Positions 1-64,000 of a DNA stretch of 64,000 nucleotides are shown here, one piece after another. The position numbers and the translations under genes were made by a program. Positions within the stretch are counted from its first letter, which is position 1, and each line of letters begins with the position of its first letter. The notes beneath the pieces are model-generated. The model did not search any database. It was not told where the DNA came from and worked only from the letters and a program-made list of their open reading frames with translations. Source of the DNA: Sulfitobacter brevis. GTDB lineage: Bacteria; Pseudomonadota; Alphaproteobacteria; Rhodobacterales; Rhodobacteraceae. The stretch lies in the NCBI RefSeq assembly GCF_900112755.1, contig NZ_FOMW01000003.1:124001-188000 (forward strand), given 5' to 3'.

Positions 1-85
1 GGTCAAGAAATGGCGCGACATGTACTATCCGGAGATCACCGACTGGGCTGCTTATAACAAAGGCACGACCCCGCTGCCGCGCTAG
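1..85 (+). CDS. C-terminal fragment of an unidentified protein
   Basis: The window opens inside a reading frame (frame beginning at base 2) that encodes 27 residues ending in TTPLPR and stops with TAG at 83-85. It includes the stretch WRDMYYPEITDWAAYNKG. I do not recognise the family; the aromatic, charged character is compatible with a folded enzyme or a transposase piece, but neither can be argued from 27 residues. A repeat copy begins eight bases after the stop, which fits the real 3' end of a gene. The neighbouring ccrM gene is convergent. Confidence 0.45.
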   Translation, partial: VKKWRDMYYPEITDWAAYNKGTTPLPR

Positions 86-92
86 CCCTCCC

Positions 93-115
93 TTCATTTG
101 GCTGGCTAAACTCCC
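93..115 (+). repeat. Dispersed intergenic repeat, copy 1
   Basis: TTCATTTGGC followed four bases later by TAAACTCC. The same core occurs at 4120, and inverted at about 32018 and 37177, always between genes and near a stop codon. Here it lies between two convergent genes. Confidence 0.5.
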
Positions 116-182
116 TGCGGAGCGCCCCGCAGGTGCATTTAGGTGCTGCCTCGCAGATTGCATCCTACCCTCTTCGGCAACC

Positions 183-208
183 AAAAAAGCCCCGCCAAAA
201 GGCGGGGC
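183..208 (-). terminator. Intrinsic terminator downstream of ccrM
   Basis: A perfect 8-bp stem (189-196 with 201-208, GCCCCGCC and GGCGGGGC) with a four-base loop is followed on the minus strand by six T residues (183-188 read in reverse). It lies about 95 bases past the ccrM stop codon and suits the end of an rnhB-ccrM transcript. Confidence 0.75.
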
Positions 209-302
209 CAAGGTGAGCGCCCTGACAAAGCGGCCCTCCTCAAGAGGACCAGTCGGGCACCGGCGGTGTTCGAAAAACTAGAGGGGAAATCCCGCTAAGA
301 GG

Positions 303-1445
<1,143 letters not shown>

Positions 1446-1455
1446 CTAGCAGGAT

Positions 1456-1494
1456 GATTCAGAAGCGATTCGCGGTCAAATTCTTTTTTGAATC
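1456..1494 (-). promoter_or_regulatory. Cluster of three GANTC methylation sites upstream of ccrM
   Basis: GATTC at 1456-1460, GATTC at 1467-1471 and GAATC at 1490-1494 lie within 39 bases in the 104-base gap between rnhB and the ccrM start codon. In Caulobacter the ccrM promoter region carries GANTC sites and is silenced when fully methylated; the same logic is inferred here. I saw no convincing full CtrA box (TTAA-N7-TTAA). Confidence 0.55.
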
Positions 1495-1507
1495 AAGTGA
1501 TTAGGTT

Positions 1508-2125
1508 TTAATCTTGATACAACATCTTGTGGACCGGTTTGAACGAACGTCTATGGTGTGGGGTCACACCAAGATTTTGCAGCGCCGCTATGTGGCTTTT
1601 TGATCCATATCCCATGTTGGTCTCCCACCCATAACCCGGGTGCTGTTGCGCCAAGGACAACATGACACAATCTCGACATATTTTGGCCACGATTGAGGCC
1701 GCTGAAATCGACACACAGCGCGCATCTCCGCCGATCACCGTCCGGGTCGGCAGCGCCAGACCGCGGGGCACCATATTGCCATCGATCAAGGCATAATCCG
1801 GGGGGGCGGAAAGACCCTCCAGCGCCCGTACCATCGCCAGATGGCTGGCGCGCAGGATGTTGATATCTTCGATTTCCTCAACACTGGCATGACCGATGCT
1901 GATTTCCGCAACCTCAAGGATTTGCGCATTCAGCAGTGCCCGACGCTTCGGGGTCAGCTTTTTCGAATCGTTCAACCCCTCCGGGATGCGCGCCGGATCC
2001 AAGACCACAGCCGCCGCCGTCACCGGCCCCGCCAACGGGCCGCGCCCGACCTCGTCCACCCCTGCGATCCGCAGGTATCCGCTGTCTCGCGCCAGGGTCT
2101 CGAAGGAGTAATCGGGTATCAACAT
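1508..2125 (-). CDS. rnhB: Ribonuclease HII
   Basis: Cleaves the RNA strand of RNA-DNA hybrids and nicks at misincorporated ribonucleotides; cytoplasmic and metal dependent. The 205-aa product shows the family hallmark GVDEVGRGPLAG with acidic residues D24 and E25, the third in LIDGN (D115), and the RD pair (D152) after SIVAK. The length is close to E. coli RnhB (198 aa). The ATG at 2125 (MLIPDYSFE) is preferred over an upstream TTG at 2203, which would add 26 residues unlike the family. No strong ribosome binding site precedes it. It is upstream of ccrM on the same strand. Confidence 0.95.
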   Translation of the reverse strand: MLIPDYSFETLARDSGYLRIAGVDEVGRGPLAGPVTAAAVVLDPARIPEGLNDSKKLTPKRRALLNAQILEVAEISIGHASVEEIEDINILRASHLAMVRALEGLSAPPDYALIDGNMVPRGLALPTRTVIGGDARCVSISAASIVAKICRDCVMLSLAQQHPGYGWETNMGYGSKSHIAALQNLGVTPHHRRSFKPVHKMLYQD

Positions 2126-2230
2126 AGCTTGATGTAAAACCGCAGAACGGCCCGAACCGCAAGGTCCGGACCGTTCGCTAATAGAACTACTCGTTACGAA
2201 CAATCACCAGATGCGACATCGCACTGGCGT

Positions 2231-2264
2231 AAAAAGAAAAGGGGAGATGCCCGAACATCTCCCC
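2231..2264 (-). terminator. Intrinsic terminator for the 2315-2923 gene
   Basis: A 9-bp perfect stem (GGGGAGATG at 2241-2249 with CATCTCCCC at 2256-2264) with a six-base loop is followed on the minus strand by a T-rich run (TTTTCTTTTT, 2231-2240 in reverse). It lies about 50 bases past the stop codon of the secreted protein gene and separates it from rnhB. Confidence 0.8.
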
Positions 2265-2314
2265 CTTTCGAACCGGACGGCAGGGACGTGCCCTCCGGTC
2301 AAGGCGAGCGGGAT

Positions 2315-2923
2315 TTACCCGCGCGCCAAGCTGTAACCGGCATCGCGCAGACAACGCGCCTCATAGGCGTCCTGTCGACCTTGCTCGGTATTCACGCTCA
2401 CCAGACAGCCCGCAGGCATCCGGTTTGCAAACTCATAGCTGCGCTCCAGACAGTCGGACCGGAAAACCTGCTGGCTTTCGATGCGACCGCCGTAGCTGCG
2501 GAAACATTCCGCTGGCAGCATTTTGGTATCTACATTGCTAGGCAGCGGGCGTGGCTGCACCTGTGGCGGCAACGGGCGCACCTCGACCTGTGGAGTGCCC
2601 TGATAGGCCTCTCGCGTGGCAGAGCGGTAGCGGTCTGCCTCATAGGCCTGTGGCCGTGCCTGCGGGCGCAGCGCCGAATAGAGTGGCTCTATGCGCTGAC
2701 GCGGGGCATACACAAGCTCCGGGGCCGGCTGACGGCGCGAGATCACTTTCTGGCGCTCTCTTTTGTTCTTGTCGTAAATGATCTTGCCCACCACAGCGGC
2801 ACCAAGGATCACAGCCAGCGTTCTAGCAATATCATCGTCATCGCCGGCATAGGCAGGGGCCGCGCCCATGGCAGTTACGGCGAGGGATGCCGCAACGATA
2901 AGGGCAATAAATCTACGATACAT
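2315..2923 (-). CDS. Secreted proline- and arginine-rich protein of unknown function
   Basis: The 202-residue product begins with a typical Sec signal peptide (MYRRFIALIVAASLAV, cleavage near AYA-G at about residue 26), then an acidic patch DDDD, a second hydrophobic stretch (TLAVILGAAVVGKIIY), a basic Pro/Arg/Gln-rich linker and a C-terminal part with four cysteines (ECFRSYGG, SDCLERS, AGCLVS, ARCLRD), suggesting two disulfides in the periplasm. The start at 2923 is supported by AAAGGA placed seven bases upstream; an in-frame ATG 16 codons earlier lacks one. It is a single-gene unit with its own terminator, divergent from the next gene. I do not recognise a named family. Confidence 0.75.
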   Translation of the reverse strand: MYRRFIALIVAASLAVTAMGAAPAYAGDDDDIARTLAVILGAAVVGKIIYDKNKRERQKVISRRQPAPELVYAPRQRIEPLYSALRPQARPQAYEADRYRSATREAYQGTPQVEVRPLPPQVQPRPLPSNVDTKMLPAECFRSYGGRIESQQVFRSDCLERSYEFANRMPAGCLVSVNTEQGRQDAYEARCLRDAGYSLARG

Positions 2924-3146
2924 GTACAGTCCTTTCTTTAGTGCGCCCGCTGGCCCTGTGATGCACCACATTCAGCAGCGCCAGATCCAGTAAGACGAGG
3001 TAGGCAGTTTCGGGATTCGTCGTTCGTGCCACCAACTTGGGATTATCGCGCCAGACAGGCAATAACGCCTACATGTTATCCAATAACACGCGGGCCAAGC
3101 CCCCACGGATATTGAATATCAGCGGCAGAGGTCGCATGACTAGCGA

Positions 3147-3437
3147 ATGAAAAACATAACTCTCTCCCTTTTTATCTTCCTCATGGTCGGTTCAGCCCTG
3201 CCCGCCGCTGCGGCAAGCTGCTATGCCGACTATAAAGCCAAGCAGGACAACCCGCTCCGGCTGCACTATGGTGTGGCTCAAGTGGACGGAACCTGCGATG
3301 TCGGCTCTGCCAAGACCGAGCTTTCAGCACGTCTGTCCGAACAGGGCTGGACCTTGCTGAACATCCTCTCGGTGTTCGGCGAGGACGGATTGGAAAAGAG
3401 GAAAGACAGTGCAGGACCTAACTACCTCCGCTTCTGA
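3147..3437 (+). CDS. Small secreted protein, unknown function
   Basis: A 96-aa product with a clear signal peptide (MKNITLSLFIFLMVGSALPAAAA, cleavage before SCYADY) leaving a mature protein of about 73 residues with two cysteines (SCYADY and GTCDVG), which could form one disulfide in the periplasm. The mature part reads as a small folded domain with an EQGWTLLNILSVFG stretch. The ribosome binding site is weak. Its 3' end overlaps the start of the next gene by 29 bases, so the two are almost certainly one operon. Function unknown. Confidence 0.7.
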   Translation: MKNITLSLFIFLMVGSALPAAAASCYADYKAKQDNPLRLHYGVAQVDGTCDVGSAKTELSARLSEQGWTLLNILSVFGEDGLEKRKDSAGPNYLRF

Positions 3438-4113
3438 CATGCGCCGTTTTGGCGGGCGATTTGTTGGTGGGGGGCTCGCGGCAATCGTCGTTGTCTTGGC
3501 CGTGGGCCTTGGCGTGCTGCTCTGGGCCCTGCCCGACGGCAACCTGTTCAATGCGCAAGTCGAGCGGATCTTCATCGAGAATGATGATCTGACCTCCGCC
3601 TCCGAGATCAAGCTGCTGGAAATCCTCGCACAATCCGGCACCGCTTTCTCCGACACATTGGCAAGCTACCGCATTGTTATCTCGGTGCTGCTGGTGTTTG
3701 CCACCGCCATGCTGATCGCCGCACTGGTGTTTTTAATCATGTTGATCGGCTTCAACCGCCGCATGGCCCAGATTGAACGCGTCGGCATTCAGGTCAATTC
3801 CCTGCTGATCAGCCGCGAAGAAAACACCGTCTACCTCAACAACCTCGGCTTCAAGCTCACCGGTGCCGCGATGGAAACCATGAGCGTGCTGGCCGAAGCC
3901 CGGATGGATGATGACGTGCTATCCGGCTCTGAAATCGAAGGCATGATCTCGGGCCGCAACGCCGCCGATTGCGACGAGGCCGCTGGCGCCACCCGAATCA
4001 AGCGTTTGCGCGACACGCTGGGCAACCAGATCGTCTCGGAACTGCTGGTCAAAAATATTGCCCGTCGCGGCTATATGCTGGCCATCGACAAAGACGTGAT
4101 CAAGGTCATCTGA
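3409..4113 (+). CDS. Two-TM membrane protein with C-terminal winged-helix-like domain
   Basis: A 234-aa protein starting at a GTG preceded by AGAGGAAAGACA. Two membrane helices (about 20-41 and 87-114) bracket a short periplasmic loop (42-86). The cytoplasmic C-terminus (about 140-234) resembles an OmpR/PhoB-type winged helix: VYLNNLGFKLTG, then METMSVLAEA, a helix with RIKRLRDTLGNQ and the wing-like end VKNIARRGYMLAI, compare the IRTVRGRGYRL ending of OmpR-like regulators. If correct, it is a membrane-anchored regulator with the DNA-binding part after the membrane segments, the reverse of ToxR/CadC. Overlap with the secreted protein gene upstream suggests a functional pair. The similarity is my motif reading; another small helical domain is possible. 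Confidence 0.65.
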   Translation: MQDLTTSASDMRRFGGRFVGGGLAAIVVVLAVGLGVLLWALPDGNLFNAQVERIFIENDDLTSASEIKLLEILAQSGTAFSDTLASYRIVISVLLVFATAMLIAALVFLIMLIGFNRRMAQIERVGIQVNSLLISREENTVYLNNLGFKLTGAAMETMSVLAEARMDDDVLSGSEIEGMISGRNAADCDEAAGATRIKRLRDTLGNQIVSELLVKNIARRGYMLAIDKDVIKVI

Positions 4114-4119
4114 TCCGCC

Positions 4120-4147
4120 TTTCATTCGGCAGGTTAAACTCCGGGGG
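4120..4147 (+). repeat. Dispersed intergenic repeat, copy 2
   Basis: TTTCATTCGGC followed by GTTAAACTCC, starting seven bases after the stop codon of the winged-helix gene. A GGGGGC-AGC-GCCCCC hairpin lies 20 bases further on (4168-4182), as also seen near copy 3. Confidence 0.5.
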
Positions 4148-4276
4148 AACTCGCTGCCTGCCGCGATGGGGGCAGCGCCCCCTTCTCCCTGCGTGGCGGA
4201 TACGCATCCAACCTCTGGTCAAACACCAAACTTCGCGTCTAGGGTGCGGCAAACGCCAAACCCGAGGACACCGCCA

Positions 4277-5053
4277 ATGCCCGCCCCGCTCAACCCTTTC
4301 AAACACTCTCTCGCCCAAGGGCAAACGCTGTTTGGCTGCTGGCTCGGCCTCGCCGATACCCTCACCACCGAACTGGTCGGTACCGCAGGGTTTGACTGGC
4401 TGGTGATTGACGGCGAACACGCCCCGAACGATCTGCGCTCGATCACGGCACAATTGCAGGTGCTTGAAGCCAGCAACAGCCACGCGGTCGTGCGCGTCCC
4501 CTTGGGCGAGACCTACCTGATCAAGCAGGTCCTTGATGCAGGTGCACAAACAGTTCTGGTGCCGATGGTCGATAGTGCTGATCAGGCCCGACAGTTGGTG
4601 CGCGATGTCACCTACCCGCCGCATGGCGACCGCGGTGTGGGTTATGCTGTCAGCCGCGCCGGTCGTTTCTCTATGACGGCAGACTACGGCACTACCGCCG
4701 ATGCGCAGATTTGCCTGCTCGTGCAGGTCGAAAGCCTGCGCGGCCTGGCGGCGCTGGATGACATCCTTAAGGTCGAGGGCGTGGACGGCGTGTTCATCGG
4801 CCCTGCCGATCTCGCCGCTGACATGGGACACATGGGCGACCTCATGCACGGCGAGGTGCAATCCGCGATCATGGATGCGCTGACACGAATCGCGGCCTCC
4901 GGCAAAGCAGGCGGTATCCTTTCTACCAATGACATCATGACCCAAGCGGCCCTCGCGGCGGGCGCACGATTTGTCGCTGTTGGGGCCGATGTGCTGCTGC
5001 TCAGCCACGCGGCCCAAGCGCTGGCCACCAAATGGAAGAACACCCTGAAATGA
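4277..5053 (+). CDS. HpcH/HpaI family class II aldolase
   Basis: A 258-aa TIM-barrel, metal-dependent aldolase of the 4-hydroxy-2-oxoheptanedioate aldolase family, which cleaves 4-hydroxy-2-oxo acids to pyruvate and an aldehyde. Visible residues: the catalytic His in DGEHAPND (H48), R73 in VVRVP, the metal ligands E152 in VQVES and D178 in IGPADLAADMG. The start at 4277 follows GAGGA; a longer in-frame start at 4166 would run through the repeat region. The stop overlaps the start of the MFS gene (ATGA), suggesting that transporter and aldolase handle the same compound. Substrate is not determined: these enzymes are promiscuous and there are no other hpa/hpc genes nearby. Confidence 0.85.
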   Translation: MPAPLNPFKHSLAQGQTLFGCWLGLADTLTTELVGTAGFDWLVIDGEHAPNDLRSITAQLQVLEASNSHAVVRVPLGETYLIKQVLDAGAQTVLVPMVDSADQARQLVRDVTYPPHGDRGVGYAVSRAGRFSMTADYGTTADAQICLLVQVESLRGLAALDDILKVEGVDGVFIGPADLAADMGHMGDLMHGEVQSAIMDALTRIAASGKAGGILSTNDIMTQAALAAGARFVAVGADVLLLSHAAQALATKWKNTLK

Positions 5054-6228
5054 CCCCCGGCATCCTGCTTTTGGGGCTGGCCTATGTGCTCAGCCAGTTC
5101 TTCCGCGCCTTCCTTGCGGTGCTCTCCCCATTCTTGGCCAATGACTTGGGCACCACGCCCGATGATCTCGCCTTTGCGTCGGGCATGTGGTTCCTCGCCT
5201 TTGCCGCAATGCAAATTCCGATTGGAGCCGCGCTTGATTCTATCGGGCCGCGGCGCACGGCGGGATGGCTTTTGTTGATCGGCGGCGGCGGTGGGGCGGC
5301 GGTCTTTGCTTTGGCGACGACAGCGCTGCATGTCTCAATCGCGATGACGCTGATCGGGGTCGGTTGTGCGCCGGTGCTGATGGCGTCCTACTATATCTTT
5401 GCGCGGCAATACCCGCCTGCGCAATTTGCCGTGCTGGCCTCGGTGATGGTCGGCTTGGGCAGTTTCGGCAATCTGGTCGCCTCCTACCCGATGGGCCTCG
5501 CCGCCGAGACGATGGGCTGGCGCAATGCGCTCTGGGGCTTGGGTGGCATCTCGGCATTGGTTGCCTTTGGTACGCTGGCCTTGGTGAAAGATCCACCGCG
5601 TGTAGAGGGCGAAACCAAGGGATCGCTGCTAGAGCTTTTCAAACTGCGGATGCTGTGGTTCATCTTCCCGCTGATGGGCGTCAGCTATGCCATTTCCGGC
5701 GCTACCCGCGGGCTTTGGATCGGGCCTTACCTCACCGACGTGTTCAATGCCAATGTCAGCACAATCGGTTTCGCCACATTGATGATGGGGCTGGCGATGA
5801 TCGCGGGCACACTGGCTTACGGGCCGCTGGACCGGATGCTGGGCTCGCGCAAATGGATGATCGCAGGCGGCACGGCGCTGACCCTGATCGCAGCGGCAGT
5901 ATTGATCGTCTATCCCGCAACCTCGCTGACCCTGTCCGTAGCAATGCTCTGTGCCATCGGCTTTTTCGGCGCCTCCTATCCGGTGATCATGGCCCATGGC
6001 CGCAGCTTTCTGCCGCCGCATCTGATCGGGCGCGGCGTGACGATGCTCAATCTCTTCAGCATTGGCGGCGTCGGGGTTTTGCAGTTTCTGTCAGGGCGGG
6101 TTTATACGGCTGGCCTGCCCGCCGCCGCGGTCGAAATGCCGTTCCGCGCGGTGTTCATCCTGTTCACCGCCTGTCTTGTCGTAGGCTTTGTTATCTATCT
6201 CTTTAGCCGCGACAGCGCGCGGCAGTGA
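5050..6228 (+). CDS. Major facilitator superfamily transporter
   Basis: A 392-aa inner membrane protein made almost entirely of hydrophobic helices, about 12 expected, in the two-halves arrangement of the major facilitator superfamily. An MFS-type loop between helices 2 and 3 reads GAALDSIGPRRTAG, and the counterpart in the second half reads YGPLDRMLGSRKWM. The ATG at 5050 overlaps the aldolase stop codon (ATGA), so the two are probably translated together. An upstream in-frame ATG at 5032 is less likely. Substrate unknown; an organic acid cleaved by the aldolase is the obvious inference. Confidence 0.85.
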   Translation: MTPGILLLGLAYVLSQFFRAFLAVLSPFLANDLGTTPDDLAFASGMWFLAFAAMQIPIGAALDSIGPRRTAGWLLLIGGGGGAAVFALATTALHVSIAMTLIGVGCAPVLMASYYIFARQYPPAQFAVLASVMVGLGSFGNLVASYPMGLAAETMGWRNALWGLGGISALVAFGTLALVKDPPRVEGETKGSLLELFKLRMLWFIFPLMGVSYAISGATRGLWIGPYLTDVFNANVSTIGFATLMMGLAMIAGTLAYGPLDRMLGSRKWMIAGGTALTLIAAAVLIVYPATSLTLSVAMLCAIGFFGASYPVIMAHGRSFLPPHLIGRGVTMLNLFSIGGVGVLQFLSGRVYTAGLPAAAVEMPFRAVFILFTACLVVGFVIYLFSRDSARQ

Positions 6229-6230
6229 TT

Positions 6231-6252
6231 GCGCCCCTTCCCTTGGGGGCGC
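6231..6252. other. Hairpin between MFS gene and asd
   Basis: GCGCCCC (6231-6237) pairs with GGGGCGC (6246-6252) across an eight-base loop directly after the MFS stop codon. There is no T-tract on either side, so it is a possible 3'-end stabiliser or weak terminator. Confidence 0.3.
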
Positions 6253-6302
6253 TGGCGCGTTAAAGGGCGCGGACCATCACACATCAATATTGGAGAATTC
6301 AG

Positions 6303-7325
6303 ATGGGTTATCGCGTCGCCGTCGTGGGCGCCACAGGTAATGTGGGCCGCGAAATGCTGAACATTCTGGCCGAGCGCCAGTTCCCCGTGGACGAAATCGT
6401 CGCCTTAGCCAGCCGCCGCTCGCTGGGTACGGAAGTCAGCTTTGGTGACCGAACGCTCAAATGCAAAGACCTTGATAGCTTTGATTTCAAGGGCTGGGAT
6501 ATGGCGCTGTTTGCTGTTGGCTCCGAGGCCACCAAAAAGTACGCCCCCTCCGCTGCGAAGGCAGGCTGCGTGGTCATCGATAACTCGTCCCTGTACCGCT
6601 ATGATCCGGACGTCCCGCTGATCGTGCCTGAGGTTAACCCGCAGGCGGTGCATGGCTATTCCAAGAAAAACATCATCGCCAACCCGAACTGCTCTACCGC
6701 GCAGATGGTTGTGGCGTTGAAGCCTTTGCACGACCGCGCCACCATCAAGCGCGTCGTCGTCAGCACCTATCAATCGGTGTCAGGCGCGGGCAAGGATGGC
6801 ATGGACGAGCTTTGGGACCAGACCAAGTCGATCTACAACCCGACCGACGACAAGCCCGCCAAGAAGTTCACCAAGCAGATCGCCTTCAACGTTATTCCGC
6901 ATATCGACGTCTTCATGGAAGACGGCTCGACCAAAGAAGAGTGGAAGATGGTCGCCGAGACCAAAAAGATTATCGACACCTCGATCAAGGTTACGGCGAC
7001 TTGCGTGCGGGTGCCGGTATTTGTCGGCCACTCCGAAGCGATCAACATCGAGTTTGAAGACCACCTCGACGAAGCCGAAGCCCGCGACATTCTGCGCGAA
7101 GCACCCGGCATCATGGTGATCGATAAGCGCGAAGACGGTGGCTATGTCACGCCGATTGAATGTGTCGGCGATTTCGCGACATTCATCAGCCGGATCCGTC
7201 AGGACAGCACCATCGATAACGGTCTGAACCTGTGGTGTGTGAGTGATAACCTGCGCAAGGGTGCTGCCCTGAACGCGGTACAGATCGCCGAGCTTCTGGG
7301 GCGCGAGTGCCTCAAGAAGGGCTGA
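6303..7325 (+). CDS. asd: Aspartate-semialdehyde dehydrogenase
   Basis: Reduces aspartyl phosphate to aspartate semialdehyde with NADPH, the branch-point step to lysine/diaminopimelate, threonine, methionine and isoleucine. The 340-aa product has the nucleotide-binding GATGNVG (9-15), the active-site Cys130 in NPNCSTAQ and the catalytic His243 in FVGHSEA; the length is normal for the family. The ribosome binding site GGAGAA precedes the ATG at good spacing, and a strong terminator follows, so this is a free-standing unit. It is adjacent to the aldolase/MFS pair but separated by 74 bases. Confidence 0.97.
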   Translation: MGYRVAVVGATGNVGREMLNILAERQFPVDEIVALASRRSLGTEVSFGDRTLKCKDLDSFDFKGWDMALFAVGSEATKKYAPSAAKAGCVVIDNSSLYRYDPDVPLIVPEVNPQAVHGYSKKNIIANPNCSTAQMVVALKPLHDRATIKRVVVSTYQSVSGAGKDGMDELWDQTKSIYNPTDDKPAKKFTKQIAFNVIPHIDVFMEDGSTKEEWKMVAETKKIIDTSIKVTATCVRVPVFVGHSEAINIEFEDHLDEAEARDILREAPGIMVIDKREDGGYVTPIECVGDFATFISRIRQDSTIDNGLNLWCVSDNLRKGAALNAVQIAELLGRECLKKG

Positions 7326-7345
7326 TCAGCCATTATACTTGAATT

Positions 7346-7372
7346 AAGGCCGCCCCTCGGGGCGGCCTTTTT
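7346..7372 (+). terminator. Intrinsic terminator after asd
   Basis: AAGGCCGCCCC (7346-7356) is complementary to GGGGCGGCCTT (7359-7369), giving a 10-11 bp GC-rich stem with a tight CTCG loop, followed by a run of five T (7368-7372). Confidence 0.9.
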
Positions 7373-7435
7373 CGTTTGAGCTGATGTCGAAAACACAAGC
7401 CCCTGCGCATTTTTGGGCTCGGGAGGTTGGCTGCG

Positions 7436-8086
7436 CTAAACCGGCATAAACAGCTCTTTCTCGGTATTGTAGTATTCCAGCCCGCCTTCGCCGATATCGG
7501 TCCAAAGGCCGTGCAGGGTCAATTCGCCCGCTGATACCTTCTCGCCGATCCACGGGAAGGTCATCAGGTTTTCGAGCGAGGTCATCACCGCGTGTTTCTC
7601 GAGCTGGCGCTGCTGTTCGTCGGCATCCGCGATATCCGCCACGACCTCGTATTTCGGGCGCAACAGGTCCATCCAGCGGCCCACGAAGCTATCTTTGGCA
7701 TCCAGATCGGGGGCTTTGCCCTGACACATGTTGATACAGCCCTGCACCCCGCCGCAGTTTGAGTGTCCGAGCACAATTAAATGCGCCACTTTAAGCGCCC
7801 GCACCGCATATTCCACCGCAGCCGAGGTCCCGTGCTGGGCACCGTCAGGTTGGTAGGGCGGCACCAGATTGGCGATATTGCGGTGAATAAAGAATTCGCC
7901 CTGATCCGCCCCGAAAATCGAGGTGACATGGACGCGGCTGTCGCAGCACGAGATCACCATCGCGCGCGGGTGTTGGCCATCGGAGGCAAGGCGGCGGTAC
8001 CATGACTGGTTTTCCGCATACCCGGTCGCCTTCCAACCATGATATCGCTGCACCAAGTAGTTTGGCAGGGGTTTGGCATTGTCCAT
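7436..8086 (-). CDS. Beta-class carbonic anhydrase
   Basis: Interconverts CO2 and bicarbonate; cytoplasmic zinc enzyme, supplying bicarbonate for example to acetyl-CoA carboxylase. The 216-aa protein contains CCDSR (zinc ligand C48 with the D49/R51 dyad) and HSNCGG (H108, C111), the complete beta-class zinc site. Length and ending fit the family. It is divergent from the Hpt-like gene with 149 bases between the two start codons, which must hold promoters for both. The sequence AGGACT precedes the ATG. Whether it corresponds to Can or CynT cannot be decided by eye; no cyanase gene is near. Confidence 0.93.
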   Translation of the reverse strand: MDNAKPLPNYLVQRYHGWKATGYAENQSWYRRLASDGQHPRAMVISCCDSRVHVTSIFGADQGEFFIHRNIANLVPPYQPDGAQHGTSAAVEYAVRALKVAHLIVLGHSNCGGVQGCINMCQGKAPDLDAKDSFVGRWMDLLRPKYEVVADIADADEQQRQLEKHAVMTSLENLMTFPWIGEKVSAGELTLHGLWTDIGEGGLEYYNTEKELFMPV

Positions 8087-8235
8087 GTCAGTTCAGTCCT
8101 ATCGGTTGATAGCCTTCGGGATATCCCAAATTCCCCGATAATTCGAGGGATAATACGTTTGGCTCTCAATCATTTCGTTACACCTTGGGGCCAGTGTGCA
8201 GCCAAGGCGTGGGGGCCGGGAAAGGGTAAAACTTG

Positions 8236-8613
8236 ATGCAGGTACTACAAATTCGACCGACCGAGCAGGTCGACGTCAATCCCGATCAGCTTGGCGTGCT
8301 TTACGCCCAGCTTGGGGAAGCGGGGGCGGAAGATGTCGTGTGTCGCGCGATGGAGGAACTGGCCCTGCGCATGGCGCAATGTGACCGGCTTTATTGCGGC
8401 CGCGAATGGGTGGATTTGCGCAAGAATACGCGCTCGCTCATCGCGATTGCCGAACAGATCGGTATGTATTCGGTTGCACGGGTGGCGCGCGACGTGACCC
8501 ACTGTCTGGATGCCGAGGACCAGATCGCGGTGGCCGCAACGCTTTCGCGGTTGATCCGCATCGGAGAGAGATCGCTGGCTGCCATCTGGGAGACCTCGGA
8601 CGTGAGCATCTGA
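8236..8613 (+). CDS. Hpt-like helical protein lacking the phospho-histidine
   Basis: A 125-aa, all-helical acidic protein. The stretch 58-82 (WVDLRKNTRSLIAIAEQIGM) follows the histidine phosphotransfer pattern AH-x-L-K-G-x-A-x-x-I-G, but the histidine position is R66 and the K-G pair is I-A. The following helices (YSVARVARDVTHCLDAED) also fit an Hpt bundle. If the reading is right it is a pseudo-Hpt that could bind a receiver or kinase without passing phosphate. The ATG at 8236 is preferred over a TTG one codon before. It lies 65 bases upstream of the M17 peptidase on the same strand. Alternative: an unrelated helical bundle. Confidence 0.6.
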   Translation: MQVLQIRPTEQVDVNPDQLGVLYAQLGEAGAEDVVCRAMEELALRMAQCDRLYCGREWVDLRKNTRSLIAIAEQIGMYSVARVARDVTHCLDAEDQIAVAATLSRLIRIGERSLAAIWETSDVSI

Positions 8614-8678
8614 TCGCTTGCGGGCACCGCTGTTTCATCTAGTCTGCGGGCATTCGCCATCAGACCGGAAAGCGCCCC

Positions 8679-10061
8679 ATGCCCGCAACATTTGCCGACC
8701 CCGCCACCCCTTCCATTCCCTTGCATGTGATCAGCGAGGATGGGCTAAAAGACTGGTCGCAGGATCAACCGGAACGGATCGCTAATTGGATTGATTCTCA
8801 AGGCTTTACCGGTGCAATTGGCCAAGCAGTCACTCTGGCAGACGAAAACGGGCGGCCATCGGTGGCTCTCGCGGGCTATGGCACTAAAGCCACCCGTGCA
8901 CGCGGGCGGTTTCATCTCGCGGCCGCTGCAGCGAAACTGCCGCAGGGCACATATCGCATCGTATCGGGTTTGCCGGAAGAGGCACGCAGCATCGAGGCTC
9001 TTGGCTGGCTCCTATCGGCCTACCGGTTTGATCGCTACCGAAAACAGTCGCCATTGCGGGCTGCCCTGATTGCGCCCGAAGGCGTCGATGCGCCGCGCAT
9101 TGAGGCACAGGTTGAGGGCGAATGGCTCACGCGCGACCTAATTAACACACCCGCCGCCGACATGGGCCCGCCCGAGTTGGAACAGGCTGCCCGCGACCTC
9201 GCACAGCGGCATGATGCAACGATCGAGGTAATTACCGGCGATGCCCTTCTGGAGCAAAATTTCCCGATGATTCACGCTGTCGGGCGCGCTGCTGACCGCG
9301 CGCCGCGGCTGATTGACATGTCTTGGGGCAATGCCGGCCCTAAGATTACTCTCGTCGGGAAAGGCGTTTGTTTTGATACCGGCGGGTTAGATTTGAAACC
9401 GGCAGCCTCCATGGGGTTGATGAAAAAAGATATGGGCGGAGCAGCTGCGGTGCTGGGTCTAGCCCATATGGTCATGGCAACGCAGATAAAAATCCAGCTG
9501 CGCGTGCTGATCCCCGCCGTGGAAAACTCGGTCGCTGGCAATGCGTTCAGACCGCAAGACATCCTGACCTCGCGCAAGGGCCTGACCGTCGAGATCAACA
9601 ACACCGATGCCGAAGGCCGCCTTGTGCTGGCTGACGCCTTGGCGCTCGCTGACGAAGATGGAGCGGATCACATCATTTCGATGGCCACGCTCACGGGTGC
9701 TGCCCGCGTCGCAGTCGGCCCCGATTTGGCCCCTTATTACAGTGATGATGAGACATTCATTTCTGCGCTTGAAAACGCGGGCCGCGACCAAGCCGATCCG
9801 GTTTGGCGGATGCCCTTCCACACCCCTTACGAGCCGATGATCGAACCCGGTATCGCTGATCTGGATAACGCGCCTGCAGGCGGCTTTGCAGGCTCGATCA
9901 CCGCCGCGCTGTTCCTGCGCCGTTTTGTCTCCGACAGCCGCTATGCCCATTTCGATATCTACGGCTGGCAACCCAAAGATGCGCCCGCACGCGCCAAAGG
10001 CGGGGCAGGTCAAGCCACGCGGGCCTTGCTCGCAACACTTGCAACCTTGGCAAACCAATGA
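8679..10061 (+). CDS. M17 family leucyl aminopeptidase
   Basis: A 460-aa cytosolic two-metal aminopeptidase that removes N-terminal residues from peptides. The C-terminal catalytic domain has the signature NTDAEGRL (308-315) and the metal and catalytic residues K228 and D233 (VGKGVCFDTGG), D251 (KKDMGG), D310 and E312. The N-terminal domain (1-150) is the poorly conserved M17 N domain. Its stop overlaps the start of an NlpC/P60 gene (ATGA), an arrangement that suggests joint degradation of cell-wall-derived or small peptides. Which subgroup (PepA or PepB) is unclear. Confidence 0.92.
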   Translation: MPATFADPATPSIPLHVISEDGLKDWSQDQPERIANWIDSQGFTGAIGQAVTLADENGRPSVALAGYGTKATRARGRFHLAAAAAKLPQGTYRIVSGLPEEARSIEALGWLLSAYRFDRYRKQSPLRAALIAPEGVDAPRIEAQVEGEWLTRDLINTPAADMGPPELEQAARDLAQRHDATIEVITGDALLEQNFPMIHAVGRAADRAPRLIDMSWGNAGPKITLVGKGVCFDTGGLDLKPAASMGLMKKDMGGAAAVLGLAHMVMATQIKIQLRVLIPAVENSVAGNAFRPQDILTSRKGLTVEINNTDAEGRLVLADALALADEDGADHIISMATLTGAARVAVGPDLAPYYSDDETFISALENAGRDQADPVWRMPFHTPYEPMIEPGIADLDNAPAGGFAGSITAALFLRRFVSDSRYAHFDIYGWQPKDAPARAKGGAGQATRALLATLATLANQ

Positions 10062-10831
10062 CCGATCGGCGCCTTACTCCTGATCCGGCCTTGATTACCG
10101 AAAAAACCACGGCACAGATCGCGACACCCGTTTGCGACCTGCGCCGCAGCCCCGCTGGCCCCCGAGACCGGCAGTTGCTGTTTGGCGAAATCGTCACAGT
10201 CCTGAATACAACTGACGGCTGGACCTACGTCCAAGCCGACAAGGACGGCTACTGCGGCTTTGTCCAGACCACTGCGATCAGCGCAGCAGATGCGGCAACC
10301 CACCGCGTCAGCGCCCCCGCAACACATGTTTATGCAGAGCCAAACATCAAGTCACCTGACCAGACCAGCCTCAGCTTCGGCAGCTTGCTTTGCGTCACTG
10401 CAACGACTGGCAATTTCGCCGAAACCAGCGCCGGATTTGTGCCGCTCACTCATTTGGCTCCGCAGGGCACCTATGCTTCGGACCCCGCAGCCGTCGCCGC
10501 TCTCTTCCTCGGCACCCCATACCTCTGGGGCGGCAACAGCCGCTGGGGCATTGATTGCTCGGGTTTGGTCCAAGCCGCACTTCTGGCATGCGGCATTCCC
10601 TGCCCTGCCGACAGCGATATCCAATCGGCAATCTGCAATCCCGCCGTAGGCCCCTACCAACGCAACGATTTAATCTTCTGGAAAGGTCACGTCGCCATCG
10701 TCAGCGACCCCGACACAATTTTACACGCCAACGGGCACAGCATGTCGGTCGCCTATGAGCCTCTCACCGCCGCGATCAACCGCATTGCCGCGCAAGGCGA
10801 AGGTTCGGTCACTGCCCATCGCCGCTTTTAA
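10058..10831 (+). CDS. NlpC/P60 cysteine peptidase with SH3 domains
   Basis: A 257-aa cysteine peptidase likely to cleave gamma-D-Glu-diaminopimelate bonds in murein peptides. The C-terminal NlpC/P60 domain has C167 in GIDCSGLVQ, H211 in GHVAIV and H223 in LHANGHS, plus the FLGTPYLWGGNS lead-in typical of the fold. The N-terminal part has two SH3-like repeats (about 20-75 and 82-133, each with the D-L-R-R-S / GWTYVQ pattern). There is no signal peptide, so it probably acts in the cytosol, matching YkfC-like recycling enzymes. It is coupled to the M17 aminopeptidase by an ATGA overlap. Confidence 0.9.
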   Translation: MTDRRLTPDPALITEKTTAQIATPVCDLRRSPAGPRDRQLLFGEIVTVLNTTDGWTYVQADKDGYCGFVQTTAISAADAATHRVSAPATHVYAEPNIKSPDQTSLSFGSLLCVTATTGNFAETSAGFVPLTHLAPQGTYASDPAAVAALFLGTPYLWGGNSRWGIDCSGLVQAALLACGIPCPADSDIQSAICNPAVGPYQRNDLIFWKGHVAIVSDPDTILHANGHSMSVAYEPLTAAINRIAAQGEGSVTAHRRF

Positions 10832-10866
10832 CTTATTTTTGACCGGAAATTTCCGACACAGACCGC

Positions 10867-11217
10867 TCAGTCGTCGACCGCCCGTATCAATTTGCGCTCC
10901 AAAACCCGCAACACGGCTTTCAAATCATGGCCTCGGCGCAACACCTGCCCGCCGGTACCCATCACCGCATACATGCCCTGCTTGCTCCGCAGCCTGGGCC
11001 GTTTTTCAATCCGGTAAAGCGGTATCTCGGCCGTGCGCCGGAAGACCGAGAATACTGCCACCTCGCGCAAACACGAGATTCTGTAATCCCGCCATTCTCC
11101 GGCTGCAACCATGCGCCCGTAGAGTGACAAAATAACCGACAATTCGGTGCGGTGAAAAGCAACCTGCTCGGGCGCGCGCTCAAAGGGGGTGACAGCGGGA
11201 TCTGTGTGGATTGTCAT
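10867..11217 (-). CDS. DUF2794 family protein
   Basis: A 116-aa cytosolic protein found across alphaproteobacteria; recognised by FHRTELSVILSLYGRMVA, EWRDYRI, the FRRTAE...LYRIEKRP block and the C-terminal RGHDLKAVLRVLERKL. It has no signal peptide or membrane segment. Biochemical role unknown. The ATG at 11217 is used; an in-frame TTG 10 codons upstream is less likely. It is convergent with the NlpC/P60 gene (35-base gap) and divergent from paaI. Confidence 0.85.
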   Translation of the reverse strand: MTIHTDPAVTPFERAPEQVAFHRTELSVILSLYGRMVAAGEWRDYRISCLREVAVFSVFRRTAEIPLYRIEKRPRLRSKQGMYAVMGTGGQVLRRGHDLKAVLRVLERKLIRAVDD

Positions 11218-11284
11218 GATTTGACAGTTGCGCTGATCCGGCGCCAAATCAAGTCTCCAGCCGCAGCAAAATTTATTGAAAGCG

Positions 11285-11300
11285 TTACAGTTTCATGTAA
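11285..11300. promoter_or_regulatory. Inverted repeat upstream of paaI
   Basis: TTACA (11285-11289), six bases, TGTAA (11296-11300), centred 40 bases before the paaI start codon. The arms are short (5 bp) but the position suits an operator. No matching copy was seen upstream of the nearby tetR gene, so the cognate regulator is unknown. Confidence 0.3.
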
Positions 11301-11332
11301 TCTTCCAAAAAATTGAAACATAAGAGTGCCTC

Positions 11333-11773
11333 ATGACGCCCCAAGACCGCGCCCGCAAATGTGCCGAATTGATGTTCTCTCGGGATACCGCCTCGGCTGG
11401 TCTGGGCATGCAAATCACCCATATTGCTCCCGGCGCCGCGACGCTGACAATGCGGGTCGGACCCGCGATGCTCAACGGTCACGGCATCTGCCACGGCGGC
11501 TTTATCTTCACACTCGCCGATAGCGCCTTCGCCTTTGCCTGCAACAGCTACAACCAGAATACGGTCGCCCAGCAAAACCAGATCACCTATCTCGCGCCGG
11601 GCCGTGCCGCAGAGTTGCTCAAGGCAACAGCGGTTGAGACATCCCGCAGCGGACGCTCTGGCATTTATGATGTCACTGTCACCGGAGAGGACGGGCGTGT
11701 AGTGGCCCTGTTTCGAGGGCTATCACGGAGCATCAAAGGCCAGCATTTCCCCGAGGAGGACCTTGAGACATGA
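11333..11773 (+). CDS. paaI: Phenylacetyl-CoA-pathway hotdog thioesterase PaaI
   Basis: A 146-aa hotdog-fold thioesterase. In the phenylacetate pathway PaaI hydrolyses aryl- and ring-hydroxylated CoA thioesters to rescue stalled CoA. The core motif reads GHGICHGGFIFTLAD (with the catalytic Asp in the LAD part), followed by CNSYN and the QNQITYLAPGRA strand. Its stop overlaps the paaK start (ATGA), which strongly supports the pathway assignment. The ring-epoxidase genes (paaABCDE) and paaZ, paaG, paaH, paaJ are not in the window. Confidence 0.9.
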   Translation: MTPQDRARKCAELMFSRDTASAGLGMQITHIAPGAATLTMRVGPAMLNGHGICHGGFIFTLADSAFAFACNSYNQNTVAQQNQITYLAPGRAAELLKATAVETSRSGRSGIYDVTVTGEDGRVVALFRGLSRSIKGQHFPEEDLET

Positions 11774-13080
11774 AAGACCTGACACCCGACCAGAGCAGCC
11801 TCGACCCGATCGAAATTGCCAGCCGCGACGAAATCACCGCCCTGCAAACCGAGCGTCTGAAATGGTCGCTGCGCCATGCCTATGACAACGTGCCCTTCTA
11901 CCGCAAAAGCTTTGACGATGCGGGCGTACATCCCGACGACCTGAAGTCGCTGTCGGACCTCGCGAAATTCCCCTTCACTGTCAAAACCGACCTGCGCGAC
12001 AATTATCCCTTCGGCATGTTCGCCGTGCCACGCGAACAGGTGGCACGCATCCACGCCTCCTCGGGCACCACCGGTCAGCCAACGGTGGTCGGCTACACCA
12101 AGAAAGATCTGGAAAACTGGGGTTCCGTCGTGGCGAGGTCGCTGCGCGCGGCGGGCATGCGCCCCGGTGACATGCTGCATAACGCTTATGGTTATGGGCT
12201 TTTTACGGGCGGTTTGGGCATTCACCTTGGCGCCGATGCGCTGGGGCTTTCAACCTATCCAATTTCTGGCGGCATGACCCCGCGGCAGGTCCGGTTGATT
12301 GAAGATTTCAAACCTAAAGGCATCACCGTCACTCCCTCCTATGCCTTGTCGATCTTGGATGAATTCGCCGCGCAAGGCCTTGATCCGCGCGACTGCTCGC
12401 TTGAGGTCGGCATTTTTGGCGCCGAGCCATGGACCAACGCGATGCGGCTCGAAATCGAGCAGGCGTTCGACATGCATGCCGTCGATATCTACGGCCTCAG
12501 CGAGGTTATGGGACCCGGCGTTTCAATGGAATGTGTGGAAAGCAAGGACGGGCTGCACATTTGGGAAGATCACTTCTATCCTGAAATCGTCAATCCCGCG
12601 ACGGGCGAGCCTGTGGCCGACGGCGCGCAGGGCGAGCTTGTCTTTACCTCGCTCACCAAAGAAGCCTTTCCGATTATCCGCTACCGCACCCGCGATCTGA
12701 CGCGTCTGTTGGCGGGCACCGCGCGGTCGATGCGGCGGATGGAGAAGGTCACGGGGCGCAGTGACGACATGATCATCCTGCGCGGCGTCAACGTCTTCCC
12801 GACCCAGATCGAAGAAGCTTTGATGGCGACCGCAGGACTTGCCCCGCATTTCCAGATTGAGCTCACGCGCAGTGGCCGGATGGACCAGATGCGGGTCCTA
12901 TGTGAATGCGCCGATGGCTCGGTCACGGGCGATACCCGCGCCGCTGCCGCCAAAGCGCTCTCGGCCCAAATCAAACAGACGGTCGGAATTTCTGTGGTTG
13001 TGGATGTAGCCGATGTCGGCGGCGTCGTCCGCTCCGAAGGCAAAGCGGTGCGGATTGTGGACAACCGCCCTAAAAGCTAA
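11770..13080 (+). CDS. paaK: Phenylacetate-CoA ligase
   Basis: Activates phenylacetate with ATP and CoA, the first step of aerobic phenylacetate degradation. The 436-aa product is the normal length. It has the AMP-forming P-loop HASSGTTGQP (95-104), the YGLSEVMGPG motif, YRTRDLTRL and the C-terminal hinge GRSDDMIILRGVNVFP. It is translationally coupled to paaI. A convergent lipoprotein-tetR pair follows on the other strand. As other paa genes are absent, this pair is either an outlier of a split cluster or the edge of one not in view. Confidence 0.94.
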   Translation: MKDLTPDQSSLDPIEIASRDEITALQTERLKWSLRHAYDNVPFYRKSFDDAGVHPDDLKSLSDLAKFPFTVKTDLRDNYPFGMFAVPREQVARIHASSGTTGQPTVVGYTKKDLENWGSVVARSLRAAGMRPGDMLHNAYGYGLFTGGLGIHLGADALGLSTYPISGGMTPRQVRLIEDFKPKGITVTPSYALSILDEFAAQGLDPRDCSLEVGIFGAEPWTNAMRLEIEQAFDMHAVDIYGLSEVMGPGVSMECVESKDGLHIWEDHFYPEIVNPATGEPVADGAQGELVFTSLTKEAFPIIRYRTRDLTRLLAGTARSMRRMEKVTGRSDDMIILRGVNVFPTQIEEALMATAGLAPHFQIELTRSGRMDQMRVLCECADGSVTGDTRAAAAKALSAQIKQTVGISVVVDVADVGGVVRSEGKAVRIVDNRPKS

Positions 13081-13094
13081 AGCGCAGATCGTTT

Positions 13095-13109
13095 GGGGGC
13101 ATCGCCCCC
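13095..13109. other. Hairpin between paaK and the convergent lipoprotein gene
   Basis: GGGGGC (13095-13100), ATC, GCCCCC (13104-13109): a perfect 6-bp stem between two convergent genes. There is no T-run on either side. Similar GGGGGC-N3-GCCCCC hairpins occur by repeat copies 2 and 3, so it may be a fragment of the same element or a bidirectional end signal. Confidence 0.35.
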
Positions 13110-13120
13110 GACATCCTGCC

Positions 13121-13411
13121 TTAACCGCAGGTGATTGCGGCAATCACATCGGTCTGGTCAAGCTGCACATTCACCCGTGCAGGATTGAAATCCAGCGTCA
13201 CCGGATCACCGATCCGGTACATCCGCTTGGGTTCCGGCACGATCAGCGCGTTGGGGGCATCTTTGCCGATAAGGCTGGCATATCCCGCTGCGTTGCAGGT
13301 GTCGTTTGGCGTCGGTGCTGCGGGTGGCGCTGGCGGAGCATCCGGCGCAACGGGCGCGCAGGCAGACAAGGCAAAGCTCAGCAGCAGGCTCGGGATCAGG
13401 GTATGTTTCAT
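13121..13411 (-). CDS. Small lipoprotein, unknown function
   Basis: A 96-aa product with a lipoprotein signal: MKHTLIPSLLLSFALSAC, with the lipobox LSAC and lipidation Cys18. A Pro/Ala-rich spacer (about 19-35) precedes a short domain with two further cysteines (DTCNAAGYASLIG and the C-terminal TCG), probably bridged. The core phrase AGYASLIGKDAP resembles the small peptidase-inhibitor I78 pattern (Cys...A...L.G), but this is tentative. Its ATG overlaps the stop of the tetR gene (ATGA). Confidence 0.75.
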   Translation of the reverse strand: MKHTLIPSLLLSFALSACAPVAPDAPPAPPAAPTPNDTCNAAGYASLIGKDAPNALIVPEPKRMYRIGDPVTLDFNPARVNVQLDQTDVIAAITCG

Positions 13412-14025
13412 ACGCCGTACCTTGCCATGAAAGTCTCCACCGCGCCATCCACGACACGCTCGATTTCTGGCTCCGACACCGACTTGCTGACCCCGAACAT
13501 CAAACGCGGCCAGACGTCGGCTTTGCAAAGCTCCATAAACTGGTCCGCCGCCAGCCGCTTGTCGGTAATCAGCAGCTCGCCCCGTGCCTCGGCCTGCTCG
13601 AAATAGCCGATCAATTCGGCCTGCATCATTGCAGGACCGGAGGTATAAAACCGCTGGCCCAACTCGGGGAAACGGTCCGATTCGGCCACACATATCCGGA
13701 AAACCTGTTGCGCGAAGGTCGAGGTCAGAAACCGCAAAAAATGCATGCCCGACTGTTTGAGCACCTCGTGTGGCGGCGCATCCATCTGGATCGTATCAAG
13801 CGCTTCACGTGACTGACGCTGGCATTCTGCATTCGCCACTTCCATAAACAACAGCCGTTTGTCAGGGAAATAGCTGTAAAGCGTCGCCTTGGACACCGCA
13901 GCCACCTTCGATATCTCGTCAACGCTGGCGCCTTCAAACCCGTCTGCCATGAAAACAGTGCGCGCGCCTTCAAGCACTTGGTCGTATTTGCGGCCCTTGC
14001 GGACTTTTTGTGCTGTCGCGATCAT
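13408..14025 (-). CDS. TetR family transcriptional regulator
   Basis: A 205-aa repressor-type regulator. The N-terminal DNA-binding helix-turn-helix reads FEGASVDEISKVAAVSKATLYSYFPDKRLLF; the C-terminal helical part resembles the AefR-like ligand domain. The ATG at 14025 is chosen because GGAGGG stands six bases before it; earlier ATG codons lack such a site. The gene is coupled to the small lipoprotein and lies back to back with mbfA (144 bases between start codons). Target unknown: it could control itself, the lipoprotein or the phenylacetate genes 1-2 kb away. Confidence 0.9.
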   Translation of the reverse strand: MIATAQKVRKGRKYDQVLEGARTVFMADGFEGASVDEISKVAAVSKATLYSYFPDKRLLFMEVANAECQRQSREALDTIQMDAPPHEVLKQSGMHFLRFLTSTFAQQVFRICVAESDRFPELGQRFYTSGPAMMQAELIGYFEQAEARGELLITDKRLAADQFMELCKADVWPRLMFGVSKSVSEPEIERVVDGAVETFMARYGV

Positions 14026-14112
14026 CAAGCCCTCCGGCATACTGTGCGTCAGGGTATAAACCGTATCGTTCAGTTCCAAGCCCTAATCGGAACCGCTTTG
14101 GCCGATGGGCAG

Positions 14113-14149
14113 TTGCCGTTGTGCAAATTAAACATTAGAATCATTCTAA
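14113..14149 (+). promoter_or_regulatory. mbfA promoter overlapped by an ICE box (Irr operator)
   Basis: TTGCCG (14113-14118), a 17-base spacer and TAGAAT (14136-14141) form a good housekeeping promoter. The -10 is embedded in the 15-bp inverted repeat TTAGAA-TCA-TTCTAA (14135-14149), which matches the iron control element recognised by the haem-responsive regulator Irr in alphaproteobacteria. Occupation over the -10 implies repression in low iron and induction when iron is plentiful, as shown for mbfA in Bradyrhizobium and Agrobacterium. Confidence 0.75.
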
Positions 14150-14169
14150 ACTATACCGAGGATCTTCCC

Positions 14170-15144
14170 ATGCGCTTCTCGCTCAACCGCAAACGCTTCC
14201 GCGATCTGACCGAACAACAAGTTCTGGCGCTGGCCATTTCCTCCGAGGAGGACGACGCGCAAATCTATCGCGGCTATGCCGAGAGCCTGCGCGCTGAATT
14301 TCCCGACACCGCCGCAATTTTCGATGGCATGGCCGCCGAAGAAGACGAGCATCGCAAACGGTTGATCGACCTGCATGTCAAAAGGTTTGGCCCGACGATT
14401 CCCCTGATCCGGCGCGAACATGTCTCGGGCTATTATGCCCGCCGCCCGGTTTGGCTGACCCAGAATCTCGGGCTGGAGCGTATCCGCGCCGAAGCAGCCG
14501 CGATGGAGCATGACGCGGAGCATTTCTATCTCGCCGCCGCCGCCCGCACCACCGATGCCGATACCCGCAAACTTCTCGGGGACCTCGCCGCCGCCGAAGC
14601 GGGGCACCAATCTGCTGCCGAAAATCTGTCGAAAACCCATCTCGACCCCGACACGCTGGCCGATGAAGACAGCCGCGCGCACCGCCAGTTCATCCTGACG
14701 TGGGTCCAACCGGGGTTGGCGGGACTGATGGATGGCTCGGTCTCGACGCTGGCACCGATTTTCGCTACTGCCTTCGCCACTCATGACACCTGGACAACGT
14801 TTCTGGTCGGGCTCGCGGCTTCCGTCGGGGCGGGGATTTCGATGGGCTTTACCGAAGCCGCCTCCGACGACGGGGAGCTTTCGGGCCGTGGCTCGCCCAC
14901 AAAACGCGGATTTGCCTCGGGGATCATGACCACTCTGGGCGGGCTCGGCCATGCGCTGCCCTATCTAATCACCGATTTCTGGACCGCAACGATGATTGCC
15001 ATTGTGGTGGTTTTTGTCGAACTTTGGGCGATTGCATGGATCCAGAATAAGTTTATGGATACGCCATTTTTCCGCGCCGCCTTGCAGGTGGTGCTGGGCG
15101 GCGCTTTGGTTTTCGGCGCCGGTGTTTTGATCGGATCGGGTTAA
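14170..15144 (+). CDS. mbfA: Membrane-bound ferritin MbfA (erythrin-VIT1 fusion), iron exporter
   Basis: A 324-aa fusion. The N-terminal ferritin-like erythrin domain (about 14-155) carries di-iron ligands: EE at 26-27, EEDEH at 57-61, MEHDAEH at 112-118 and EAGH at 143-146. The C-terminal VIT1/CCC1 domain (about 178-320) has several membrane helices and the GLMDGSVSTLAPIF entry motif. Known MbfA proteins export iron from the cytoplasm and protect against iron and peroxide stress. The start at 14170 has GAGGA about seven bases upstream. Longer in-frame starts would cross the promoter and ICE box. Confidence 0.93.
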   Translation: MRFSLNRKRFRDLTEQQVLALAISSEEDDAQIYRGYAESLRAEFPDTAAIFDGMAAEEDEHRKRLIDLHVKRFGPTIPLIRREHVSGYYARRPVWLTQNLGLERIRAEAAAMEHDAEHFYLAAAARTTDADTRKLLGDLAAAEAGHQSAAENLSKTHLDPDTLADEDSRAHRQFILTWVQPGLAGLMDGSVSTLAPIFATAFATHDTWTTFLVGLAASVGAGISMGFTEAASDDGELSGRGSPTKRGFASGIMTTLGGLGHALPYLITDFWTATMIAIVVVFVELWAIAWIQNKFMDTPFFRAALQVVLGGALVFGAGVLIGSG

Positions 15145-15226
15145 AAAGCCGCCCTGCATAGGATAATAGCGCCTCCGCGCTGCGCGAAAGGTTGCGCTGG
15201 CGCTGCGGGCTGTCTATCCCTTTGCC

Positions 15227-16156
15227 ATGCTGGCGATCTTCCTGAAAACCCTGCCGTTCTTTGCATTGATCGCCGTTGGCTATTGGGCGGGGCGCACGCG
15301 CTTTTTCACGCAAGAAGCCACTGCCTATCTGACCAAATTCGTTTTCTACTTTGCCCTCTCGGCGATGCTTTTCCGTTTTTCCGCCAATCTGTCACTGGCC
15401 GAGGTTTGGGATACGCGATTGGTTGTGGCATATCTCTGGGGCACATTGGCCGTATATGGCATCGCTAGCCTCGTCGGTTTCCTGCGGGGGTTAGACGTGC
15501 AGACCAACGCGATCGAGGCGCAATGTGCTGCCATCGGCAACACCGGGTTTTTGGGCGTGCCGATGCTGACCCTGCTTTTGGGCGCGCAAGCCATCGGGCC
15601 GGTGTTGATCGCTTTGACCATTGATATGATCGTGTTTTCCAGCTTGATCGTGATTCTGATCACCGGCGCACGCGATGGCCAGATGAGCTTGCGAACCCTG
15701 CGCACCATCGGACTGGGCCTGGTGAAAAACCCGATGATTGTTGCCATCGTACTGGGGTTTGTCTGGTCGGGGCTCCGCATCCCGATCCCTGATCCAATGA
15801 ACGATTTCCTCGCCATTTTGGGCGGGGCGGCAACGCCCGGTGCGCTGTTTGCGATTGGGGCCTCGCTGGCCTCCAAATCGGCCGAACGCCTGCACATCGC
15901 CGGCTGGCTCAGCTTTTGCAAACTGGTGCTGCATCCGCTTTTCGTCGCTATCGGAGCGCTGGTTCTATTTGGCGTCGATCCCTACAAAGCTGGCGTGATC
16001 ATTGCTACTGCGGCGCTCCCTGTGGCGGGCAATGTCTATATGCTGGCCCAACACTACGGTGTCGCGCCGCAACGGGTTTCTGCCGCCATCCTCGTCTCCA
16101 CCGCGTTTAGCATTGTCACGGTCAGCCTTGTGGTTGCTTGGGTCTCTGCGCTTTAA
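15227..16156 (+). CDS. AEC (auxin efflux carrier) family transporter
   Basis: A 309-aa integral membrane protein of about ten helices in the inverted-repeat AEC/PIN arrangement. The family signature is seen in the unwound helix IGNTGFLGVPM (about 103-113) and in the second half as GAATPGALFAIGASLA. Bacterial AEC proteins often move dicarboxylates such as malate or malonate; the substrate here cannot be inferred. It stands 26 bases upstream of S-formylglutathione hydrolase and may be cotranscribed. A second AEC gene (49888-50805) is in this window. Confidence 0.85.
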   Translation: MLAIFLKTLPFFALIAVGYWAGRTRFFTQEATAYLTKFVFYFALSAMLFRFSANLSLAEVWDTRLVVAYLWGTLAVYGIASLVGFLRGLDVQTNAIEAQCAAIGNTGFLGVPMLTLLLGAQAIGPVLIALTIDMIVFSSLIVILITGARDGQMSLRTLRTIGLGLVKNPMIVAIVLGFVWSGLRIPIPDPMNDFLAILGGAATPGALFAIGASLASKSAERLHIAGWLSFCKLVLHPLFVAIGALVLFGVDPYKAGVIIATAALPVAGNVYMLAQHYGVAPQRVSAAILVSTAFSIVTVSLVVAWVSAL

Positions 16157-16182
16157 TTCCTCCGGTTAATAAGGAACTTACA

Positions 16183-17016
16183 ATGAAAACTGTCTCGGAA
16201 AATGCCTGTTTTGGCGGCACCCAAGGGGTGTATTCCCATACGTCCGTTACCTGTGGCTGTGAGATGACATTTGGCCTGTTCCTGCCCGAGGAGGCCCGCG
16301 ACGGGCCGGTGCCGGTGCTGTGGTATTTGTCGGGCCTGACCTGCACGCATGAGAACGCGATGACCAAAAGCGGGGCGCAGGTCTGGGCCGCCGAACACGG
16401 GATCGCGCTGGTCTTTCCCGATACCTCGCCGCGCGGCGAAGACGTGGCCGACGACGAGGCCTATGACCTCGGCAAAGGTGCCGGTTTTTACTTGAACGCA
16501 ACGCAAGACCCATGGAAGCCGCATTTCAACATGTGGGACTATATCGCCACCGAATTGCCTGCACTGATCGGCGAGAACTTCTCTGTCGATATGACCCGCC
16601 AAGGCATCACCGGCCATTCGATGGGCGGGCACGGCGCGCTCACATTGGCGATGAACCTGCCCGAGCAGTACCGCTCGGTTTCGGCCTTCGCGCCGATTAC
16701 CAACCCCTCCGCCAGTGACTGGGGCCGCAAACAACTCACCGCCTATCTGGGCGCGGACGAGACCACATGGCAGCGCCACGACGCCACCGTCATGATGGCC
16801 GAAAAGGGCTTCGACGGACCGGTGCTGATCGACCAAGGCACCGGCGACCAGTTTCTCGACCTGCTGAAGCCCGAAGCGCTTGCTGCTGCCATCGCCACCC
16901 GCCGCCAGCCCGCGACCTTCCGGATGCAACCGGGCTATGATCACAGCTATTTCTTCGTCGCTACCTTCATGGAAGACCACGTGGCCTTCCATGCCGATGC
17001 GCTCTACGCACTGTGA
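16183..17016 (+). CDS. fghA: S-formylglutathione hydrolase
   Basis: Hydrolyses S-formylglutathione to formate and glutathione, the last step of glutathione-dependent formaldehyde oxidation. The 277-aa alpha/beta hydrolase has the nucleophile elbow GHSMGGHGA (Ser146) with D222 (GTGDQF) and H254 (YDHSYFF) as the triad, and the [12 protein letters not shown] block characteristic of the family. The ATG at 16183 follows AAGGA; an in-frame start at 16138 would overlap the AEC gene. The matching formaldehyde dehydrogenase gene is not in the window. The stop overlaps a GTG start of the next gene (GTGA). Confidence 0.95.
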
Positions 17017-17465
17017 CCGCGCTCTACATCGACGCTGACGCCTGCCCCGTGAAAGCCGAGGCCGAGCGTGTCGCAACCCGCCATAAGGTCGCCATGTTCG
17101 TGGTCTCCAACGGCGGACTGCGACCCTCGCAGAACCCGCTGGTGGAAACGGTGATTGTGGCTGATGGCCCCGACGTGGCCGACATGTGGATCGCCGAGCG
17201 CTGCGGTCCCGGCGATGTGGTGGTGACGGGCGACATTCCACTGGCCGCGCGCTGTGTCGAAGCAGGCGCGCGGGTGCTCAAACACAATGGCGAAGCCCTG
17301 ACCCAAGCCAATATCGGCAACGTCCTCGCGACCCGCGATCTGATGACCGATCTGCGCGCCGCCGATCCGTTCCGGCAGGGCGGCGGCAAGGGGTTTACAA
17401 AGGCCGACCGGTCCCGCTTTCTGGAAGCACTGGAGCGGGAATTGCGGGCAGCAGCGCGCGTTTAG
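17013..17465 (+). CDS. UPF0178 (YaiI/YqxD, DUF188) family protein
   Basis: A 150-aa soluble protein with the family N-terminus [10 protein letters not shown] and the PIN-domain-like acidic pattern (D8, D10) plus [11 protein letters not shown] and RDLMTDLR. The fold suggests a nuclease, but activity is not established for the family. The GTG at 17013 overlaps the fghA stop codon; this is the only start that gives the full conserved N-terminus. Confidence 0.88.
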
Positions 17466-17534
17466 TTGATTTTGTGGCAAGCTGGCAGACCGACGCGAAT
17501 TGCGCAGGGTCGCACGTGTTAAAAAGGTTGAAAG

Positions 17535-18155
17535 ATGAAACCCGAAGCCGTCATTTTCGATATCGGCAATGTATTGATCGAATGGAATCCCGAGCGGTTT
17601 TACGACGCGCAGATCGGCCCTGACCGCCGCCGCGCAATGTTTGCCGCCGTGGACCTGCACGCGATGAACGACCGCGTCGACAGCGGAGAGCACTTCAGAG
17701 ACACAATCTATGCGGTGGCCGAGGCAACGCCGGACTGGGCCGATGAAATCCGCCTGTGGCATGACCGCTGGATCGATATGGCGGCCCCCGAAATCAGCCA
17801 TTCCGTGCGCTTGATGCGGGCCCTGCAGGCACGCGGCGTGCTGGTCTTTTCCCTGACAAACTTTGGCATTCAGAGCTACGATCACGCCGCCACGCACTAC
17901 CCCTTTTTGCGCGCATTCGACCGCGATTACATCTCCGGCCATATGGGAGTGATCAAGCCCGATCCGGCGATCTTTGCCGCACTTGAAGCCGATTGCGGCG
18001 TCGCCCCCGAAGCACTGATCTTCACCGACGACCGCGCCGACAACATCGCCGCCGCTGCCAAACGCGGCTGGCACACCCATCACTTCACAGGGCCGCAAGG
18101 CTGGGCAGACCGTCTGGTCACTGAGGGCCTGCTAGACCCAAGCGAGGCCGTATGA
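17535..18155 (+). CDS. HAD superfamily hydrolase (YihX-like)
   Basis: A 206-aa haloacid-dehalogenase-type phosphatase. The nucleophile loop reads FDIGNVLIEW (D9), motif II SLTNFG, motif III GVIKPDPAIF (K) and motif IV FTDDRADN. A helical cap lies at about 20-90. The pattern is that of YihX-like sugar-phosphate phosphatases. It starts 69 bases after the UPF0178 gene and its stop overlaps the start of the ornithine-cyclodeaminase-like gene (ATGA). Confidence 0.88.
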   Translation: MKPEAVIFDIGNVLIEWNPERFYDAQIGPDRRRAMFAAVDLHAMNDRVDSGEHFRDTIYAVAEATPDWADEIRLWHDRWIDMAAPEISHSVRLMRALQARGVLVFSLTNFGIQSYDHAATHYPFLRAFDRDYISGHMGVIKPDPAIFAALEADCGVAPEALIFTDDRADNIAAAAKRGWHTHHFTGPQGWADRLVTEGLLDPSEAV

Positions 18156-19072
18156 GCACCATTCCCTTCATCCCCTTCGACGAGGGCAACGCGCTGCTCG
18201 ATTGGATCGGGCTAACCGACGCTTTGGCTGCGGGCCACAGCATGCCCCGCGCCGAAATAGCCGATACATTCTTGTACCGCGGCAAAGACACCTTGCTGAA
18301 CCGCGCGGCATGGATTGACGGCCTCGGGATCGCGGTAAAATCTGCAACGATTTTCCCCGAAAATCCCGCCAAAGGCACGCCGATGGTGAACGGCGGGCTT
18401 AACCTTTATGCCGACGGCAACGGGCTGCTTGAGGCAATTGTGGACTTCCACCTCGTCACCAAATGGAAGACTGCGGGCGACAGTTTGCTTGCCGCGCGGC
18501 GTCTGGCGCGGCCCGACAGTGAGAATATTCTGATCGTCGGGGCGGGCAATCAGGGGCGCGCTCTGCACGCCGCCTATAGCGCTGCGTTTCCGCAGGCGCG
18601 CTTTACCGTTTGGAACCGCACCCGCGCCAATGCCGACGCGATGGCGCAAGAACTGTCCGATTTGACCGTAGCGGATGATCTGGAAGAGGCAGTGCGCAAA
18701 GCCGATATCGTCACCAGCGCCACCATGTCGACCACACCGCTGATCAAAGGCGACTGGCTTCAGGCGGGACAGCATATCGATCTGATCGGCGCCTACCGCC
18801 CTGATATGCGCGAGGTTGATGACAAAGCTCTGCTGCGCGCCCGGGTATTTGTCGATAGCTTTGATACGACTCTCGGCCATATCGGTGAAATCGAAATTCC
18901 GCTGTCGGCCGGTACCATCACCCGCGACCACCTGATCGCCGACTACTATGGCCTCGACCGGTTCACCCGTCGCAGCGATGACGAGATCACCCTGTTCAAG
19001 AACGGTGGCGGCGCCCATCTGGATCTGATGACCAGCCGCTATATTCTCGACCGCTGGAAAACGCGGGCGTAG
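18152..19072 (+). CDS. Ornithine cyclodeaminase / mu-crystallin family protein
   Basis: A 306-aa NAD(P)-dependent enzyme of the OCD family. Visible are K63 in VKSATIFPENPAKG (substrate contact), the Rossmann loop VGAGNQGRALH (129-139) and GAYRPDMREVD. Members include ornithine cyclodeaminase, ketimine and iminosuccinate reductases; the substrate cannot be chosen from sequence. The beta-hydroxyaspartate cycle genes that accompany the iminosuccinate reductase BhcD are not adjacent, so that role is not supported. Coupled to the HAD gene upstream. Confidence 0.88.
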   Translation: MSTIPFIPFDEGNALLDWIGLTDALAAGHSMPRAEIADTFLYRGKDTLLNRAAWIDGLGIAVKSATIFPENPAKGTPMVNGGLNLYADGNGLLEAIVDFHLVTKWKTAGDSLLAARRLARPDSENILIVGAGNQGRALHAAYSAAFPQARFTVWNRTRANADAMAQELSDLTVADDLEEAVRKADIVTSATMSTTPLIKGDWLQAGQHIDLIGAYRPDMREVDDKALLRARVFVDSFDTTLGHIGEIEIPLSAGTITRDHLIADYYGLDRFTRRSDDEITLFKNGGGAHLDLMTSRYILDRWKTRA

Positions 19073-19096
19073 GAATTTCTGCCTGAGCGGCGCGGC

Positions 19097-20338
19097 TCAG
19101 GCAGTGACCAACCCTTCCAGCCGCCGCTCGCGGATCGGCAGGTGCACAATCGCGCTAAACGCGCCGACAGCGACCCCGATCCACCTAACAGCGGTATAGT
19201 TGCCATAGGCATCATACATCCGCCCGCCCAGCCAAACGCCTAAAAAGCTGCCCAACTGGTGGGAGAAAAACACGATCCCGTAGAGCGTGCCCATGTAGCG
19301 CAACCCGTAGATATGCGCGACCAGCCCCGAGGTCAGCGGCACTGTGGCCAACCAAAGTGACCCCATCGCCACCGAGAAAAGGATCACGGTGACCGGCGTG
19401 ATCGGGAACATGATGAACAGCGCTGCAATCACCGTGCGGCCTGTGTAAATGCCCGCCAGCAGGTACTTTTTCGAGAACCGCTTGCCTGCCCAGCCTGCCG
19501 CCAGCGTGCCTGCAATATTCGCCAACCCGATCAGCGATATCGCCACAGCGCCGAGCGCAGAAGTCGTGGTAATGCCGATGTTATGCAGCACCCCGCCTGC
19601 GAGAATAGGGCCACACATTTCAGTCACGAAGGCCGGAAAATGCGCCGTGATAAACGCAAGTTGATAGCCGCAGGAGAAGAACCCGAGAAAGATCAGCGTG
19701 TAGGACGGGTCGCGAAACGCTTTGACCAGTATCTGGCCCAATGTTTCCTCAAGCTCGGCCTTGCTGGCCATCGCTGGTGCGCGCATCAACGGCAGTGTCA
19801 GTATCATTGACAAGATGACGCCAGCAAACACCATGAAGGTGGTCTGCCAGCTTAAAAAGCTCAGCATCCATTCCGCCGCTGGCGCACCAAAGACCTGCCC
19901 CGCGCTGCCCGCAGCCGTGGCAATCGCCAGCGACATGGAGCGATTTTCGCTGGACGAGGCCCGCCCTACAACGGCCAGGATCACGCCAAATCCGGTGCCT
20001 GCGATGCCGAAACCGACCAGCCACGCATAAGTTTGGTGTTCGATCGGGGTCGAAGAATTGGCCGAGAGCATCAGCCCCAACGCATAGACCACCGCGCCGA
20101 TGATGATGGCTTTGCGGTCACCAATCTTTTCGGCAATGGCCCCGAATATCGGTTGTCCGATCCCCCAAGCGAGGTTTTGCAGCGCGATGGCAAGACTGAA
20201 CTCGCTGCGCAGCCAACCGAATTCTTCGGCAATCGGGATTTGGAACACACCAAATGAGGCGCGGACCGCGAAGCTGACCATGATGATAACGCAGCCCACG
20301 ATCAGGACGGGCGTGAAAAGCGGGGTGCGATCTGTCAT
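19097..20338 (-). CDS. MFS transporter, monocarboxylate/oxalate-formate antiporter-like
   Basis: A 413-aa, 12-helix inner membrane protein. The N-terminus (VRASFGVFQIPIAEEFGW, then QNLAWGIGQPIFGAIAEKIGDRKAI) and the second-half AHFPAFVTEMCG match the monocarboxylate-porter/OFA branch of the MFS. CGGAG precedes the ATG at 20338. It is convergent with the OCD-like gene (24-base gap) and divergent from zapE. Substrate unknown. Confidence 0.85.
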   Translation of the reverse strand: MTDRTPLFTPVLIVGCVIIMVSFAVRASFGVFQIPIAEEFGWLRSEFSLAIALQNLAWGIGQPIFGAIAEKIGDRKAIIIGAVVYALGLMLSANSSTPIEHQTYAWLVGFGIAGTGFGVILAVVGRASSSENRSMSLAIATAAGSAGQVFGAPAAEWMLSFLSWQTTFMVFAGVILSMILTLPLMRAPAMASKAELEETLGQILVKAFRDPSYTLIFLGFFSCGYQLAFITAHFPAFVTEMCGPILAGGVLHNIGITTTSALGAVAISLIGLANIAGTLAAGWAGKRFSKKYLLAGIYTGRTVIAALFIMFPITPVTVILFSVAMGSLWLATVPLTSGLVAHIYGLRYMGTLYGIVFFSHQLGSFLGVWLGGRMYDAYGNYTAVRWIGVAVGAFSAIVHLPIRERRLEGLVTA

Positions 20339-20516
20339 GCGGGCTCCGTTCGGATGATCGCCAACATCTTTAGAAGAGTTGCCGCCAGCGTCAATTCAGC
20401 TTTCGTGCGGACCTATATGGCGAAACGTGATGTGTTGCCGCCTGTGCGCCGCCGCGTGATCGACAACCGGCCTTGTGCTACTTTCCAATGCAGGTGCGGC
20501 ACGCTACATCACCGCC

Positions 20517-21575
20517 ATGACAACTCTGCGCGAAAGCTATGACCGTAAGATCGCCGATGGCGTCCTGCAGGCCGACCCCGCCCAAGAAGCGGTGATCGGT
20601 GAATTTGACCGCATTCGCGAAGCACTTGAGCGGCCCGTGAAGAAATCCCTGTTTCGCAAGGCGCCCGAACCGCCGAAGGGGCTTTATCTTTGGGGCGGCG
20701 TCGGGCGCGGCAAATCCATGTTGATGGATATGTTTGTGCAGGGCTTGGATGGTATCCCGGCGCGCCGCGTCCATTTTCACGCTTTCATGCAAGAGATCCA
20801 CTCGGCGATGCATGAGGCCCGCAAGACCGGGGTGGATGATGCCATCGCGCCTGTTGCCGCCGATGTGGCGGAAAAGGTCCGCCTGCTGGCTTTTGACGAG
20901 ATGCAAATCAGCGACATCACTGATGCGATGATCGTCGGACGGCTATTTCAGGCGCTGTTTGCAGCAGGCGTTGTGGTGGTCACAACCTCAAACCGCGTGC
21001 CGGATGATCTGTATAAAAACGGCATCAACCGCGAAGTCTTTGTGCCGTTCATCCAGTTGATCAAGGATCATATGGTGGTGCAAGAGCTGGTCAGTCCGAC
21101 TGACTACCGACAGGACCGTCTTGCAGGCTCGCAGGTCTATTTCACGCCGGTGAACGACGACAGCCGCGCGGCGATGAATGCCGTTTGGGATGATCTGGCC
21201 GGCGGTGCTGGCACCCCGCTGACCCTCCACGTGAAAGGCCGCGAGGTAGAGATCCCCGCATTCCGCAACGGCATGGCCCGCGCCAGTTTTCACGAGCTTT
21301 GCGGCAGACCGCTGGGTGCGGCGGACTATCTGGCCCTTGCCGACGCCGTGCGGGTGTTGCTGCTGGATAATATCCCCAGCCTTGGCCGCTCCAACTTCAA
21401 CGAAGCAAAGCGCTTTGTGACCCTGATTGACGCGCTGTATGAGGCGCGCGTTCGGCTGGTCTGCTCGGCGGCGGCCAAGCCCGAGATGCTTTACCTTGAA
21501 GGCGAAGGCACCTTTGAGTTTGAACGCACGGCGTCACGGCTGCGCGAGATGCAATCCGACGGTTGGGGCAGCTAG
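20517..21575 (+). CDS. zapE: Cell division protein ZapE (AFG1-like ATPase)
   Basis: A 352-aa P-loop ATPase of the ZapE/AFG1 family, which modulates the FtsZ ring under stress in E. coli and acts in mitochondrial protein quality control in eukaryotes. It has Walker A GGVGRGKSM (60-68), Walker B LLAFDEMQ (123-130), the VVVTTSNRVPDDLYKNG sensor region and the terminal CSAAAKPEMLY block. The ATG at 20517 gives the usual N-terminus; an in-frame GTG 14 codons earlier is possible but not needed. Confidence 0.92.
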   Translation: MTTLRESYDRKIADGVLQADPAQEAVIGEFDRIREALERPVKKSLFRKAPEPPKGLYLWGGVGRGKSMLMDMFVQGLDGIPARRVHFHAFMQEIHSAMHEARKTGVDDAIAPVAADVAEKVRLLAFDEMQISDITDAMIVGRLFQALFAAGVVVVTTSNRVPDDLYKNGINREVFVPFIQLIKDHMVVQELVSPTDYRQDRLAGSQVYFTPVNDDSRAAMNAVWDDLAGGAGTPLTLHVKGREVEIPAFRNGMARASFHELCGRPLGAADYLALADAVRVLLLDNIPSLGRSNFNEAKRFVTLIDALYEARVRLVCSAAAKPEMLYLEGEGTFEFERTASRLREMQSDGWGS

Positions 21576-21618
21576 GCCGCTGCTGGCCACCCTAAGGGCC
21601 CGCCACTATTGACGCAGA

Positions 21619-21822
21619 TCAAGAATCCGAGATCTGGAACTGCTGGCTGTCGCTTACGGGGATTTCCGGATGGTACGGTGCATCGAAATTATACAGGACC
21701 CAAAGTCCTCCAATAACGATCAACATGCCGACGGCCACAAAAATAAGATGTGACTTGCTCGACACGATTTCCACCTCTGGCGTTGACGCAAATTTCCCTG
21801 TTTGTCCGCTCATAATGCTCAT
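21619..21822 (-). CDS. 67-aa single-pass membrane protein
   Basis: A short product with one membrane helix (about 28-45, IFVAVGMLIVIGGLWVLY) between a polar N-terminal tail and a C-terminal tail starting DAPYHPEIPVSD. GGAG lies nine bases before the ATG at 21822, which fixes the start (a TTG two codons earlier is too close to it). It is on the same strand as folC, 104 bases downstream. Family not recognised. Confidence 0.6.
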   Translation of the reverse strand: MSIMSGQTGKFASTPEVEIVSSKSHLIFVAVGMLIVIGGLWVLYNFDAPYHPEIPVSDSQQFQISDS

Positions 21823-21926
21823 CCACAATCTCTCCTTTTATCACGCCAACATGACGCGTCAGGATTACGATTTGGTTTACACCATATTTGGCGTCCAGAG
21901 CAGCGGGGGGAGCGAAATATCGTAGC

Positions 21927-23201
21927 TTAGCTGTTTTCGCGCAACACGTTGCCAGCAAGGTAAAGCGACCCGCAAATCAGCACCTTCGCGCCTGGATCGC
22001 CCGCGACGATATCGCGTAGCGCCCCGGCGACATTTGCGGACTCGAAAGTGGTCATTCCCACAGAACGGGCGGCCTTTGCCGTCTCGCTGGCGGGTAATGT
22101 ATTCGCCTCTCCGGGGATGGAGACGGCGTGCAAGCTGACGACATAGGGCACCAAGGGCCGTAGGTATCCTGCGATGTCTTTGGTGTTGAGCATCCCGCAG
22201 ATCAGGTGCACCGGTTGCGATGCGCCGCCCGACAATGTTGCGGCCAACGCCTCGCCCGCTGCGGGGTTGTGACCGCCGTCTAACCAAAGCTGCGCAGTAC
22301 CTGCTATATCAATCAGCGGGCCGTTTTTCAGGCGCTGCATGCGGGCGGGCCAATAGGCTTGGGTCACCGCTGCCTCACAGGCCGCGGCATCAACCCCGAA
22401 GTGGCGCAGCGCCGCGAGGGCTGCCCCTGCGTTCATGATCTGGTGCGGTCCGGGCAGCTTGGGCAGCGGCAGGTCAAGCAGGCCGGTCTCGTCCTGAAAA
22501 GCCATGCGTCCGGCCTCGGGCGCGATATGCCACTGCTGACCATAGGCGAGCAGCGGCGCGCCCAGTTTTTGCGCCCTTGCTTCGATCGCGTCCATGCCCT
22601 CTTCGGCCTGCGGGCCGACAACGCAAGTCACGCCGCGCTTGATGATCCCCGCCTTTTCGCCTGCAATCAAGGTTAGCGTATCGCCAAGATAATGCTGGTG
22701 GTCCAGGGACACCGGCGTGATCACCGTCAACGCCGGTTTCGCCACCACATTGGTAGCATCCAGCCGCCCGCCCAAGCCGACCTCAAGCAGAACGTAATCC
22801 GCAGGAGTGCGGGAAAACGCAAGGATCGCGGCGCAGGTGGTGATTTCGAAATAGGTGATGCTCTCGCCATTGTTGGCGGCATAGCATTCATCGAGTACAG
22901 CACTCAGCGCGTCTTCGTCGATCAACTCTCCGGCCAGCCGGATGCGTTCGTGGAAACGCGCCAGATGCGGCGAGGTATAGGCGTGAACGGTCTTGCCCGC
23001 GGCCTCTAGCCCCGCGCGGATCATCGCCTGCGTGGAGCCTTTGCCATTGGTGCCCGCCAGATGAATCACTGGCGGAAGGTTGTCCTGCGGGTTGCCCAGC
23101 GCCTCCAGCAGCCGCCACATCCTGTCCAAGGTCAAATCGATGATCTTGGGGTGCAGCGCCATCATCCGCTCAAGGATGGCGTCGGATGTTGTCTCGCTCA
23201 T
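21927..23201 (-). CDS. folC: Dihydrofolate synthase / folylpolyglutamate synthase
   Basis: Adds glutamate to dihydropteroate and extends the polyglutamate tail of folates. The 424-aa Mur-ligase-type enzyme has the P-loop AGTNGKGST (49-57), the SPHLARFHERIR block, the YVLLEVGLGGRLDATNV motif and LDGGHNP. Length is normal. Its ATG overlaps the accD stop codon (ATGA); accD-folC is a common pair in proteobacteria. Confidence 0.96.
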   Translation of the reverse strand: MSETTSDAILERMMALHPKIIDLTLDRMWRLLEALGNPQDNLPPVIHLAGTNGKGSTQAMIRAGLEAAGKTVHAYTSPHLARFHERIRLAGELIDEDALSAVLDECYAANNGESITYFEITTCAAILAFSRTPADYVLLEVGLGGRLDATNVVAKPALTVITPVSLDHQHYLGDTLTLIAGEKAGIIKRGVTCVVGPQAEEGMDAIEARAQKLGAPLLAYGQQWHIAPEAGRMAFQDETGLLDLPLPKLPGPHQIMNAGAALAALRHFGVDAAACEAAVTQAYWPARMQRLKNGPLIDIAGTAQLWLDGGHNPAAGEALAATLSGGASQPVHLICGMLNTKDIAGYLRPLVPYVVSLHAVSIPGEANTLPASETAKAARSVGMTTFESANVAGALRDIVAGDPGAKVLICGSLYLAGNVLRENS

Positions 23202-24151
23202 TTCTTGGCGACTGGCTTCGCGGCGGGCTGCTTGTTCTCGGTCAGCGCGTGATCGAGATCACCCCCCTCAGCCGGCGCAGGCAAATCTCCCCGCACGGCT
23301 GGCGGCAGGCCGAGCAACATCCGCGTGATATTGATCAGCTCGTCCCGCAGCTCGGTGCGTGGGGTGACGCGGTCCAGCATCCCGTGATCCAGCAGATATT
23401 CGGCGCGCTGGAAGCCCTCGGGAAGCTTTTCGCGGATGGTTTGTTCAATCACCCGAGGACCGGCAAAGCAGATCAGCGCGTTAGGCTCGGCAATATGCAC
23501 ATCTCCCAGCATCGCATAGCTCGCGGTAACGCCGCCTGTGGTCGGGTGGGTCAGCACGACGATATAGGGCAGGCCCGCTTCCTTGAGCATCTGCACGGCG
23601 ACCGTGGTGCGCGGCATTTGCATCAGGCTCAGGATGCCTTCTTGCATCCGCGCGCCACCGGCAGCTGAGAACAGGATCAGCGGGCGCTTGAGCTTTACAG
23701 CTTCTTGTGCGGCAGCAATGATCGCGTTGCCAACATACATGCCCATTGATCCGGCCATGAAGGAAAAATCCTGACAGGCAGCAACGATCGGCGTGCGGCC
23801 CATCTCGCCGGTGGCCACCAGCATCGCTTCGGCTTCGCCGGTCGATTTCTGCGCAGCTTTCAGGCGGTCGGGGTATTTCTTTTGATCGCGGAAATGCAGC
23901 GGATCAACCGTCGGCGCGGGCACTTTGACTTCGGAGAAAACACCCCCGTCAAACAGCGCCTTGAACCGTTCACGCGGGGTGATCGGCATGTGATGGCCGC
24001 AGTTGGTGCAGACATTCAGGTTGTCGGACACTTCGCGGTGAAACAGCATGGTGCCGCATTCATCGCATTTGGTCCACAGGTTGTCCGGCGTTTCGCGACG
24101 CGAAAAGATCGAGTTGATCCGGGGCCGGACGTAGTTCGTGATCCAGTTCAT
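23198..24151 (-). CDS. accD: Acetyl-CoA carboxylase carboxyltransferase subunit beta
   Basis: Beta half of the carboxyltransferase that makes malonyl-CoA for fatty acid synthesis. The 317-aa protein has the N-terminal zinc ribbon with Cys29, Cys32, Cys48 and Cys51, and the crotonase-like core (FMAGSMGMYVG, SAAGGARMQEG, PTTGGVTAS). The C-terminal tail (about 290-317) is Ala/Lys-rich and unconserved. AGGAA precedes the ATG. It lies 59 bases downstream of the CPBP gene and overlaps folC by four bases. Confidence 0.96.
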   Translation of the reverse strand: MNWITNYVRPRINSIFSRRETPDNLWTKCDECGTMLFHREVSDNLNVCTNCGHHMPITPRERFKALFDGGVFSEVKVPAPTVDPLHFRDQKKYPDRLKAAQKSTGEAEAMLVATGEMGRTPIVAACQDFSFMAGSMGMYVGNAIIAAAQEAVKLKRPLILFSAAGGARMQEGILSLMQMPRTTVAVQMLKEAGLPYIVVLTHPTTGGVTASYAMLGDVHIAEPNALICFAGPRVIEQTIREKLPEGFQRAEYLLDHGMLDRVTPRTELRDELINITRMLLGLPPAVRGDLPAPAEGGDLDHALTENKQPAAKPVAKK

Positions 24152-24210
24152 ATGAGGTTCCTGATGCCGCTAGTTGCCCCTGAGATAAGCCGCAGCGGAA
24201 GAAATTGCAA

Positions 24211-25110
24211 TCAACGGCGTATTGCCAGCCTTGCGGCCAGCCAGCCGACCAGCATCAGCATGAAATCCACTGGTAACCAGTCGCGGATCGCCGCCGCATC
24301 ACCAAGGCCGAATGGCGCCAGAAACAGCGCCAAACCGGATAGGTCATCCGGCATCGAAATAAACAGGATCGCCGAGACATTGTTCCAGAAATGCAGGGCA
24401 ATTGCGGGGCCGAGAGAGCCGGATCGTGCGGTCAGATCGGCCATCATCATGCCAAAAATCCCCGCCCAAAGTGCGATCAGAATCGCATTGTCACCGGCTG
24501 AATCGGGCAGGTAATGGCCAAGGGCAAACAGCACCGAGGGCAGCACCATCCACACCAGCGGAGAGCGGAACCTCGCCGCCAGTTGCTGCTGCACATAGCC
24601 GCGAAAAACGATTTCCTCGGCGCTGACTTGCACCAGCACGGCGAGCAGCGAGAACGGCAACAGCACCGCCCAGCGGCTGACCGGCATGTTTAGCGTCAAC
24701 TCGCCGCCCATATCCCAAGGCGGCAACACAAACAGCACCACCGCCAACCCGACCATCATCAGCGAAACGGCGGTAAACTGCGGCACAAACAGCGCCCGCG
24801 GCCCCAGCAAGCTGCGTGCAGAGCGTTTGTGTATTACCCGCACGGCGACGCCGACTGCCACCGTCATAAACACAAAACTGAACAACAGGATAAACATCGC
24901 CGCCACGGTCCGCCCCGTCAGCAACTGATCATAAAGACCAACATCCTGCGGCCCGACAAAGTTATAGACTGTTTGGAAGAACAACTGGTTCAGCGCGACA
25001 TACCCAATAACCGTCAACAAACACCCCAGCGCAAATTGCCAAAGCGCTGATCTGGGGCGGGCGGGCGCGACAAAATCTTCGTGGGCGCGGTAATCAGGCC
25101 GCGAGATCAT
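24211..25110 (-). CDS. CPBP family intramembrane metalloprotease
   Basis: A 299-aa membrane protein of the CAAX protease/bacteriocin-processing (Abi) family. The catalytic motifs are present: EEIVFRG (E165, E166, R170), FALGH (F195, H199) and HFWNN (H240). About seven or eight helices are predicted. The N-terminus (1-20) is cytosolic and basic. Its ATG overlaps the stop of the degenerate ABC gene (ATGA), so the two should be made in a fixed ratio. Family members process prenylated or peptide substrates; the substrate here is unknown, and the ABC protein is the obvious partner. Confidence 0.88.
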   Translation of the reverse strand: MISRPDYRAHEDFVAPARPRSALWQFALGCLLTVIGYVALNQLFFQTVYNFVGPQDVGLYDQLLTGRTVAAMFILLFSFVFMTVAVGVAVRVIHKRSARSLLGPRALFVPQFTAVSLMMVGLAVVLFVLPPWDMGGELTLNMPVSRWAVLLPFSLLAVLVQVSAEEIVFRGYVQQQLAARFRSPLVWMVLPSVLFALGHYLPDSAGDNAILIALWAGIFGMMMADLTARSGSLGPAIALHFWNNVSAILFISMPDDLSGLALFLAPFGLGDAAAIRDWLPVDFMLMLVGWLAARLAIRR

Positions 25111-28100
25111 TGCCGCCGCTCCGGCGCGGAGTGGGCACGGTTACGCACGCTAACCTCGCGTGGCAGGGCGATCTTGGCCTCGCGCAGCAGGTCCGCAACA
25201 GATGTCAGATGCCCCGCCACTGTGTGCAGCAAGCTGAGCAACATGGTCCGGTCACTCTCCATCACAGCACGAAATTCCTCCGCACCGATGCGCAAGAACT
25301 GCACGTCCTCAAGGGCGGTCAGGTCCAACTGGCGCGGCTCGTCCAGAATGATGGCCAGATCACCGATCATTCGCCCCGGCTCAACGTCGGAGACATGATG
25401 CGGCATCCCGTCGAGATCATTCCACGACAGTTCTGCCAGCCCCGACAGACATAGATAAACCGCATCAGGCCGGTCCCCTATGGAGAACACACGCTGCCCC
25501 GGCTCAGCGCGATACCACTGCGCCGAAAAGGCTAACAAGCGTTGGCTGCGCGGGTCCAAACCGCCGAACAGCGGATTGCGGGCAAGAATGCGCAGCTTGC
25601 GCCGCAGATCGGTTGAGGCAGCCTCGTCCTCGACGGGATCTTCGGCTTCGTGCAGACCGTCAATCCGTCCGCCCCGCACCACCACATGCATGTCGAACTC
25701 TTCGGGCTTCTCAAAGCGGTCGCGCAGGTAAATTTGCGTGGTCTTGGGCAGCAAATCACTGAGTCGGTCGCGCAGCTTGGCCTGCGCTTCGGCGTTCTGG
25801 CCGCTGGACAGCTGGTTGCAAATCAAAACATCAGGACGTTTGAGCGCGGCACGCCCCAATGCAGCACGTTCCTGCACCAGCGTTGGCAGGTTGGTGCCGC
25901 CGATCACTGTCGGCAGATCGAACACGAGGGCCGAGATCATCTGTTGTAGCCCATGCGCCTCAAGCACCTCGGAGACCGCATCTATTACCAGATCGGACTG
26001 CACGCCCGCCATCGAAGACACCCGCCCATAAAGCAGGTTTTCCAGTATCGTCAGGCGCGGCAGATAAGTGGTTGGTGCAATCGGCACGAACATATCGCTG
26101 ACCCGCGCCCGCAGGCTGGCGCCGCTGGTCTGGCGAATACGCAAAATCTCTTCTTTAAAGCTGTCGGGAAATGCCGGACCAAACTGTTCGGCCGTAAAGG
26201 CAAAAGGCACGGTCAGCAGCAGCGCGAACTCTTCTTGGGTCAACGCGCCGTCGCCCTTGTCGCGGCGGCGCGAAGCGATATCGACCAGTTGCTCGTAAAG
26301 CTCCTCTTCGATGCCAAGGGCGGTGAACAAGGGATGTCCGGTGCCGTCCATGCCAAAGGTCTGGTGCAGGGTTTCCACCAGCGTCTGCGAGATCGCGATC
26401 CCCTGCTCGGCCAAGCCTTGTTCGGTTACCATCCCCAGAAACGCCCGTTGTGCGGCCAAGCCCTGCTGGCTGATACTGCGGATCGGCGAGGCGAACATCA
26501 GGTTGCTGCCTAAAGGCACGGCAGGGTTAAACCGGTCGGGGTCAAATCGATAGACAACCTTGTTCAACCTGCGCGCTACCAGCTTGTCATGAACCTCGTC
26601 GCGCAGCGCCACCAATTGTTTGGTCAGGTCGGGATGACGCTCGGGGTCGACCTGCATGGTCAGCATGTTGCGGAAGACCATTTCGGCATTGCCCATCGCT
26701 TCGGTCAGACGGAACCACCAGTCGCCGACCTCGGTCGCTTCGGTAAAATCCGCCAATGCAGGATTAAGCCAGTCGGCGGTGGGGTCTTCGCGGCTGTTGC
26801 CTGTCCGGTAGGCCTCCAGCAAATTGCGGCTAAAGCGGGTCTTGCTGCCCTTTGGCTCAAGCGTCGGACCGGTCCTGAGCGACATCAACAAGTTATCGCC
26901 GAGACTGCCCTGAAAAAGATAGGGCTGCGCGGCGGCATATCCGATACGCGCGGCCAGCACTGCCTGATGCAGGGTTGCCAGATCGCGGCCTGCGATTTCG
27001 ATGCGCCCCCGTGCCGGCATTACTTCACGGGTGAGCACTTCGGCCAGCGCGGTGCGCTCCGATTGCACGGGCACCTCGATGGCGACGCGCGCGCCTTGGG
27101 GGATGTGGAGACTGATATCCTCAAGCAGCATGTTGCCGTCGGCATTGCGCACCGAGACGTTGATCATTTCGACATCGCCGTCGAGTCGCGGAATACTCTC
27201 GGGCACGCCTGCAAATAGCGCCTCGTCGACCATGCCTTTCGGCGCGAACCGTTCAGTCACCACGTCCCAGCGCAACCCCATATCCTGCGTCTGGTTGTAG
27301 TAGTCCAACAGCTCCTTCCACGGGCTCGACAAATCCTTGTAGGCGGCCAGCGCCGCCACCAGCGCCCCCACGGTGATCTGCCCCTTGATCGCCAGATAAC
27401 CGCCCACAGCATAAAAGAAGAACGGCGTGAGCTGGGTAATGAAGTTGTTGAGAAACTTCATGAAGAATTTCTTTTGGTAAATCTGGAAACGGATATCAAA
27501 GAGCCGCCCCAGCCGGTCGGTGAACTGCGCCAAGCGGTAGCGCCAGCCGCCATTGGTGCGCAGATCGGCAATGCCCGCCGCTGTCTCGCCAATCTCGGCA
27601 GAGAGCGCCCGCACCTCGATCACGCGGGCTTTGTTCAACTGGTTGATCTGCCGTTGCAGCACCGGAATGAGCCATGCCTGCAGCGGGATCAGCGCCACCC
27701 CAGCCAGCCCGAACCACGGGCTTTGCACAAACAAAAACGCCACGATGACCAGCATCTGTCCCGCCTGAAACACTGGCTGGGCGACGAAATCGCCCATCAA
27801 CCCGCCCATCGGCTCGGCCTCGGAGGTGACCATGCTGACCAATTCGCCTTGCGAAGTGGTTTGGAAATAGCTGCGCGGGAAACGCATCATCCGGTCGATC
27901 AACTGATAGCGAAACCGCCGCAAAAGCCGCTCGGACAACACACCCTTCATGGTGTTCAACCGCATTTTCAAAACGCCGTGCACCAAGACCGCCGCCAGAT
28001 AGGCAAAGCACAGCACAAACAAAAACTGCACCTGAGTGACTTCGGTGCCAAACAGGTCAATGACCGCGTCTTTGGCCCCGATAGCATCGTTGATGATGCG

Positions 28101-28217
28101 TTTGGGCAGTTCAAGCGTCACATAGAGGAACGGGAAGGTGAACAGCGTAAAGGCCAGCAAGACCAGCTGTTCGCGCCGCGAGTATTTCCAGATGAAGGAA
28201 AACAGGCTGGGTTCCAT
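25107..28217 (-). CDS. Degenerate ABC exporter with large insertion and C-terminal cyclic-nucleotide-binding-like domain
   Basis: A 1036-aa protein. Residues 15-305 form a six-helix ABC exporter membrane domain. The nucleotide-binding domain is present as two pieces: 350-446 (Walker A position reads [10 protein letters not shown], 381-390, without the Gly-Lys; Q-loop [15 protein letters not shown], 430-444) and 717-850 (signature position [14 protein letters not shown], Walker B position VLICNQ instead of hydrophobic-DE). About 270 residues (447-716) separate them, preceded and followed by similar L-x-x-N-L-L segments. Residues 870-1010 resemble a Crp-type cyclic-nucleotide domain ([30 protein letters not shown]). 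All ATPase hallmarks are lost, so hydrolysis is unlikely. The ATG at 28217 ([12 protein letters not shown]) is preferred over 28289. Confidence 0.88.
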
Positions 28218-28377
28218 GCACCGGACTTTCGCTTGGGGGCGGGCACGGAGCCGACCTTCGGAGGGGTTGGGCGAACCTAAGCCCAGCATCGCCGCTTTAC
28301 AACATGCCGCCTTGACGCTTGCAGCACTTGGTTTGCACGACTATGCCGTTACAGACACGAATTTCGCGGAGGCCCAG

Positions 28378-30144
28378 ATGTCCACTAACCAGCGCTTTGA
28401 CAAATCGAAACTGCCCAGCCGACACGTAACCGAAGGGCCCGCACGCGCGCCGCACCGGTCCTATTACTATGCGATGGGCATGACCGAACAGGAAATCCAC
28501 CAGCCGCTGGTCGGCGTGGCGACCTGCTGGAACGAAGCCGCGCCTTGCAACATCTCGCTGAACCGTCAGGCACAGGCCGTAAAAATCGGCGTGAAGCGTG
28601 AGCAAGGCACACCGCGCGAATTTACGACGATCACCGTGACCGACGGCATCGCGATGGGCCATGAGGGCATGCGCTCCTCGCTGGCCTCACGCGAAGCCAT
28701 TACCGATTCAGTTGAGCTGACCATGCGCGGCCACTGCTATGACGCGCTTGTGGGTCTTGCCGGATGCGACAAATCCCTGCCCGGTATGATGATGGCGATG
28801 ATCCGTCTGAACGTACCCTCTGTGTTCTTGTATGGCGGGTCGATCCTGCCGGGCAAAGTGCCTGAAGGCGCCAAAGTGCCTGCCGAATTCGCCAACCGCG
28901 ACCTGACTGTGCAAGACATGTTCGAAGCCGTCGGCAACTGGCAGAACGGCTCCATGACCGAGGCCGAACTGGATATTCTGGAACGCGTCGCCTGCCCTAC
29001 ATCCGGTGCTTGCGGTGGCCAGTTCACCGCCAACACAATGGCCTGCGTGTCCGAGGCGATCGGCCTCGCGCTGCTCAACTCGTCGGGCATGCCAGCGCCC
29101 TACGAATCGCGCGATGAATATGCCGTGGCCTCTGGTGCTGCGGTGATGAACCTGATCGAAAAGAACATTCGCGCCCGCGATGTATGTAGCCGTGAAGCGT
29201 TTGAAAATGCGGCGCGTGTTGTGGCCTGCACCGGCGGGTCGACCAACGCCGGTCTGCACTTGCCCGCGATGGCGCATGAGGCGGGCATCGACTTTTTCCT
29301 CGACGACGTCTGCGAAATCTTCCGCGACACTCCTTATTTCGTCGATATGAAGCCCGGCGGGTCGCATGTGGCAAAAGACCTTTATGACGCGGGCGGCATC
29401 CCTGTGGTAATGAAGGAATTGCGCAAGGCGGGCCTGCTGCACGCGGATTGCATCACCGCTTCGGGGTATTCCATCGGCGAAGAGCTCGACAAAATCACCC
29501 GCGAAGCCGACGGCAAGGTGATCCATGCCATCGAGACCCCGATCAGCAAAACCGGCGGCGTTGTCGGCCTCAAGGGCAACCTTGCCCCCGAAGGTGCCAT
29601 CGTGAAAATCGCGGGCATGGCCGAAGAACATATCGTCTTTACCGGCCCCGCGCTGGTGTTCGAATGTGAGCAGGATGCCTTTGAAGCCGTCCAGAACCGC
29701 GCCTATTCCGAAGGCGATGTTTTCGTGATCCGCAACGAAGGCCCCGCAGGCGGCCCCGGCATGCGCGAAATGCTGGCGACCACGGCGGCCCTTTCCGGTC
29801 AGGGCATGGGCAAGAAGGTGGCGCTGATCACTGACGGTCGCTTCTCCGGCGCGACCCGTGGTTTCTGCGTCGGCCATGTCGGCCCCGAAGCCGCGCATGG
29901 CGGGCCGATTGCCCTGCTGAAAAATGGCGATATGATCACGCTGGATGCAATCAAAGGCTCGATCAGTGTCGATCTGACCGATGACGAACTGGCAGAGCGC
30001 AAGAAGGCATGGGCCGGACCGCGTCCGACCAACTACGCCAGCGGCGCGCTTTGGAAGTACGCCCAGCTTGTCGGCCCGACTTATCTGGGGGCGGTGACCC
30101 ATCCCGGCGCCAAGGTGGAAACACATGACTACATGGACCTGTAA
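28378..30144 (+). CDS. ilvD: Dihydroxy-acid dehydratase
   Basis: Dehydrates 2,3-dihydroxy-isovalerate and 2,3-dihydroxy-3-methylvalerate, the third step of valine and isoleucine synthesis; iron-sulfur enzyme. The 588-aa product shows the cluster cysteines in APCNIS (C57), [11 protein letters not shown] (C130, with D131/K132) and [13 protein letters not shown], and [11 protein letters not shown] near the C-terminus. The start at 28378 is set by GGAGG six bases upstream; the reading frame stays open further upstream into the divergent ABC gene. The 160-base gap to the ABC start holds both promoters. The last 20 bases overlap the following lipoprotein gene. Confidence 0.95.
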
Positions 30145-30700
30145 GGCCCTCATCGCATCGCTGGCGCTTGGTTTCTTGGGCGCCTGCGATGCCACGACCT
30201 TGGGGCAGCCCGCCGTTGACGCGGGCGAACCTCAGGCACTTGGGCGGGTCGCCCTTGCCAAAGGTGCGGTGACCTTGGTGCCGCCGCAGGGCTTTTGCAT
30301 CGACCGCAGCAGCATTAAACCGCGTTTTGCCTTGATGGCGCGCTGCGATGCGCTCGGCGCACCGGCTTCATCCTCTATCGGGGCACCGGTTGCGTTGATC
30401 ACCGTCAGCCTACTGGAAGCCGCAGCGAGCGCACCGCTGCCTACCCCAGCCCAGACCGCCACGGCCGCCAATCTGGTCAAGGTCTCAAACCCGTCGGACG
30501 CCAAAGACATGATCTTGTATCGCGCCGAAGGCCCGGTGCCCGTCGCGGGGCTCGACCCCCGCCACTGGCGCGGGACGGCGCGTGCGGGCGGCTTCATCCT
30601 CGGCGTCGCACTCTATGGTCCACCCGACAGCCGGGCGCAGTCAGACGAAGGCCGCGACATTGTACGCGAACTTATCGCCCGGACCATCGCGGCTAACTAA
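30125..30700 (+). CDS. Putative lipoprotein, unknown function
   Basis: A 191-aa product with a lipoprotein signal peptide ending LGAC (Cys21). The mature part (22-191) has no recognisable domain; features are [22 protein letters not shown] and [20 protein letters not shown]. Two more cysteines may be bridged in the periplasm. The gene starts inside the last 20 bases of ilvD in another frame, so it is probably translated from the ilvD message by re-initiation. Confidence 0.75.
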
Positions 30701-30756
30701 TTTTGCTTCTCAGATCGCACCCGCCCGCATGATCCCCGAAATTCTTGCCTAATCGT

Positions 30757-30785
30757 TTGAACGAAACGCACCGCGTGGCTAGACT
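30757..30785 (+). promoter_or_regulatory. Putative sigma-70-type promoter of the DUF6478 gene
   Basis: TTGAAC (30757-30762), a 17-base spacer, then TAGACT (30780-30785), 26 bases before the ATG at 30812. Spacing is ideal and the boxes are good for a GC-rich genome; read by eye only. Confidence 0.4.
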
Positions 30786-30811
30786 GGGCAAAAACCAAAG
30801 GCAGAGCGCAT

Positions 30812-31585
30812 ATGTCCAAATTCGGGGAGAGCTTTCTAGATGGCAAGCTTTACGCAAGCCAGATCAGACGCTGGGCGATTGCCGCGCGCAAGGCAGGCAC
30901 CACTGACCTTCCGGCCCTGAGGCGTCAGCGCAGCCGCGCTCGGCAATTGAAAACGCATCTCGACAGGCTTTTGCATATCGCGGACGAACGACTGGCATTG
31001 CCGATGATCGGCTCGTCGAGCTTTCCCAAACCGCATAACGCCGATTGGGCGTGGCGGCCCGAACTGTGGCGCGGCCCGCTGCCGATGCCGGGGCTGAGTT
31101 CGGTCAAAACCAAATCGATGCTGGGCAGTGAGGTGACGCTGTTTCACGATTGCGACTTCTCCGAATTGACCCTGCGCCAGTTGCGCAACCTGCGCGAAAA
31201 AGATCTCGCCGCCTATGGGCTGCGCATGGACGTGTTCAAATTTGACGGGTCGTTCCTGTCGCTGGTCATCGACCTGCCAGACACCGCGATCAAAGGGCTG
31301 AAACGCAATCACCTGCTGCGGATGGATGCCATCGTCGAGATGGAAAAACCGCTGGAGATTTTCGCGCGCCTCAACATCAAACACGGACCCAACACCGAAC
31401 AGATTGTCCGCGAACTGCCCCTGAACGAAGAGAACATTCGCGTGGAATTCGACCTCGCCTATTCCAACCTGAACGAAAAGCTGGTGGAACGGGCGTGGAT
31501 TGATCTGATCTTTGAAGGCCCGCAGATGAATCAAGTTATCCTGCGCGATCTGACCTTCTCGCGCCGCCCGCGCGCACAAATCTGA
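30812..31585 (+). CDS. DUF6478 family protein
   Basis: A 257-aa soluble protein conserved in Rhodobacterales. Recognised by the basic helical N-terminus (LRRQRSRARQLKTHLDRLLHIADERLALP), SFPKPHNADWAWRPELWRG, VTLFHDCDFSELTLRQLRN and the all-beta second half (FDGSFLSLVIDLP, EMEKPLEIFARLNIKHGPNT, LNEKLVERAWIDLIFEG). No signal peptide, no membrane segment, no catalytic motif that I can name. It is followed after 11 bases by the 123-aa gene and likely cotranscribed. Function unknown; the beta-sandwich look suggests binding. Confidence 0.8.
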   Translation: MSKFGESFLDGKLYASQIRRWAIAARKAGTTDLPALRRQRSRARQLKTHLDRLLHIADERLALPMIGSSSFPKPHNADWAWRPELWRGPLPMPGLSSVKTKSMLGSEVTLFHDCDFSELTLRQLRNLREKDLAAYGLRMDVFKFDGSFLSLVIDLPDTAIKGLKRNHLLRMDAIVEMEKPLEIFARLNIKHGPNTEQIVRELPLNEENIRVEFDLAYSNLNEKLVERAWIDLIFEGPQMNQVILRDLTFSRRPRAQI

Positions 31586-31596
31586 GGACTGCCGGT

Positions 31597-31968
31597 ATGA
31601 GCACGCTGCAACTGACCAAGACCAAGATGCAACAGGGCGTATGGGAAGGGATCGTGACCCAATCAGTCAGCGGTGTGCCGCAGGTCGAGGTGACCCATCA
31701 AGGCAAGGTCCTGGACGAAGTAAAACTGGTGCAGGATCCGCAGGAAAAGCGCTGGATCCTCTCGGTGCCGGTACCGCGAGACGCGATTGCCGACGGGGTG
31801 CAGACCCTGTTGATCCGCGACAAGGTTGCGGGCGACCTGATCGGCCATGTGACGCTGCTGGCGGGCGAAGATCTGGGCGGGGATATCCGCGCCGAAATGG
31901 ATCTGTTGCGCGCCGAGCTTGATATGCTCAAGCGGGCATTCCGGCGGCATTGCCTCGAAACCAGCTAA
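31597..31968 (+). CDS. Conserved hypothetical protein with C-terminal coiled coil
   Basis: A 123-aa soluble protein: a beta-rich N-terminal part (MSTLQLTKTKMQQGVWEG, PQVEVTHQGKVLDEVKLV, RWILSVPVPRDAIADGVQT) and a C-terminal amphipathic helix (DIRAEMDLLRAELDMLKRAFRRH) with heptad leucines that should form a coiled-coil oligomer. It is paired with the DUF6478 gene (11-base gap), whose second half has similar beta character, so the two may bind each other. Family not named. Confidence 0.7.
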   Translation: MSTLQLTKTKMQQGVWEGIVTQSVSGVPQVEVTHQGKVLDEVKLVQDPQEKRWILSVPVPRDAIADGVQTLLIRDKVAGDLIGHVTLLAGEDLGGDIRAEMDLLRAELDMLKRAFRRHCLETS

Positions 31969-31990
31969 ACCGACAGACTTGTATAGATGA

Positions 31991-32042
31991 GAGGGCTTTG
32001 CCCCCTCACACTCCCGCAGAGTTTAACTGGCCAAATGAAATG
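31991..32042 (-). repeat. Dispersed intergenic repeat, copy 3
   Basis: On the minus strand the core reads TTTCATTTGGCC then GTTAAACTC (32042 to about 32018), followed by a hairpin GAGGGC-TTT-GCCCCC (31991-32006 on the plus strand). It lies between two convergent genes. Confidence 0.55.
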
Positions 32043-32053
32043 AACCAAACGCA

Positions 32054-32084
32054 AACGGGGTCCGCTGGTATGGCGGACCCCGTT
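32054..32084 (-). terminator. Hairpin downstream of ctpA, probable terminator
   Basis: AACGGGGTCCGC (32054-32065) pairs perfectly with GCGGACCCCGTT (32073-32084), a 12-bp stem with a seven-base loop, 19 bases past the ctpA stop. The following minus-strand sequence (TTTGCGTTTGGTTC) is T-rich but lacks a clean run. Confidence 0.6.
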
Positions 32085-32102
32085 GGTCGTTGGATCAGAG
32101 GA

Positions 32103-33437
32103 TCAGTTCTTTGGGCCGAGTGCCGACAGACCTTTGAGGATGTCGATAGCGTAGGCGAGTTGGTAGTCTTCCTCGCGCAGTTTGGCGGCGGTTTCTGCCT
32201 TTGCCCGATCGTCTTCGATCTGCTTGATCTGGTCTTCGGTCAGGCTGTCGTTGTTCAGGCTGCCGCGCAGATCGGCTTCGGAGCGCAGCGGACGGGCGAG
32301 TGTATCATTCTCGTCTTCCACTGGTTTCACTGGCGGCTGTGACACGATGATATCGGGCGAGACACCGAGCGCCTGAATGGAGCGGCCCGACGGCGTGTAA
32401 TAGCGTGCGGTGGTCAGGCGCATCGCGCCATTGCCCCGTAGTGGCATCACCGTCTGAACCGAGCCTTTGCCAAAGCTTTTGGTCCCGATTACGACCGCGC
32501 GGCGGTGATCTTGCAAGGCACCGGCGACAATCTCGGACGCAGACGCCGAGCCACCGTTGATCAGCACAACCATCGGTTTGCCTGTGGTCAGATCGCCCGG
32601 TGTGGCGTTGACGCGATCCCCGTCAGCAGGGTCGCGACCCCGGGTGCTGACGATCTCGCCCTCCTCAAGGAAGGCATCCGACACGGCGATGGCCTGATTG
32701 AGCAAGCCGCCGGGGTTGTTGCGCAGGTCGAGCACGAAGCCGTTGACCTTGTCCATGCCCCCAGCAGCGGTGACTTGGGCCTCAATCGCCTCTTTCAGTT
32801 TTGGGTAGGTTTGTTCGTTAAAGGTTGAGACCCGCAGAACCACAGTGTCGCCTTCGGTACGGGCACGCACCACGGTGAGTTCGATTGTGTCACGGGTAAT
32901 GGTCACATCGAAGGGTTCGGGTTCGCCCTCGCGGACCACGGTGATCACGATCTCGGACCCGACCGGCCCGCGCATCATTTCCACCGCGTCGTCAAGCGTG
33001 AGGCCCAATAGGGTTTCGCCGTCGACATGGGTGATAAAATCGCCCGCTTCGATACCCGCTTCGGCGGCGGGGGTGCCATCAATTGGCGAGACCACTTTCA
33101 CAAAGCCGTCCTCTTGGGTGACTTCAATGCCCAAGCCGCCAAATTCGCCGCGCGTTTGTTCGCGCATCTTGCTAGCATCTTTTGGGGAGAGATAGCTGGA
33201 ATGCGGGTCGAGTGAAGTCAGCATGCCGTTGATTGCCGCCTCGATCAGCTCGCTGGAATCGACTTCCTCAACGTATTGCGCACGAATGCGTTCGAAAATG
33301 TCTCCGAACAGATCAAGCTGTTCATACACGCTGGTTGATTTAACCTGCTCCTGCGCCAGCAGGGGGCCCGCGATCTGGGTTGTTGCAACCACTCCGGCCA
33401 AAGTGCCGCCCACGGCTGCCATCACGAATTTCTTCAT
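32103..33437 (-). CDS. ctpA: Carboxy-terminal processing protease CtpA (S41)
   Basis: A 444-aa periplasmic serine protease of the tail-specific protease family. It has an N-terminal signal or anchor (MKKFVMAAVGGTLAGVVATT), the PDZ domain (about 95-175, GGLGIEV) and an S41 domain with catalytic Ser299 (SASASEI) and Lys324 (GKGSVQTV). In other proteobacteria such proteases cut cell-wall hydrolases or their regulators. It follows envC directly on the same strand: the envC stop lies just before this start. ATG 33437 is chosen because AAGGATGG stands eight bases upstream; ATG 33449, overlapping envC, is the alternative. Confidence 0.93.
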   Translation of the reverse strand: MKKFVMAAVGGTLAGVVATTQIAGPLLAQEQVKSTSVYEQLDLFGDIFERIRAQYVEEVDSSELIEAAINGMLTSLDPHSSYLSPKDASKMREQTRGEFGGLGIEVTQEDGFVKVVSPIDGTPAAEAGIEAGDFITHVDGETLLGLTLDDAVEMMRGPVGSEIVITVVREGEPEPFDVTITRDTIELTVVRARTEGDTVVLRVSTFNEQTYPKLKEAIEAQVTAAGGMDKVNGFVLDLRNNPGGLLNQAIAVSDAFLEEGEIVSTRGRDPADGDRVNATPGDLTTGKPMVVLINGGSASASEIVAGALQDHRRAVVIGTKSFGKGSVQTVMPLRGNGAMRLTTARYYTPSGRSIQALGVSPDIIVSQPPVKPVEDENDTLARPLRSEADLRGSLNNDSLTEDQIKQIEDDRAKAETAAKLREEDYQLAYAIDILKGLSALGPKN

Positions 33438-33441
33438 CCTG

Positions 33442-34572
33442 TTATCCATCCTTGTCGGTGCGGAACCAGTCCATCGGATCCTGGGGAGTGTTGTCTTGCC
33501 TGACCTCTATATAGAGCGTTTCCGAGCGGTCAGTGCCAGTGCCTTCACGATTGGGTGAAGATGTGGCGTTGTTTGCGTCCGGCCCGGCGCCCATGAGCCC
33601 GATTGGTGTGCCGCCCGCGATCACCTGCCCGGCGGTTCCATAGACCACATCCAACCCTGCGAATACAAACAATGTATCGGCCTGCGGTTCAAGAATTACG
33701 ACATTGCCAAGGTCAAGCAAGGGGCCGGTGTAGCGGATCGTGGCGGCGGTAGGGCTGGTGACGATGGCGCGGGCGCGGGTGGCGAGCACCATGCCGGCGC
33801 GTGCCACCCCAGCGGCATCGGCCTCACCAGCGCGGCGCAGCACCAGACCTTGGGCGGGCAGCGGCAGGCTGCCGACCTGACCGTCGAGATTGATCGGCGC
33901 GGGCTCGATCGCATCGCTGGCCATTTCGGCCAGACCGCTGGCGAAACCTTCAAGCGTCTCGGTGGAGGCGATCAGGATCGCGGTGCGCACCGGATCTTCG
34001 GTAAAGCGGGTCGGCAAATCAGTGCGTTCGGCCATCGCCTGATTGAGCGCGGTGCGGGCGTTCTGGATTTCTGACAGACCTTCTTGAAGCCGGCTTGCGG
34101 CATCGTTTTGCAGGGTGCGCAGGGTTTGGATCTGTTCCAGATCGCGGCGCAGCCCGTCGGCCTGCGCGTTCAGTGCAGGCGTTAGTTCGGCCAGCAACAT
34201 CCCTGCGCGTGCGGTGCCCAGCGGGCCATCGGGATGCAGCAAGGACACAGGCGACGGGTTGCCGCCAATGCTTTGCAGCGCGCCAAACAGCTGGCCGACT
34301 TCGGCTTCGCGCGATTGCAATTTCTTGGTCAGCTGTGCTTCGTTTATGGCGGCTTGGCGCAGGCCTGCCCGCATTGCGCCCAGCCCTTTTTCAAAGGCCT
34401 GAATGGTCTGGGTCAACGCCTTGACCCTGTCGCGCGCGCCTTCGGCGGCGTCCAGCTGCTGCGAGGCCGCTTCAAGTTCGGCTGCTGCGGCACGGGCGAC
34501 CGTCGCAGCCTCGTTCTGCGCCGCAGCCGCAGCGGGTATCAATGCCAGCAAGAGGAGCAGCCTGTAAATCAT
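33442..34572 (-). CDS. envC: EnvC-like murein hydrolase activator with inactive LytM domain
   Basis: A 376-aa periplasmic protein: signal peptide (MIYRLLLLLALIPAAAAAQ), a long coiled-coil region (about 22-190) and a C-terminal LytM/M23-like domain (about 240-376: TSPTAATIRYTGPLLDLGNVVIL, GQVIAGGTPIGLMG, LYIEVRQ). The zinc ligands of active M23 enzymes are missing: the HxxxD site is replaced by ADAAGVARA and the strand that should read VVI-x-H reads VVILEP. As in E. coli EnvC it should activate amidases at the division site rather than cut murein. It overlaps gpmI by four bases (ATGA) and abuts ctpA. Confidence 0.9.
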   Translation of the reverse strand: MIYRLLLLLALIPAAAAAQNEAATVARAAAAELEAASQQLDAAEGARDRVKALTQTIQAFEKGLGAMRAGLRQAAINEAQLTKKLQSREAEVGQLFGALQSIGGNPSPVSLLHPDGPLGTARAGMLLAELTPALNAQADGLRRDLEQIQTLRTLQNDAASRLQEGLSEIQNARTALNQAMAERTDLPTRFTEDPVRTAILIASTETLEGFASGLAEMASDAIEPAPINLDGQVGSLPLPAQGLVLRRAGEADAAGVARAGMVLATRARAIVTSPTAATIRYTGPLLDLGNVVILEPQADTLFVFAGLDVVYGTAGQVIAGGTPIGLMGAGPDANNATSSPNREGTGTDRSETLYIEVRQDNTPQDPMDWFRTDKDG

Positions 34573-36095
34573 AGGATCAACGACTTTCCGGTCATCTCGT
34601 CCGGTTGCGGCAGGTTCATCAACTGCAACAAGGTCGGGGCCAGATCAGCCAGACGGCCATCGCGCAGCTCTGCCCCCTCCGGCCCGCCAATCAGCGCCAC
34701 CGGCACCGGATTGAGCGTATGGGCGGTGTGCGGCCCACCATTTTCGGGATCAATCATCATTTCGCAGTTGCCATGATCGGCGGTCAGCACCATGGCGCCA
34801 CCCACATCTTCCAGCGCCTCGATCACGCGGGCCAGACCTGCATCCACCGCCTCGCAGGCGGCTATGGCGGCGGCAATATCGCCGGTGTGGCCGACCATAT
34901 CGGGGTTGGCATAGTTCACCACGATTAGATCATAGCCCTGCCCGATGGCAGCAACCAGTTTGTCGGTGACCTCAACCACAGACATCTCGGGCTGCAAATC
35001 ATACGTTGCCACATCAGGCGAGCGCGGCATGCTGCGGTCTTCGCCGGTTTCGGGGGCCTCATTGCCGCCGTTCAGAAAGAAAGTCACATGCGGGTATTTT
35101 TCGGTCTCGGCCAACCGGAACTGGCGCAGCCCGTGGCGTGCAACCCATGCCCCCAGCGCATTGGCGATCGTCTGTTTAGGATATGCTGTGGTCATAAAGA
35201 TCGCGTGACTTGCGGAATAATCGACCATGCCCAGAAGGCCTGCAAGCTCGGGCCGTCTTCCAGTGTCAAAATCGTCTTGGCCCTCAAAACCGATCTCGCC
35301 GATGGCGGAGAGGATTTCGCGGGCGCGGTCGGCACGAAAGTTAAGGAAGAATACCCCGTCGCCGTCTTGGATGCCCTCGAACCCGTTGATCACCACGGGG
35401 CGGATAAACTCGTCGGAGACGTCCTGCGCATAGGCGGCGTTGATCGCTTCGGCAGGCGTGGCTGCGGCCTCGCCCTTACCATGCACCATCGCATTATAGG
35501 CCAGCTGCACGCGGTCCCAGCGGTTGTCGCGGTCCAGCGCGAAATAGCGGCCTGAAACACTTACGATGCGGGCGGCTTCGGGCAGATCGCTCTGTGCGGT
35601 TTCCAGATAGTCCAACGCCGAGCGTGGCGCGACGTCGCGGCCATCGGTGATGGCATGGACCGCGACCTTGACGCCTGCTTTGTCGGCCATTTGTGCTGCG
35701 GCAATCGTGTGGTTGAGGTGGCCGTGGACGCCGCCATCCGACAACACGCCCATCAGATGCAGGGTGCCGCCATTGGCGTGCAACTTGGCGATCAGATCAC
35801 AAATCGCCGCGTTGCGGAAAAAGCTGCCGTCTTCAATGGCGAGGTCGATCTGGCCGAGGTCCATCGCCACCACACGGCCCGCACCGATATTGGTGTGTCC
35901 GACTTCGGAATTGCCCATCTGGCCGCGCGGCAAACCGACATCGGGGCCATGGGTGATCAGCGTGGCATGGGGGCAGTTTTGCATGATCCGGTCGACCGTT
36001 GGCGTCTTGGCCAACAGCGGCGCATTGCCGTCGCGCGTCTCGCTGAGACCCCATCCATCGAGGATGCACAGGATCACGGGCTTCGGTGGGGTCAT
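34569..36095 (-). CDS. gpmI: 2,3-bisphosphoglycerate-independent phosphoglycerate mutase
   Basis: Interconverts 3- and 2-phosphoglycerate in glycolysis/gluconeogenesis using two Mn ions. The 508-aa enzyme has metal ligand D13 in ILDGWG, the phospho-serine S63 in MGNSEVGHTNIGAG, DGRDVAPRSA, NFRADRAREI and the C-terminal TADHGNCEMM site. Length is normal. GGAG precedes the ATG by ten bases. First gene of the gpmI-envC-ctpA run, an order common in alphaproteobacteria. Confidence 0.96.
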   Translation of the reverse strand: MTPPKPVILCILDGWGLSETRDGNAPLLAKTPTVDRIMQNCPHATLITHGPDVGLPRGQMGNSEVGHTNIGAGRVVAMDLGQIDLAIEDGSFFRNAAICDLIAKLHANGGTLHLMGVLSDGGVHGHLNHTIAAAQMADKAGVKVAVHAITDGRDVAPRSALDYLETAQSDLPEAARIVSVSGRYFALDRDNRWDRVQLAYNAMVHGKGEAAATPAEAINAAYAQDVSDEFIRPVVINGFEGIQDGDGVFFLNFRADRAREILSAIGEIGFEGQDDFDTGRRPELAGLLGMVDYSASHAIFMTTAYPKQTIANALGAWVARHGLRQFRLAETEKYPHVTFFLNGGNEAPETGEDRSMPRSPDVATYDLQPEMSVVEVTDKLVAAIGQGYDLIVVNYANPDMVGHTGDIAAAIAACEAVDAGLARVIEALEDVGGAMVLTADHGNCEMMIDPENGGPHTAHTLNPVPVALIGGPEGAELRDGRLADLAPTLLQLMNLPQPDEMTGKSLIL

Positions 36096-36317
36096 TGACT
36101 GGCTGCTCCGGCGGGTCTTTTGTTACCGTCTCCTTACCGCGTGCGCACGTCGGGGTGAACCGTTTTCCTTTAAACGCGCGATTATGCGCGGGCGGCGGCT
36201 TGGGGTTGGGGCTGGAGGGGGCGAAAATTGCCGTGGTCATGCGCAGCGCGGGGACTTGTCCCGCTGGCGGGGTTTGGGCATAACAGGCCCAGCCCGCGTC
36301 AACCTAGGACATCCCTC

Positions 36318-36497
36318 ATGACCATCAAAGCGCCCGAAACCCGCATCGTGAACACATGGCGCGTTGCCTGTGACGGCAGCGAGGGCGCCTTGGGCCATCC
36401 GCGCGTCTGGTTGCAGATACCAATGGATCTGGGCTGGGTCGAATGCGGCTATTGCGACTGCAAATTTGTGCATGTCGAGTATGAGGGCAAAGTCTGA
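36318..36497 (+). CDS. CHCC zinc-finger protein (NDUFS6-like)
   Basis: A 59-aa protein with the zf-CHCC pattern: Cys18 (RVACDG), His27 ([10 protein letters not shown]), Cys43 and Cys46 ([10 protein letters not shown]), matching the zinc-binding part of the complex I accessory subunit NDUFS6. In alphaproteobacteria this small subunit associates with respiratory complex I; that is inferred from the motif. The ATG at 36318 is preferred; upstream in-frame starts add unrelated sequence. The next gene begins at or just past its stop codon. The 222 bases before it, up to gpmI, hold no further gene that I can support. Confidence 0.85.
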
Positions 36498-36514
36498 GGC
36501 TTCTGCTCCGGCGC

Positions 36515-37144
36515 TTGGTCCTTGGGCTTCTGGCCCTTCCGGTACTTTACCTAATGCTCGCCTTGGCGGGCGCTGTGGTGCCCTCGGGTGCCAGCGAGGG
36601 CATTGGTCGCCACGAAGTACTATTGGTACGCGGCCCGATCCATTATGACTTTTTGCTCCCCTTGGACGATAAGACCCGCACGGCTTTCAGCAACTTGCGC
36701 GATAGCGGTTTTGCAATCGACCACCCTGATGCCCAGTGGCTGGTGGCCGGCTGGGGCGGGGAGGCTTTTTATACGAGCGTACCGACCTACCGCGAGCTGA
36801 ATAGCACCGCGATCTGGCGCAGTGTGCTGGGCGATAACTCGGTGATGCGGATGGATATTGTCGGCGCGCTAAATGACGGGCTGGAGGTGCAAGTGCTGCG
36901 CATGGACGACGCGCAATACGCACGTTTTCTGCTAGCGATCCGCAACAGCTTTGACGCAGGTCCGCCGCTGGCGGGCTATCACGCCTTTGATCTGTTCTAT
37001 CCCGCACGCGGGCGGTTTGACCTGACGCGGACCTGCAATGTCTGGGTCGGCGAGATGATCCGCGCAGCGGGATTGCGCTTTGGCCTGTGGACGCCGGTGC
37101 CGGGGGCAGTGCGGCTTTCACATTGGCTTTATCAATCGGGCTGA
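36515..37144 (+). CDS. DUF2459 (TIGR02117-like) membrane-anchored protein
   Basis: A protein of about 210 residues: a hydrophobic N-terminal segment (VLGLLALPVLYLMLALAGAVV) and a periplasmic domain with IHYDFLLPL, WLVAGWGGEAFYTSVPTY, YHAFDLFYPARGRFDLTRTCNVWVGEMIRAAGL, the DUF2459 pattern (a papain-like/NlpC-like fold is suspected, with a conserved His early and Cys in TCNVWV). The first ATG-type start is absent: TTG 36515 is listed, but the basic stretch LRLLLRR just upstream belongs to the signal anchor, so a CTG at 36494, overlapping the zinc-finger stop codon and preceded by GAGGG, is more probable. Function unknown. Confidence 0.75.
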   Translation: MVLGLLALPVLYLMLALAGAVVPSGASEGIGRHEVLLVRGPIHYDFLLPLDDKTRTAFSNLRDSGFAIDHPDAQWLVAGWGGEAFYTSVPTYRELNSTAIWRSVLGDNSVMRMDIVGALNDGLEVQVLRMDDAQYARFLLAIRNSFDAGPPLAGYHAFDLFYPARGRFDLTRTCNVWVGEMIRAAGLRFGLWTPVPGAVRLSHWLYQSG

Positions 37145-37176
37145 GGGCGCATGCCGCGCGGCTTGAACGCTCCGCG

Positions 37177-37199
37177 GTGAGTTTTTCGGCCAAATGAAA
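37177..37199 (-). repeat. Dispersed intergenic repeat, copy 4 (partial)
   Basis: On the minus strand: TTTCATTTGGCC, then AAAAACTC. The core matches copy 3, with the middle changed. It sits between the DUF2459 gene and polA. Confidence 0.45.
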
Positions 37200-37279
37200 C
37201 CGAAGCCCATGCGAAACCCGACTGGCAGCGCGGGGCGCGGCGTGGCAAAAGGAACGCGAAGCAAAAGGAGCGCGATTTT

Positions 37280-40078
37280 ATGTCAGGCACATTCGGCAAA
37301 GGCCACCATCTGCATTTGATCGACGGCTCGGCGTTTATTTTCCGCGCTTTTCACGCGCTGCCGCCTTTGGTGCGCAAATCCGACGGGGTGCCGATTGGCG
37401 CTGTGGCAGGGTTTTGCAACATGGTCTGGAAGATGATTCAGGACAACAAGGGCGATGATGCGCCGACCCATGCGGCGGTGATTTTTGACAAGGGTAGCCA
37501 TACCTTTCGCAATGATATGTACGACCTCTACAAGGCGAACCGCGATGCAATGCCGGAGGATTTGCGCCCGCAGATGCCGCTGACACGGGTCGCGACCGAG
37601 GCGTTCAATATCGCTTGCAAGGAGAAGGAAGGCTTTGAGGCCGACGATATCATTGCGACGCTGGCGGTGCAGGCGCGGGCCGCGGGCGGGCGCTGTACGA
37701 TCATCAGTTCCGACAAGGATTTGATGCAGCTTGTCGGTGGCGGAGTCGAGATGCTGGACGCGATGAAGAACCTGCGCATCGACCGCGAAGGCGTGTTCGA
37801 AAAGTTCGGTGTGTACCCCGAGCGGGTTGTCGATGTGCAAGCGCTGGCAGGGGATTCGGTTGATAACGTGCCCGGCGCGCCAGGCATCGGGATCAAGACG
37901 GCAGCGCTGTTGATCAATGAGTATGGCGATCTGGAAAGTCTGTTGGAACGCGCGGGCGAGATCAAGCAGCCCAAGCGGCGCGAGACGCTGATCAATCATG
38001 CCGAGCAGATTCGTTTGAGCCGCCGTTTGGTGTTGCTGGACGAACAGACGCCGCTGGATTTCACCCTTGATGATCTGGAAGTACGCGAACCGGATGCCGA
38101 TGTCTTGCTGCCGTTTCTGGCGGAGATGGAGTTTCGCACCCTGTCGCGCCGCGTGGCCGAGGTGTTAGGACGCGATGCGCCTGCGATTGCCGACACGCCC
38201 GCAATCGCCGATGCGCCGCAGGTGGCCGAGGTGGCCTTTGACACGGCCAGCTATGAGAGGGTTGGCGATGCGGCGGCCTTGCAGCGTTGGATCGACCGGA
38301 TTTACGAATTCGGCTATGTCGCGGTGGATACCGAGACCACTGGTCTTGACGAGATGATCTGTGAACTGGTGGGTATCTCGCTTGCGGTCGAGGCCGGACA
38401 GGCCTGTTATATTCCGCTAATTCACAAGGCGAGCCGTGGCGATGATCTGTTTGGCTCGGATGAACTGGCCGAGGGGCAGATGCCGGTCGAACAGGTGTTG
38501 GAGATGTTGCGCCCGATGCTGGAGGATCCGGCAATCCTGAAAATCGGTCAGAACATGAAGTATGACCTGAAAGTTTTCGCGCAGTTGGGCATCACCGTGG
38601 GTCCGATCGACGATACGATGCTGATGTCCTATGCCATGCACGCCGGGCTGCATAACCACGGTATGGACGCGCTTTGCGAACGTTATCTGGGCCATACGCC
38701 GATCCCGATCAAACCACTTCTGGGGGCAGGCAAGTCTGCCGTGACCTTTGACAAGGTGCCGCTGGATGAAGCCGTGCCTTACGCCGCTGAGGATGCCGAT
38801 ATCACGTTGCGTCTGTGGCAAGTGTTCAAACCGCAGTTGCACAAGGTCGGGGTGACGCAAGTCTATGAGACGCTGGAACGACCCTTGGTGCCGGTGCTGG
38901 CGCAGATGGAACGATCTGGCATCAAGGTCGATCGCGATACGCTGAGCCGGATGTCCAATGCCTTTGCGCAAAAGATGGCGGCGTTGGAGGACGAGATTTA
39001 CGGACTGGCAGGACGCAAATTCAACGTGGGCTCGCCCAAGCAGCTTGGTGAAATCCTGTTTGACGAAATGGCGCTGGAGGGCGGTAAAAAGGGCAAAACG
39101 GGGGCCTATGCAACTGGTGCCGATGTGCTGGAGGACTTGGCAACGCTGCATGAATTGCCCGCGCGCATTTTGGACTGGCGGCAGCTGTCGAAGCTGAAAT
39201 CGACCTATACCGATGCGCTGCAGGAGCATATCAACAAGGACACGGGCCGCGTTCATACCTGCTATTCAATCGCGGGGGCCTCGACCGGACGCTTGGCCTC
39301 TACCGATCCGAACTTGCAGAACATTCCGATCCGCTCGGAGGAAGGTCGCCGCATCCGTGAGGCTTTCGTAGCCGAACAAGGCAAGACGCTGGTGGCACTG
39401 GATTACTCGCAGATCGAGCTGCGCATCCTCGCCCATATCGCGGATATTCCGGCGCTCAAGGAGGCGTTTGCGCGGGGCGACGACATCCACGCGATGACCG
39501 CGTCGGAGATGTTTGATGTCCCAATGGAGGACATGACGCCGGACATCCGCCGTCGCGCCAAGGCGATCAACTTTGGTGTCATCTATGGTATCTCGGGCTT
39601 CGGCCTTGCGCGCAACCTGCGCATTCCGCGGGCCGAGGCGCAGGGGTTTATCGACCGCTATTTCGAACGTTTCCCCGGCATTCGCACCTATATGGATGAC
39701 ACCAAGGCTTTTGCAAAAGAGCACGGCTATGTGCAGACGCTGTTCGGGCGCAAGATCAACACGCCCAATATCGGTGCCAAGGGGCCGCAAGCAGGTTTCG
39801 CCGCGCGCGCCGCGATCAACGCACCGATCCAAGGCACGGCGGCGGATGTGATCCGCCGTGCGATGATCCGCATGCCAGCCGCCATTGCCGATCTCCCCGC
39901 GCGGATGCTGTTGCAGGTGCACGATGAATTGCTTTTCGAAGTCGATGAAGGCCATGAGGCGGCGCTGATCAACGCCGCCCGCGAGGTCATGGAAAACGCC
40001 AATGATCCAGTGGTGAAGCTCGCGGTGAAGCTGACTGTGGATGCAGGGCAGGGCAAAAATTGGGCCGAGGCGCATTAA
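37280..40078 (+). CDS. polA: DNA polymerase I
   Basis: A 932-aa replication and repair polymerase that removes RNA primers and fills gaps. All three domains are present: 5'-3' exonuclease (1-290; DGSAFIFRAFHALPP, FEADDIIATLA, SSDKDLMQL, GDSVDNVPG), 3'-5' exonuclease with intact acidic residues (DTETTGLDE, D350/E352), and the polymerase domain with motif A (LDYSQIELRILAH), motif B (RRRAKAINFGVIYG) and motif C (QVHDELLFEV). A short repeated linker APAIADTPAIADAP lies at 300-313. AAGGAG precedes the ATG. Just after the stop codon there is an inverted repeat TTAAGCGC/GCGCTTAA (40075-40082 and 40108-40115) of unclear meaning. Confidence 0.97.
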   Translation: MSGTFGKGHHLHLIDGSAFIFRAFHALPPLVRKSDGVPIGAVAGFCNMVWKMIQDNKGDDAPTHAAVIFDKGSHTFRNDMYDLYKANRDAMPEDLRPQMPLTRVATEAFNIACKEKEGFEADDIIATLAVQARAAGGRCTIISSDKDLMQLVGGGVEMLDAMKNLRIDREGVFEKFGVYPERVVDVQALAGDSVDNVPGAPGIGIKTAALLINEYGDLESLLERAGEIKQPKRRETLINHAEQIRLSRRLVLLDEQTPLDFTLDDLEVREPDADVLLPFLAEMEFRTLSRRVAEVLGRDAPAIADTPAIADAPQVAEVAFDTASYERVGDAAALQRWIDRIYEFGYVAVDTETTGLDEMICELVGISLAVEAGQACYIPLIHKASRGDDLFGSDELAEGQMPVEQVLEMLRPMLEDPAILKIGQNMKYDLKVFAQLGITVGPIDDTMLMSYAMHAGLHNHGMDALCERYLGHTPIPIKPLLGAGKSAVTFDKVPLDEAVPYAAEDADITLRLWQVFKPQLHKVGVTQVYETLERPLVPVLAQMERSGIKVDRDTLSRMSNAFAQKMAALEDEIYGLAGRKFNVGSPKQLGEILFDEMALEGGKKGKTGAYATGADVLEDLATLHELPARILDWRQLSKLKSTYTDALQEHINKDTGRVHTCYSIAGASTGRLASTDPNLQNIPIRSEEGRRIREAFVAEQGKTLVALDYSQIELRILAHIADIPALKEAFARGDDIHAMTASEMFDVPMEDMTPDIRRRAKAINFGVIYGISGFGLARNLRIPRAEAQGFIDRYFERFPGIRTYMDDTKAFAKEHGYVQTLFGRKINTPNIGAKGPQAGFAARAAINAPIQGTAADVIRRAMIRMPAAIADLPARMLLQVHDELLFEVDEGHEAALINAAREVMENANDPVVKLAVKLTVDAGQGKNWAEAH

Positions 40079-40151
40079 GCGCCTTGCGCCCAGCCGCGCA
40101 GAACAAAGCGCTTAAGTAGTGCAATATTAGATCGGCACCCGCTCATCAGCG

Positions 40152-40907
40152 TCAGGCCAACTTCATCCAGCCCAAGGTATCTTCGGTCGGCCCGCCAGGG
40201 TGATACTCGCCACTGACCCAACCGTCATAGCCACTGCTGCGCATCATGTGAAACAGTTCGCGAAAATTCACAGTTCCGGTCGCAGGCGCGCCCCGATCCG
40301 GCGCATCGCCGAGTTGGACATGGCGAACAAGCGAGCGGTACTTCTCATATGTTGCAACCGCATCGCCGTGAATCATCTGCGCGTGAAAGCTGTCATATTG
40401 CAGCCCGCAATTCGGCGCGTCCACTGCCGCTAAAACCTCTGCCGCCAGCACGTAATCGTTCATGAAATACCCGGGCATAGTGGCCTCGCAAAGCGGCTCC
40501 AACGTGAGGGTAATACCCTTCGGTGCTGCTCGCGCGGCCCACGTCAGATTGCGGATCAGTGTGGGCAGGCAGGCGGGGCCAGCGTTGTCTCCGGTCATCA
40601 CATGAATGAAAGACACGCCCAGTGCTTGCGCGTAACGAAAGGCATGGCAGATGTCTTGCTCGAATTGTGCCTCACCGTTCGGGGTCCCGGCAAAGCCCCG
40701 CGCGCGCCCCGTATCGGTCTGCGGCGGCGCGTTTAGCAGGATCATCTGCAGCCCGTTGGCGCGCAGAACGGCTTGGATCTCGGGCACGGGCACATCATAG
40801 GGAAACAACACTTCAACCGCTTTGAACCCGGCCGCAGCTGCTGCGTTAAAGCGCTCCAGAAAGGGCAATTCCGGCCAGAGCAGTGAGAGGTTGGCAGCAG
40901 GCTTCAT
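40152..40907 (-). CDS. hyi: Hydroxypyruvate isomerase family protein (TIM barrel)
   Basis: A 251-aa xylose-isomerase-like TIM barrel. It follows the Hyi pattern: ANLSLLWPELPFLERFNAAAAAGF, VEVLFPYDVP, NAPP, RGFAGTPNGEAQF, LTLEPLC (metal Glu), LQYDSFHAQ (metal Asp/His) and VSGEYHPGG. Hyi converts hydroxypyruvate to tartronate semialdehyde; several paralogues act on other sugar acids (for example 2-dehydrotetronate isomerase), so the substrate is uncertain. No gcl or glxR gene is beside it. AAGGTG precedes the ATG. It lies 15 bases downstream of the DUF1285 gene and is probably cotranscribed. Confidence 0.82.
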   Translation of the reverse strand: MKPAANLSLLWPELPFLERFNAAAAAGFKAVEVLFPYDVPVPEIQAVLRANGLQMILLNAPPQTDTGRARGFAGTPNGEAQFEQDICHAFRYAQALGVSFIHVMTGDNAGPACLPTLIRNLTWAARAAPKGITLTLEPLCEATMPGYFMNDYVLAAEVLAAVDAPNCGLQYDSFHAQMIHGDAVATYEKYRSLVRHVQLGDAPDRGAPATGTVNFRELFHMMRSSGYDGWVSGEYHPGGPTEDTLGWMKLA

Positions 40908-40922
40908 CTGGCAGGCACCTTT

Positions 40923-41519
40923 TCACGCGTCAGCGGGCAGCTCATCGGACGGGATGATGCCAAAGAACTCTCCGCCGGACCAGACGCCAAACCAACCCTC
41001 ATGATGGCAGCCCAGATCGACAAGACGGTAGAAACTCTTGCGATCAATCAACGCCTCAAGGTTGCGACGGATCAACACATAGGGCGATGGCTCGGATGTA
41101 TCGGGGTCGCGCACCACGCGGATCGGATGATCAGGGCCGGCAACCGCGATATCGCCCAGATTGGTCTCGAAGGTCAGGCTCTGGTCGCGGCCCGTGCCTT
41201 TGGCATTGAAATCGACAGCGACAAATGGCGCGTCCTCGACCGTGATGCCGACTTTCTCGACCGGCGTGACCAAAAAGTAATCATCGCCTTCGCGCCACAG
41301 AATCGACGCGAACAATTTTACCAATCCGATCCGCCCGATAGGCGTGCCTTGGTAGAACCACGTGCCATCGCGTTTAATCTGCATGTCGAGATCGCCGCAA
41401 AACGGCGGGTTCCATTTCTCCAACGGCGGCAATCCGCGCGTTTTGGCGGCTTTGGCAGAGGCAATCAGGCCTTCGGCAGTCGGGGTAACGGTTTTTTGTC
41501 CACTCATAGCTTTTGCCAT
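40923..41519 (-). CDS. DUF1285 family protein
   Basis: A 198-aa soluble protein of the DUF1285 family (two beta-rich domains in the known structure; function unknown). Recognised by PPLEKWNPPFCGDLDMQIKRDGTWFYQGTPI, KLFASILWREGDDYFLVTPVEKVGI and VLIRRNLEALIDRKSFYRLV. The start is 41519 (MAKAMSGQ) or 41507 (MSGQKTV); an AGAGGA lies just before the first and neither spacing is ideal. It is divergent from the moxR gene with only 58 bases between the starts, and conserved DUF1285-MoxR adjacency may be meaningful. Confidence 0.85.
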   Translation of the reverse strand: MAKAMSGQKTVTPTAEGLIASAKAAKTRGLPPLEKWNPPFCGDLDMQIKRDGTWFYQGTPIGRIGLVKLFASILWREGDDYFLVTPVEKVGITVEDAPFVAVDFNAKGTGRDQSLTFETNLGDIAVAGPDHPIRVVRDPDTSEPSPYVLIRRNLEALIDRKSFYRLVDLGCHHEGWFGVWSGGEFFGIIPSDELPADA

Positions 41520-41577
41520 TTCCTCTGCGCGCGATACACTTACACTCAACCAATATAACCCAAGAGGCGCGAATGTC

Positions 41578-42585
41578 ATGAGTGAAGCCGAAGACATGGT
41601 AGGCGAAATCGAGGCGCTCGGCGAGAAGCTCGGGGCGGCAAAACGGTCGATTACCCGCAGATTTATCGGGCAGGAACAGGTCGTGGACCTGACGTTGACC
41701 GCGCTTTTATGTGGTGGCCATGGTTTACTGGTCGGTCTGCCGGGTCTCGGCAAAACGCGTCTGGTAGAGACACTGAGCACCGTGATGGGGCTGGATGGCA
41801 ACCGTGTGCAGTTTACGCCTGATCTGATGCCCGCCGATATTCTGGGTTCCGAAGTGCTCGATACCGCGGCTGATGGCAGCCGTGCGTTCCGCTTTATCGA
41901 GGGACCGATTTTCTGCCAACTATTGATGGCCGACGAGATCAACCGCGCCAGCCCGCGCACCCAATCCGCACTTCTGCAGGCGATGCAGGAAAAGACTGTG
42001 ACCGTTGCAGGTGTAGATCGCCCGCTTGGCGTGCCATTTCACGTGTTGGCGACGCAAAACCCGATTGAGCAAGAAGGCACCTACCCGTTGCCCGAAGCCC
42101 AGCTTGACCGCTTTCTGGTGCAGATCGACGTCGACTACCCCGACCGCGCCACCGAACGTGACATCTTGATTGCCACAACCGGCGAGATGGAGGCCGAGGC
42201 CAGCCCGGTCTTTTCGACGGGCGAGCTGCTGGCTGCACAGCGGTTGCTGCGCCGGATGCCCGTGGGTGACAGCGTGGTTGAACTGATCCTTGATCTGGTT
42301 CGCGCCTTCCGCCCTGACGGGCCGGAGGCCAGCGCCAAGGTCCGCGAAACAGTGGCGTGGGGTCCGGGTCCACGGGCCTCACAGGCGCTGATGCTGGCGG
42401 TGCGGGCACGGGCATTGTTGCAGGGGCGTCTGGCCCCCTCGGCTGAAGACGTGATCGCAATGGCGCGCCCGGTACTATCCCACAGAATGGCGCTGAATTT
42501 TGCGGCACGTGCCCGCGGCGACAGCCTGTCTGCCTTCATTGATCAAACCGCGACCAGCCTTGGCGGGACCAAGGCCGCAGCGTGA
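41578..42585 (+). CDS. MoxR family AAA+ ATPase
   Basis: A 335-aa AAA+ chaperone-like ATPase that typically works with the VWA/DUF58 proteins encoded beside it. It has Walker A VGLPGLGKT (52-60), Walker B LLMADEINRA (D119/E120), the ATQNPIEQEGTYPLPEAQLDRF block diagnostic of MoxR, and a C-terminal lid. The start at 41578 follows AGAGG at ten bases; longer starts run antisense into DUF1285. It is the first gene of a four-gene operon in which every junction overlaps by four bases. Confidence 0.93.
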   Translation: MSEAEDMVGEIEALGEKLGAAKRSITRRFIGQEQVVDLTLTALLCGGHGLLVGLPGLGKTRLVETLSTVMGLDGNRVQFTPDLMPADILGSEVLDTAADGSRAFRFIEGPIFCQLLMADEINRASPRTQSALLQAMQEKTVTVAGVDRPLGVPFHVLATQNPIEQEGTYPLPEAQLDRFLVQIDVDYPDRATERDILIATTGEMEAEASPVFSTGELLAAQRLLRRMPVGDSVVELILDLVRAFRPDGPEASAKVRETVAWGPGPRASQALMLAVRARALLQGRLAPSAEDVIAMARPVLSHRMALNFAARARGDSLSAFIDQTATSLGGTKAAA

Positions 42586-43466
42586 CCACTCCGGCAACCC
42601 TGCGCGCCACGGCCGAAGAACAGGCCGCGCATCTGCCCGCCCTATTGGCGCGGGCAGAGCATTTGGCAGGCGCTGTCCTGCTCGGCGCGCACGGGCGCAG
42701 GCGTGCAGGCGTTGGCGATGATTTTTGGCAATACCGCCCCGCCCAGATGGGCGACAGCCGCCGCATGGTGGACCACCGCCGCTCGGCGATGGGCGATCAG
42801 GAATTTGTGCGCGAACGCGAATGGCAGATCGCGCAATCGGTGATGCTCTGGGTAGATCAGGGGGCGTCGATGCGCTTTTCCTCCTCCGGCAAGCTGCCGC
42901 AGAAGGCCGACAGGGTCCGGCTGTTGGGGCTGGCGCTGGCCATTTTGTTGTTGCGCGGCGGCGAGCGGGTGGGCCTCACCGGCACCGCCCTGCCCCCGCG
43001 CCGCGGCACCCCGCAGATTTTACGACTGGCCGAGCTGTTCACCCGTGACGACGAAACCGATTATAGCCCGCCTGAGCACCGCGCGATGATCCCTCATGCG
43101 CGGGCAGTGTTTATCTCTGATTTCATGGGCGGGTTGGAGGGGGTGCAACTGGCCCTCACAAAGGCCGCTGATCGCGGGGTGCGGGGCGTGCTTTATCATG
43201 TGCTTGACCCGTCAGAGGAAGCCTTTCCTTTTTCTGGCCGCACCGTGTTTGAAAGCATCGGCGGCACCGTCCGTCACGAAACGCTAATGGCCAACGACCT
43301 ACGCAGCCGCTATCTCGACCGGTTGGCCGAGCGCAAAGCCGAGCTACAGCGCTTGTGCGCGTTAACCGGCTGGCAATACGGGCTGCACCATACAGATGGC
43401 TCGGCGCAATCGGCGCTGCTGTGGCTTTATGGGGCACTTGATGCGCGGGCCGGAGGTGTGGCGTGA
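42582..43466 (+). CDS. DUF58 family protein
   Basis: A 294-aa protein with the DUF58 hallmark GDDFWQYRPAQMGDSRRMVDHRRSA (split at residues about 45-70) and a von Willebrand A-like fold in which the metal site reads VDQGAS in place of DxSxS. Cytosolic, no membrane helix. MoxR-DUF58 pairs act in assembly or activation of membrane complexes in other bacteria; the client is unknown here. The GTG at 42582 overlaps the moxR stop (GTGA), and its own stop overlaps the next GTG start. Confidence 0.9.
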   Translation: MTTPATLRATAEEQAAHLPALLARAEHLAGAVLLGAHGRRRAGVGDDFWQYRPAQMGDSRRMVDHRRSAMGDQEFVREREWQIAQSVMLWVDQGASMRFSSSGKLPQKADRVRLLGLALAILLLRGGERVGLTGTALPPRRGTPQILRLAELFTRDDETDYSPPEHRAMIPHARAVFISDFMGGLEGVQLALTKAADRGVRGVLYHVLDPSEEAFPFSGRTVFESIGGTVRHETLMANDLRSRYLDRLAERKAELQRLCALTGWQYGLHHTDGSAQSALLWLYGALDARAGGVA

Positions 43467-46234
43467 CGGTTCTGGGCGGCATCGGGTTTACGGCACCTTG
43501 GTTGCTGGCTGCGCTCTTGGCGTTGCCGATCCTTTGGCTGATCCTGCGTGCCGTGCCCCCCGCCCCGGTGCGCCGCCGGTTTCCCGGTGTGGCACTGCTG
43601 CTTGGCCTCAAAGACGACGAAAGCGTCTCTGACCGCACCCCGTGGTGGCTGTTGCTGCTGCGGATGCTGGCCGTTGCGGCGATTATTCTGGGGCTGGCAG
43701 GACCGGTGCTGAACCCGCAGAATGAACAAGCCGATGGATCGGGCCCGCTACTGATCGTACTCGATGGTACATGGGCCGGTGCAACACGCTGGCCGCGCCA
43801 GACCGAGGCGATCGAAGCGCAGCTAACACGCGCAGGCCGTGCCGGCCGTACGGTCGGTTTCCTCAGCCTCACGCGGCCCGAAAAGCCAGCCTTTCAATCC
43901 GCGGATGTCTGGCGCAGCCGTCTGGCGGGATTTACCCCTGAGCCGTGGCAGCCGTCGCCTGCCGACATTGACCGCGCCGCCGCGATCATGGCCGAACTGC
44001 CCAGCTTCGACACACTCTGGTTCAGCGATGCTTTGGAATACAGCGGCCGCGAAACCCTGCTGGGCGCGATGCAGGCCCGAGGTAATGTCGAGGTCTTCCA
44101 GACCTCCGGAAATGTTATGGCCATCGCTCCCGCCACCTATGAGGGCGGGGTGATTAAACTATCCGTGAACCGCACTGCCGCAGGGTTGGAGCGCGACGTG
44201 ATCCTGCGTGCCGAGGGTCGCGATCCTGCAGGCAACGCCCGCATTCTCGCCACTGCCACAGCTTATTTTGACACCGACGCCACCGTCGCCAGTGCCGAAC
44301 TATCGCTGCCCGCCGAGCTGCGCGCGCGGGTCAGCGGATTCAGCATCGCGGGCGAACGTTCGGCAGGCGCAGTGACACTGACCGATGATGCCCTGCGCCG
44401 CCGCGAAGTCGCCCTGATCGACAGCCGCAATGACGCCGAAGGTCTGCAACTGTTGTCGCCGCTGCACTACATCGAAAAGGCGCTGGCCCCCAATGCTGAC
44501 CTGATCCACGGCGGGCTGAATGACGTGCTGCCTGCGAACCCCGATGTGATTGTACTGGCCGATGTCGCAACGCTTTCTCCCGCTGAACAAGGGCCGTTGA
44601 CGGCATGGATTGAACAGGGCGGGATGCTGGTGCGCTTTGCCGGACCGCGTATTGCCGCCAGTGATATCAGCCGCAGCGAAGAGGACCCGCTGATGCCTGT
44701 GCGCTTGCGTGCAGGCGGCCGCAGCGTTGGCGGCGCGATGAGCTGGGGGGCGCCAAAAACCCTCGCCGCCTTCCGCGACAGCTCGCCGTTTTTCGGGCTG
44801 GAGGTGCCGGAGGATGTGACTGTTTCGGCGCAAGTCGTTGCCCAACCAGACCCGACGCTGGCTGAGCGTGCCATTGCCGCGCTCAGCGATGGCACCCCGC
44901 TGGTCACACGCAAGGCTCTCGGGCAGGGGCAGGTCGTGTTGTTTCACGTGACCGCCACGGCTGAGTGGTCGACCCTGCCGCTGTCGGGCTTGTTTGTGCA
45001 GATGCTGGAACGGTTGGCGGTGTCGTCGTCCTCGGCCTCACCCGCAGCAGACAGCCTTGAGGGCAGTACATGGACGCCGCTGCGGGTGATGGATGGCTAC
45101 GGCGCGCTCAGCGATGCAGGCAGCTTGCCCGGCGTTGATGGCGCCGATCTATTGACCACTCCGACGGGGCCGAAGCTTCAGCCCGGCATCTATGCCTCGG
45201 GCGACCGCAGACTGGCCCGCAATGTCTTTGCCGCAGACGCGACGCTCACGCCTGCCGGTTGGCCCGCCGATGTGCCGGTACGCGGGCTGGCTGTCGCGCC
45301 CGAACAGCCTGTTGCCGGATGGTTGCTGAGCCTGTCGATTTTGTTTCTATTGGCCGATGTGGTGGCCTCGCTGGCGCTTTCGGGCCGGTTGCTCAGCCGC
45401 AGCAATGCAACGCTGGCCGCTCTGCTGGCCCTACCGCTTTTGGCTCAGCCCGCCCCCGCCACGGCCCAAGACACCGCCGATAATTTCGCGATCCAGTCTG
45501 CTGCCGAAGTGTCGCTGGCCTATGTCCTCACCGGCGACACGAAGGTAGATGACGTCGCCCGCGCCGGGCTGACCGGCCTGTCTGATGTCCTGTTTTTCCG
45601 CACTTCGATCGAGCCTGCCCCCCCCACCGGCGTGAACCTCGAAACCGACGAGCTGGCGTTTTTCCCGATCCTCTATTGGCCGATCACCCCAGAACAGCCG
45701 CGCCCCTCCGCCGAGGCCTATACCAAGCTGAACGATTATCTCCGCTCGGGCGGGCTGATCCTGTTTGACACCCGCGATGCAGACATCGCGCGCTTTGGTG
45801 CCGCCAGCCCGAATGGGCGCAAGCTGCAGGACCTCGCCGCACCGCTCGATATTCCGCCGCTCGAGCCGCTGCCGGAAGATCACGTGCTGACCCGCACCTT
45901 CTATCTGCTGCAGGACTTCCCCGGTCGCCACCTGAGCCGCGATGTCTGGGTCGAGGCCGCGCCGCCGGATGCCGAACAGATCGAGGGCATGCCATTTCGC
46001 AACCTCAACGACGGGGTGACACCAGTGGTGATCGGCGGCAATGACTGGGCCTCGGCCTGGGCAATCCGCAGTGATGGCGGGCCCTTATTGCCCATCGGGC
46101 GCGGATATGCCGGAGAACGCCAGCGCGAGCTTGCCTACCGCTTTGGTGTCAACCTTGTGATGCATGTGCTGACGGGCAATTACAAATCGGATCAGGTGCA
46201 TGTGCCTGCGCTTCTGGATCGGCTGGGCCAATGA
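43463..46234 (+). CDS. BatA-N/DUF4159 membrane protein
   Basis: A 923-aa membrane protein. The N-terminus is a BatA-type aerotolerance segment with two helices (about 10-30 and 60-80, FTAPWLLAALLALPILWLI and WWLLLLRMLAVAAIILGLAG). A long periplasmic or VWA/amidotransferase-like middle part follows (DVIVLADVATLSPAEQGPL, TAWIEQGGMLVRFAGPRI), a further helix pair at about 615-668, then a DUF4159 domain from about 672 to the end (FFPILYWPITPEQPRPSAEAY, SGGLILFDTRDAD). The GTG start overlaps DUF58. The DUF4159 domain, GATase-like, is often found with MoxR operons. Exact role unknown. Confidence 0.88.
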   Translation: MTVLGGIGFTAPWLLAALLALPILWLILRAVPPAPVRRRFPGVALLLGLKDDESVSDRTPWWLLLLRMLAVAAIILGLAGPVLNPQNEQADGSGPLLIVLDGTWAGATRWPRQTEAIEAQLTRAGRAGRTVGFLSLTRPEKPAFQSADVWRSRLAGFTPEPWQPSPADIDRAAAIMAELPSFDTLWFSDALEYSGRETLLGAMQARGNVEVFQTSGNVMAIAPATYEGGVIKLSVNRTAAGLERDVILRAEGRDPAGNARILATATAYFDTDATVASAELSLPAELRARVSGFSIAGERSAGAVTLTDDALRRREVALIDSRNDAEGLQLLSPLHYIEKALAPNADLIHGGLNDVLPANPDVIVLADVATLSPAEQGPLTAWIEQGGMLVRFAGPRIAASDISRSEEDPLMPVRLRAGGRSVGGAMSWGAPKTLAAFRDSSPFFGLEVPEDVTVSAQVVAQPDPTLAERAIAALSDGTPLVTRKALGQGQVVLFHVTATAEWSTLPLSGLFVQMLERLAVSSSSASPAADSLEGSTWTPLRVMDGYGALSDAGSLPGVDGADLLTTPTGPKLQPGIYASGDRRLARNVFAADATLTPAGWPADVPVRGLAVAPEQPVAGWLLSLSILFLLADVVASLALSGRLLSRSNATLAALLALPLLAQPAPATAQDTADNFAIQSAAEVSLAYVLTGDTKVDDVARAGLTGLSDVLFFRTSIEPAPPTGVNLETDELAFFPILYWPITPEQPRPSAEAYTKLNDYLRSGGLILFDTRDADIARFGAASPNGRKLQDLAAPLDIPPLEPLPEDHVLTRTFYLLQDFPGRHLSRDVWVEAAPPDAEQIEGMPFRNLNDGVTPVVIGGNDWASAWAIRSDGGPLLPIGRGYAGERQRELAYRFGVNLVMHVLTGNYKSDQVHVPALLDRLGQ

Positions 46235-48273
46235 CGTCAACCATCGTATTTGACCCGCTGATACCGCTGCCCCTGCTGCTGGTTGTGGCCATCATCGCGC
46301 TGATCGCGCTGATTTTGGCGGTGCTGCGCGGGCTGAACGGCTGGGCCTTGCGGGGATTGGCAGCGGCGGTGGTGCTGGGCGCGCTCGCGGGGCCGTCCTA
46401 CCAGCAAGAAGACCGCGCCCCGCTGACTGATATCGTGCTGCTCGTCGAAGACGCCAGCGCCAGCCAGTTGCTCGGCAACCGTCAATCCCAGACCGATGAT
46501 GCCGCCACCGCGCTGGCCGCGCAGATCGCCGCGCGCCCCAATACCGAACTGCGCCGGATCACCGTGCCGGATGGGGCAGGCGATGCGGGCACCGAATTGC
46601 TCAGCGCCATCAGCACCGCCTTGGCCGAAGAGCCGCGCGCGCGGATCGCAGGTATTCTGGCGATCAGCGACGGGCGTGTGCATGACGCCGATCTGCCGCT
46701 TGATCTGCCTGCTCCGCTGCACCTGTTGCAAACCGGCGAAGCCACCGATTGGGACCGCCGTCTGAGCGTCAGAAACGCCCCCGCCTTTGCCATCATCGGC
46801 GAACCTGTCGTGCTGACCCTGCGCATCGATGATCTGGGCGCACCGCAAAACGGCAACGCGCTCGCCCCGCTGGAGATTTCCATTGACGGCGAACCGCCGC
46901 AGACCTTCCGTGTGCCGATTGGGCAAGACATTGATCTGCCAGTGACCCTGCCGCACGGCGGGCGCAACGTGATACAGTTCTCGGTGCCCGAAGCCGAGGG
47001 CGAGCTGACCGATCGAAATAACACTGCGCTGATCCAGATGAACGGGGTGCGCGACCGGCTGAGCGTGCTTTTGGTGAGCGGAGAGCCACACCCCGGCGGG
47101 CGCACGTGGCGTAACCTTCTAAAATCCGACAGCTCCGTTGATCTGGTGCATTTTACCATTCTACGCCCGCCAGAAAAGCAGGACGGGGTGCCGGTGAACG
47201 AACTCTCGCTGATTGCCTTCCCGACCCGCGAATTGTTCATGGAAAAGATACAGGATTTCGATCTGATCATCTTTGACCGCTACAAGCGGCGCGGCTTGTT
47301 GCCCGCGCTCTATCTGGAGAATGTCGCCGAATACGTCCGCAAAGGCGGTGCTGTGCTGGTCGCAGCGGGGCCTGATTTTGCCAGCGCCGACAGCCTCTAT
47401 CGCTCGCCACTGGGCGCGGTACTGCCCGCAACACCGACAGCGCGGGTGTTTGACGAACCGTTCCTGCCGCATGTCACCGATCTGGGTCAGCGCCATCCGG
47501 TCACTGCCGGATTGCCAGGCAACGGCGATTGGGGCCGCTGGCTGCGCCAGATCGATGTGGTCGATCCGCAGGGCGATGTGGTGATGGACGGGATCGACGG
47601 GCGGCCTCTGCTGGTGTTGAACCGTGTGCAAGAGGGCCGCGTCGCGCTAATGGCCTCGGATCACGCATGGTTGTGGAACCGCGGGTACGAGGGTGGCGGC
47701 CCGCAGTTGGAATTGCTGCGCCGTTTGGCCCACTGGATGATGAAAGAGCCCGAGCTTGAGGAAGAGGCGCTGACCGCAAGCGCCGAGGGCCAGACGATGC
47801 GGATTTTGCGCCGCACGTTGGGCGAAAGCGTGCCCTCCGTCACCGTCACCGCGCCGGATGGCAGCACGCAAGAGATTACGCTGAGCGAGGCGGGACCGGG
47901 CGCCTATGAGGGTGTGTATCAAGGCGCCGAAATTGGTCTCTACCGGTTGAAGAATGGCGACCAGAGCGCGGTCATCGGCCTCGGCCCCGCAGCGCCGCGC
48001 GAATTTATCGAGACCATCGCCAGCGATGGGGCACTGCGCCCTGTGATCGATGGGCTGCGCGGCGGTGTGGCTGTGCTGGAAGATGGTGTGCCGCGCCTGC
48101 GCGATGTGCGGGTGGGCCGCCCTGCTGCCGGTCGCGGCTGGCTGGGGCTGACCCCGCGCGACGCCTATGAGACCCGCGACGTACGCCAGACCCCGATGCT
48201 GCCGCCGTGGCTGGTGCTGGTGCTGGCCGCCATGTTCATTACCGCTGCGTGGTTGCGCGAAGGGCGGCGCTAA
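46231..48273 (+). CDS. Membrane-anchored glutamine-amidotransferase-like protein
   Basis: A 680-aa protein with two N-terminal helices (PLPLLLVVAIIALIALILAV and GLAAAVVLGALAGPS), a large periplasmic region and a C-terminal helix (PWLVLVLAAMFITAAWL) with a basic tail. The central part reads LLVSGEPHPGGRTWRNLLKSD, FDLIIFDRYKRRGLLP and YVRKGGAVLVAAGP, the class I glutamine-amidotransferase-like fold seen in proteins of MoxR operons; the catalytic Cys is not evident. Its ATG overlaps the preceding stop (ATGA). Last gene of the operon, ending 18 bases from the convergent NicO gene. Confidence 0.85.
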   Translation: MTSTIVFDPLIPLPLLLVVAIIALIALILAVLRGLNGWALRGLAAAVVLGALAGPSYQQEDRAPLTDIVLLVEDASASQLLGNRQSQTDDAATALAAQIAARPNTELRRITVPDGAGDAGTELLSAISTALAEEPRARIAGILAISDGRVHDADLPLDLPAPLHLLQTGEATDWDRRLSVRNAPAFAIIGEPVVLTLRIDDLGAPQNGNALAPLEISIDGEPPQTFRVPIGQDIDLPVTLPHGGRNVIQFSVPEAEGELTDRNNTALIQMNGVRDRLSVLLVSGEPHPGGRTWRNLLKSDSSVDLVHFTILRPPEKQDGVPVNELSLIAFPTRELFMEKIQDFDLIIFDRYKRRGLLPALYLENVAEYVRKGGAVLVAAGPDFASADSLYRSPLGAVLPATPTARVFDEPFLPHVTDLGQRHPVTAGLPGNGDWGRWLRQIDVVDPQGDVVMDGIDGRPLLVLNRVQEGRVALMASDHAWLWNRGYEGGGPQLELLRRLAHWMMKEPELEEEALTASAEGQTMRILRRTLGESVPSVTVTAPDGSTQEITLSEAGPGAYEGVYQGAEIGLYRLKNGDQSAVIGLGPAAPREFIETIASDGALRPVIDGLRGGVAVLEDGVPRLRDVRVGRPAAGRGWLGLTPRDAYETRDVRQTPMLPPWLVLVLAAMFITAAWLREGRR

Positions 48274-48291
48274 GACCGCGCGAAGCCGACC

Positions 48292-49188
48292 TCAGAGCGC
48301 GCGCAACAACAGGCCACCCGCCAGCAAGATCACCACTGTACCCGCCAGCAACTCGACCGCTGCGGCAATCTGCGCGGCGCGCGGCGAGTCTACAACTCCT
48401 GCCAGCAGCCCGCCGCGCAGTGTGCCCGCGCCCAAGCCAACCGCCACAGTGATCGCCGCCGTACCCAGTGCCATCGCAAAAGCGCCGCCGATGCCCAGCC
48501 CGCCAATACCCATCTGCCACGTGATGATCAGCACAAAGAGCGCGCCGGTGCAGGGTCGCACGGCAATGCCCGCAATCAGAGCCAGCACCTCGCGCGGGGT
48601 GCTGGCTTGCTCAACCTGTTGCAGGGTCGGGCCGTGGGCGTGGCCGCAGCTTGCACAGGTCTCGCCGTTGCCCTGATAAGAATGATCAGCGATCTTGGCT
48701 GGCCGCATGTGCCGCAAGCCGCGCCAGACCAGCCAGCCGCCCACCAGCACAATCGCCGCGTAACTGACCGGTGCCATGATGTCCTCAGTCACGCCGATCA
48801 GTGTTTCGCGCCCCAGATCGAACAACAGCACCCCGCTATAGACCAGCAGCACTGCGGTCACCGCCTGCCCCAGCGATGCCGCCAGCGCAATGGCCGCCAG
48901 TTTTGCGTGGCTCACACCGCGCGCCAGCCCATAGCCGCCAATCAGCACCTTGCCATGCCCCGGCCCTGCCGCATGGGCCAGCCCGTAAGCGAAACAGGCC
49001 ATCAACAGGGTGAGCACGGCGCCCGCTTCGCCTGCCCGTGCGCCGCGCAAGGCGGCGGCGATGCCATTCTGGAACTGGCGTTGCTGGCCTGCCGCCCAAA
49101 AGGCCAGACGGTCAAAGCCACCGCTCCACCACCAAGTGGCGAGCCCGATCAGCACCGCCAGTGCGCCCAGCGTCAGGAGGCGGCGCAT
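48292..49188 (-). CDS. NicO/RcnA family nickel-cobalt transporter
   Basis: A 298-aa membrane protein with about seven helices and the NicO family motif HAAGPGHGK (72-80), followed by the cytosolic loop CASCGHAHGP with two Cys and two His that could bind metal, and RPCTGALFVL in the second half. Family members export or import Ni, Co or possibly other divalent metals; direction is unknown. The upstream DUF1007 gene overlaps it by 16 bases, and such pairs recur in proteobacteria. No Ni-dependent enzyme genes (urease, hydrogenase) are in the window. Confidence 0.9.
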   Translation of the reverse strand: MRRLLTLGALAVLIGLATWWWSGGFDRLAFWAAGQQRQFQNGIAAALRGARAGEAGAVLTLLMACFAYGLAHAAGPGHGKVLIGGYGLARGVSHAKLAAIALAASLGQAVTAVLLVYSGVLLFDLGRETLIGVTEDIMAPVSYAAIVLVGGWLVWRGLRHMRPAKIADHSYQGNGETCASCGHAHGPTLQQVEQASTPREVLALIAGIAVRPCTGALFVLIITWQMGIGGLGIGGAFAMALGTAAITVAVGLGAGTLRGGLLAGVVDSPRAAQIAAAVELLAGTVVILLAGGLLLRAL

Positions 49189-49826
49189 GTGACACTCACG
49201 CGGCTGGCCATCCGTGCGCCGATATTGGGTAGGCCGGCATCCTCGGGGTCGGATTGCGCATCAAGGGCGGCGAGCTCTTGTTGCATCTGGGCGAGGCCGT
49301 CGGTCATTTCGGGAGCCTTGAGGCGGATTTCACATGACTTGTCTCCGGCAACAGTCACCGGGCGGGTGACTTCGTAGGCCGTATAATATGTGGGGTCATA
49401 GGCTTTGATCGTCACCGTCTCGCCTGCCCGAACCGGGGTGGTGAGCGCGCGCAGATGCGAAGTGGTGATCCGCCCGTCGGCAAAGCTGGCAGTCACTTCT
49501 TGCGGCGCTGAGAGGGCAACGGGCGCATCGCCGAGCGTCAGCTCCAAATCGCCCTCGAACCCCTCGACCCACTGCATGTCAAAACCGGTGAGCTGGTCGA
49601 TCTCGGCCTCGGTCATTGTGCCGTCGCCATCCTGATCCAGCTTTATATCTTCGGTGATCAGCAGTGAGTAGAAGTCATCATACTGCCAGACAACCCGCAC
49701 ATGGGTCACTTGTCCGCTGTCATCGACAACCAGTTCAAAACCGGTATCGACAAAGATATGCGGATGCGCGCCAAGCGGGGCGGCGGTAAGGGCGGTGATT
49801 AGGGTCAGGGCGGCTGAATATCTCAT
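49173..49826 (-). CDS. DUF1007 family periplasmic protein
   Basis: A 217-aa secreted protein: signal peptide (MRYSAALTLITALTAAPLGA), then HPHIFVDTGFEL, the DUF1007 hallmark whose His pair is a likely metal ligand right at the mature N-terminus, and an EF-hand-like loop DQDGDGTMTEAEID (64-77). The family accompanies NicO/RcnA-type transporters and probably serves as a metal-binding partner in the periplasm. Its 3' end overlaps the NicO gene by 16 bases. A possible promoter lies immediately upstream. Confidence 0.9.
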   Translation of the reverse strand: MRYSAALTLITALTAAPLGAHPHIFVDTGFELVVDDSGQVTHVRVVWQYDDFYSLLITEDIKLDQDGDGTMTEAEIDQLTGFDMQWVEGFEGDLELTLGDAPVALSAPQEVTASFADGRITTSHLRALTTPVRAGETVTIKAYDPTYYTAYEVTRPVTVAGDKSCEIRLKAPEMTDGLAQMQQELAALDAQSDPEDAGLPNIGARMASRVSVTCAAS

Positions 49827-49832
49827 GTAAAC

Positions 49833-49861
49833 TGCATAGCCTGCGTGGCATCCACGGGCAA
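49833..49861 (-). promoter_or_regulatory. Putative promoter of the DUF1007-NicO operon
   Basis: On the minus strand TTGCCC (49861-49856), a 17-base spacer and TATGCA (49838-49833). The -10 ends seven bases before the start codon, so transcription would begin at or next to the ATG, implying a leaderless or nearly leaderless message. Confidence 0.35.
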
Positions 49862-49887
49862 TTGTCTACACGCGGGATGGGCACGGC

Positions 49888-50805
49888 TTAGCCTAAAAGG
49901 AGCGCGGCCCAGAATGGCAAGACAACGATCGACAGGATCGTTTGCCACGTCAACACATCGGTATAGAGGCCGGCATCCCCGCCCATTTGCCGCGCGAGGA
50001 TATAGCCGTTGGCAGCAGCAGGTGCGGCAAAAACCAGCACGCCCGCCAAGGTCTGCACCGCGTCCAGCCCGATCACAGCGGCAAATCCGGCAAAGACAGC
50101 CGGTGCCAGAACGGGGCGCAAGATCAATGCTGTGGCGACTTTCCAATCCCACCGTGCAAGGCGGCGCAGGCTGATCCCCGCGCCCACCGCCATCAACCCC
50201 AACGCCAGCGCCCCGCGCCCGATCATATCCAGCGTTTCGGCCACCGGCACGGGCAGCGTGACACCAGCAAAATAAAGCGTGAGCGCAACGGCGCAGGCTT
50301 GGACCAGCGGGTTTCTCACCACCACCCAGACCACCCCAACCGGCCCGATGCGCGTCGGGCCGAAGGCGGACAATACGATGATGCAACTGACGTTGATCAG
50401 CGGAATCAGCAGCGCAATCGCAACCGCCATCACCGCGAGCCCTGATGCGCCGGTAAACTGCTCTGCCGCGGCCAGCGCGATAAAGGCGTTCCACCGTGTG
50501 CCGGTCTGAAACAGGGTGGTGAAGCCAGGGTTGCCCAAACGGGCGACGGGCAGCAAGCGCAGGCTGAACGCCAGCGTAGCAATCACCGCCCATGTGCCCA
50601 ACAGCGCAAGCCCGACACCGCCAAACTGCCCTGAACTGAGGTCGGTTTTCAGGATGGTCTGGATCAGAACCGCAGGGATCAGCACCCGAAAGCTGAGCGT
50701 TTCGATGCCTTTCCAGTCTGCCGGAGGGATCATCCGCGTTTTCGATAGCAGGTATCCAAGCCCGATCAGAAAGACGAGCGGCAAGACGGAAAGCGCAAGA
50801 GACAT
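49888..50805 (-). CDS. AEC (auxin efflux carrier) family transporter
   Basis: A 305-aa membrane protein of about ten helices. The AEC pattern is seen in FRVLIPAVLIQTIL, the half-helix FTTLFQTGTRWNAFIALAAAE, ALGLMAVGAGISLRRL and FAAPAAANGYILARQMGGD. Distinct in sequence from the other AEC gene at 15227-16156. The ATG at 50805 is the usual family start; upstream in-frame ATG codons extend into the 3' end of pbpC. It follows pbpC after 52 bases on the same strand. Substrate unknown. Confidence 0.85.
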   Translation of the reverse strand: MSLALSVLPLVFLIGLGYLLSKTRMIPPADWKGIETLSFRVLIPAVLIQTILKTDLSSGQFGGVGLALLGTWAVIATLAFSLRLLPVARLGNPGFTTLFQTGTRWNAFIALAAAEQFTGASGLAVMAVAIALLIPLINVSCIIVLSAFGPTRIGPVGVVWVVVRNPLVQACAVALTLYFAGVTLPVPVAETLDMIGRGALALGLMAVGAGISLRRLARWDWKVATALILRPVLAPAVFAGFAAVIGLDAVQTLAGVLVFAAPAAANGYILARQMGGDAGLYTDVLTWQTILSIVVLPFWAALLLG

Positions 50806-50857
50806 GGGAAAAGCCGGATAGGGAAATATCGCGGCAGACCTGACAGCCTGCGGCGGA

Positions 50858-52885
50858 TCAGTCCAGCCGTATCTGCACCTCGGCACCCCGCCCCATCGCA
50901 TCAATGACCGAGATGCGCGAAAATCCGGCGTCGCTGATCGGCAGCGTGGTGCTGCGGCTCCGCAATCCGGTCAGCACAGGCGCGCCGTTGATCAGAACTG
51001 TGAGCGGCAATATCCCTTCGCGCAGCTTCAAGGGAATGGTATCGCCGCTCCGGCGCAGCACCGCGCCATCGGGCGGGAAGCTGACCACGGGCGCGTCCGG
51101 CGCGGCGGCAAAAACAGCATTGCGCGGTCGGAATCTTTGCAGCGGCAGCGGCAGCTCTGCGGTGCTGAGGATCAGGGTCTCGGGTGGAGGCGGAGCAAAG
51201 GGTGTCGGCACCAGTTTCAACCTGCCGAAGGCTTCGAACAAGACCGGTGCAGCAAGATCGCCACCGAATGCACCCGGCACCGGCGTGCCATCAGGCCGCC
51301 CCAGCCAAACCCCGATTACGTGTTGCCCGTCAAAGCCGATTGCCCAGGCATCGCGGTGGCCATAGGAGGTGCCGGTTTTATAGGCGATTTGACCATTGCG
51401 CGCCGCACTGCCGCGCGGTGGGGTGACGCTGGCGAGGATATGGCCGACGTGCCACGCCGCGCTGCGCGACAGGATACGTTGCGGCGCGCCCATCGAGCCC
51501 CCCTGCCGCCACATCAAAGGCTGCGCCATGCCGCCATTGGCCAAACCGGCATAGAGCTGCACCATATCATCCAGTGTCAGCCCGACGCCGCCCAAGGCCA
51601 CTGCCAAGCCCGGCCTGCCACCGGCGATCTGCGGATGCGCGCCGCCCTTACGCAGGGTCGCCATCAGCCGTGCGGGGCCCAACTCGTCCGTTAGCAGCAC
51701 GGGCGGGATATTCAGCGACAATTGCAGCGCTTCGCGCACTGTCACCTCGCCGCGAAATATCCCGTCAAAGTTTTTCGGCGCATAGGTTCCGAAGGCAACT
51801 GGCGCATCGTTGATCAAGCTATCGGGGTGCACCAACCCCTGTTCAAACGCCAACCCGTAGATAAACGGCTTCAACGTCGATCCCGGAGAGCGCAACGCGC
51901 GGGTCATATCGACAAACCCCAACGCGCCCCCGTCGGCAGAATACGCCGCCGATCCAGACGAGGCCCGCACTTCGCCCGTGCGATGGTCCGCCACAACAAT
52001 TGCCGCCGAAACGCCGCTGGCCTGCCCCGTCACGGCACGGGCCACGAGATCTTCGATCTTGGTTTGCAAGCCGGCATCAAGGGTCAGGTCGTGGCGCGGT
52101 GCATGCGGTTGATCGCGACGCATCCGGTCGGCCAGATGGGGGGCCAAGCGCACAAAGGGCTGCATGGTGGTAGGCAAGGGCGTCTGGATTTGGTCGGGGG
52201 TGGCGCCAAGACGGGCGAGGACTCGCGCGCGCGCCGTGCGAGCAGCCTCGGCGTGACGGTCGGGGCGCCGTGTCTCGGGGGATTGCGGCAGGGCAACGAG
52301 CAGCGCTGCTTCCGCCATGCTTAGCCGTGTTGGCTCCTTGCCGAACCACGCCAGCGACCCTGCCCGCACCCCCTCAACCGCCCCGCCATAGGGCGCATGG
52401 GCAAGGTAGAGCGTCAGGATCTGGTCCTTGCTCAGCCGCCGCTCCATCGCCAGGGCCAGCCGCACTTGTCGCAGTTTCCCCTGCCAGCGTCCGGTGCCCG
52501 AGTTTTCCAGCAACCGTGCGACTTGCATGGTGAGGGTCGACCCGCCTGAGACGACTTCACCGTTGGTTGCGGCCTGCACAATTGCACGTAAAGCCGCAGG
52601 CCAATCAACACCGTTGTGCTGGCGAAAGCGCTTGTCCTCATAGGCAATCAGCATCTGCACAAAGTCCGGATCAACCTGATCCAGCGTCACTGCCAGCCGC
52701 ACGCGCCCGTCTTCGACCGGAAACACCCGCAGCAACACGCCGAAACGGTCCCGCACTTCCACCGACGTCTCAACCAGCATTGGCGGCAGCGCGGTCTCGG
52801 CGACCCATCGATCTACCCCGTCGCGCAGGCCCGCCATCAGCCCCAAAACCACCACCAAAGCAAAGAACCCATAGCGGCGGATCAT
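50858..52885 (-). CDS. pbpC: Penicillin-binding protein 1C
   Basis: A 675-aa bifunctional class A PBP: one N-terminal membrane helix (FFALVVVLGLMAGL), glycosyltransferase domain (about 40-215; catalytic Glu83 in YEDKRF, GGSTLTMQVAR), transpeptidase domain with Ser336 in SPGSTLKP and KTG in AYKTGTSYGHRDAW, and the C-terminal BiPBP_C domain of PBP1C (about 590-675). In E. coli PbpC is coded with the alpha-2-macroglobulin YfhM; the same pairing is seen here, with an ATGA overlap. It is thought to repair the wall where A2M has trapped a protease. Dispensable accessory synthase. Confidence 0.95.
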   Translation of the reverse strand: MIRRYGFFALVVVLGLMAGLRDGVDRWVAETALPPMLVETSVEVRDRFGVLLRVFPVEDGRVRLAVTLDQVDPDFVQMLIAYEDKRFRQHNGVDWPAALRAIVQAATNGEVVSGGSTLTMQVARLLENSGTGRWQGKLRQVRLALAMERRLSKDQILTLYLAHAPYGGAVEGVRAGSLAWFGKEPTRLSMAEAALLVALPQSPETRRPDRHAEAARTARARVLARLGATPDQIQTPLPTTMQPFVRLAPHLADRMRRDQPHAPRHDLTLDAGLQTKIEDLVARAVTGQASGVSAAIVVADHRTGEVRASSGSAAYSADGGALGFVDMTRALRSPGSTLKPFIYGLAFEQGLVHPDSLINDAPVAFGTYAPKNFDGIFRGEVTVREALQLSLNIPPVLLTDELGPARLMATLRKGGAHPQIAGGRPGLAVALGGVGLTLDDMVQLYAGLANGGMAQPLMWRQGGSMGAPQRILSRSAAWHVGHILASVTPPRGSAARNGQIAYKTGTSYGHRDAWAIGFDGQHVIGVWLGRPDGTPVPGAFGGDLAAPVLFEAFGRLKLVPTPFAPPPPETLILSTAELPLPLQRFRPRNAVFAAAPDAPVVSFPPDGAVLRRSGDTIPLKLREGILPLTVLINGAPVLTGLRSRSTTLPISDAGFSRISVIDAMGRGAEVQIRLD

Positions 52886-55800
52886 GGCGTCACCGTCACC
52901 TCACCCGTCGCAGTGTTGGCACGGTATTCAGGCCGGTACATGTCCGTGACGGTCGCGGCGGGATGATGATAGCGGCCCGGCGTCACGGCCCGCACGATAT
53001 AGGCCAACCGCACCGGCGCTGCATCGCGGTGATTGACCGCCGCCACAAAACGGTCGCTGCGGAACTCGGCATTCTCGGCCTCATTGACGCTCAGCCATTC
53101 CAAGGCGCCAACCTCGCCGCTGCGCAACAACGAAGGGTTGTCGATTTCGAAACCGGCAGGCAGAGGATCGTCGATGATCAGCCGTGCGCCGAGGTCTTCA
53201 AACGGCTGCACCTCCAGCACCACCACCATCCGCTCTCCGGAGGCGAGCGTTTCAGGCGCGGCGCTGCCATCCATCGTGTAGTAGCGGCGGGTGATCGCAT
53301 AGCCGTAGCCGCCCGCGTCAGGGGCGACGTCCGGTACCCCGAAGGCTGTCATCGTCACGTCAATCGCGGCAGCGCTAGTATTGTTGATCACCACGGGCTG
53401 ATGCGACCCGCCTTCCAACCGCACAACCAAATTGCCACTTACAGGTTGGCCATCGACCTTGAGCCCTGTCGCTGCGCCGGAAGTGCCAAGCGCATAAGCG
53501 GCAAGCACGACCTGTGCGGCTTCCTGCGTGGAAAGCGATGTGGCGCCCGTGCCGACGAAGGCGGCCAGCGTCGCAGTATCCACCGCGTTGCTGCCCGCCT
53601 CGGCCCCGAGCTTTAATACCCCTGCCGCATCCCGCAGCGGCGTGCCAAAATCATCGCGCCAACCGGCTTTAACCGTGCGGTCCCGCGTCAACAGCACCGA
53701 CGCACGGCGGAACATCGCATCAGCGCGCACCGGATCGCCGTAGGCTGCCAGCGCCGCGCCGAGTTGCGCTGCGGCAAGCGGCGTGGCGAAACTGTCTTGC
53801 TTGGTATCAGCGTAGTAGCGCAGATCGCCCATGCTCGCCGCGCCTTCGCGGGCCAAAACCAACAGCGCATAGGCAAGGTCTTCCCCGCCCGCGTCAAAGT
53901 CGGGCGCGTAGTTTACGCGGTTGCGCATGTTGTCCATCGCCAGTCGGAACGCAAGGTCGGGCACGGCATGGCCTTCTTTGCGGGCGCGGGACAGGAAATC
54001 GGTGACATAGGCATCAAGCCAGAACTCGCCGGACCCCGCCTGCCACATGCCAAACGCGCCGTTGCTCGATTGCCGCGTCAGCACCTGGGCAATGGCTTTG
54101 GCGATCTTGTCGTCGATGTCGGCAGGAGCGCCCAATCCGGCGGACTGCGCCACCGAGCTGAGATAGAGCAGCGGCATCGCGCCCGAGGTAACCTGTTCAG
54201 TGCAACCATAGGGGTAGCGGTCAAGCTGGCGCAGCAGTCCCGGCACATCGAACCGCGCCAACGGCCCTGCGGTCAGCGTCGCCGATGCTGTGCCTGCGCG
54301 CAATCCGACGAACACTTCGCTGTCAAAGGTAAAGACCTCTCCCGCGCCCAGCGCAAACTGTCGCGTCACCGCGATTTCGGGATCATTGTCGCGCACTGGC
54401 AAGGTCAGCACCTTGCGCAGTTCTTTGCCCTCGGGTGTGGTCAGGGTTGCGGCGATCTGTGCATCGCCTACAGTCTGCGCCGTCACGGGGATTTCGAGAC
54501 GCTGGCTGCCGCCTTCAATGAGCGTAATGCGCGTAGGGACATCGCCCAGCGTCACGGCGGAATCGGCAGAAATTGACAGGGTCATTTCACCCGCCTGCCC
54601 CTCCGCATGCACAAGCTCCAGCAACAAACGGCTTTCATCGCCCGGCGCGAGGAAGCGCGGCAGCGACGCGGTGACCACCACCGGATCGCGGGCAATGATC
54701 TCGGCCTCGGCGTCGCCGACTCCGCTTGGCGACCACGCCACAGCCATCAGCCTTATCGCGCCGTTGAAGGCAGGGCGCATCACCTCGATCTCGGCACGGC
54801 CATCCGCGCCAACTTTCACAGGCCCGCTAAAGAACGCCATCAGCTTTTCTGTGGGAGGGGGGGATTGCAACTGCGCATTGGCAGCCGCGTCGCCGCCGGA
54901 GCGGACCGCCCCCATCGCGCCGTTCATCCCGTCGATCAGGCGCCCATACAGATCGCGCATCTCGACCCCCAAACGACGCTGGCCGAAGTAGTGGCCGGTC
55001 GGATCGGGAGAGGTAAACGCAGTGAGGTTCAGAATACCGACATCAACAGCCGCAAGGGTGACATAGGCGGTCTCACCGCGTTTCACGCCGTCCACCTGGA
55101 CCGTAACATGGGTCGCGCCTGCCTGCCCGTCGGTCACCTGTGGCGCGTCGATGCGCACGGACAATTCTTTTTCTGTTGGGCGCACAGCCGCGTGGGCCAA
55201 CCCAAGGGTGCGGGCAGGGTTCTGCCCTGTCCCCACATCCATCCCCTGCAAGACCGAGGCGGTGACATAGGCCCCCGTCCCCCACGCTTCGGTGACGGTC
55301 AGCGGAATGAGGTTCTCGCCTGCACTGACAGCCACGACCTTGCGGTCAATCACCGCGTTTGAGAGGACCGAGACCAGTGCTACTCCATCGCCCTCGGCGA
55401 CCACTCGCAACTGCACGGTATCCCCCAAATCGTAGGCCGCCGCGTCAAGCGACATTTCCAAGCGGTCAGGCGTGTCGACCGCTCCGTTGCCGCCAGACCA
55501 ACCCGACGAAAACAGCACGGAAGATGCCGCATAGGGGGTGCCGGCACGCTCCACAACCAACTCGTATTCGCCCCAGTTTGTCGGGGTGCTGACCTGCACC
55601 GGCACGGCTCCCAGCACGGCGTCGCCTGTGGCGATCCGCGTGCGGCGGGTGGTCGGCTCCCATTCCCAATTGCCATAGAGTTGATACCACTGATAGCGGG
55701 TCTCGATCCGGTTTACAGTCCAGCGCACAGGCATCGGCACGGCAACGCCCTGCGGCCCGACGGCGATCAATTCAAAGCTTGCTTCGGCGCCTTCGGGCAG

Positions 55801-58332
55801 TTCGTCTTGAAACGCAGGCTTGATCCCGATCAACGCGGCATCCGTCGCCAGAGGTGTGACCAAGCGCCGCTCGACCGGACGACCCGAACCTTCGGAGACC
55901 CGCAAGATCACCTGCGCTTCCAACGGCACACCTGCGTCCTCCTCAAGCTCAGGCAAGGTGAGCGGCATCGTCGCGCGGCCTTGCGCGTCCGTTACTACGC
56001 TGTCCAGGGCGCTGGTCTTGGTGCCAAAACCCGCATCATGACGGCCAAACAGATACCCATCGAAACCCTCAAGGCTGCGGGTGGCGCGCAGACGCAGATC
56101 GCCCTCCACCGTCAGATCCGTGCCCAGCGCGCCAAAGAGATAGCGGACATCTACCGTTAAAGGCGGCGTATCGATTATGCGTAGTGGCGCGTCGGGTAAG
56201 GTGATGTCGAAATCAATGCGCTCGGGCATGAAGTCTTCCACCAGTACCGTCTGGCTCGCCAAGGCGGGGCCATCAACGTTTGACAGAATATCGAGCCGCC
56301 ATGCGCCACGCGGCACATCGCCCCCCAAGGGCAGTGCAAAAACATGCCCCCCTGCCACGGCATTGGCGCTGGGCTGACGGCTGTACTCCACGCCATCGGG
56401 CCGCTTCAGAATAGCGGTCAGCGGCAGGTCGGTCAGGGCGCGGGCTTGCGCATCGCGGGTGAGTGCGGTGGCATAGATTGTCTCGCCGACGCGGTACGCA
56501 CCGCGATCGGTTATCAGGAAGGTATCAATCGGCGGGGCGGGCGGATTGCCCTCGACGCCGCGATCCGAGAGATCGAAGGCCGGATCCGTGAGCGGCAGAA
56601 ACGCGATATCAACCGCCCCCTCAGATGCGCTGCCTTCAGCGAGGATTAAAGCAGGTGCCGCCGCCCCCTCGCCGCGCGTCAGGCCAGCCTCAAAACTGGT
56701 AAAACCATCCGCGCCAGTTACCGCTGCGCCCAAGACTGCATTGGCCCGCGAGATCAGCGTCAGCTTAACCCCTTCGCGGGCGCTGGCATCCGCCAGACTG
56801 CGCACCGCAATCTGCAATCCATCGGTGCCTGACCACGTAGACAAGCCCAGATTAGAAAGCACAAACCACTGCGATGCAGCCGGAAACTCGTACCGGTCCT
56901 GCCCCGGCACTGCGGCGGTCAGTACATAAACCCCTGCGGTTTGTCCCGCCAGCACATCGCCCAGCGGCAGGCGGGTCGTCATTTCGGCGTTCAGGGTGTT
57001 TTGCACATCGCCGCTGCCTGACCAAATCTGTTGCGCCAGCGTGTCGGAGAACTGGTCTTCCTCCCATGCATTCAACGGCTTGCCAAAATAGCTGTCGCGG
57101 ATGGCGCGCACCAGATTGCGGTCGCTGACACGGCTAAGGGTCAGGTTGAGGGTGTCGGTATTTATCGTCTCCACCGGCACAGCAGCATCAGCAGCGCGGG
57201 GCAGCACATAGGCCCGCCCCGAGAACCGCACCGAAGGCGCGCGATCACGGACGTAAACCTGCAATCGCACATCCTTCGCCAGCGTTTCGCCGCTCGCCGC
57301 AGGTAGGCCCGCCCGCAATGTCAGATCATAGCGCTGGCCATGCTCGACCCCGTCCAGGCACAACTGTCGGTCATCGACCTGCACAACCAAGCCACGCCCC
57401 TCGACGCGCACGAACGGCTCGAAATCCACCCCGCCCTGCGCCAGCTTCTCCGAAAACTCGGCGCAGATGCGCGGCGCGGCGGCATTGTTATCGACCGTGT
57501 TATCGACCACGCGGAACCCGTATTTGCCGATTGCCTCGTCCAACTGCGCCGCTAAATCTTCGCGCGCGCCGAGCGTCAGCGCCAGCCGCAGTGCAGGGAT
57601 CATCGCGGTGCCGCGCCCGTTGGCCTCCAATGCTTGGGCCAGCACCGAAAGCGCCTCAACCTGCACCGCCACTTCGGTCGCGCGCAAATAGCCGTTCACC
57701 GCGCCCGTCAACGCATCGCGCAGATCGGCGGTGCTGTCGTCATATTCATTCTGCGCGGCCTGCATCAAGGATGCAGCCCCAAAGCGCGTCCATAGATCGG
57801 CACGGCCCGACAACACCGCCGCGCGACCCGCCAGACGCTGGATCTGACCCGCTTGATCGGTCTGCTGGCTTTGCTGCAAGGCGTCGAGCAACTCCTCAAG
57901 GGTCGCGCCATCGGCGGCAAACTCCCATGCCATCGCCTCCGCCCGCGAACGGGCCTCAGGTAGATCTGTGGCGTCAAGAAATCCGAGTGCGGATTGACGG
58001 CCCGCCACACCGGCCAATATCGCCGGATTAACGGGTAGTTTTCGGGCTGATATGGCCCCGACATAGGATTGGCCGTCAGTAACTGCCGCTTTAGGAAAGC
58101 AGGCGTTCGAGCGGGTATTGAAGGTGAAAGCGGTGCAGCCTTGCTGCGCGCTGCAAGCCCGTTCACAGGCATCGCGGCTGGTGTCGAAAAGCTTGCCGAG
58201 ATCGGCGCCGTAAAAATCGACGTCGCGCTCATAGAGATAGCGGTGCGCGGGGACAGCGTCCTGCGCTAGGGTCGGTCGGCCAAGACTAAAAACTAATAAA
58301 AATGCGGCGCAAAAAATTCGGGAAAAGGACAT
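52882..58332 (-). CDS. Bacterial alpha-2-macroglobulin with N-terminal PAN/apple domain
   Basis: A 1816-aa periplasmic protease-trapping protein. A signal peptide (MSFSRIFCAAFLLVFSLGRP) precedes a PAN/apple-type Cys-rich domain (about 30-80; DACERACSAQQGCTAFTFN). Then come MG domains (MG1 pattern VLTAAVPGQDRYEF, LITDRGAYRVGETIYATAL) and the thioester domain, in which YGCTEQ (Cys1377) supplies the CxEQ thioester. There is no lipobox, so it is soluble or held by the anchor. The ATG at 58332 has GGAG seven bases upstream. Its stop overlaps the pbpC start. Colonisation-type bacterial A2Ms inhibit invading proteases; this is inferred. Confidence 0.92.
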   Translation of the reverse strand: MSFSRIFCAAFLLVFSLGRPTLAQDAVPAHRYLYERDVDFYGADLGKLFDTSRDACERACSAQQGCTAFTFNTRSNACFPKAAVTDGQSYVGAISARKLPVNPAILAGVAGRQSALGFLDATDLPEARSRAEAMAWEFAADGATLEELLDALQQSQQTDQAGQIQRLAGRAAVLSGRADLWTRFGAASLMQAAQNEYDDSTADLRDALTGAVNGYLRATEVAVQVEALSVLAQALEANGRGTAMIPALRLALTLGAREDLAAQLDEAIGKYGFRVVDNTVDNNAAAPRICAEFSEKLAQGGVDFEPFVRVEGRGLVVQVDDRQLCLDGVEHGQRYDLTLRAGLPAASGETLAKDVRLQVYVRDRAPSVRFSGRAYVLPRAADAAVPVETINTDTLNLTLSRVSDRNLVRAIRDSYFGKPLNAWEEDQFSDTLAQQIWSGSGDVQNTLNAEMTTRLPLGDVLAGQTAGVYVLTAAVPGQDRYEFPAASQWFVLSNLGLSTWSGTDGLQIAVRSLADASAREGVKLTLISRANAVLGAAVTGADGFTSFEAGLTRGEGAAAPALILAEGSASEGAVDIAFLPLTDPAFDLSDRGVEGNPPAPPIDTFLITDRGAYRVGETIYATALTRDAQARALTDLPLTAILKRPDGVEYSRQPSANAVAGGHVFALPLGGDVPRGAWRLDILSNVDGPALASQTVLVEDFMPERIDFDITLPDAPLRIIDTPPLTVDVRYLFGALGTDLTVEGDLRLRATRSLEGFDGYLFGRHDAGFGTKTSALDSVVTDAQGRATMPLTLPELEEDAGVPLEAQVILRVSEGSGRPVERRLVTPLATDAALIGIKPAFQDELPEGAEASFELIAVGPQGVAVPMPVRWTVNRIETRYQWYQLYGNWEWEPTTRRTRIATGDAVLGAVPVQVSTPTNWGEYELVVERAGTPYAASSVLFSSGWSGGNGAVDTPDRLEMSLDAAAYDLGDTVQLRVVAEGDGVALVSVLSNAVIDRKVVAVSAGENLIPLTVTEAWGTGAYVTASVLQGMDVGTGQNPARTLGLAHAAVRPTEKELSVRIDAPQVTDGQAGATHVTVQVDGVKRGETAYVTLAAVDVGILNLTAFTSPDPTGHYFGQRRLGVEMRDLYGRLIDGMNGAMGAVRSGGDAAANAQLQSPPPTEKLMAFFSGPVKVGADGRAEIEVMRPAFNGAIRLMAVAWSPSGVGDAEAEIIARDPVVVTASLPRFLAPGDESRLLLELVHAEGQAGEMTLSISADSAVTLGDVPTRITLIEGGSQRLEIPVTAQTVGDAQIAATLTTPEGKELRKVLTLPVRDNDPEIAVTRQFALGAGEVFTFDSEVFVGLRAGTASATLTAGPLARFDVPGLLRQLDRYPYGCTEQVTSGAMPLLYLSSVAQSAGLGAPADIDDKIAKAIAQVLTRQSSNGAFGMWQAGSGEFWLDAYVTDFLSRARKEGHAVPDLAFRLAMDNMRNRVNYAPDFDAGGEDLAYALLVLAREGAASMGDLRYYADTKQDSFATPLAAAQLGAALAAYGDPVRADAMFRRASVLLTRDRTVKAGWRDDFGTPLRDAAGVLKLGAEAGSNAVDTATLAAFVGTGATSLSTQEAAQVVLAAYALGTSGAATGLKVDGQPVSGNLVVRLEGGSHQPVVINNTSAAAIDVTMTAFGVPDVAPDAGGYGYAITRRYYTMDGSAAPETLASGERMVVVLEVQPFEDLGARLIIDDPLPAGFEIDNPSLLRSGEVGALEWLSVNEAENAEFRSDRFVAAVNHRDAAPVRLAYIVRAVTPGRYHHPAATVTDMYRPEYRANTATGEVTVTP

Positions 58333-58466
58333 AGCATTCTCCGATGAAATACCGCTGTACCGTTGCACGGAGCCGGAAATCCAGCAAGTGCCCCGCCAGC
58401 CTTAAGCAGTTATTTACACCCCCGCCGCACAATCGCGCTAGCCCGATTTTGACGACAGAGTGTTCT

Positions 58467-60725
58467 ATGACCCTAGCCCATAAACTTAGCGAGGAACGGC
58501 GTGACCGCTTGGCCGCTGAACGCCTGCTCGAGGTGAAGCAGGCAGAGCTTGCGGACGCCAATCGTAAGCTGGGGCAACATGCCAAACAGCTTTCCGAGGA
58601 GATCATCGAAACGCGGGCGCAGTATGAAACCATGCGCGGCGAAAATCAGCGTTTCAAACTGGACCTGACGGAGGCCAACCACAAAATCGCGCTGGCAGAG
58701 CGGCGGATATGGCAGTCGATCGAGATTATTACAGACGGGTTCGCGCTGTTTAACGCGAAGAATGAAATGCTGCTTGCCAACCCGTCCTACATCGCGATTT
58801 TCGAGGACCTCGAAATCATCAAACCGGGGGTGCGATATGAGCTGGTCCTTGAAGCGCTTACCGACGAAGGCATTATCAATACCGGCGCTCTGACCGCTGC
58901 TGAGTGGCGTGAAATGATGGGCGAACGCCTGATTCTGCGCAATCCGGCGCCTGTGGTCATCCAGCTGTGGAATGGCAATTATATCAAGCTGGTCGACCAG
59001 CGCGGACCGGGCGGGGATATGGTATCGCTCGGGCTCGATATCACCGCGACAGTGCAACACGAAGAACAGCTAAGACAGGCCCGCGCCGTGGCAGAAAACG
59101 CAAACAGGGCCAAGTCGTCGTTTCTGGCTAACATGAGCCACGAGATCAGAACGCCGATGAATGGTGTGGTCGGCATGGCAGAGGTTTTGCGCGATACGGA
59201 CCTCTCCGAAGAGCAGCGCCTTTACGTGGATACCATCCGCAAATCCGGTGACGCGTTGTTGGTGATCATCAATGACGTGCTCGATTATTCCAAGGTCGAA
59301 GCGAAGGTCGGCAAACTGCAGCTTGAGCCTTTTGATCTGGAACAGGTGATTCAGGATATCATGCTGCTGCTACATGGTACCGCCGCGCAAAAGGGTCTGA
59401 CGCTGGCGCTGGATTATGATCTCTTCCTCCCAACGTGGCTCATTGGCGATCCAGGGCGAATCCGCCAGGTGCTCACCAACCTGATTGGCAATGCGATCAA
59501 ATTTACCAAGGCCGGGCATGTGCTGATCCGCGTCACGGGCACACCAGACCAAGCGGCGGGCCAGGTCGCATTGCACGTCAGCATCGAAGATACCGGTGTC
59601 GGCATACCGGAAAACTTAGCGGGCCATATATTCGGCGAATTCAACCAGATCGAGGATGAAAGCAACAGCCACTTTGCCGGAACGGGCTTGGGGCTTGCGA
59701 TCTCGCAGCGGTTGGTCGACATGATGGGCGGCGAGATCAGGGTCACCTCGGAGGTCGGGGTCAGTTCGTGTTTCAGCTTTCGGCTGCGACTTGAAATCGC
59801 GACCCCGATGGAGGCGCAAAGCTATAGCCTGCCCGCTCCATCGAGCCACATAATGATCGTGGATCACGTCGCCATCAGTCGGGCGATCATGGGTCGGCAA
59901 ATGTGTCAGCTTGGTCTGACCGTGACCGCCTGCGCCACGGTGGGCGAGGCTTTGGCAAAGCTCACCGAGGATGTTGACCTGATCCTGGTCGAGTATGACT
60001 TGCCCGGGATCGATGGCTTGGCGCTTTGTACCGCGGTGCGGCAGGCGGGAAACCGGGTCCCGATTCTGGTCCTGTGCCAGTCGCCGGAAAAGGCTCGCGA
60101 CCATCCCGATTGCAAACATGTGCAAGGTGTCGCGCGTAAACTTTTGCCACGCCACAAGCTTGTTGCGGCGATAAGAGACGCAATGAACACGCGCGCCAGC
60201 GGTTCAAAAACCGTCACCAGCCAGCCTTGCGAAATAAAGCTGCTCCCGATGCTTTCGGCGCCATTTGTCTCGACGCAGCAAGCCGCAACGATGCCTCTGC
60301 CGTTGCGCCGGCTGCGCGTTCTTGCGGCCGAGGACAATAGAACAAATCAGCTTGTACTGACCAAGATGATCAAGGAACTCGACGTTGATCTGACCTTTGC
60401 CTCAAACGGCGAGGAGGCGATTAAACTCTTTGCGCAAATCCAGCCGGACATCATATTTATGGATATTTCGATGCCAAGGATCGATGGCAAGGAGGCCACG
60501 CGCGCGATCCGTGCGCTGGAGGCGAGCAACGGCAGCCATGTGCCCATCGTCGCACTGACAGCGCAGGCGATTGATGGCGATGAGGCAGGCATCCTTGCCG
60601 CCGGACTGGATCATTACATGACCAAACCGCTGCGCAAGGCACATATTATCCAGCGGATTGAGGCCGCGCAGCGTCCGTTTCATTGCCCGCTCTGGCGTCC
60701 GGCTCCGGCTCACCCAACGGGATAG
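58467..60725 (+). CDS. Hybrid histidine kinase with pseudo-receiver and receiver
   Basis: A 752-aa cytosolic hybrid kinase without membrane helices. Domains: coiled coil (5-80), PAS (about 83-195, PAS-like EIITDGFALFNAKNEMLLANPSYI), HisKA with phospho-His225 (SHEIRTPMNG), HATPase (N342, DTGVGIPE at 375-382, GTGLGLAI), receiver 1 (461-575) and receiver 2 (616-735: E622/D623, D666 in FMDISMP, T698, K720). In receiver 1 the phospho-acceptor Asp is replaced by Glu509 (ILVEYDLPG), so it likely cannot be phosphorylated. The start at 58467 begins the coiled coil; a start at 58344 would overlap the A2M gene. Partner unknown. Confidence 0.92.
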   Translation: MTLAHKLSEERRDRLAAERLLEVKQAELADANRKLGQHAKQLSEEIIETRAQYETMRGENQRFKLDLTEANHKIALAERRIWQSIEIITDGFALFNAKNEMLLANPSYIAIFEDLEIIKPGVRYELVLEALTDEGIINTGALTAAEWREMMGERLILRNPAPVVIQLWNGNYIKLVDQRGPGGDMVSLGLDITATVQHEEQLRQARAVAENANRAKSSFLANMSHEIRTPMNGVVGMAEVLRDTDLSEEQRLYVDTIRKSGDALLVIINDVLDYSKVEAKVGKLQLEPFDLEQVIQDIMLLLHGTAAQKGLTLALDYDLFLPTWLIGDPGRIRQVLTNLIGNAIKFTKAGHVLIRVTGTPDQAAGQVALHVSIEDTGVGIPENLAGHIFGEFNQIEDESNSHFAGTGLGLAISQRLVDMMGGEIRVTSEVGVSSCFSFRLRLEIATPMEAQSYSLPAPSSHIMIVDHVAISRAIMGRQMCQLGLTVTACATVGEALAKLTEDVDLILVEYDLPGIDGLALCTAVRQAGNRVPILVLCQSPEKARDHPDCKHVQGVARKLLPRHKLVAAIRDAMNTRASGSKTVTSQPCEIKLLPMLSAPFVSTQQAATMPLPLRRLRVLAAEDNRTNQLVLTKMIKELDVDLTFASNGEEAIKLFAQIQPDIIFMDISMPRIDGKEATRAIRALEASNGSHVPIVALTAQAIDGDEAGILAAGLDHYMTKPLRKAHIIQRIEAAQRPFHCPLWRPAPAHPTG

Positions 60726-61489
60726 GGGCGCACAAATACCGGCTTTTGTGGGGTCGAGGCCTCTGGTTGATAAGCATATCCGCCAATGTCAAACTCGCGG
60801 ATCGCTGCGGGGTCGGTCAAACGGTTCTGGATGATAAACCGCGCCATCGCGCCGCGGGCTTTCTTGGCGAAAAAGCTGACTATTTTGGGGCCACGGGCAT
60901 CGCCCTTATCCTCCATAAATTGCGGTGTAATTACTTGCAGCTTCAGCGCCTTGGGAGCCACCGCGCCGAAGTATTCCTGACTGGCACAGTTGACCAACAC
61001 CCCGGCCCCAACGGCCGCCGCCTGGGTGTTCAGCGCTTGTGCGGGCACATCACGCCAATAGTCATAAAGGTTTGCGCCGCGCCGTGTTTTGAGCTTGCTG
61101 CCCATCTCCAACCGGTAGGGCTGTAGCGCATCCAAGGGGCGCAGAAGTCCATAAAGGCCAGATAGAATTCGCAGATGTTCCTGCGCCCAGTTCAGTTCAT
61201 CCTCATCAAGGCTCGCGGCCTCAAGCCCCATATAGGTATCGCCCGCAAAAGCCAGTGCAGCGGGGCGCGTGATCTCGGCGTCAGGGGCATCCTGAAAGGC
61301 TTGGAACCTGTCCCGGTTCAACCGCGCCAGATCATCCGATAGCCCCATCAATGATTTCAGATCACCCAAAGTCAGGTTGCGGGCAGTCCGAGCCAACCGG
61401 ATCGCATCCTCCTGAAAAACAGGTTCGGTTGTTGCGACAGATCGCTCCTGCCAGTCCAGCCGCTTGGCTGGCGAAATCACCACTAACAT
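60710..61489 (-). CDS. yaaA: YaaA/UPF0246 peroxide-stress protein
   Basis: A 259-aa soluble protein of the YaaA family, which in E. coli lowers free iron and limits DNA damage under peroxide stress. Family blocks: MLVVISPAKRLDWQ, SDDLARLNRDRFQAF, LAFAGDTYMGLEA, LRILSGLYGLLRPLD, MGSKLKTRRGANLYDYWRD and KARGAMARFIIQNRL. The ATG at 61489 is the family start. It follows recQ after 31 bases and is convergent with, and overlaps by 16 bases, the hybrid kinase gene. Confidence 0.93.
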   Translation of the reverse strand: MLVVISPAKRLDWQERSVATTEPVFQEDAIRLARTARNLTLGDLKSLMGLSDDLARLNRDRFQAFQDAPDAEITRPAALAFAGDTYMGLEAASLDEDELNWAQEHLRILSGLYGLLRPLDALQPYRLEMGSKLKTRRGANLYDYWRDVPAQALNTQAAAVGAGVLVNCASQEYFGAVAPKALKLQVITPQFMEDKGDARGPKIVSFFAKKARGAMARFIIQNRLTDPAAIREFDIGGYAYQPEASTPQKPVFVRPYPVG

Positions 61490-61520
61490 GCCCGTACCCC
61501 TTTTAACCGCTAACCCCGAC

Positions 61521-63566
61521 TTAGCCCCCGTCCCGCAGAACGTCCAGAAAGGCCGCGCCGAAACGTTCCGAACGCGGCTCACCCAACAAGCGGGTCAACG
61601 CGGTTACGTCGGCGTTACGCATCTGCGCAACCTTGGCCAACAAGGACGCAGAGCAGCTGAGCGGTTTGTCGGTCCCTGCCTCGCCGCGCGCCAGATCGGC
61701 CTGTACTGCCAGCAACTGGTCATAGACATCGCCCGCACCGCGCCCTGCCAGCTTGCGCCGAGACGGATGCATGGTCGCTGCCGCCCCGTTGATCACCTCA
61801 AGGAACGCCGCGCCATAAGTTTCGAGCTTTTTCGCGCCGACGCCACCGATGCGGGCCATCTCGTCCAGATTGGCGGGGCGCGTTTCCGCCATCTCGATCA
61901 AGGTGCGATCGTTGAAGATAATGTAGGCGGGCACACGGGCGTTTTCGGCCAGCCCGCGACGCTTGGCCTTGAGGGCTGACAGCAGCGGCGCGTCTTCTTC
62001 GTTGACCATTTCCTTGACCGCAGGACGGCGCACCCCGCCCGCCGCAGTGATAGAATCGCGGCGCAGGTTGATGGTGGCCTCGTCACGCAGGATCGGGCGG
62101 GCCGCATCGGTCATCCGCAACGCGCCGTGGCGCTCGGGGTCCGGGCGGATCAGATCATGGCCCATCATCTGCCGGAAAATCGCCTGCCACTGGTTGCGGG
62201 TATACTCCTTGCCAACGCCAAAGGTCGGCAGATCTGTATGGTTGCGGGCGCGGACCTTATCGGTCTCGACCCCTAAAAGGATATCGGTCAGGTGGCCCGC
62301 GCCAAACCATTCCTCAGTGCGCAGGATCGCCGACAGCGCCTTGCGCACGGCAGTGGTGCCGTCAAACACATCCGCAGGCGTGTCACAAAGATCACAATTT
62401 CCGCAGGTGATTTCGGTCTCGTCGAAGTAGCCCAGCAGGTTCGTGCGGCGACATTCCAGCGCCTCGGCCAAGCCCAACAAAGCGTTCAGCCGTGCGTGAT
62501 CGGCGCTGCGCCGTTCGGGTGGGGCGAGGCCTTCGTCGATCTGCGAGCGGCGCAGACGGATGTCGTCAGCCCCGAAGAGCGTCAGGGTCTCGGCGGGGGC
62601 ACCATCGCGCCCCGCGCGGCCGATCTCCTGATAGTAGGCCTCGATGGATTTGGGCAGGTCAGCATGGGCGACCCAGCGGATATCGGGCTTGTCGATGCCC
62701 ATGCCAAAAGCGACCGTCGCCACAACGATCAGCCCGTCTTCGCGCTGGAACCGCGCCTCGGCGATGCGTCGGTCGTCGGCCTCCATGCCGCCGTGATAGT
62801 GCAGCGCGCTATGGCCCGCTTCGCGCAGGGCACGTGCCAGCCCTTCGGTCTTGGCGCGGGTGCCGCAATAGACGATGCCGGACTGGCCCTTTCGGCTAGC
62901 AGCGAAGGTCAAAATCTGGTCGCGCGGCTTGTTCTTGGCAGAAAAGGCGAGGTGAATATTGGGCCGGTCAAAGCCCTGCAGAAAGCTGCGCGGCGGGGTG
63001 CCATCAAACAGCTTTTGCATGATTTCGTCGCGTGTTTCGGCGTCTGCCGTGGCGGTGAAAGCAGCAAGAGGCACGCCCAAGGTGCGGCGCAATTCACCAA
63101 TGCGCAGGTAATCGGGGCGGAAATCATGCCCCCACTGGCTGACGCAATGCGCCTCGTCTACCGCGATCATCGTGATGTTAGCCCGCTTCAGCATGCCTAT
63201 CGCCGAGCCTGCGGCGAGCCGTTCGGGGGCCATATACAACAACTTCAGCGTGCCCGCTTCCAGCGCCTCCCAAACCGCGTCGGTTTCCTCAGGCGTGTTG
63301 CCCGAGGTCAGTGCCCCCGCGACAACGCCCGCTTCTTGCAAGGCGCGGACTTGGTCACGCATTAGCGCGATCAGCGGCGAGATCACCACCGTTACCCCCT
63401 CCCGCATCAGGGCTGGCAACTGGAAACACAGGGATTTACCGCCGCCTGTCGGCATGATCGCCAGCACGTTCTCACCGGCGGTCACCGCCTCGACAATCTC
63501 CTGCTGGCCAAGGCGGAAATCGTCAAAGCCGAATACATCTTTTAGCAGCGTGGCAGCGCCTGTCAT
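61521..63566 (-). CDS. recQ: ATP-dependent DNA helicase RecQ
   Basis: A 681-aa 3'-5' DNA helicase for recombination and replication-fork repair. It has Walker A MPTGGGKS (38-45), the DEAH box VDEAHCVSQWGHDFRPDY, motif VI (QEIGRAGRDG), the RecQ zinc site CGNCDLC, the winged-helix RQC domain and a C-terminal HRDC domain. AGGA stands five bases before the ATG. Cotranscribed with yaaA. Confidence 0.96.
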   Translation of the reverse strand: MTGAATLLKDVFGFDDFRLGQQEIVEAVTAGENVLAIMPTGGGKSLCFQLPALMREGVTVVISPLIALMRDQVRALQEAGVVAGALTSGNTPEETDAVWEALEAGTLKLLYMAPERLAAGSAIGMLKRANITMIAVDEAHCVSQWGHDFRPDYLRIGELRRTLGVPLAAFTATADAETRDEIMQKLFDGTPPRSFLQGFDRPNIHLAFSAKNKPRDQILTFAASRKGQSGIVYCGTRAKTEGLARALREAGHSALHYHGGMEADDRRIAEARFQREDGLIVVATVAFGMGIDKPDIRWVAHADLPKSIEAYYQEIGRAGRDGAPAETLTLFGADDIRLRRSQIDEGLAPPERRSADHARLNALLGLAEALECRRTNLLGYFDETEITCGNCDLCDTPADVFDGTTAVRKALSAILRTEEWFGAGHLTDILLGVETDKVRARNHTDLPTFGVGKEYTRNQWQAIFRQMMGHDLIRPDPERHGALRMTDAARPILRDEATINLRRDSITAAGGVRRPAVKEMVNEEDAPLLSALKAKRRGLAENARVPAYIIFNDRTLIEMAETRPANLDEMARIGGVGAKKLETYGAAFLEVINGAAATMHPSRRKLAGRGAGDVYDQLLAVQADLARGEAGTDKPLSCSASLLAKVAQMRNADVTALTRLLGEPRSERFGAAFLDVLRDGG

Positions 63567-63693
63567 CGGGATCCTGTGGGATTATCTGCTCTTTGATGCA
63601 GACTCCCATACTAACAAATGGTGAACAAGCCCCAGAACGCGGCATCGCGCCGCTGATCAGAGCAAACTTGCCGAAGCCGCGCCCGTGACGCGA

Positions 63694-63981
63694 TTAGTAC
63701 ATCATCGGCATGTTGTTGATCAGCAGGATGCGCAGCACGGCGACCGAAATCAGGACGATCAGCGGCGCCAAATCAAGCCCGCCCATCGGCGGGATCACCG
63801 AACGGACGCGCGAATAGACCGGTTCCAGCAGACGGTTCAGCCCGTCCCAGATTTGCGCGACCAGCGGTTGGCGCAAATTGAGCACCTGAAAGTTGATCAG
63901 CCACGACATGATCACATGCGCGATCACGATGAACCACACGATGTTCAGCAAAAGCATGAGGATTTGGAACAACGAGGTCAT
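63694..63981 (-). CDS. YggT family membrane protein
   Basis: A 95-aa protein with two membrane segments (about 6-27 and 65-90) around a conserved loop (NRLLEPVYSRVRSVIPPMGGLDLAPLIVLI), the YggT signature. In other bacteria such proteins are linked to osmotic stress and cell division, and often lie beside ppx/yggS or DUF167 genes. The ATG at 63981 is preceded by GAAAGGG about nine bases upstream; 19 bases remain to the window end. The 127-base gap to recQ has no other gene visible. Confidence 0.88.
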   Translation of the reverse strand: MTSLFQILMLLLNIVWFIVIAHVIMSWLINFQVLNLRQPLVAQIWDGLNRLLEPVYSRVRSVIPPMGGLDLAPLIVLISVAVLRILLINNMPMMY

Positions 63982-64000
63982 AATGGGGGCCCTTTCACAG

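Follow-up and report, generated by a model that had tools for sequence, protein, structure and literature searches.

What can an ABC exporter do once the residues for ATP hydrolysis are gone? The question is raised by a gene in the window, the whole 64,000-nucleotide stretch of Sulfitobacter brevis DNA that was analyzed. The first-pass annotation, made from the sequence alone, described its product as an exporter stripped of all ATPase motifs, with a nucleotide-binding domain (NBD) split by about 270 residues and a tail resembling a cyclic-nucleotide-binding domain (cNBD), and proposed that it controls, or delivers substrates to, a CPBP protease encoded by the next gene. We examined which of these features are general among relatives, and with what other genes the family travels.

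Layout and nucleotide site of the protein

The ABC gene (28217 to 25107) and the CPBP gene (25110 to 24211) both lie on the minus strand and have 4 nt in common (Table 1), confirming the translational coupling that had been read from the sequence. A longer ABC reading frame is possible from an ATG at 28289; relatives start near M-E-x-S-L-F. The Pfam scan, which reported three families at E ≤ 0.1, matched ABC_membrane (PF00664; aa 53-290, 83.9 bits) and cNMP_binding (PF00027; aa 904-989, 54.4 bits with a cut-off of 27.5), the latter bearing out the assignment of the tail, and gave ABC_tran (aa 365-457) 19.7 bits, under its cut-off of 25. In NCBIfam, the displayed scores for the ABC protein were far under cut-off.

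Table 1 Features of the ABC gene, its product and the adjoining CPBP gene, in window positions
Feature	Position	Strand	Evidence
ABC-exporter-derived protein, 1036 aa, ATPase motifs lost, C-terminal cNBD	25107..28217	-	Pfam, relatives
Transmembrane domain (TMD), aa 1-330, type IV ABC exporter	27228..28217	-	Pfam ABC_membrane, lowest dN/dS 0.055
Degenerate NBD, N-terminal part, aa 345-447	26877..27185	-	Pfam, alignment, fold comparison
Former Walker A loop, aa 381-389, Lys column = Arg388	27051..27077	-	Lys in 0/81 sequences
NBD-splitting insert, aa 448-716	26070..26876	-	AF2 of aa 448-718 alone, pLDDT 86.4
Extra copy of NBD helical-subdomain segment, aa ~549-614, within insert	26376..26573	-	hhalign
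Helical-subdomain segment beside signature region, aa ~704-768	25914..26108	-	hhalign
Degenerate NBD, C-terminal part, aa 717-855, without LSGGQ, catalytic Glu or H-loop His	25653..26069	-	Alignment
cNBD, aa ~870-1010, phosphate cassette G-D-L-A...R962	25188..25610	-	Pfam PF00027, 54.4 bits
ATGA stop/start overlap, ABC and CPBP genes	25107..25110	-	Sequence
CPBP (Rce1-like) intramembrane protease, 299 aa	24211..25110	-	Pfam PF02517, 65.1 bits

Of 317 relatives found, we retained 80 loci whose open frame spans about 1023-1045 codons: 66 of the window's own type and 14 in a single sister clade with good support (Moritella, Granulosicoccus, Amylibacter and others), which two conflicting trees group either with the window's type or with second copies of the gene. 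In the window protein, the sequence of the Walker A region is [12 protein letters not shown], with Arg388 in the Lys column when aligned with Lys-bearing relatives; Walker B ends in C-N-Q (801-802), placing Asn in the Asp column, and LSGGQ is absent. The loss of all hydrolysis residues claimed by the first-pass annotation extends to all 80 loci: in a motif census of these plus the window, the Walker Lys, catalytic Glu, signature Gln and H-loop His were each found in 0/81 sequences, and the Walker A Gly columns were occupied by Gly in 1/81, 0/81 and 0/81. The same four residues are each missing from all eight B paralogs (0/8). In the wider family, the Walker Lys is present in 25/49 and the Glu in 21/49, with Lys, S/T, Asp and Glu occurring together in only 3/49, all of one genus; presence of the Walker Lys requires at least seven changes on the tree. 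TMD homologs with no NBD also exist, in varied gene contexts. Loss of the hydrolysis residues is thus family-wide and graded, rather than peculiar to the window gene, and some wider-family members, with the Walker Lys retained in 25 of the 49, may still bind or hydrolyze ATP.

Selection acts on the whole protein: median dN/dS is 0.055-0.097 across TMD, NBD, insert and cNBD (48 of 64 close pairs, the 16 with no usable dS being left out), and constraint is strongest on the TMD, where many positions are invariant. These low ratios, together with 80 open frames, rule out decay of a single gene into a pseudogene.

The structure prediction suggested as a check by the first-pass annotation indicates that the NBD fold is retained despite the loss of motifs: in the AlphaFold model, residues 343-855 match the ComA NBD with Z 23.2 (221 residues, rmsd 2.3 Å). 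For the whole chain, the best fold match is 3qf4_A (Z 23.8, 415 residues, rmsd 4.5), Z ranges from 22.1 to 23.8 among the best 50 matches listed, and the whole-model matches from Foldseek and VIA are, among those listed, all ABC proteins. The structure alignment took in 60 of the 80 loci plus the window, and that of the insert 54. The interruption of the NBD is real, and part of it (aa ~549-614) repeats the helical subdomain at aa ~704-768 (hhalign probability 98.4, E 6e-15; loci L166 and L146 excluded from the repeat profiles). As a known domain the insert found no relative, because the best of 120 Foldseek matches to residues 448-718, modeled alone, has E 1.9, and none in the PDB reached E ≤ 0.001; this does not establish a new fold.

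In the tail, G952, D953 and R962, the last of which we take to be the phosphate-binding Arg of the cNBD, are invariant in 81/81 sequences. The canonical cassette Glu and R-[ST]-A are missing from the window-type cNBD, with Asp953 in 81/81 and R-Q-L in the window. In all six relatives examined, the ABC protein and the cNBD take a two-gene form: a downstream gene of its own encodes the cNBD, which carries the canonical G-E-I-A...R-T-A-T motif. Because the canonical Glu and R-T-A are gone, the window-type cNBD may have lost the ability to bind a cyclic nucleotide. A class III cyclase gene lies about 12 kb from the Sinorhizobium meliloti gene and upstream of the second copy in 3/15 second-copy contexts (L192, L193 and L202), and DUF3307 occurs in 7/15; neither is universal there.

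A lineage-bound protease neighbor and a glycosyltransferase cluster

The CPBP protein carries EExxxR (EEIVFR), FxxxH (FALGH) and HxxxN (HFWNN), presumably the catalytic motifs of CPBP/Rce1-like proteases, of which it is a plain member; joint action with the ABC protein is only putative. The first-pass annotation asked whether homologs share both the losses and the gene order, and tied the protein's role to the protease. The losses are shared by all 80 loci, and among those of the window's type the CPBP gene adjoins the ABC gene in 63 of the 65 that could be read (L053 dropped, its contig end being too near; L082 counted by ORF coordinates), but CPBP and accD are both absent from 14/14 sister-clade loci, and a CPBP match occurs in 0/15 contexts of the second copies, which are about 50% identical. 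In L046 and L072, the ABC-accD order is retained, and a genome-wide search at E ≤ 1e-8 found no CPBP homolog. On the strength of these loci and contexts we reject CPBP as a family-wide functional partner, and service to the protease is not supported as a general role of the protein. A special link in the window's lineage is possible, because coupling is near-constant in window-type loci, where it speaks for a function with CPBP, and is shared by the diverged ABC copy in L205.

A different association, with a glycosyltransferase (GT) cluster, holds across the whole ABC family. Among 289 alphaproteobacterial genomes, the ABC family occurs in 96, about a third of this sample from the window's class, a GT4 glycosyltransferase in 93 and both in 90 (Fisher p 3e-63, relatedness ignored); six genomes have the ABC gene with no GT at the cut-off, and three the reverse. 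Among 198 Rhodobacteraceae, ABC matches number 43, a GT28-like gene 49 and both 42, leaving seven with the GT and no ABC match; four of the 43 ABC matches are TMD only, and the other 39/39 have the GT. An MFS gene taken as control was present in 160/198 genomes and is too common for a sharp control. GT4 is also present in 11/12 genomes behind the CPBP-less sister-clade loci, including Moritella and Granulosicoccus. The two genes are mostly neighbors: in the 93 GT genomes, 89 GT places were typed, and for 67 of these a typed ABC place is no more than 6 kb away, on the opposite strand in 63 cases. Azospirillum sp. B510 is one genome with this proximity. In the window's genome, the ABC gene and the GT cluster lie on different contigs. 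A phylum-wide search gave matches in 28/398 genomes, the sole one outside the class (G591) being TMD only. The glycosyltransferase link had been overlooked by the earlier annotation.

A possible role without ATP hydrolysis

Because the ABC family is almost confined to genomes with one glycosyltransferase set, service to a surface glycan is probable, although GT presence could signal a life style instead of a pathway. The reading that we prefer, with a probability of roughly 0.45, is that of a membrane component derived from an ABC exporter, which serves a glycan pathway with no use of ATP hydrolysis and is controlled by a cyclic nucleotide; the glycan-handling role, the independence from ATP and the control are all inferences. 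The protein would belong to a conserved pathway for a surface polysaccharide or glycoconjugate whose glycosyltransferases are encoded elsewhere in the genome. Its TMD, lacking an ATP power stroke, might act as an energy-independent or ion-coupled transporter or a scramblase, or might sense a glycan intermediate; what is left of the NBD, together with its duplicated helical segment, would form a structural or regulatory platform, and a cyclic nucleotide would tune the protein through the C-terminal cNBD. The CPBP protease was perhaps added as a partner in the window's lineage.

A non-transporting scaffold or receptor resembling the sulfonylurea receptor (SUR) is a lesser possibility that we consider rather unlikely. 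Here the TMD would sense a glycan or lipid and the cNBD a cyclic nucleotide, and the protein would control the glycosyltransferases or, in the window's lineage, CPBP. Complete loss of the catalytic residues alongside strong selection throughout the protein speaks for this, as do the cNBD, the 4-nt overlap and the 63 adjoining CPBP genes; yet the ABC gene persists in L046 and L072 after CPBP loss, the sister-clade loci and second-copy contexts have no CPBP beside them, and the strongest constraint, being on the TMD, suits a conducting role at least equally. Degenerate sites also occur in heterodimeric exporters such as TM287/288 and TmrAB, whose structures rank among the top fold matches, and the window's genome encodes other ABC exporters with 21-28% identity over parts. 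That the protein is the degenerate half of such a heterodimer, sharing ATP sites with an ATPase-competent partner encoded elsewhere, is nevertheless improbable: no linked gene for such a partner was seen, NBD-less homologs exist, and whereas known degenerate halves usually retain either the Walker A/B set or the signature, the window half has neither and could complete neither composite site. Least credible, and in our estimation very improbable, is an ATP-gated switch without turnover, in which Arg388-Thr389 would replace Lys-Ser/Thr at a remodeled site that still binds ATP. Conservation of R388 (67/81), S/T389 (47/81) and the Walker B Asp, D801 (49/81), accords with this, as does the kept NBD fold, but the glycine-rich loop has been lost and its sequence varies, with no Gly at position 385 or 387 (0/81 each), residue 388 is Ala or Ser in 14/81, and the catalytic Glu column holds Asp in 1/81 and Glu in none.

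Relation to known ABC systems

The preferred reading, an ABC-derived glycan-pathway component, departs from the textbook view, in which ABC exporters are ATP-driven. With type IV ABC exporters (MsbA, PCAT1, TM287/288, TmrAB and ComA), the window protein has in common the Pfam family of the TMD and the fold of the whole chain and NBD core; unlike them, it has no Walker Lys, catalytic Glu, signature or H-loop His, its NBD is split by the insert with the duplicated helical segment, and a cNBD is fused to it. SUR1 and SUR2 are ABC proteins that regulate instead of transport and still bind nucleotide; SUR2 is among the fold matches of the window protein, but SURs are eukaryotic and have no cNBD. 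Some bacteriocin/NHLP-type ABC exporters carry cNMP-binding domains and are taken to have a working NBD; the cNBD is on the same chain in these as in the window protein, whereas their accessory domains differ. The peptide-proton symporters SbmA/BacA offer a precedent in which a membrane domain like that of ABC exporters operates with no NBD. Transporters of this SLiPT class are described as using the proton gradient (PMC10128002), in passages on genes other than the window's ABC family. The window protein differs from SbmA/BacA in having an NBD, albeit degenerate, and in gene context, and the SbmA_BacA family was not among the three Pfam families matched at E ≤ 0.1.

Taken at its widest, the proposal, which we advance only tentatively, would be that a widespread ABC-fold family has come off ATP hydrolysis several times and transports or senses a glycan intermediate on behalf of a dedicated cluster of glycosyltransferases, with a cyclic nucleotide controlling it directly. 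If true, it would be a second case, independent of SbmA/BacA, of an ABC exporter body working without ATP, with intermediate stages still alive. A literature search found no title or abstract on the ABC family; locus tags for S. meliloti were not recovered, and printed mutant phenotypes may have been missed. The family grades from members whose nucleotide sites are partly canonical to fully dead yet strongly selected ones, and on to NBD-less relatives, and so offers natural material for asking whether an ABC exporter body functions without hydrolysis; it also supplies candidate genes for a surface-glycan system, possibly undescribed, of bacteria among which are S. meliloti and Azospirillum.

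Loss of nucleotide-site residues and the maintained fold

In the ABC protein, Pfam recognizes an ABC exporter transmembrane domain (TMD) and a cyclic-nucleotide-binding domain (cNBD), and matches the nucleotide-binding domain (NBD) below threshold only. Arg388 occupies the Walker lysine column, Walker B ends in C-N-Q, and both the signature and the H-loop histidine are missing; the first-pass annotation had described a loss of ATPase motifs, together with a cyclic-nucleotide-binding-like tail and an ABC stop codon overlapping the CPBP start, and the last of these is borne out by a common ATGA.

Coordinates of the ABC gene, its neighbours and related loci
Feature	Coordinates	Strand	Remark
ABC gene	28217->25107	minus	encodes 1036 residues
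CPBP protease gene	25110->24211	minus	start overlaps ABC stop
DUF6478 protein	window 30812-31585		
NBD-less homolog of transmembrane half	L208:8253-9515 = G000:C34:251252-252511		420 aa, own genome
Broken second ABC copy (L209)	G000:C15:32326-34022		own genome
Glycosyltransferase cluster (L223)	G000:C37:308000-327900		own genome; glycosyltransferase, histidine phosphatase, deacetylase-like genes
Class III nucleotide cyclase with HAMP	L192:6326-8038		upstream of second ABC copy
DUF3307 protein	L200:11277-11699		adjoins second ABC copy

A scan of species genomes returned 317 relatives; we retained the best 80 loci and combined them with the window in an 81-row set. In the tree of these loci, 66 belong to the window's own type, from the Roseobacter lineage; the other 14, including Moritella, Granulosicoccus and Amylibacter, form one separate, well-supported sister clade. 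Neither the Walker lysine nor the catalytic glutamate occurs in any of the 81 rows (one has aspartate at the glutamate column), and invariant residues are dense throughout the transmembrane part. With 48 of the 64 close pairs used, median dN/dS is 0.055 for the TMD, 0.076 and 0.069 for the NBD halves, 0.079 for the insert that splits the NBD and 0.071 for the cNBD; for the former Walker A loop it is 0.097, calculated with whole-gene dS. The dead NBD is therefore maintained by selection.

An AlphaFold2 model from 61 sequences (mean pLDDT 81.1, pTM 0.67, weakest in parts of the TMD) has ABC proteins as its closest structural matches, and the NBD by itself, once the insert is looped out, superimposes on the ComA NBD (Z 23.2, 221 residues, 2.3 Å). 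The insert, confident when modelled alone (pLDDT 86.4), gave no match to PDB structures at E ≤ 0.001. Its segment at ~549–614 matches the helical subdomain directly ahead of the signature region (~704–768) in a profile comparison (probability 98.4, E 6e-15, 65 columns); the post-Q-loop segment gives short, weaker matches (58 and 75).

Graded nucleotide sites and cNBDs in the wider family

Relatives occur in 96 of 289 alphaproteobacterial genomes at E ≤ 1e-30, in 43 of 198 Rhodobacteraceae genomes (G003, G004, G124 and G160 with TMD-only matches) and in 28 of 398 genomes across the phylum. Lysine is kept by 25 of the 49 members of the wider set, 15 of these 25 with Ser/Thr replaced by Asp or Glu; glutamate is kept by 21, and Lys, Ser/Thr, Asp and Glu occur together in three, all of one genus. 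On a 76-row tree (quick method, midpoint root), the lysine label requires nine changes, gains and losses not being distinguished, at least seven of them on well-supported branches.

Numerous distant members (~880–905 aa) lack a fused cNBD; in six examined loci the gene that follows encodes it and has an intact G-E-I-A...R-T-A-T. In the window-type cassette, Asp replaces Glu and R-T-A is lost, with Arg kept in 81 of 81, whereas the five second copies inspected (~50%-identical paralogs) keep Glu and Arg. Cyclic-nucleotide binding is likely for the family's cNBDs and unsure for that of the window protein. Three of the 15 second-copy contexts include a HAMP-cyclase gene upstream of the ABC copy, recognized by Pfam in L192 and by 78–82% identity in L193 and L202; in seven contexts a DUF3307 protein, also present in Ruegeria sp. 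TM1040, adjoins the copy.

NBD-less genes similar to that of the own genome occur in G138 and L107; their surroundings, a heavy-metal P-type ATPase in L278 and a multicopper oxidase in L107, resemble a setting for copper resistance. The own genome's broken second copy consists of separate pieces with in-frame stops; nearby sequence appears transposase-like by eye, with no Pfam match.

Glycosyltransferase and CPBP neighbours and the proposed role

The ABC genes of the wider family have as neighbours, mainly on the opposite strand, glycosyltransferases that Pfam places as GT28-like and GT4, a gene for a histidine phosphatase, and one that carries the annotation polysaccharide deacetylase in Azospirillum and for which we obtained no Pfam match. 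A GT4 query was positive in 93 of the 289 class genomes, 90 of them shared with the 96 ABC genomes (ABC without GT4: G241, G268, G365, G423, G451, G462; GT without ABC: G222, G267, G321). For 67 of the 89 typed GT places a typed ABC place is no more than 6 kb away, on the opposite strand in 63 of these cases. With a GT28-like query, 49 of 198 Rhodobacteraceae genomes were positive, including 42 of the 43 ABC genomes; the exception, G160, has an NBD-less homolog only, and five of the seven GT-only genomes match at 30–40% identity. Fisher p values for co-occurrence (3e-63 and 2e-34) ignore the relatedness of genomes, and the control gene, present in 160 of 198, was too common to serve as one.

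Among the 12 genomes behind sister-clade loci, GT4 was found in 11 (only 34% identical in that of L112, where a GT28-like gene lies two ORFs ahead of the ABC gene) and not in that of L104. The own-genome cluster follows an oligopeptide-type ABC importer and an MscS channel; the clusters of Azospirillum and S. meliloti also have an importer of the same make-up with them. Azospirillum sp. B510 has a fused ABC gene, importer genes, glycosyltransferases, histidine phosphatase and deacetylase in succession, and S. meliloti pSymB groups ABC, a Crp/Fnr-type cNBD gene, methyltransferases, GT4 and importer, with a nucleotide cyclase gene ~12 kb away.

We propose, with a probability of about 0.45, that the window protein is an ABC-derived membrane component of a glycan pathway, which would act in transport or sensing without ATP hydrolysis. 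Because NBD-less relatives exist (420 aa on the own genome's contig C34), the membrane body may be useful by itself. Its main rivals are a hidden ATPase-competent partner, a good deal less likely, and a regulatory role with CPBP in the window's lineage, somewhat less likely; the latter gains weight at the expense of the glycan-pathway reading from the CPBP gene beside 63 of the 65 readable loci of the window's own type, and a copy of this type in G193 (L205, 47% identity) also adjoins a CPBP gene. CPBP is followed by accD in 62 of the 80 loci by script, ORF coordinates adding CPBP at L082; L046 and L072 have accD without CPBP, L053 ends too soon, and the 14 loci with neither are the whole sister clade. 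Several results argue against a general CPBP role. No CPBP match (ORFs ≥ 90 aa) was found in the 15 second-copy contexts. At E ≤ 1e-8, a CPBP homolog is absent from the genomes of L046, L072, L101, L103, L111 and L112, and the genomes of L096 and L107 each carry one elsewhere (35–39% identity). The ABC–CPBP pair forms a stable operon within one lineage, not across the family.

Searches of an open-access library, with subscription papers mostly outside coverage, turned up no paper on this ABC family; its elements are known singly, and we found no account that brings together the repeated loss across the family, the duplicated helical segment, the cNBD partner and the GT linkage. In many loci of the window's own type, a DUF6478 protein lies near ilvD.
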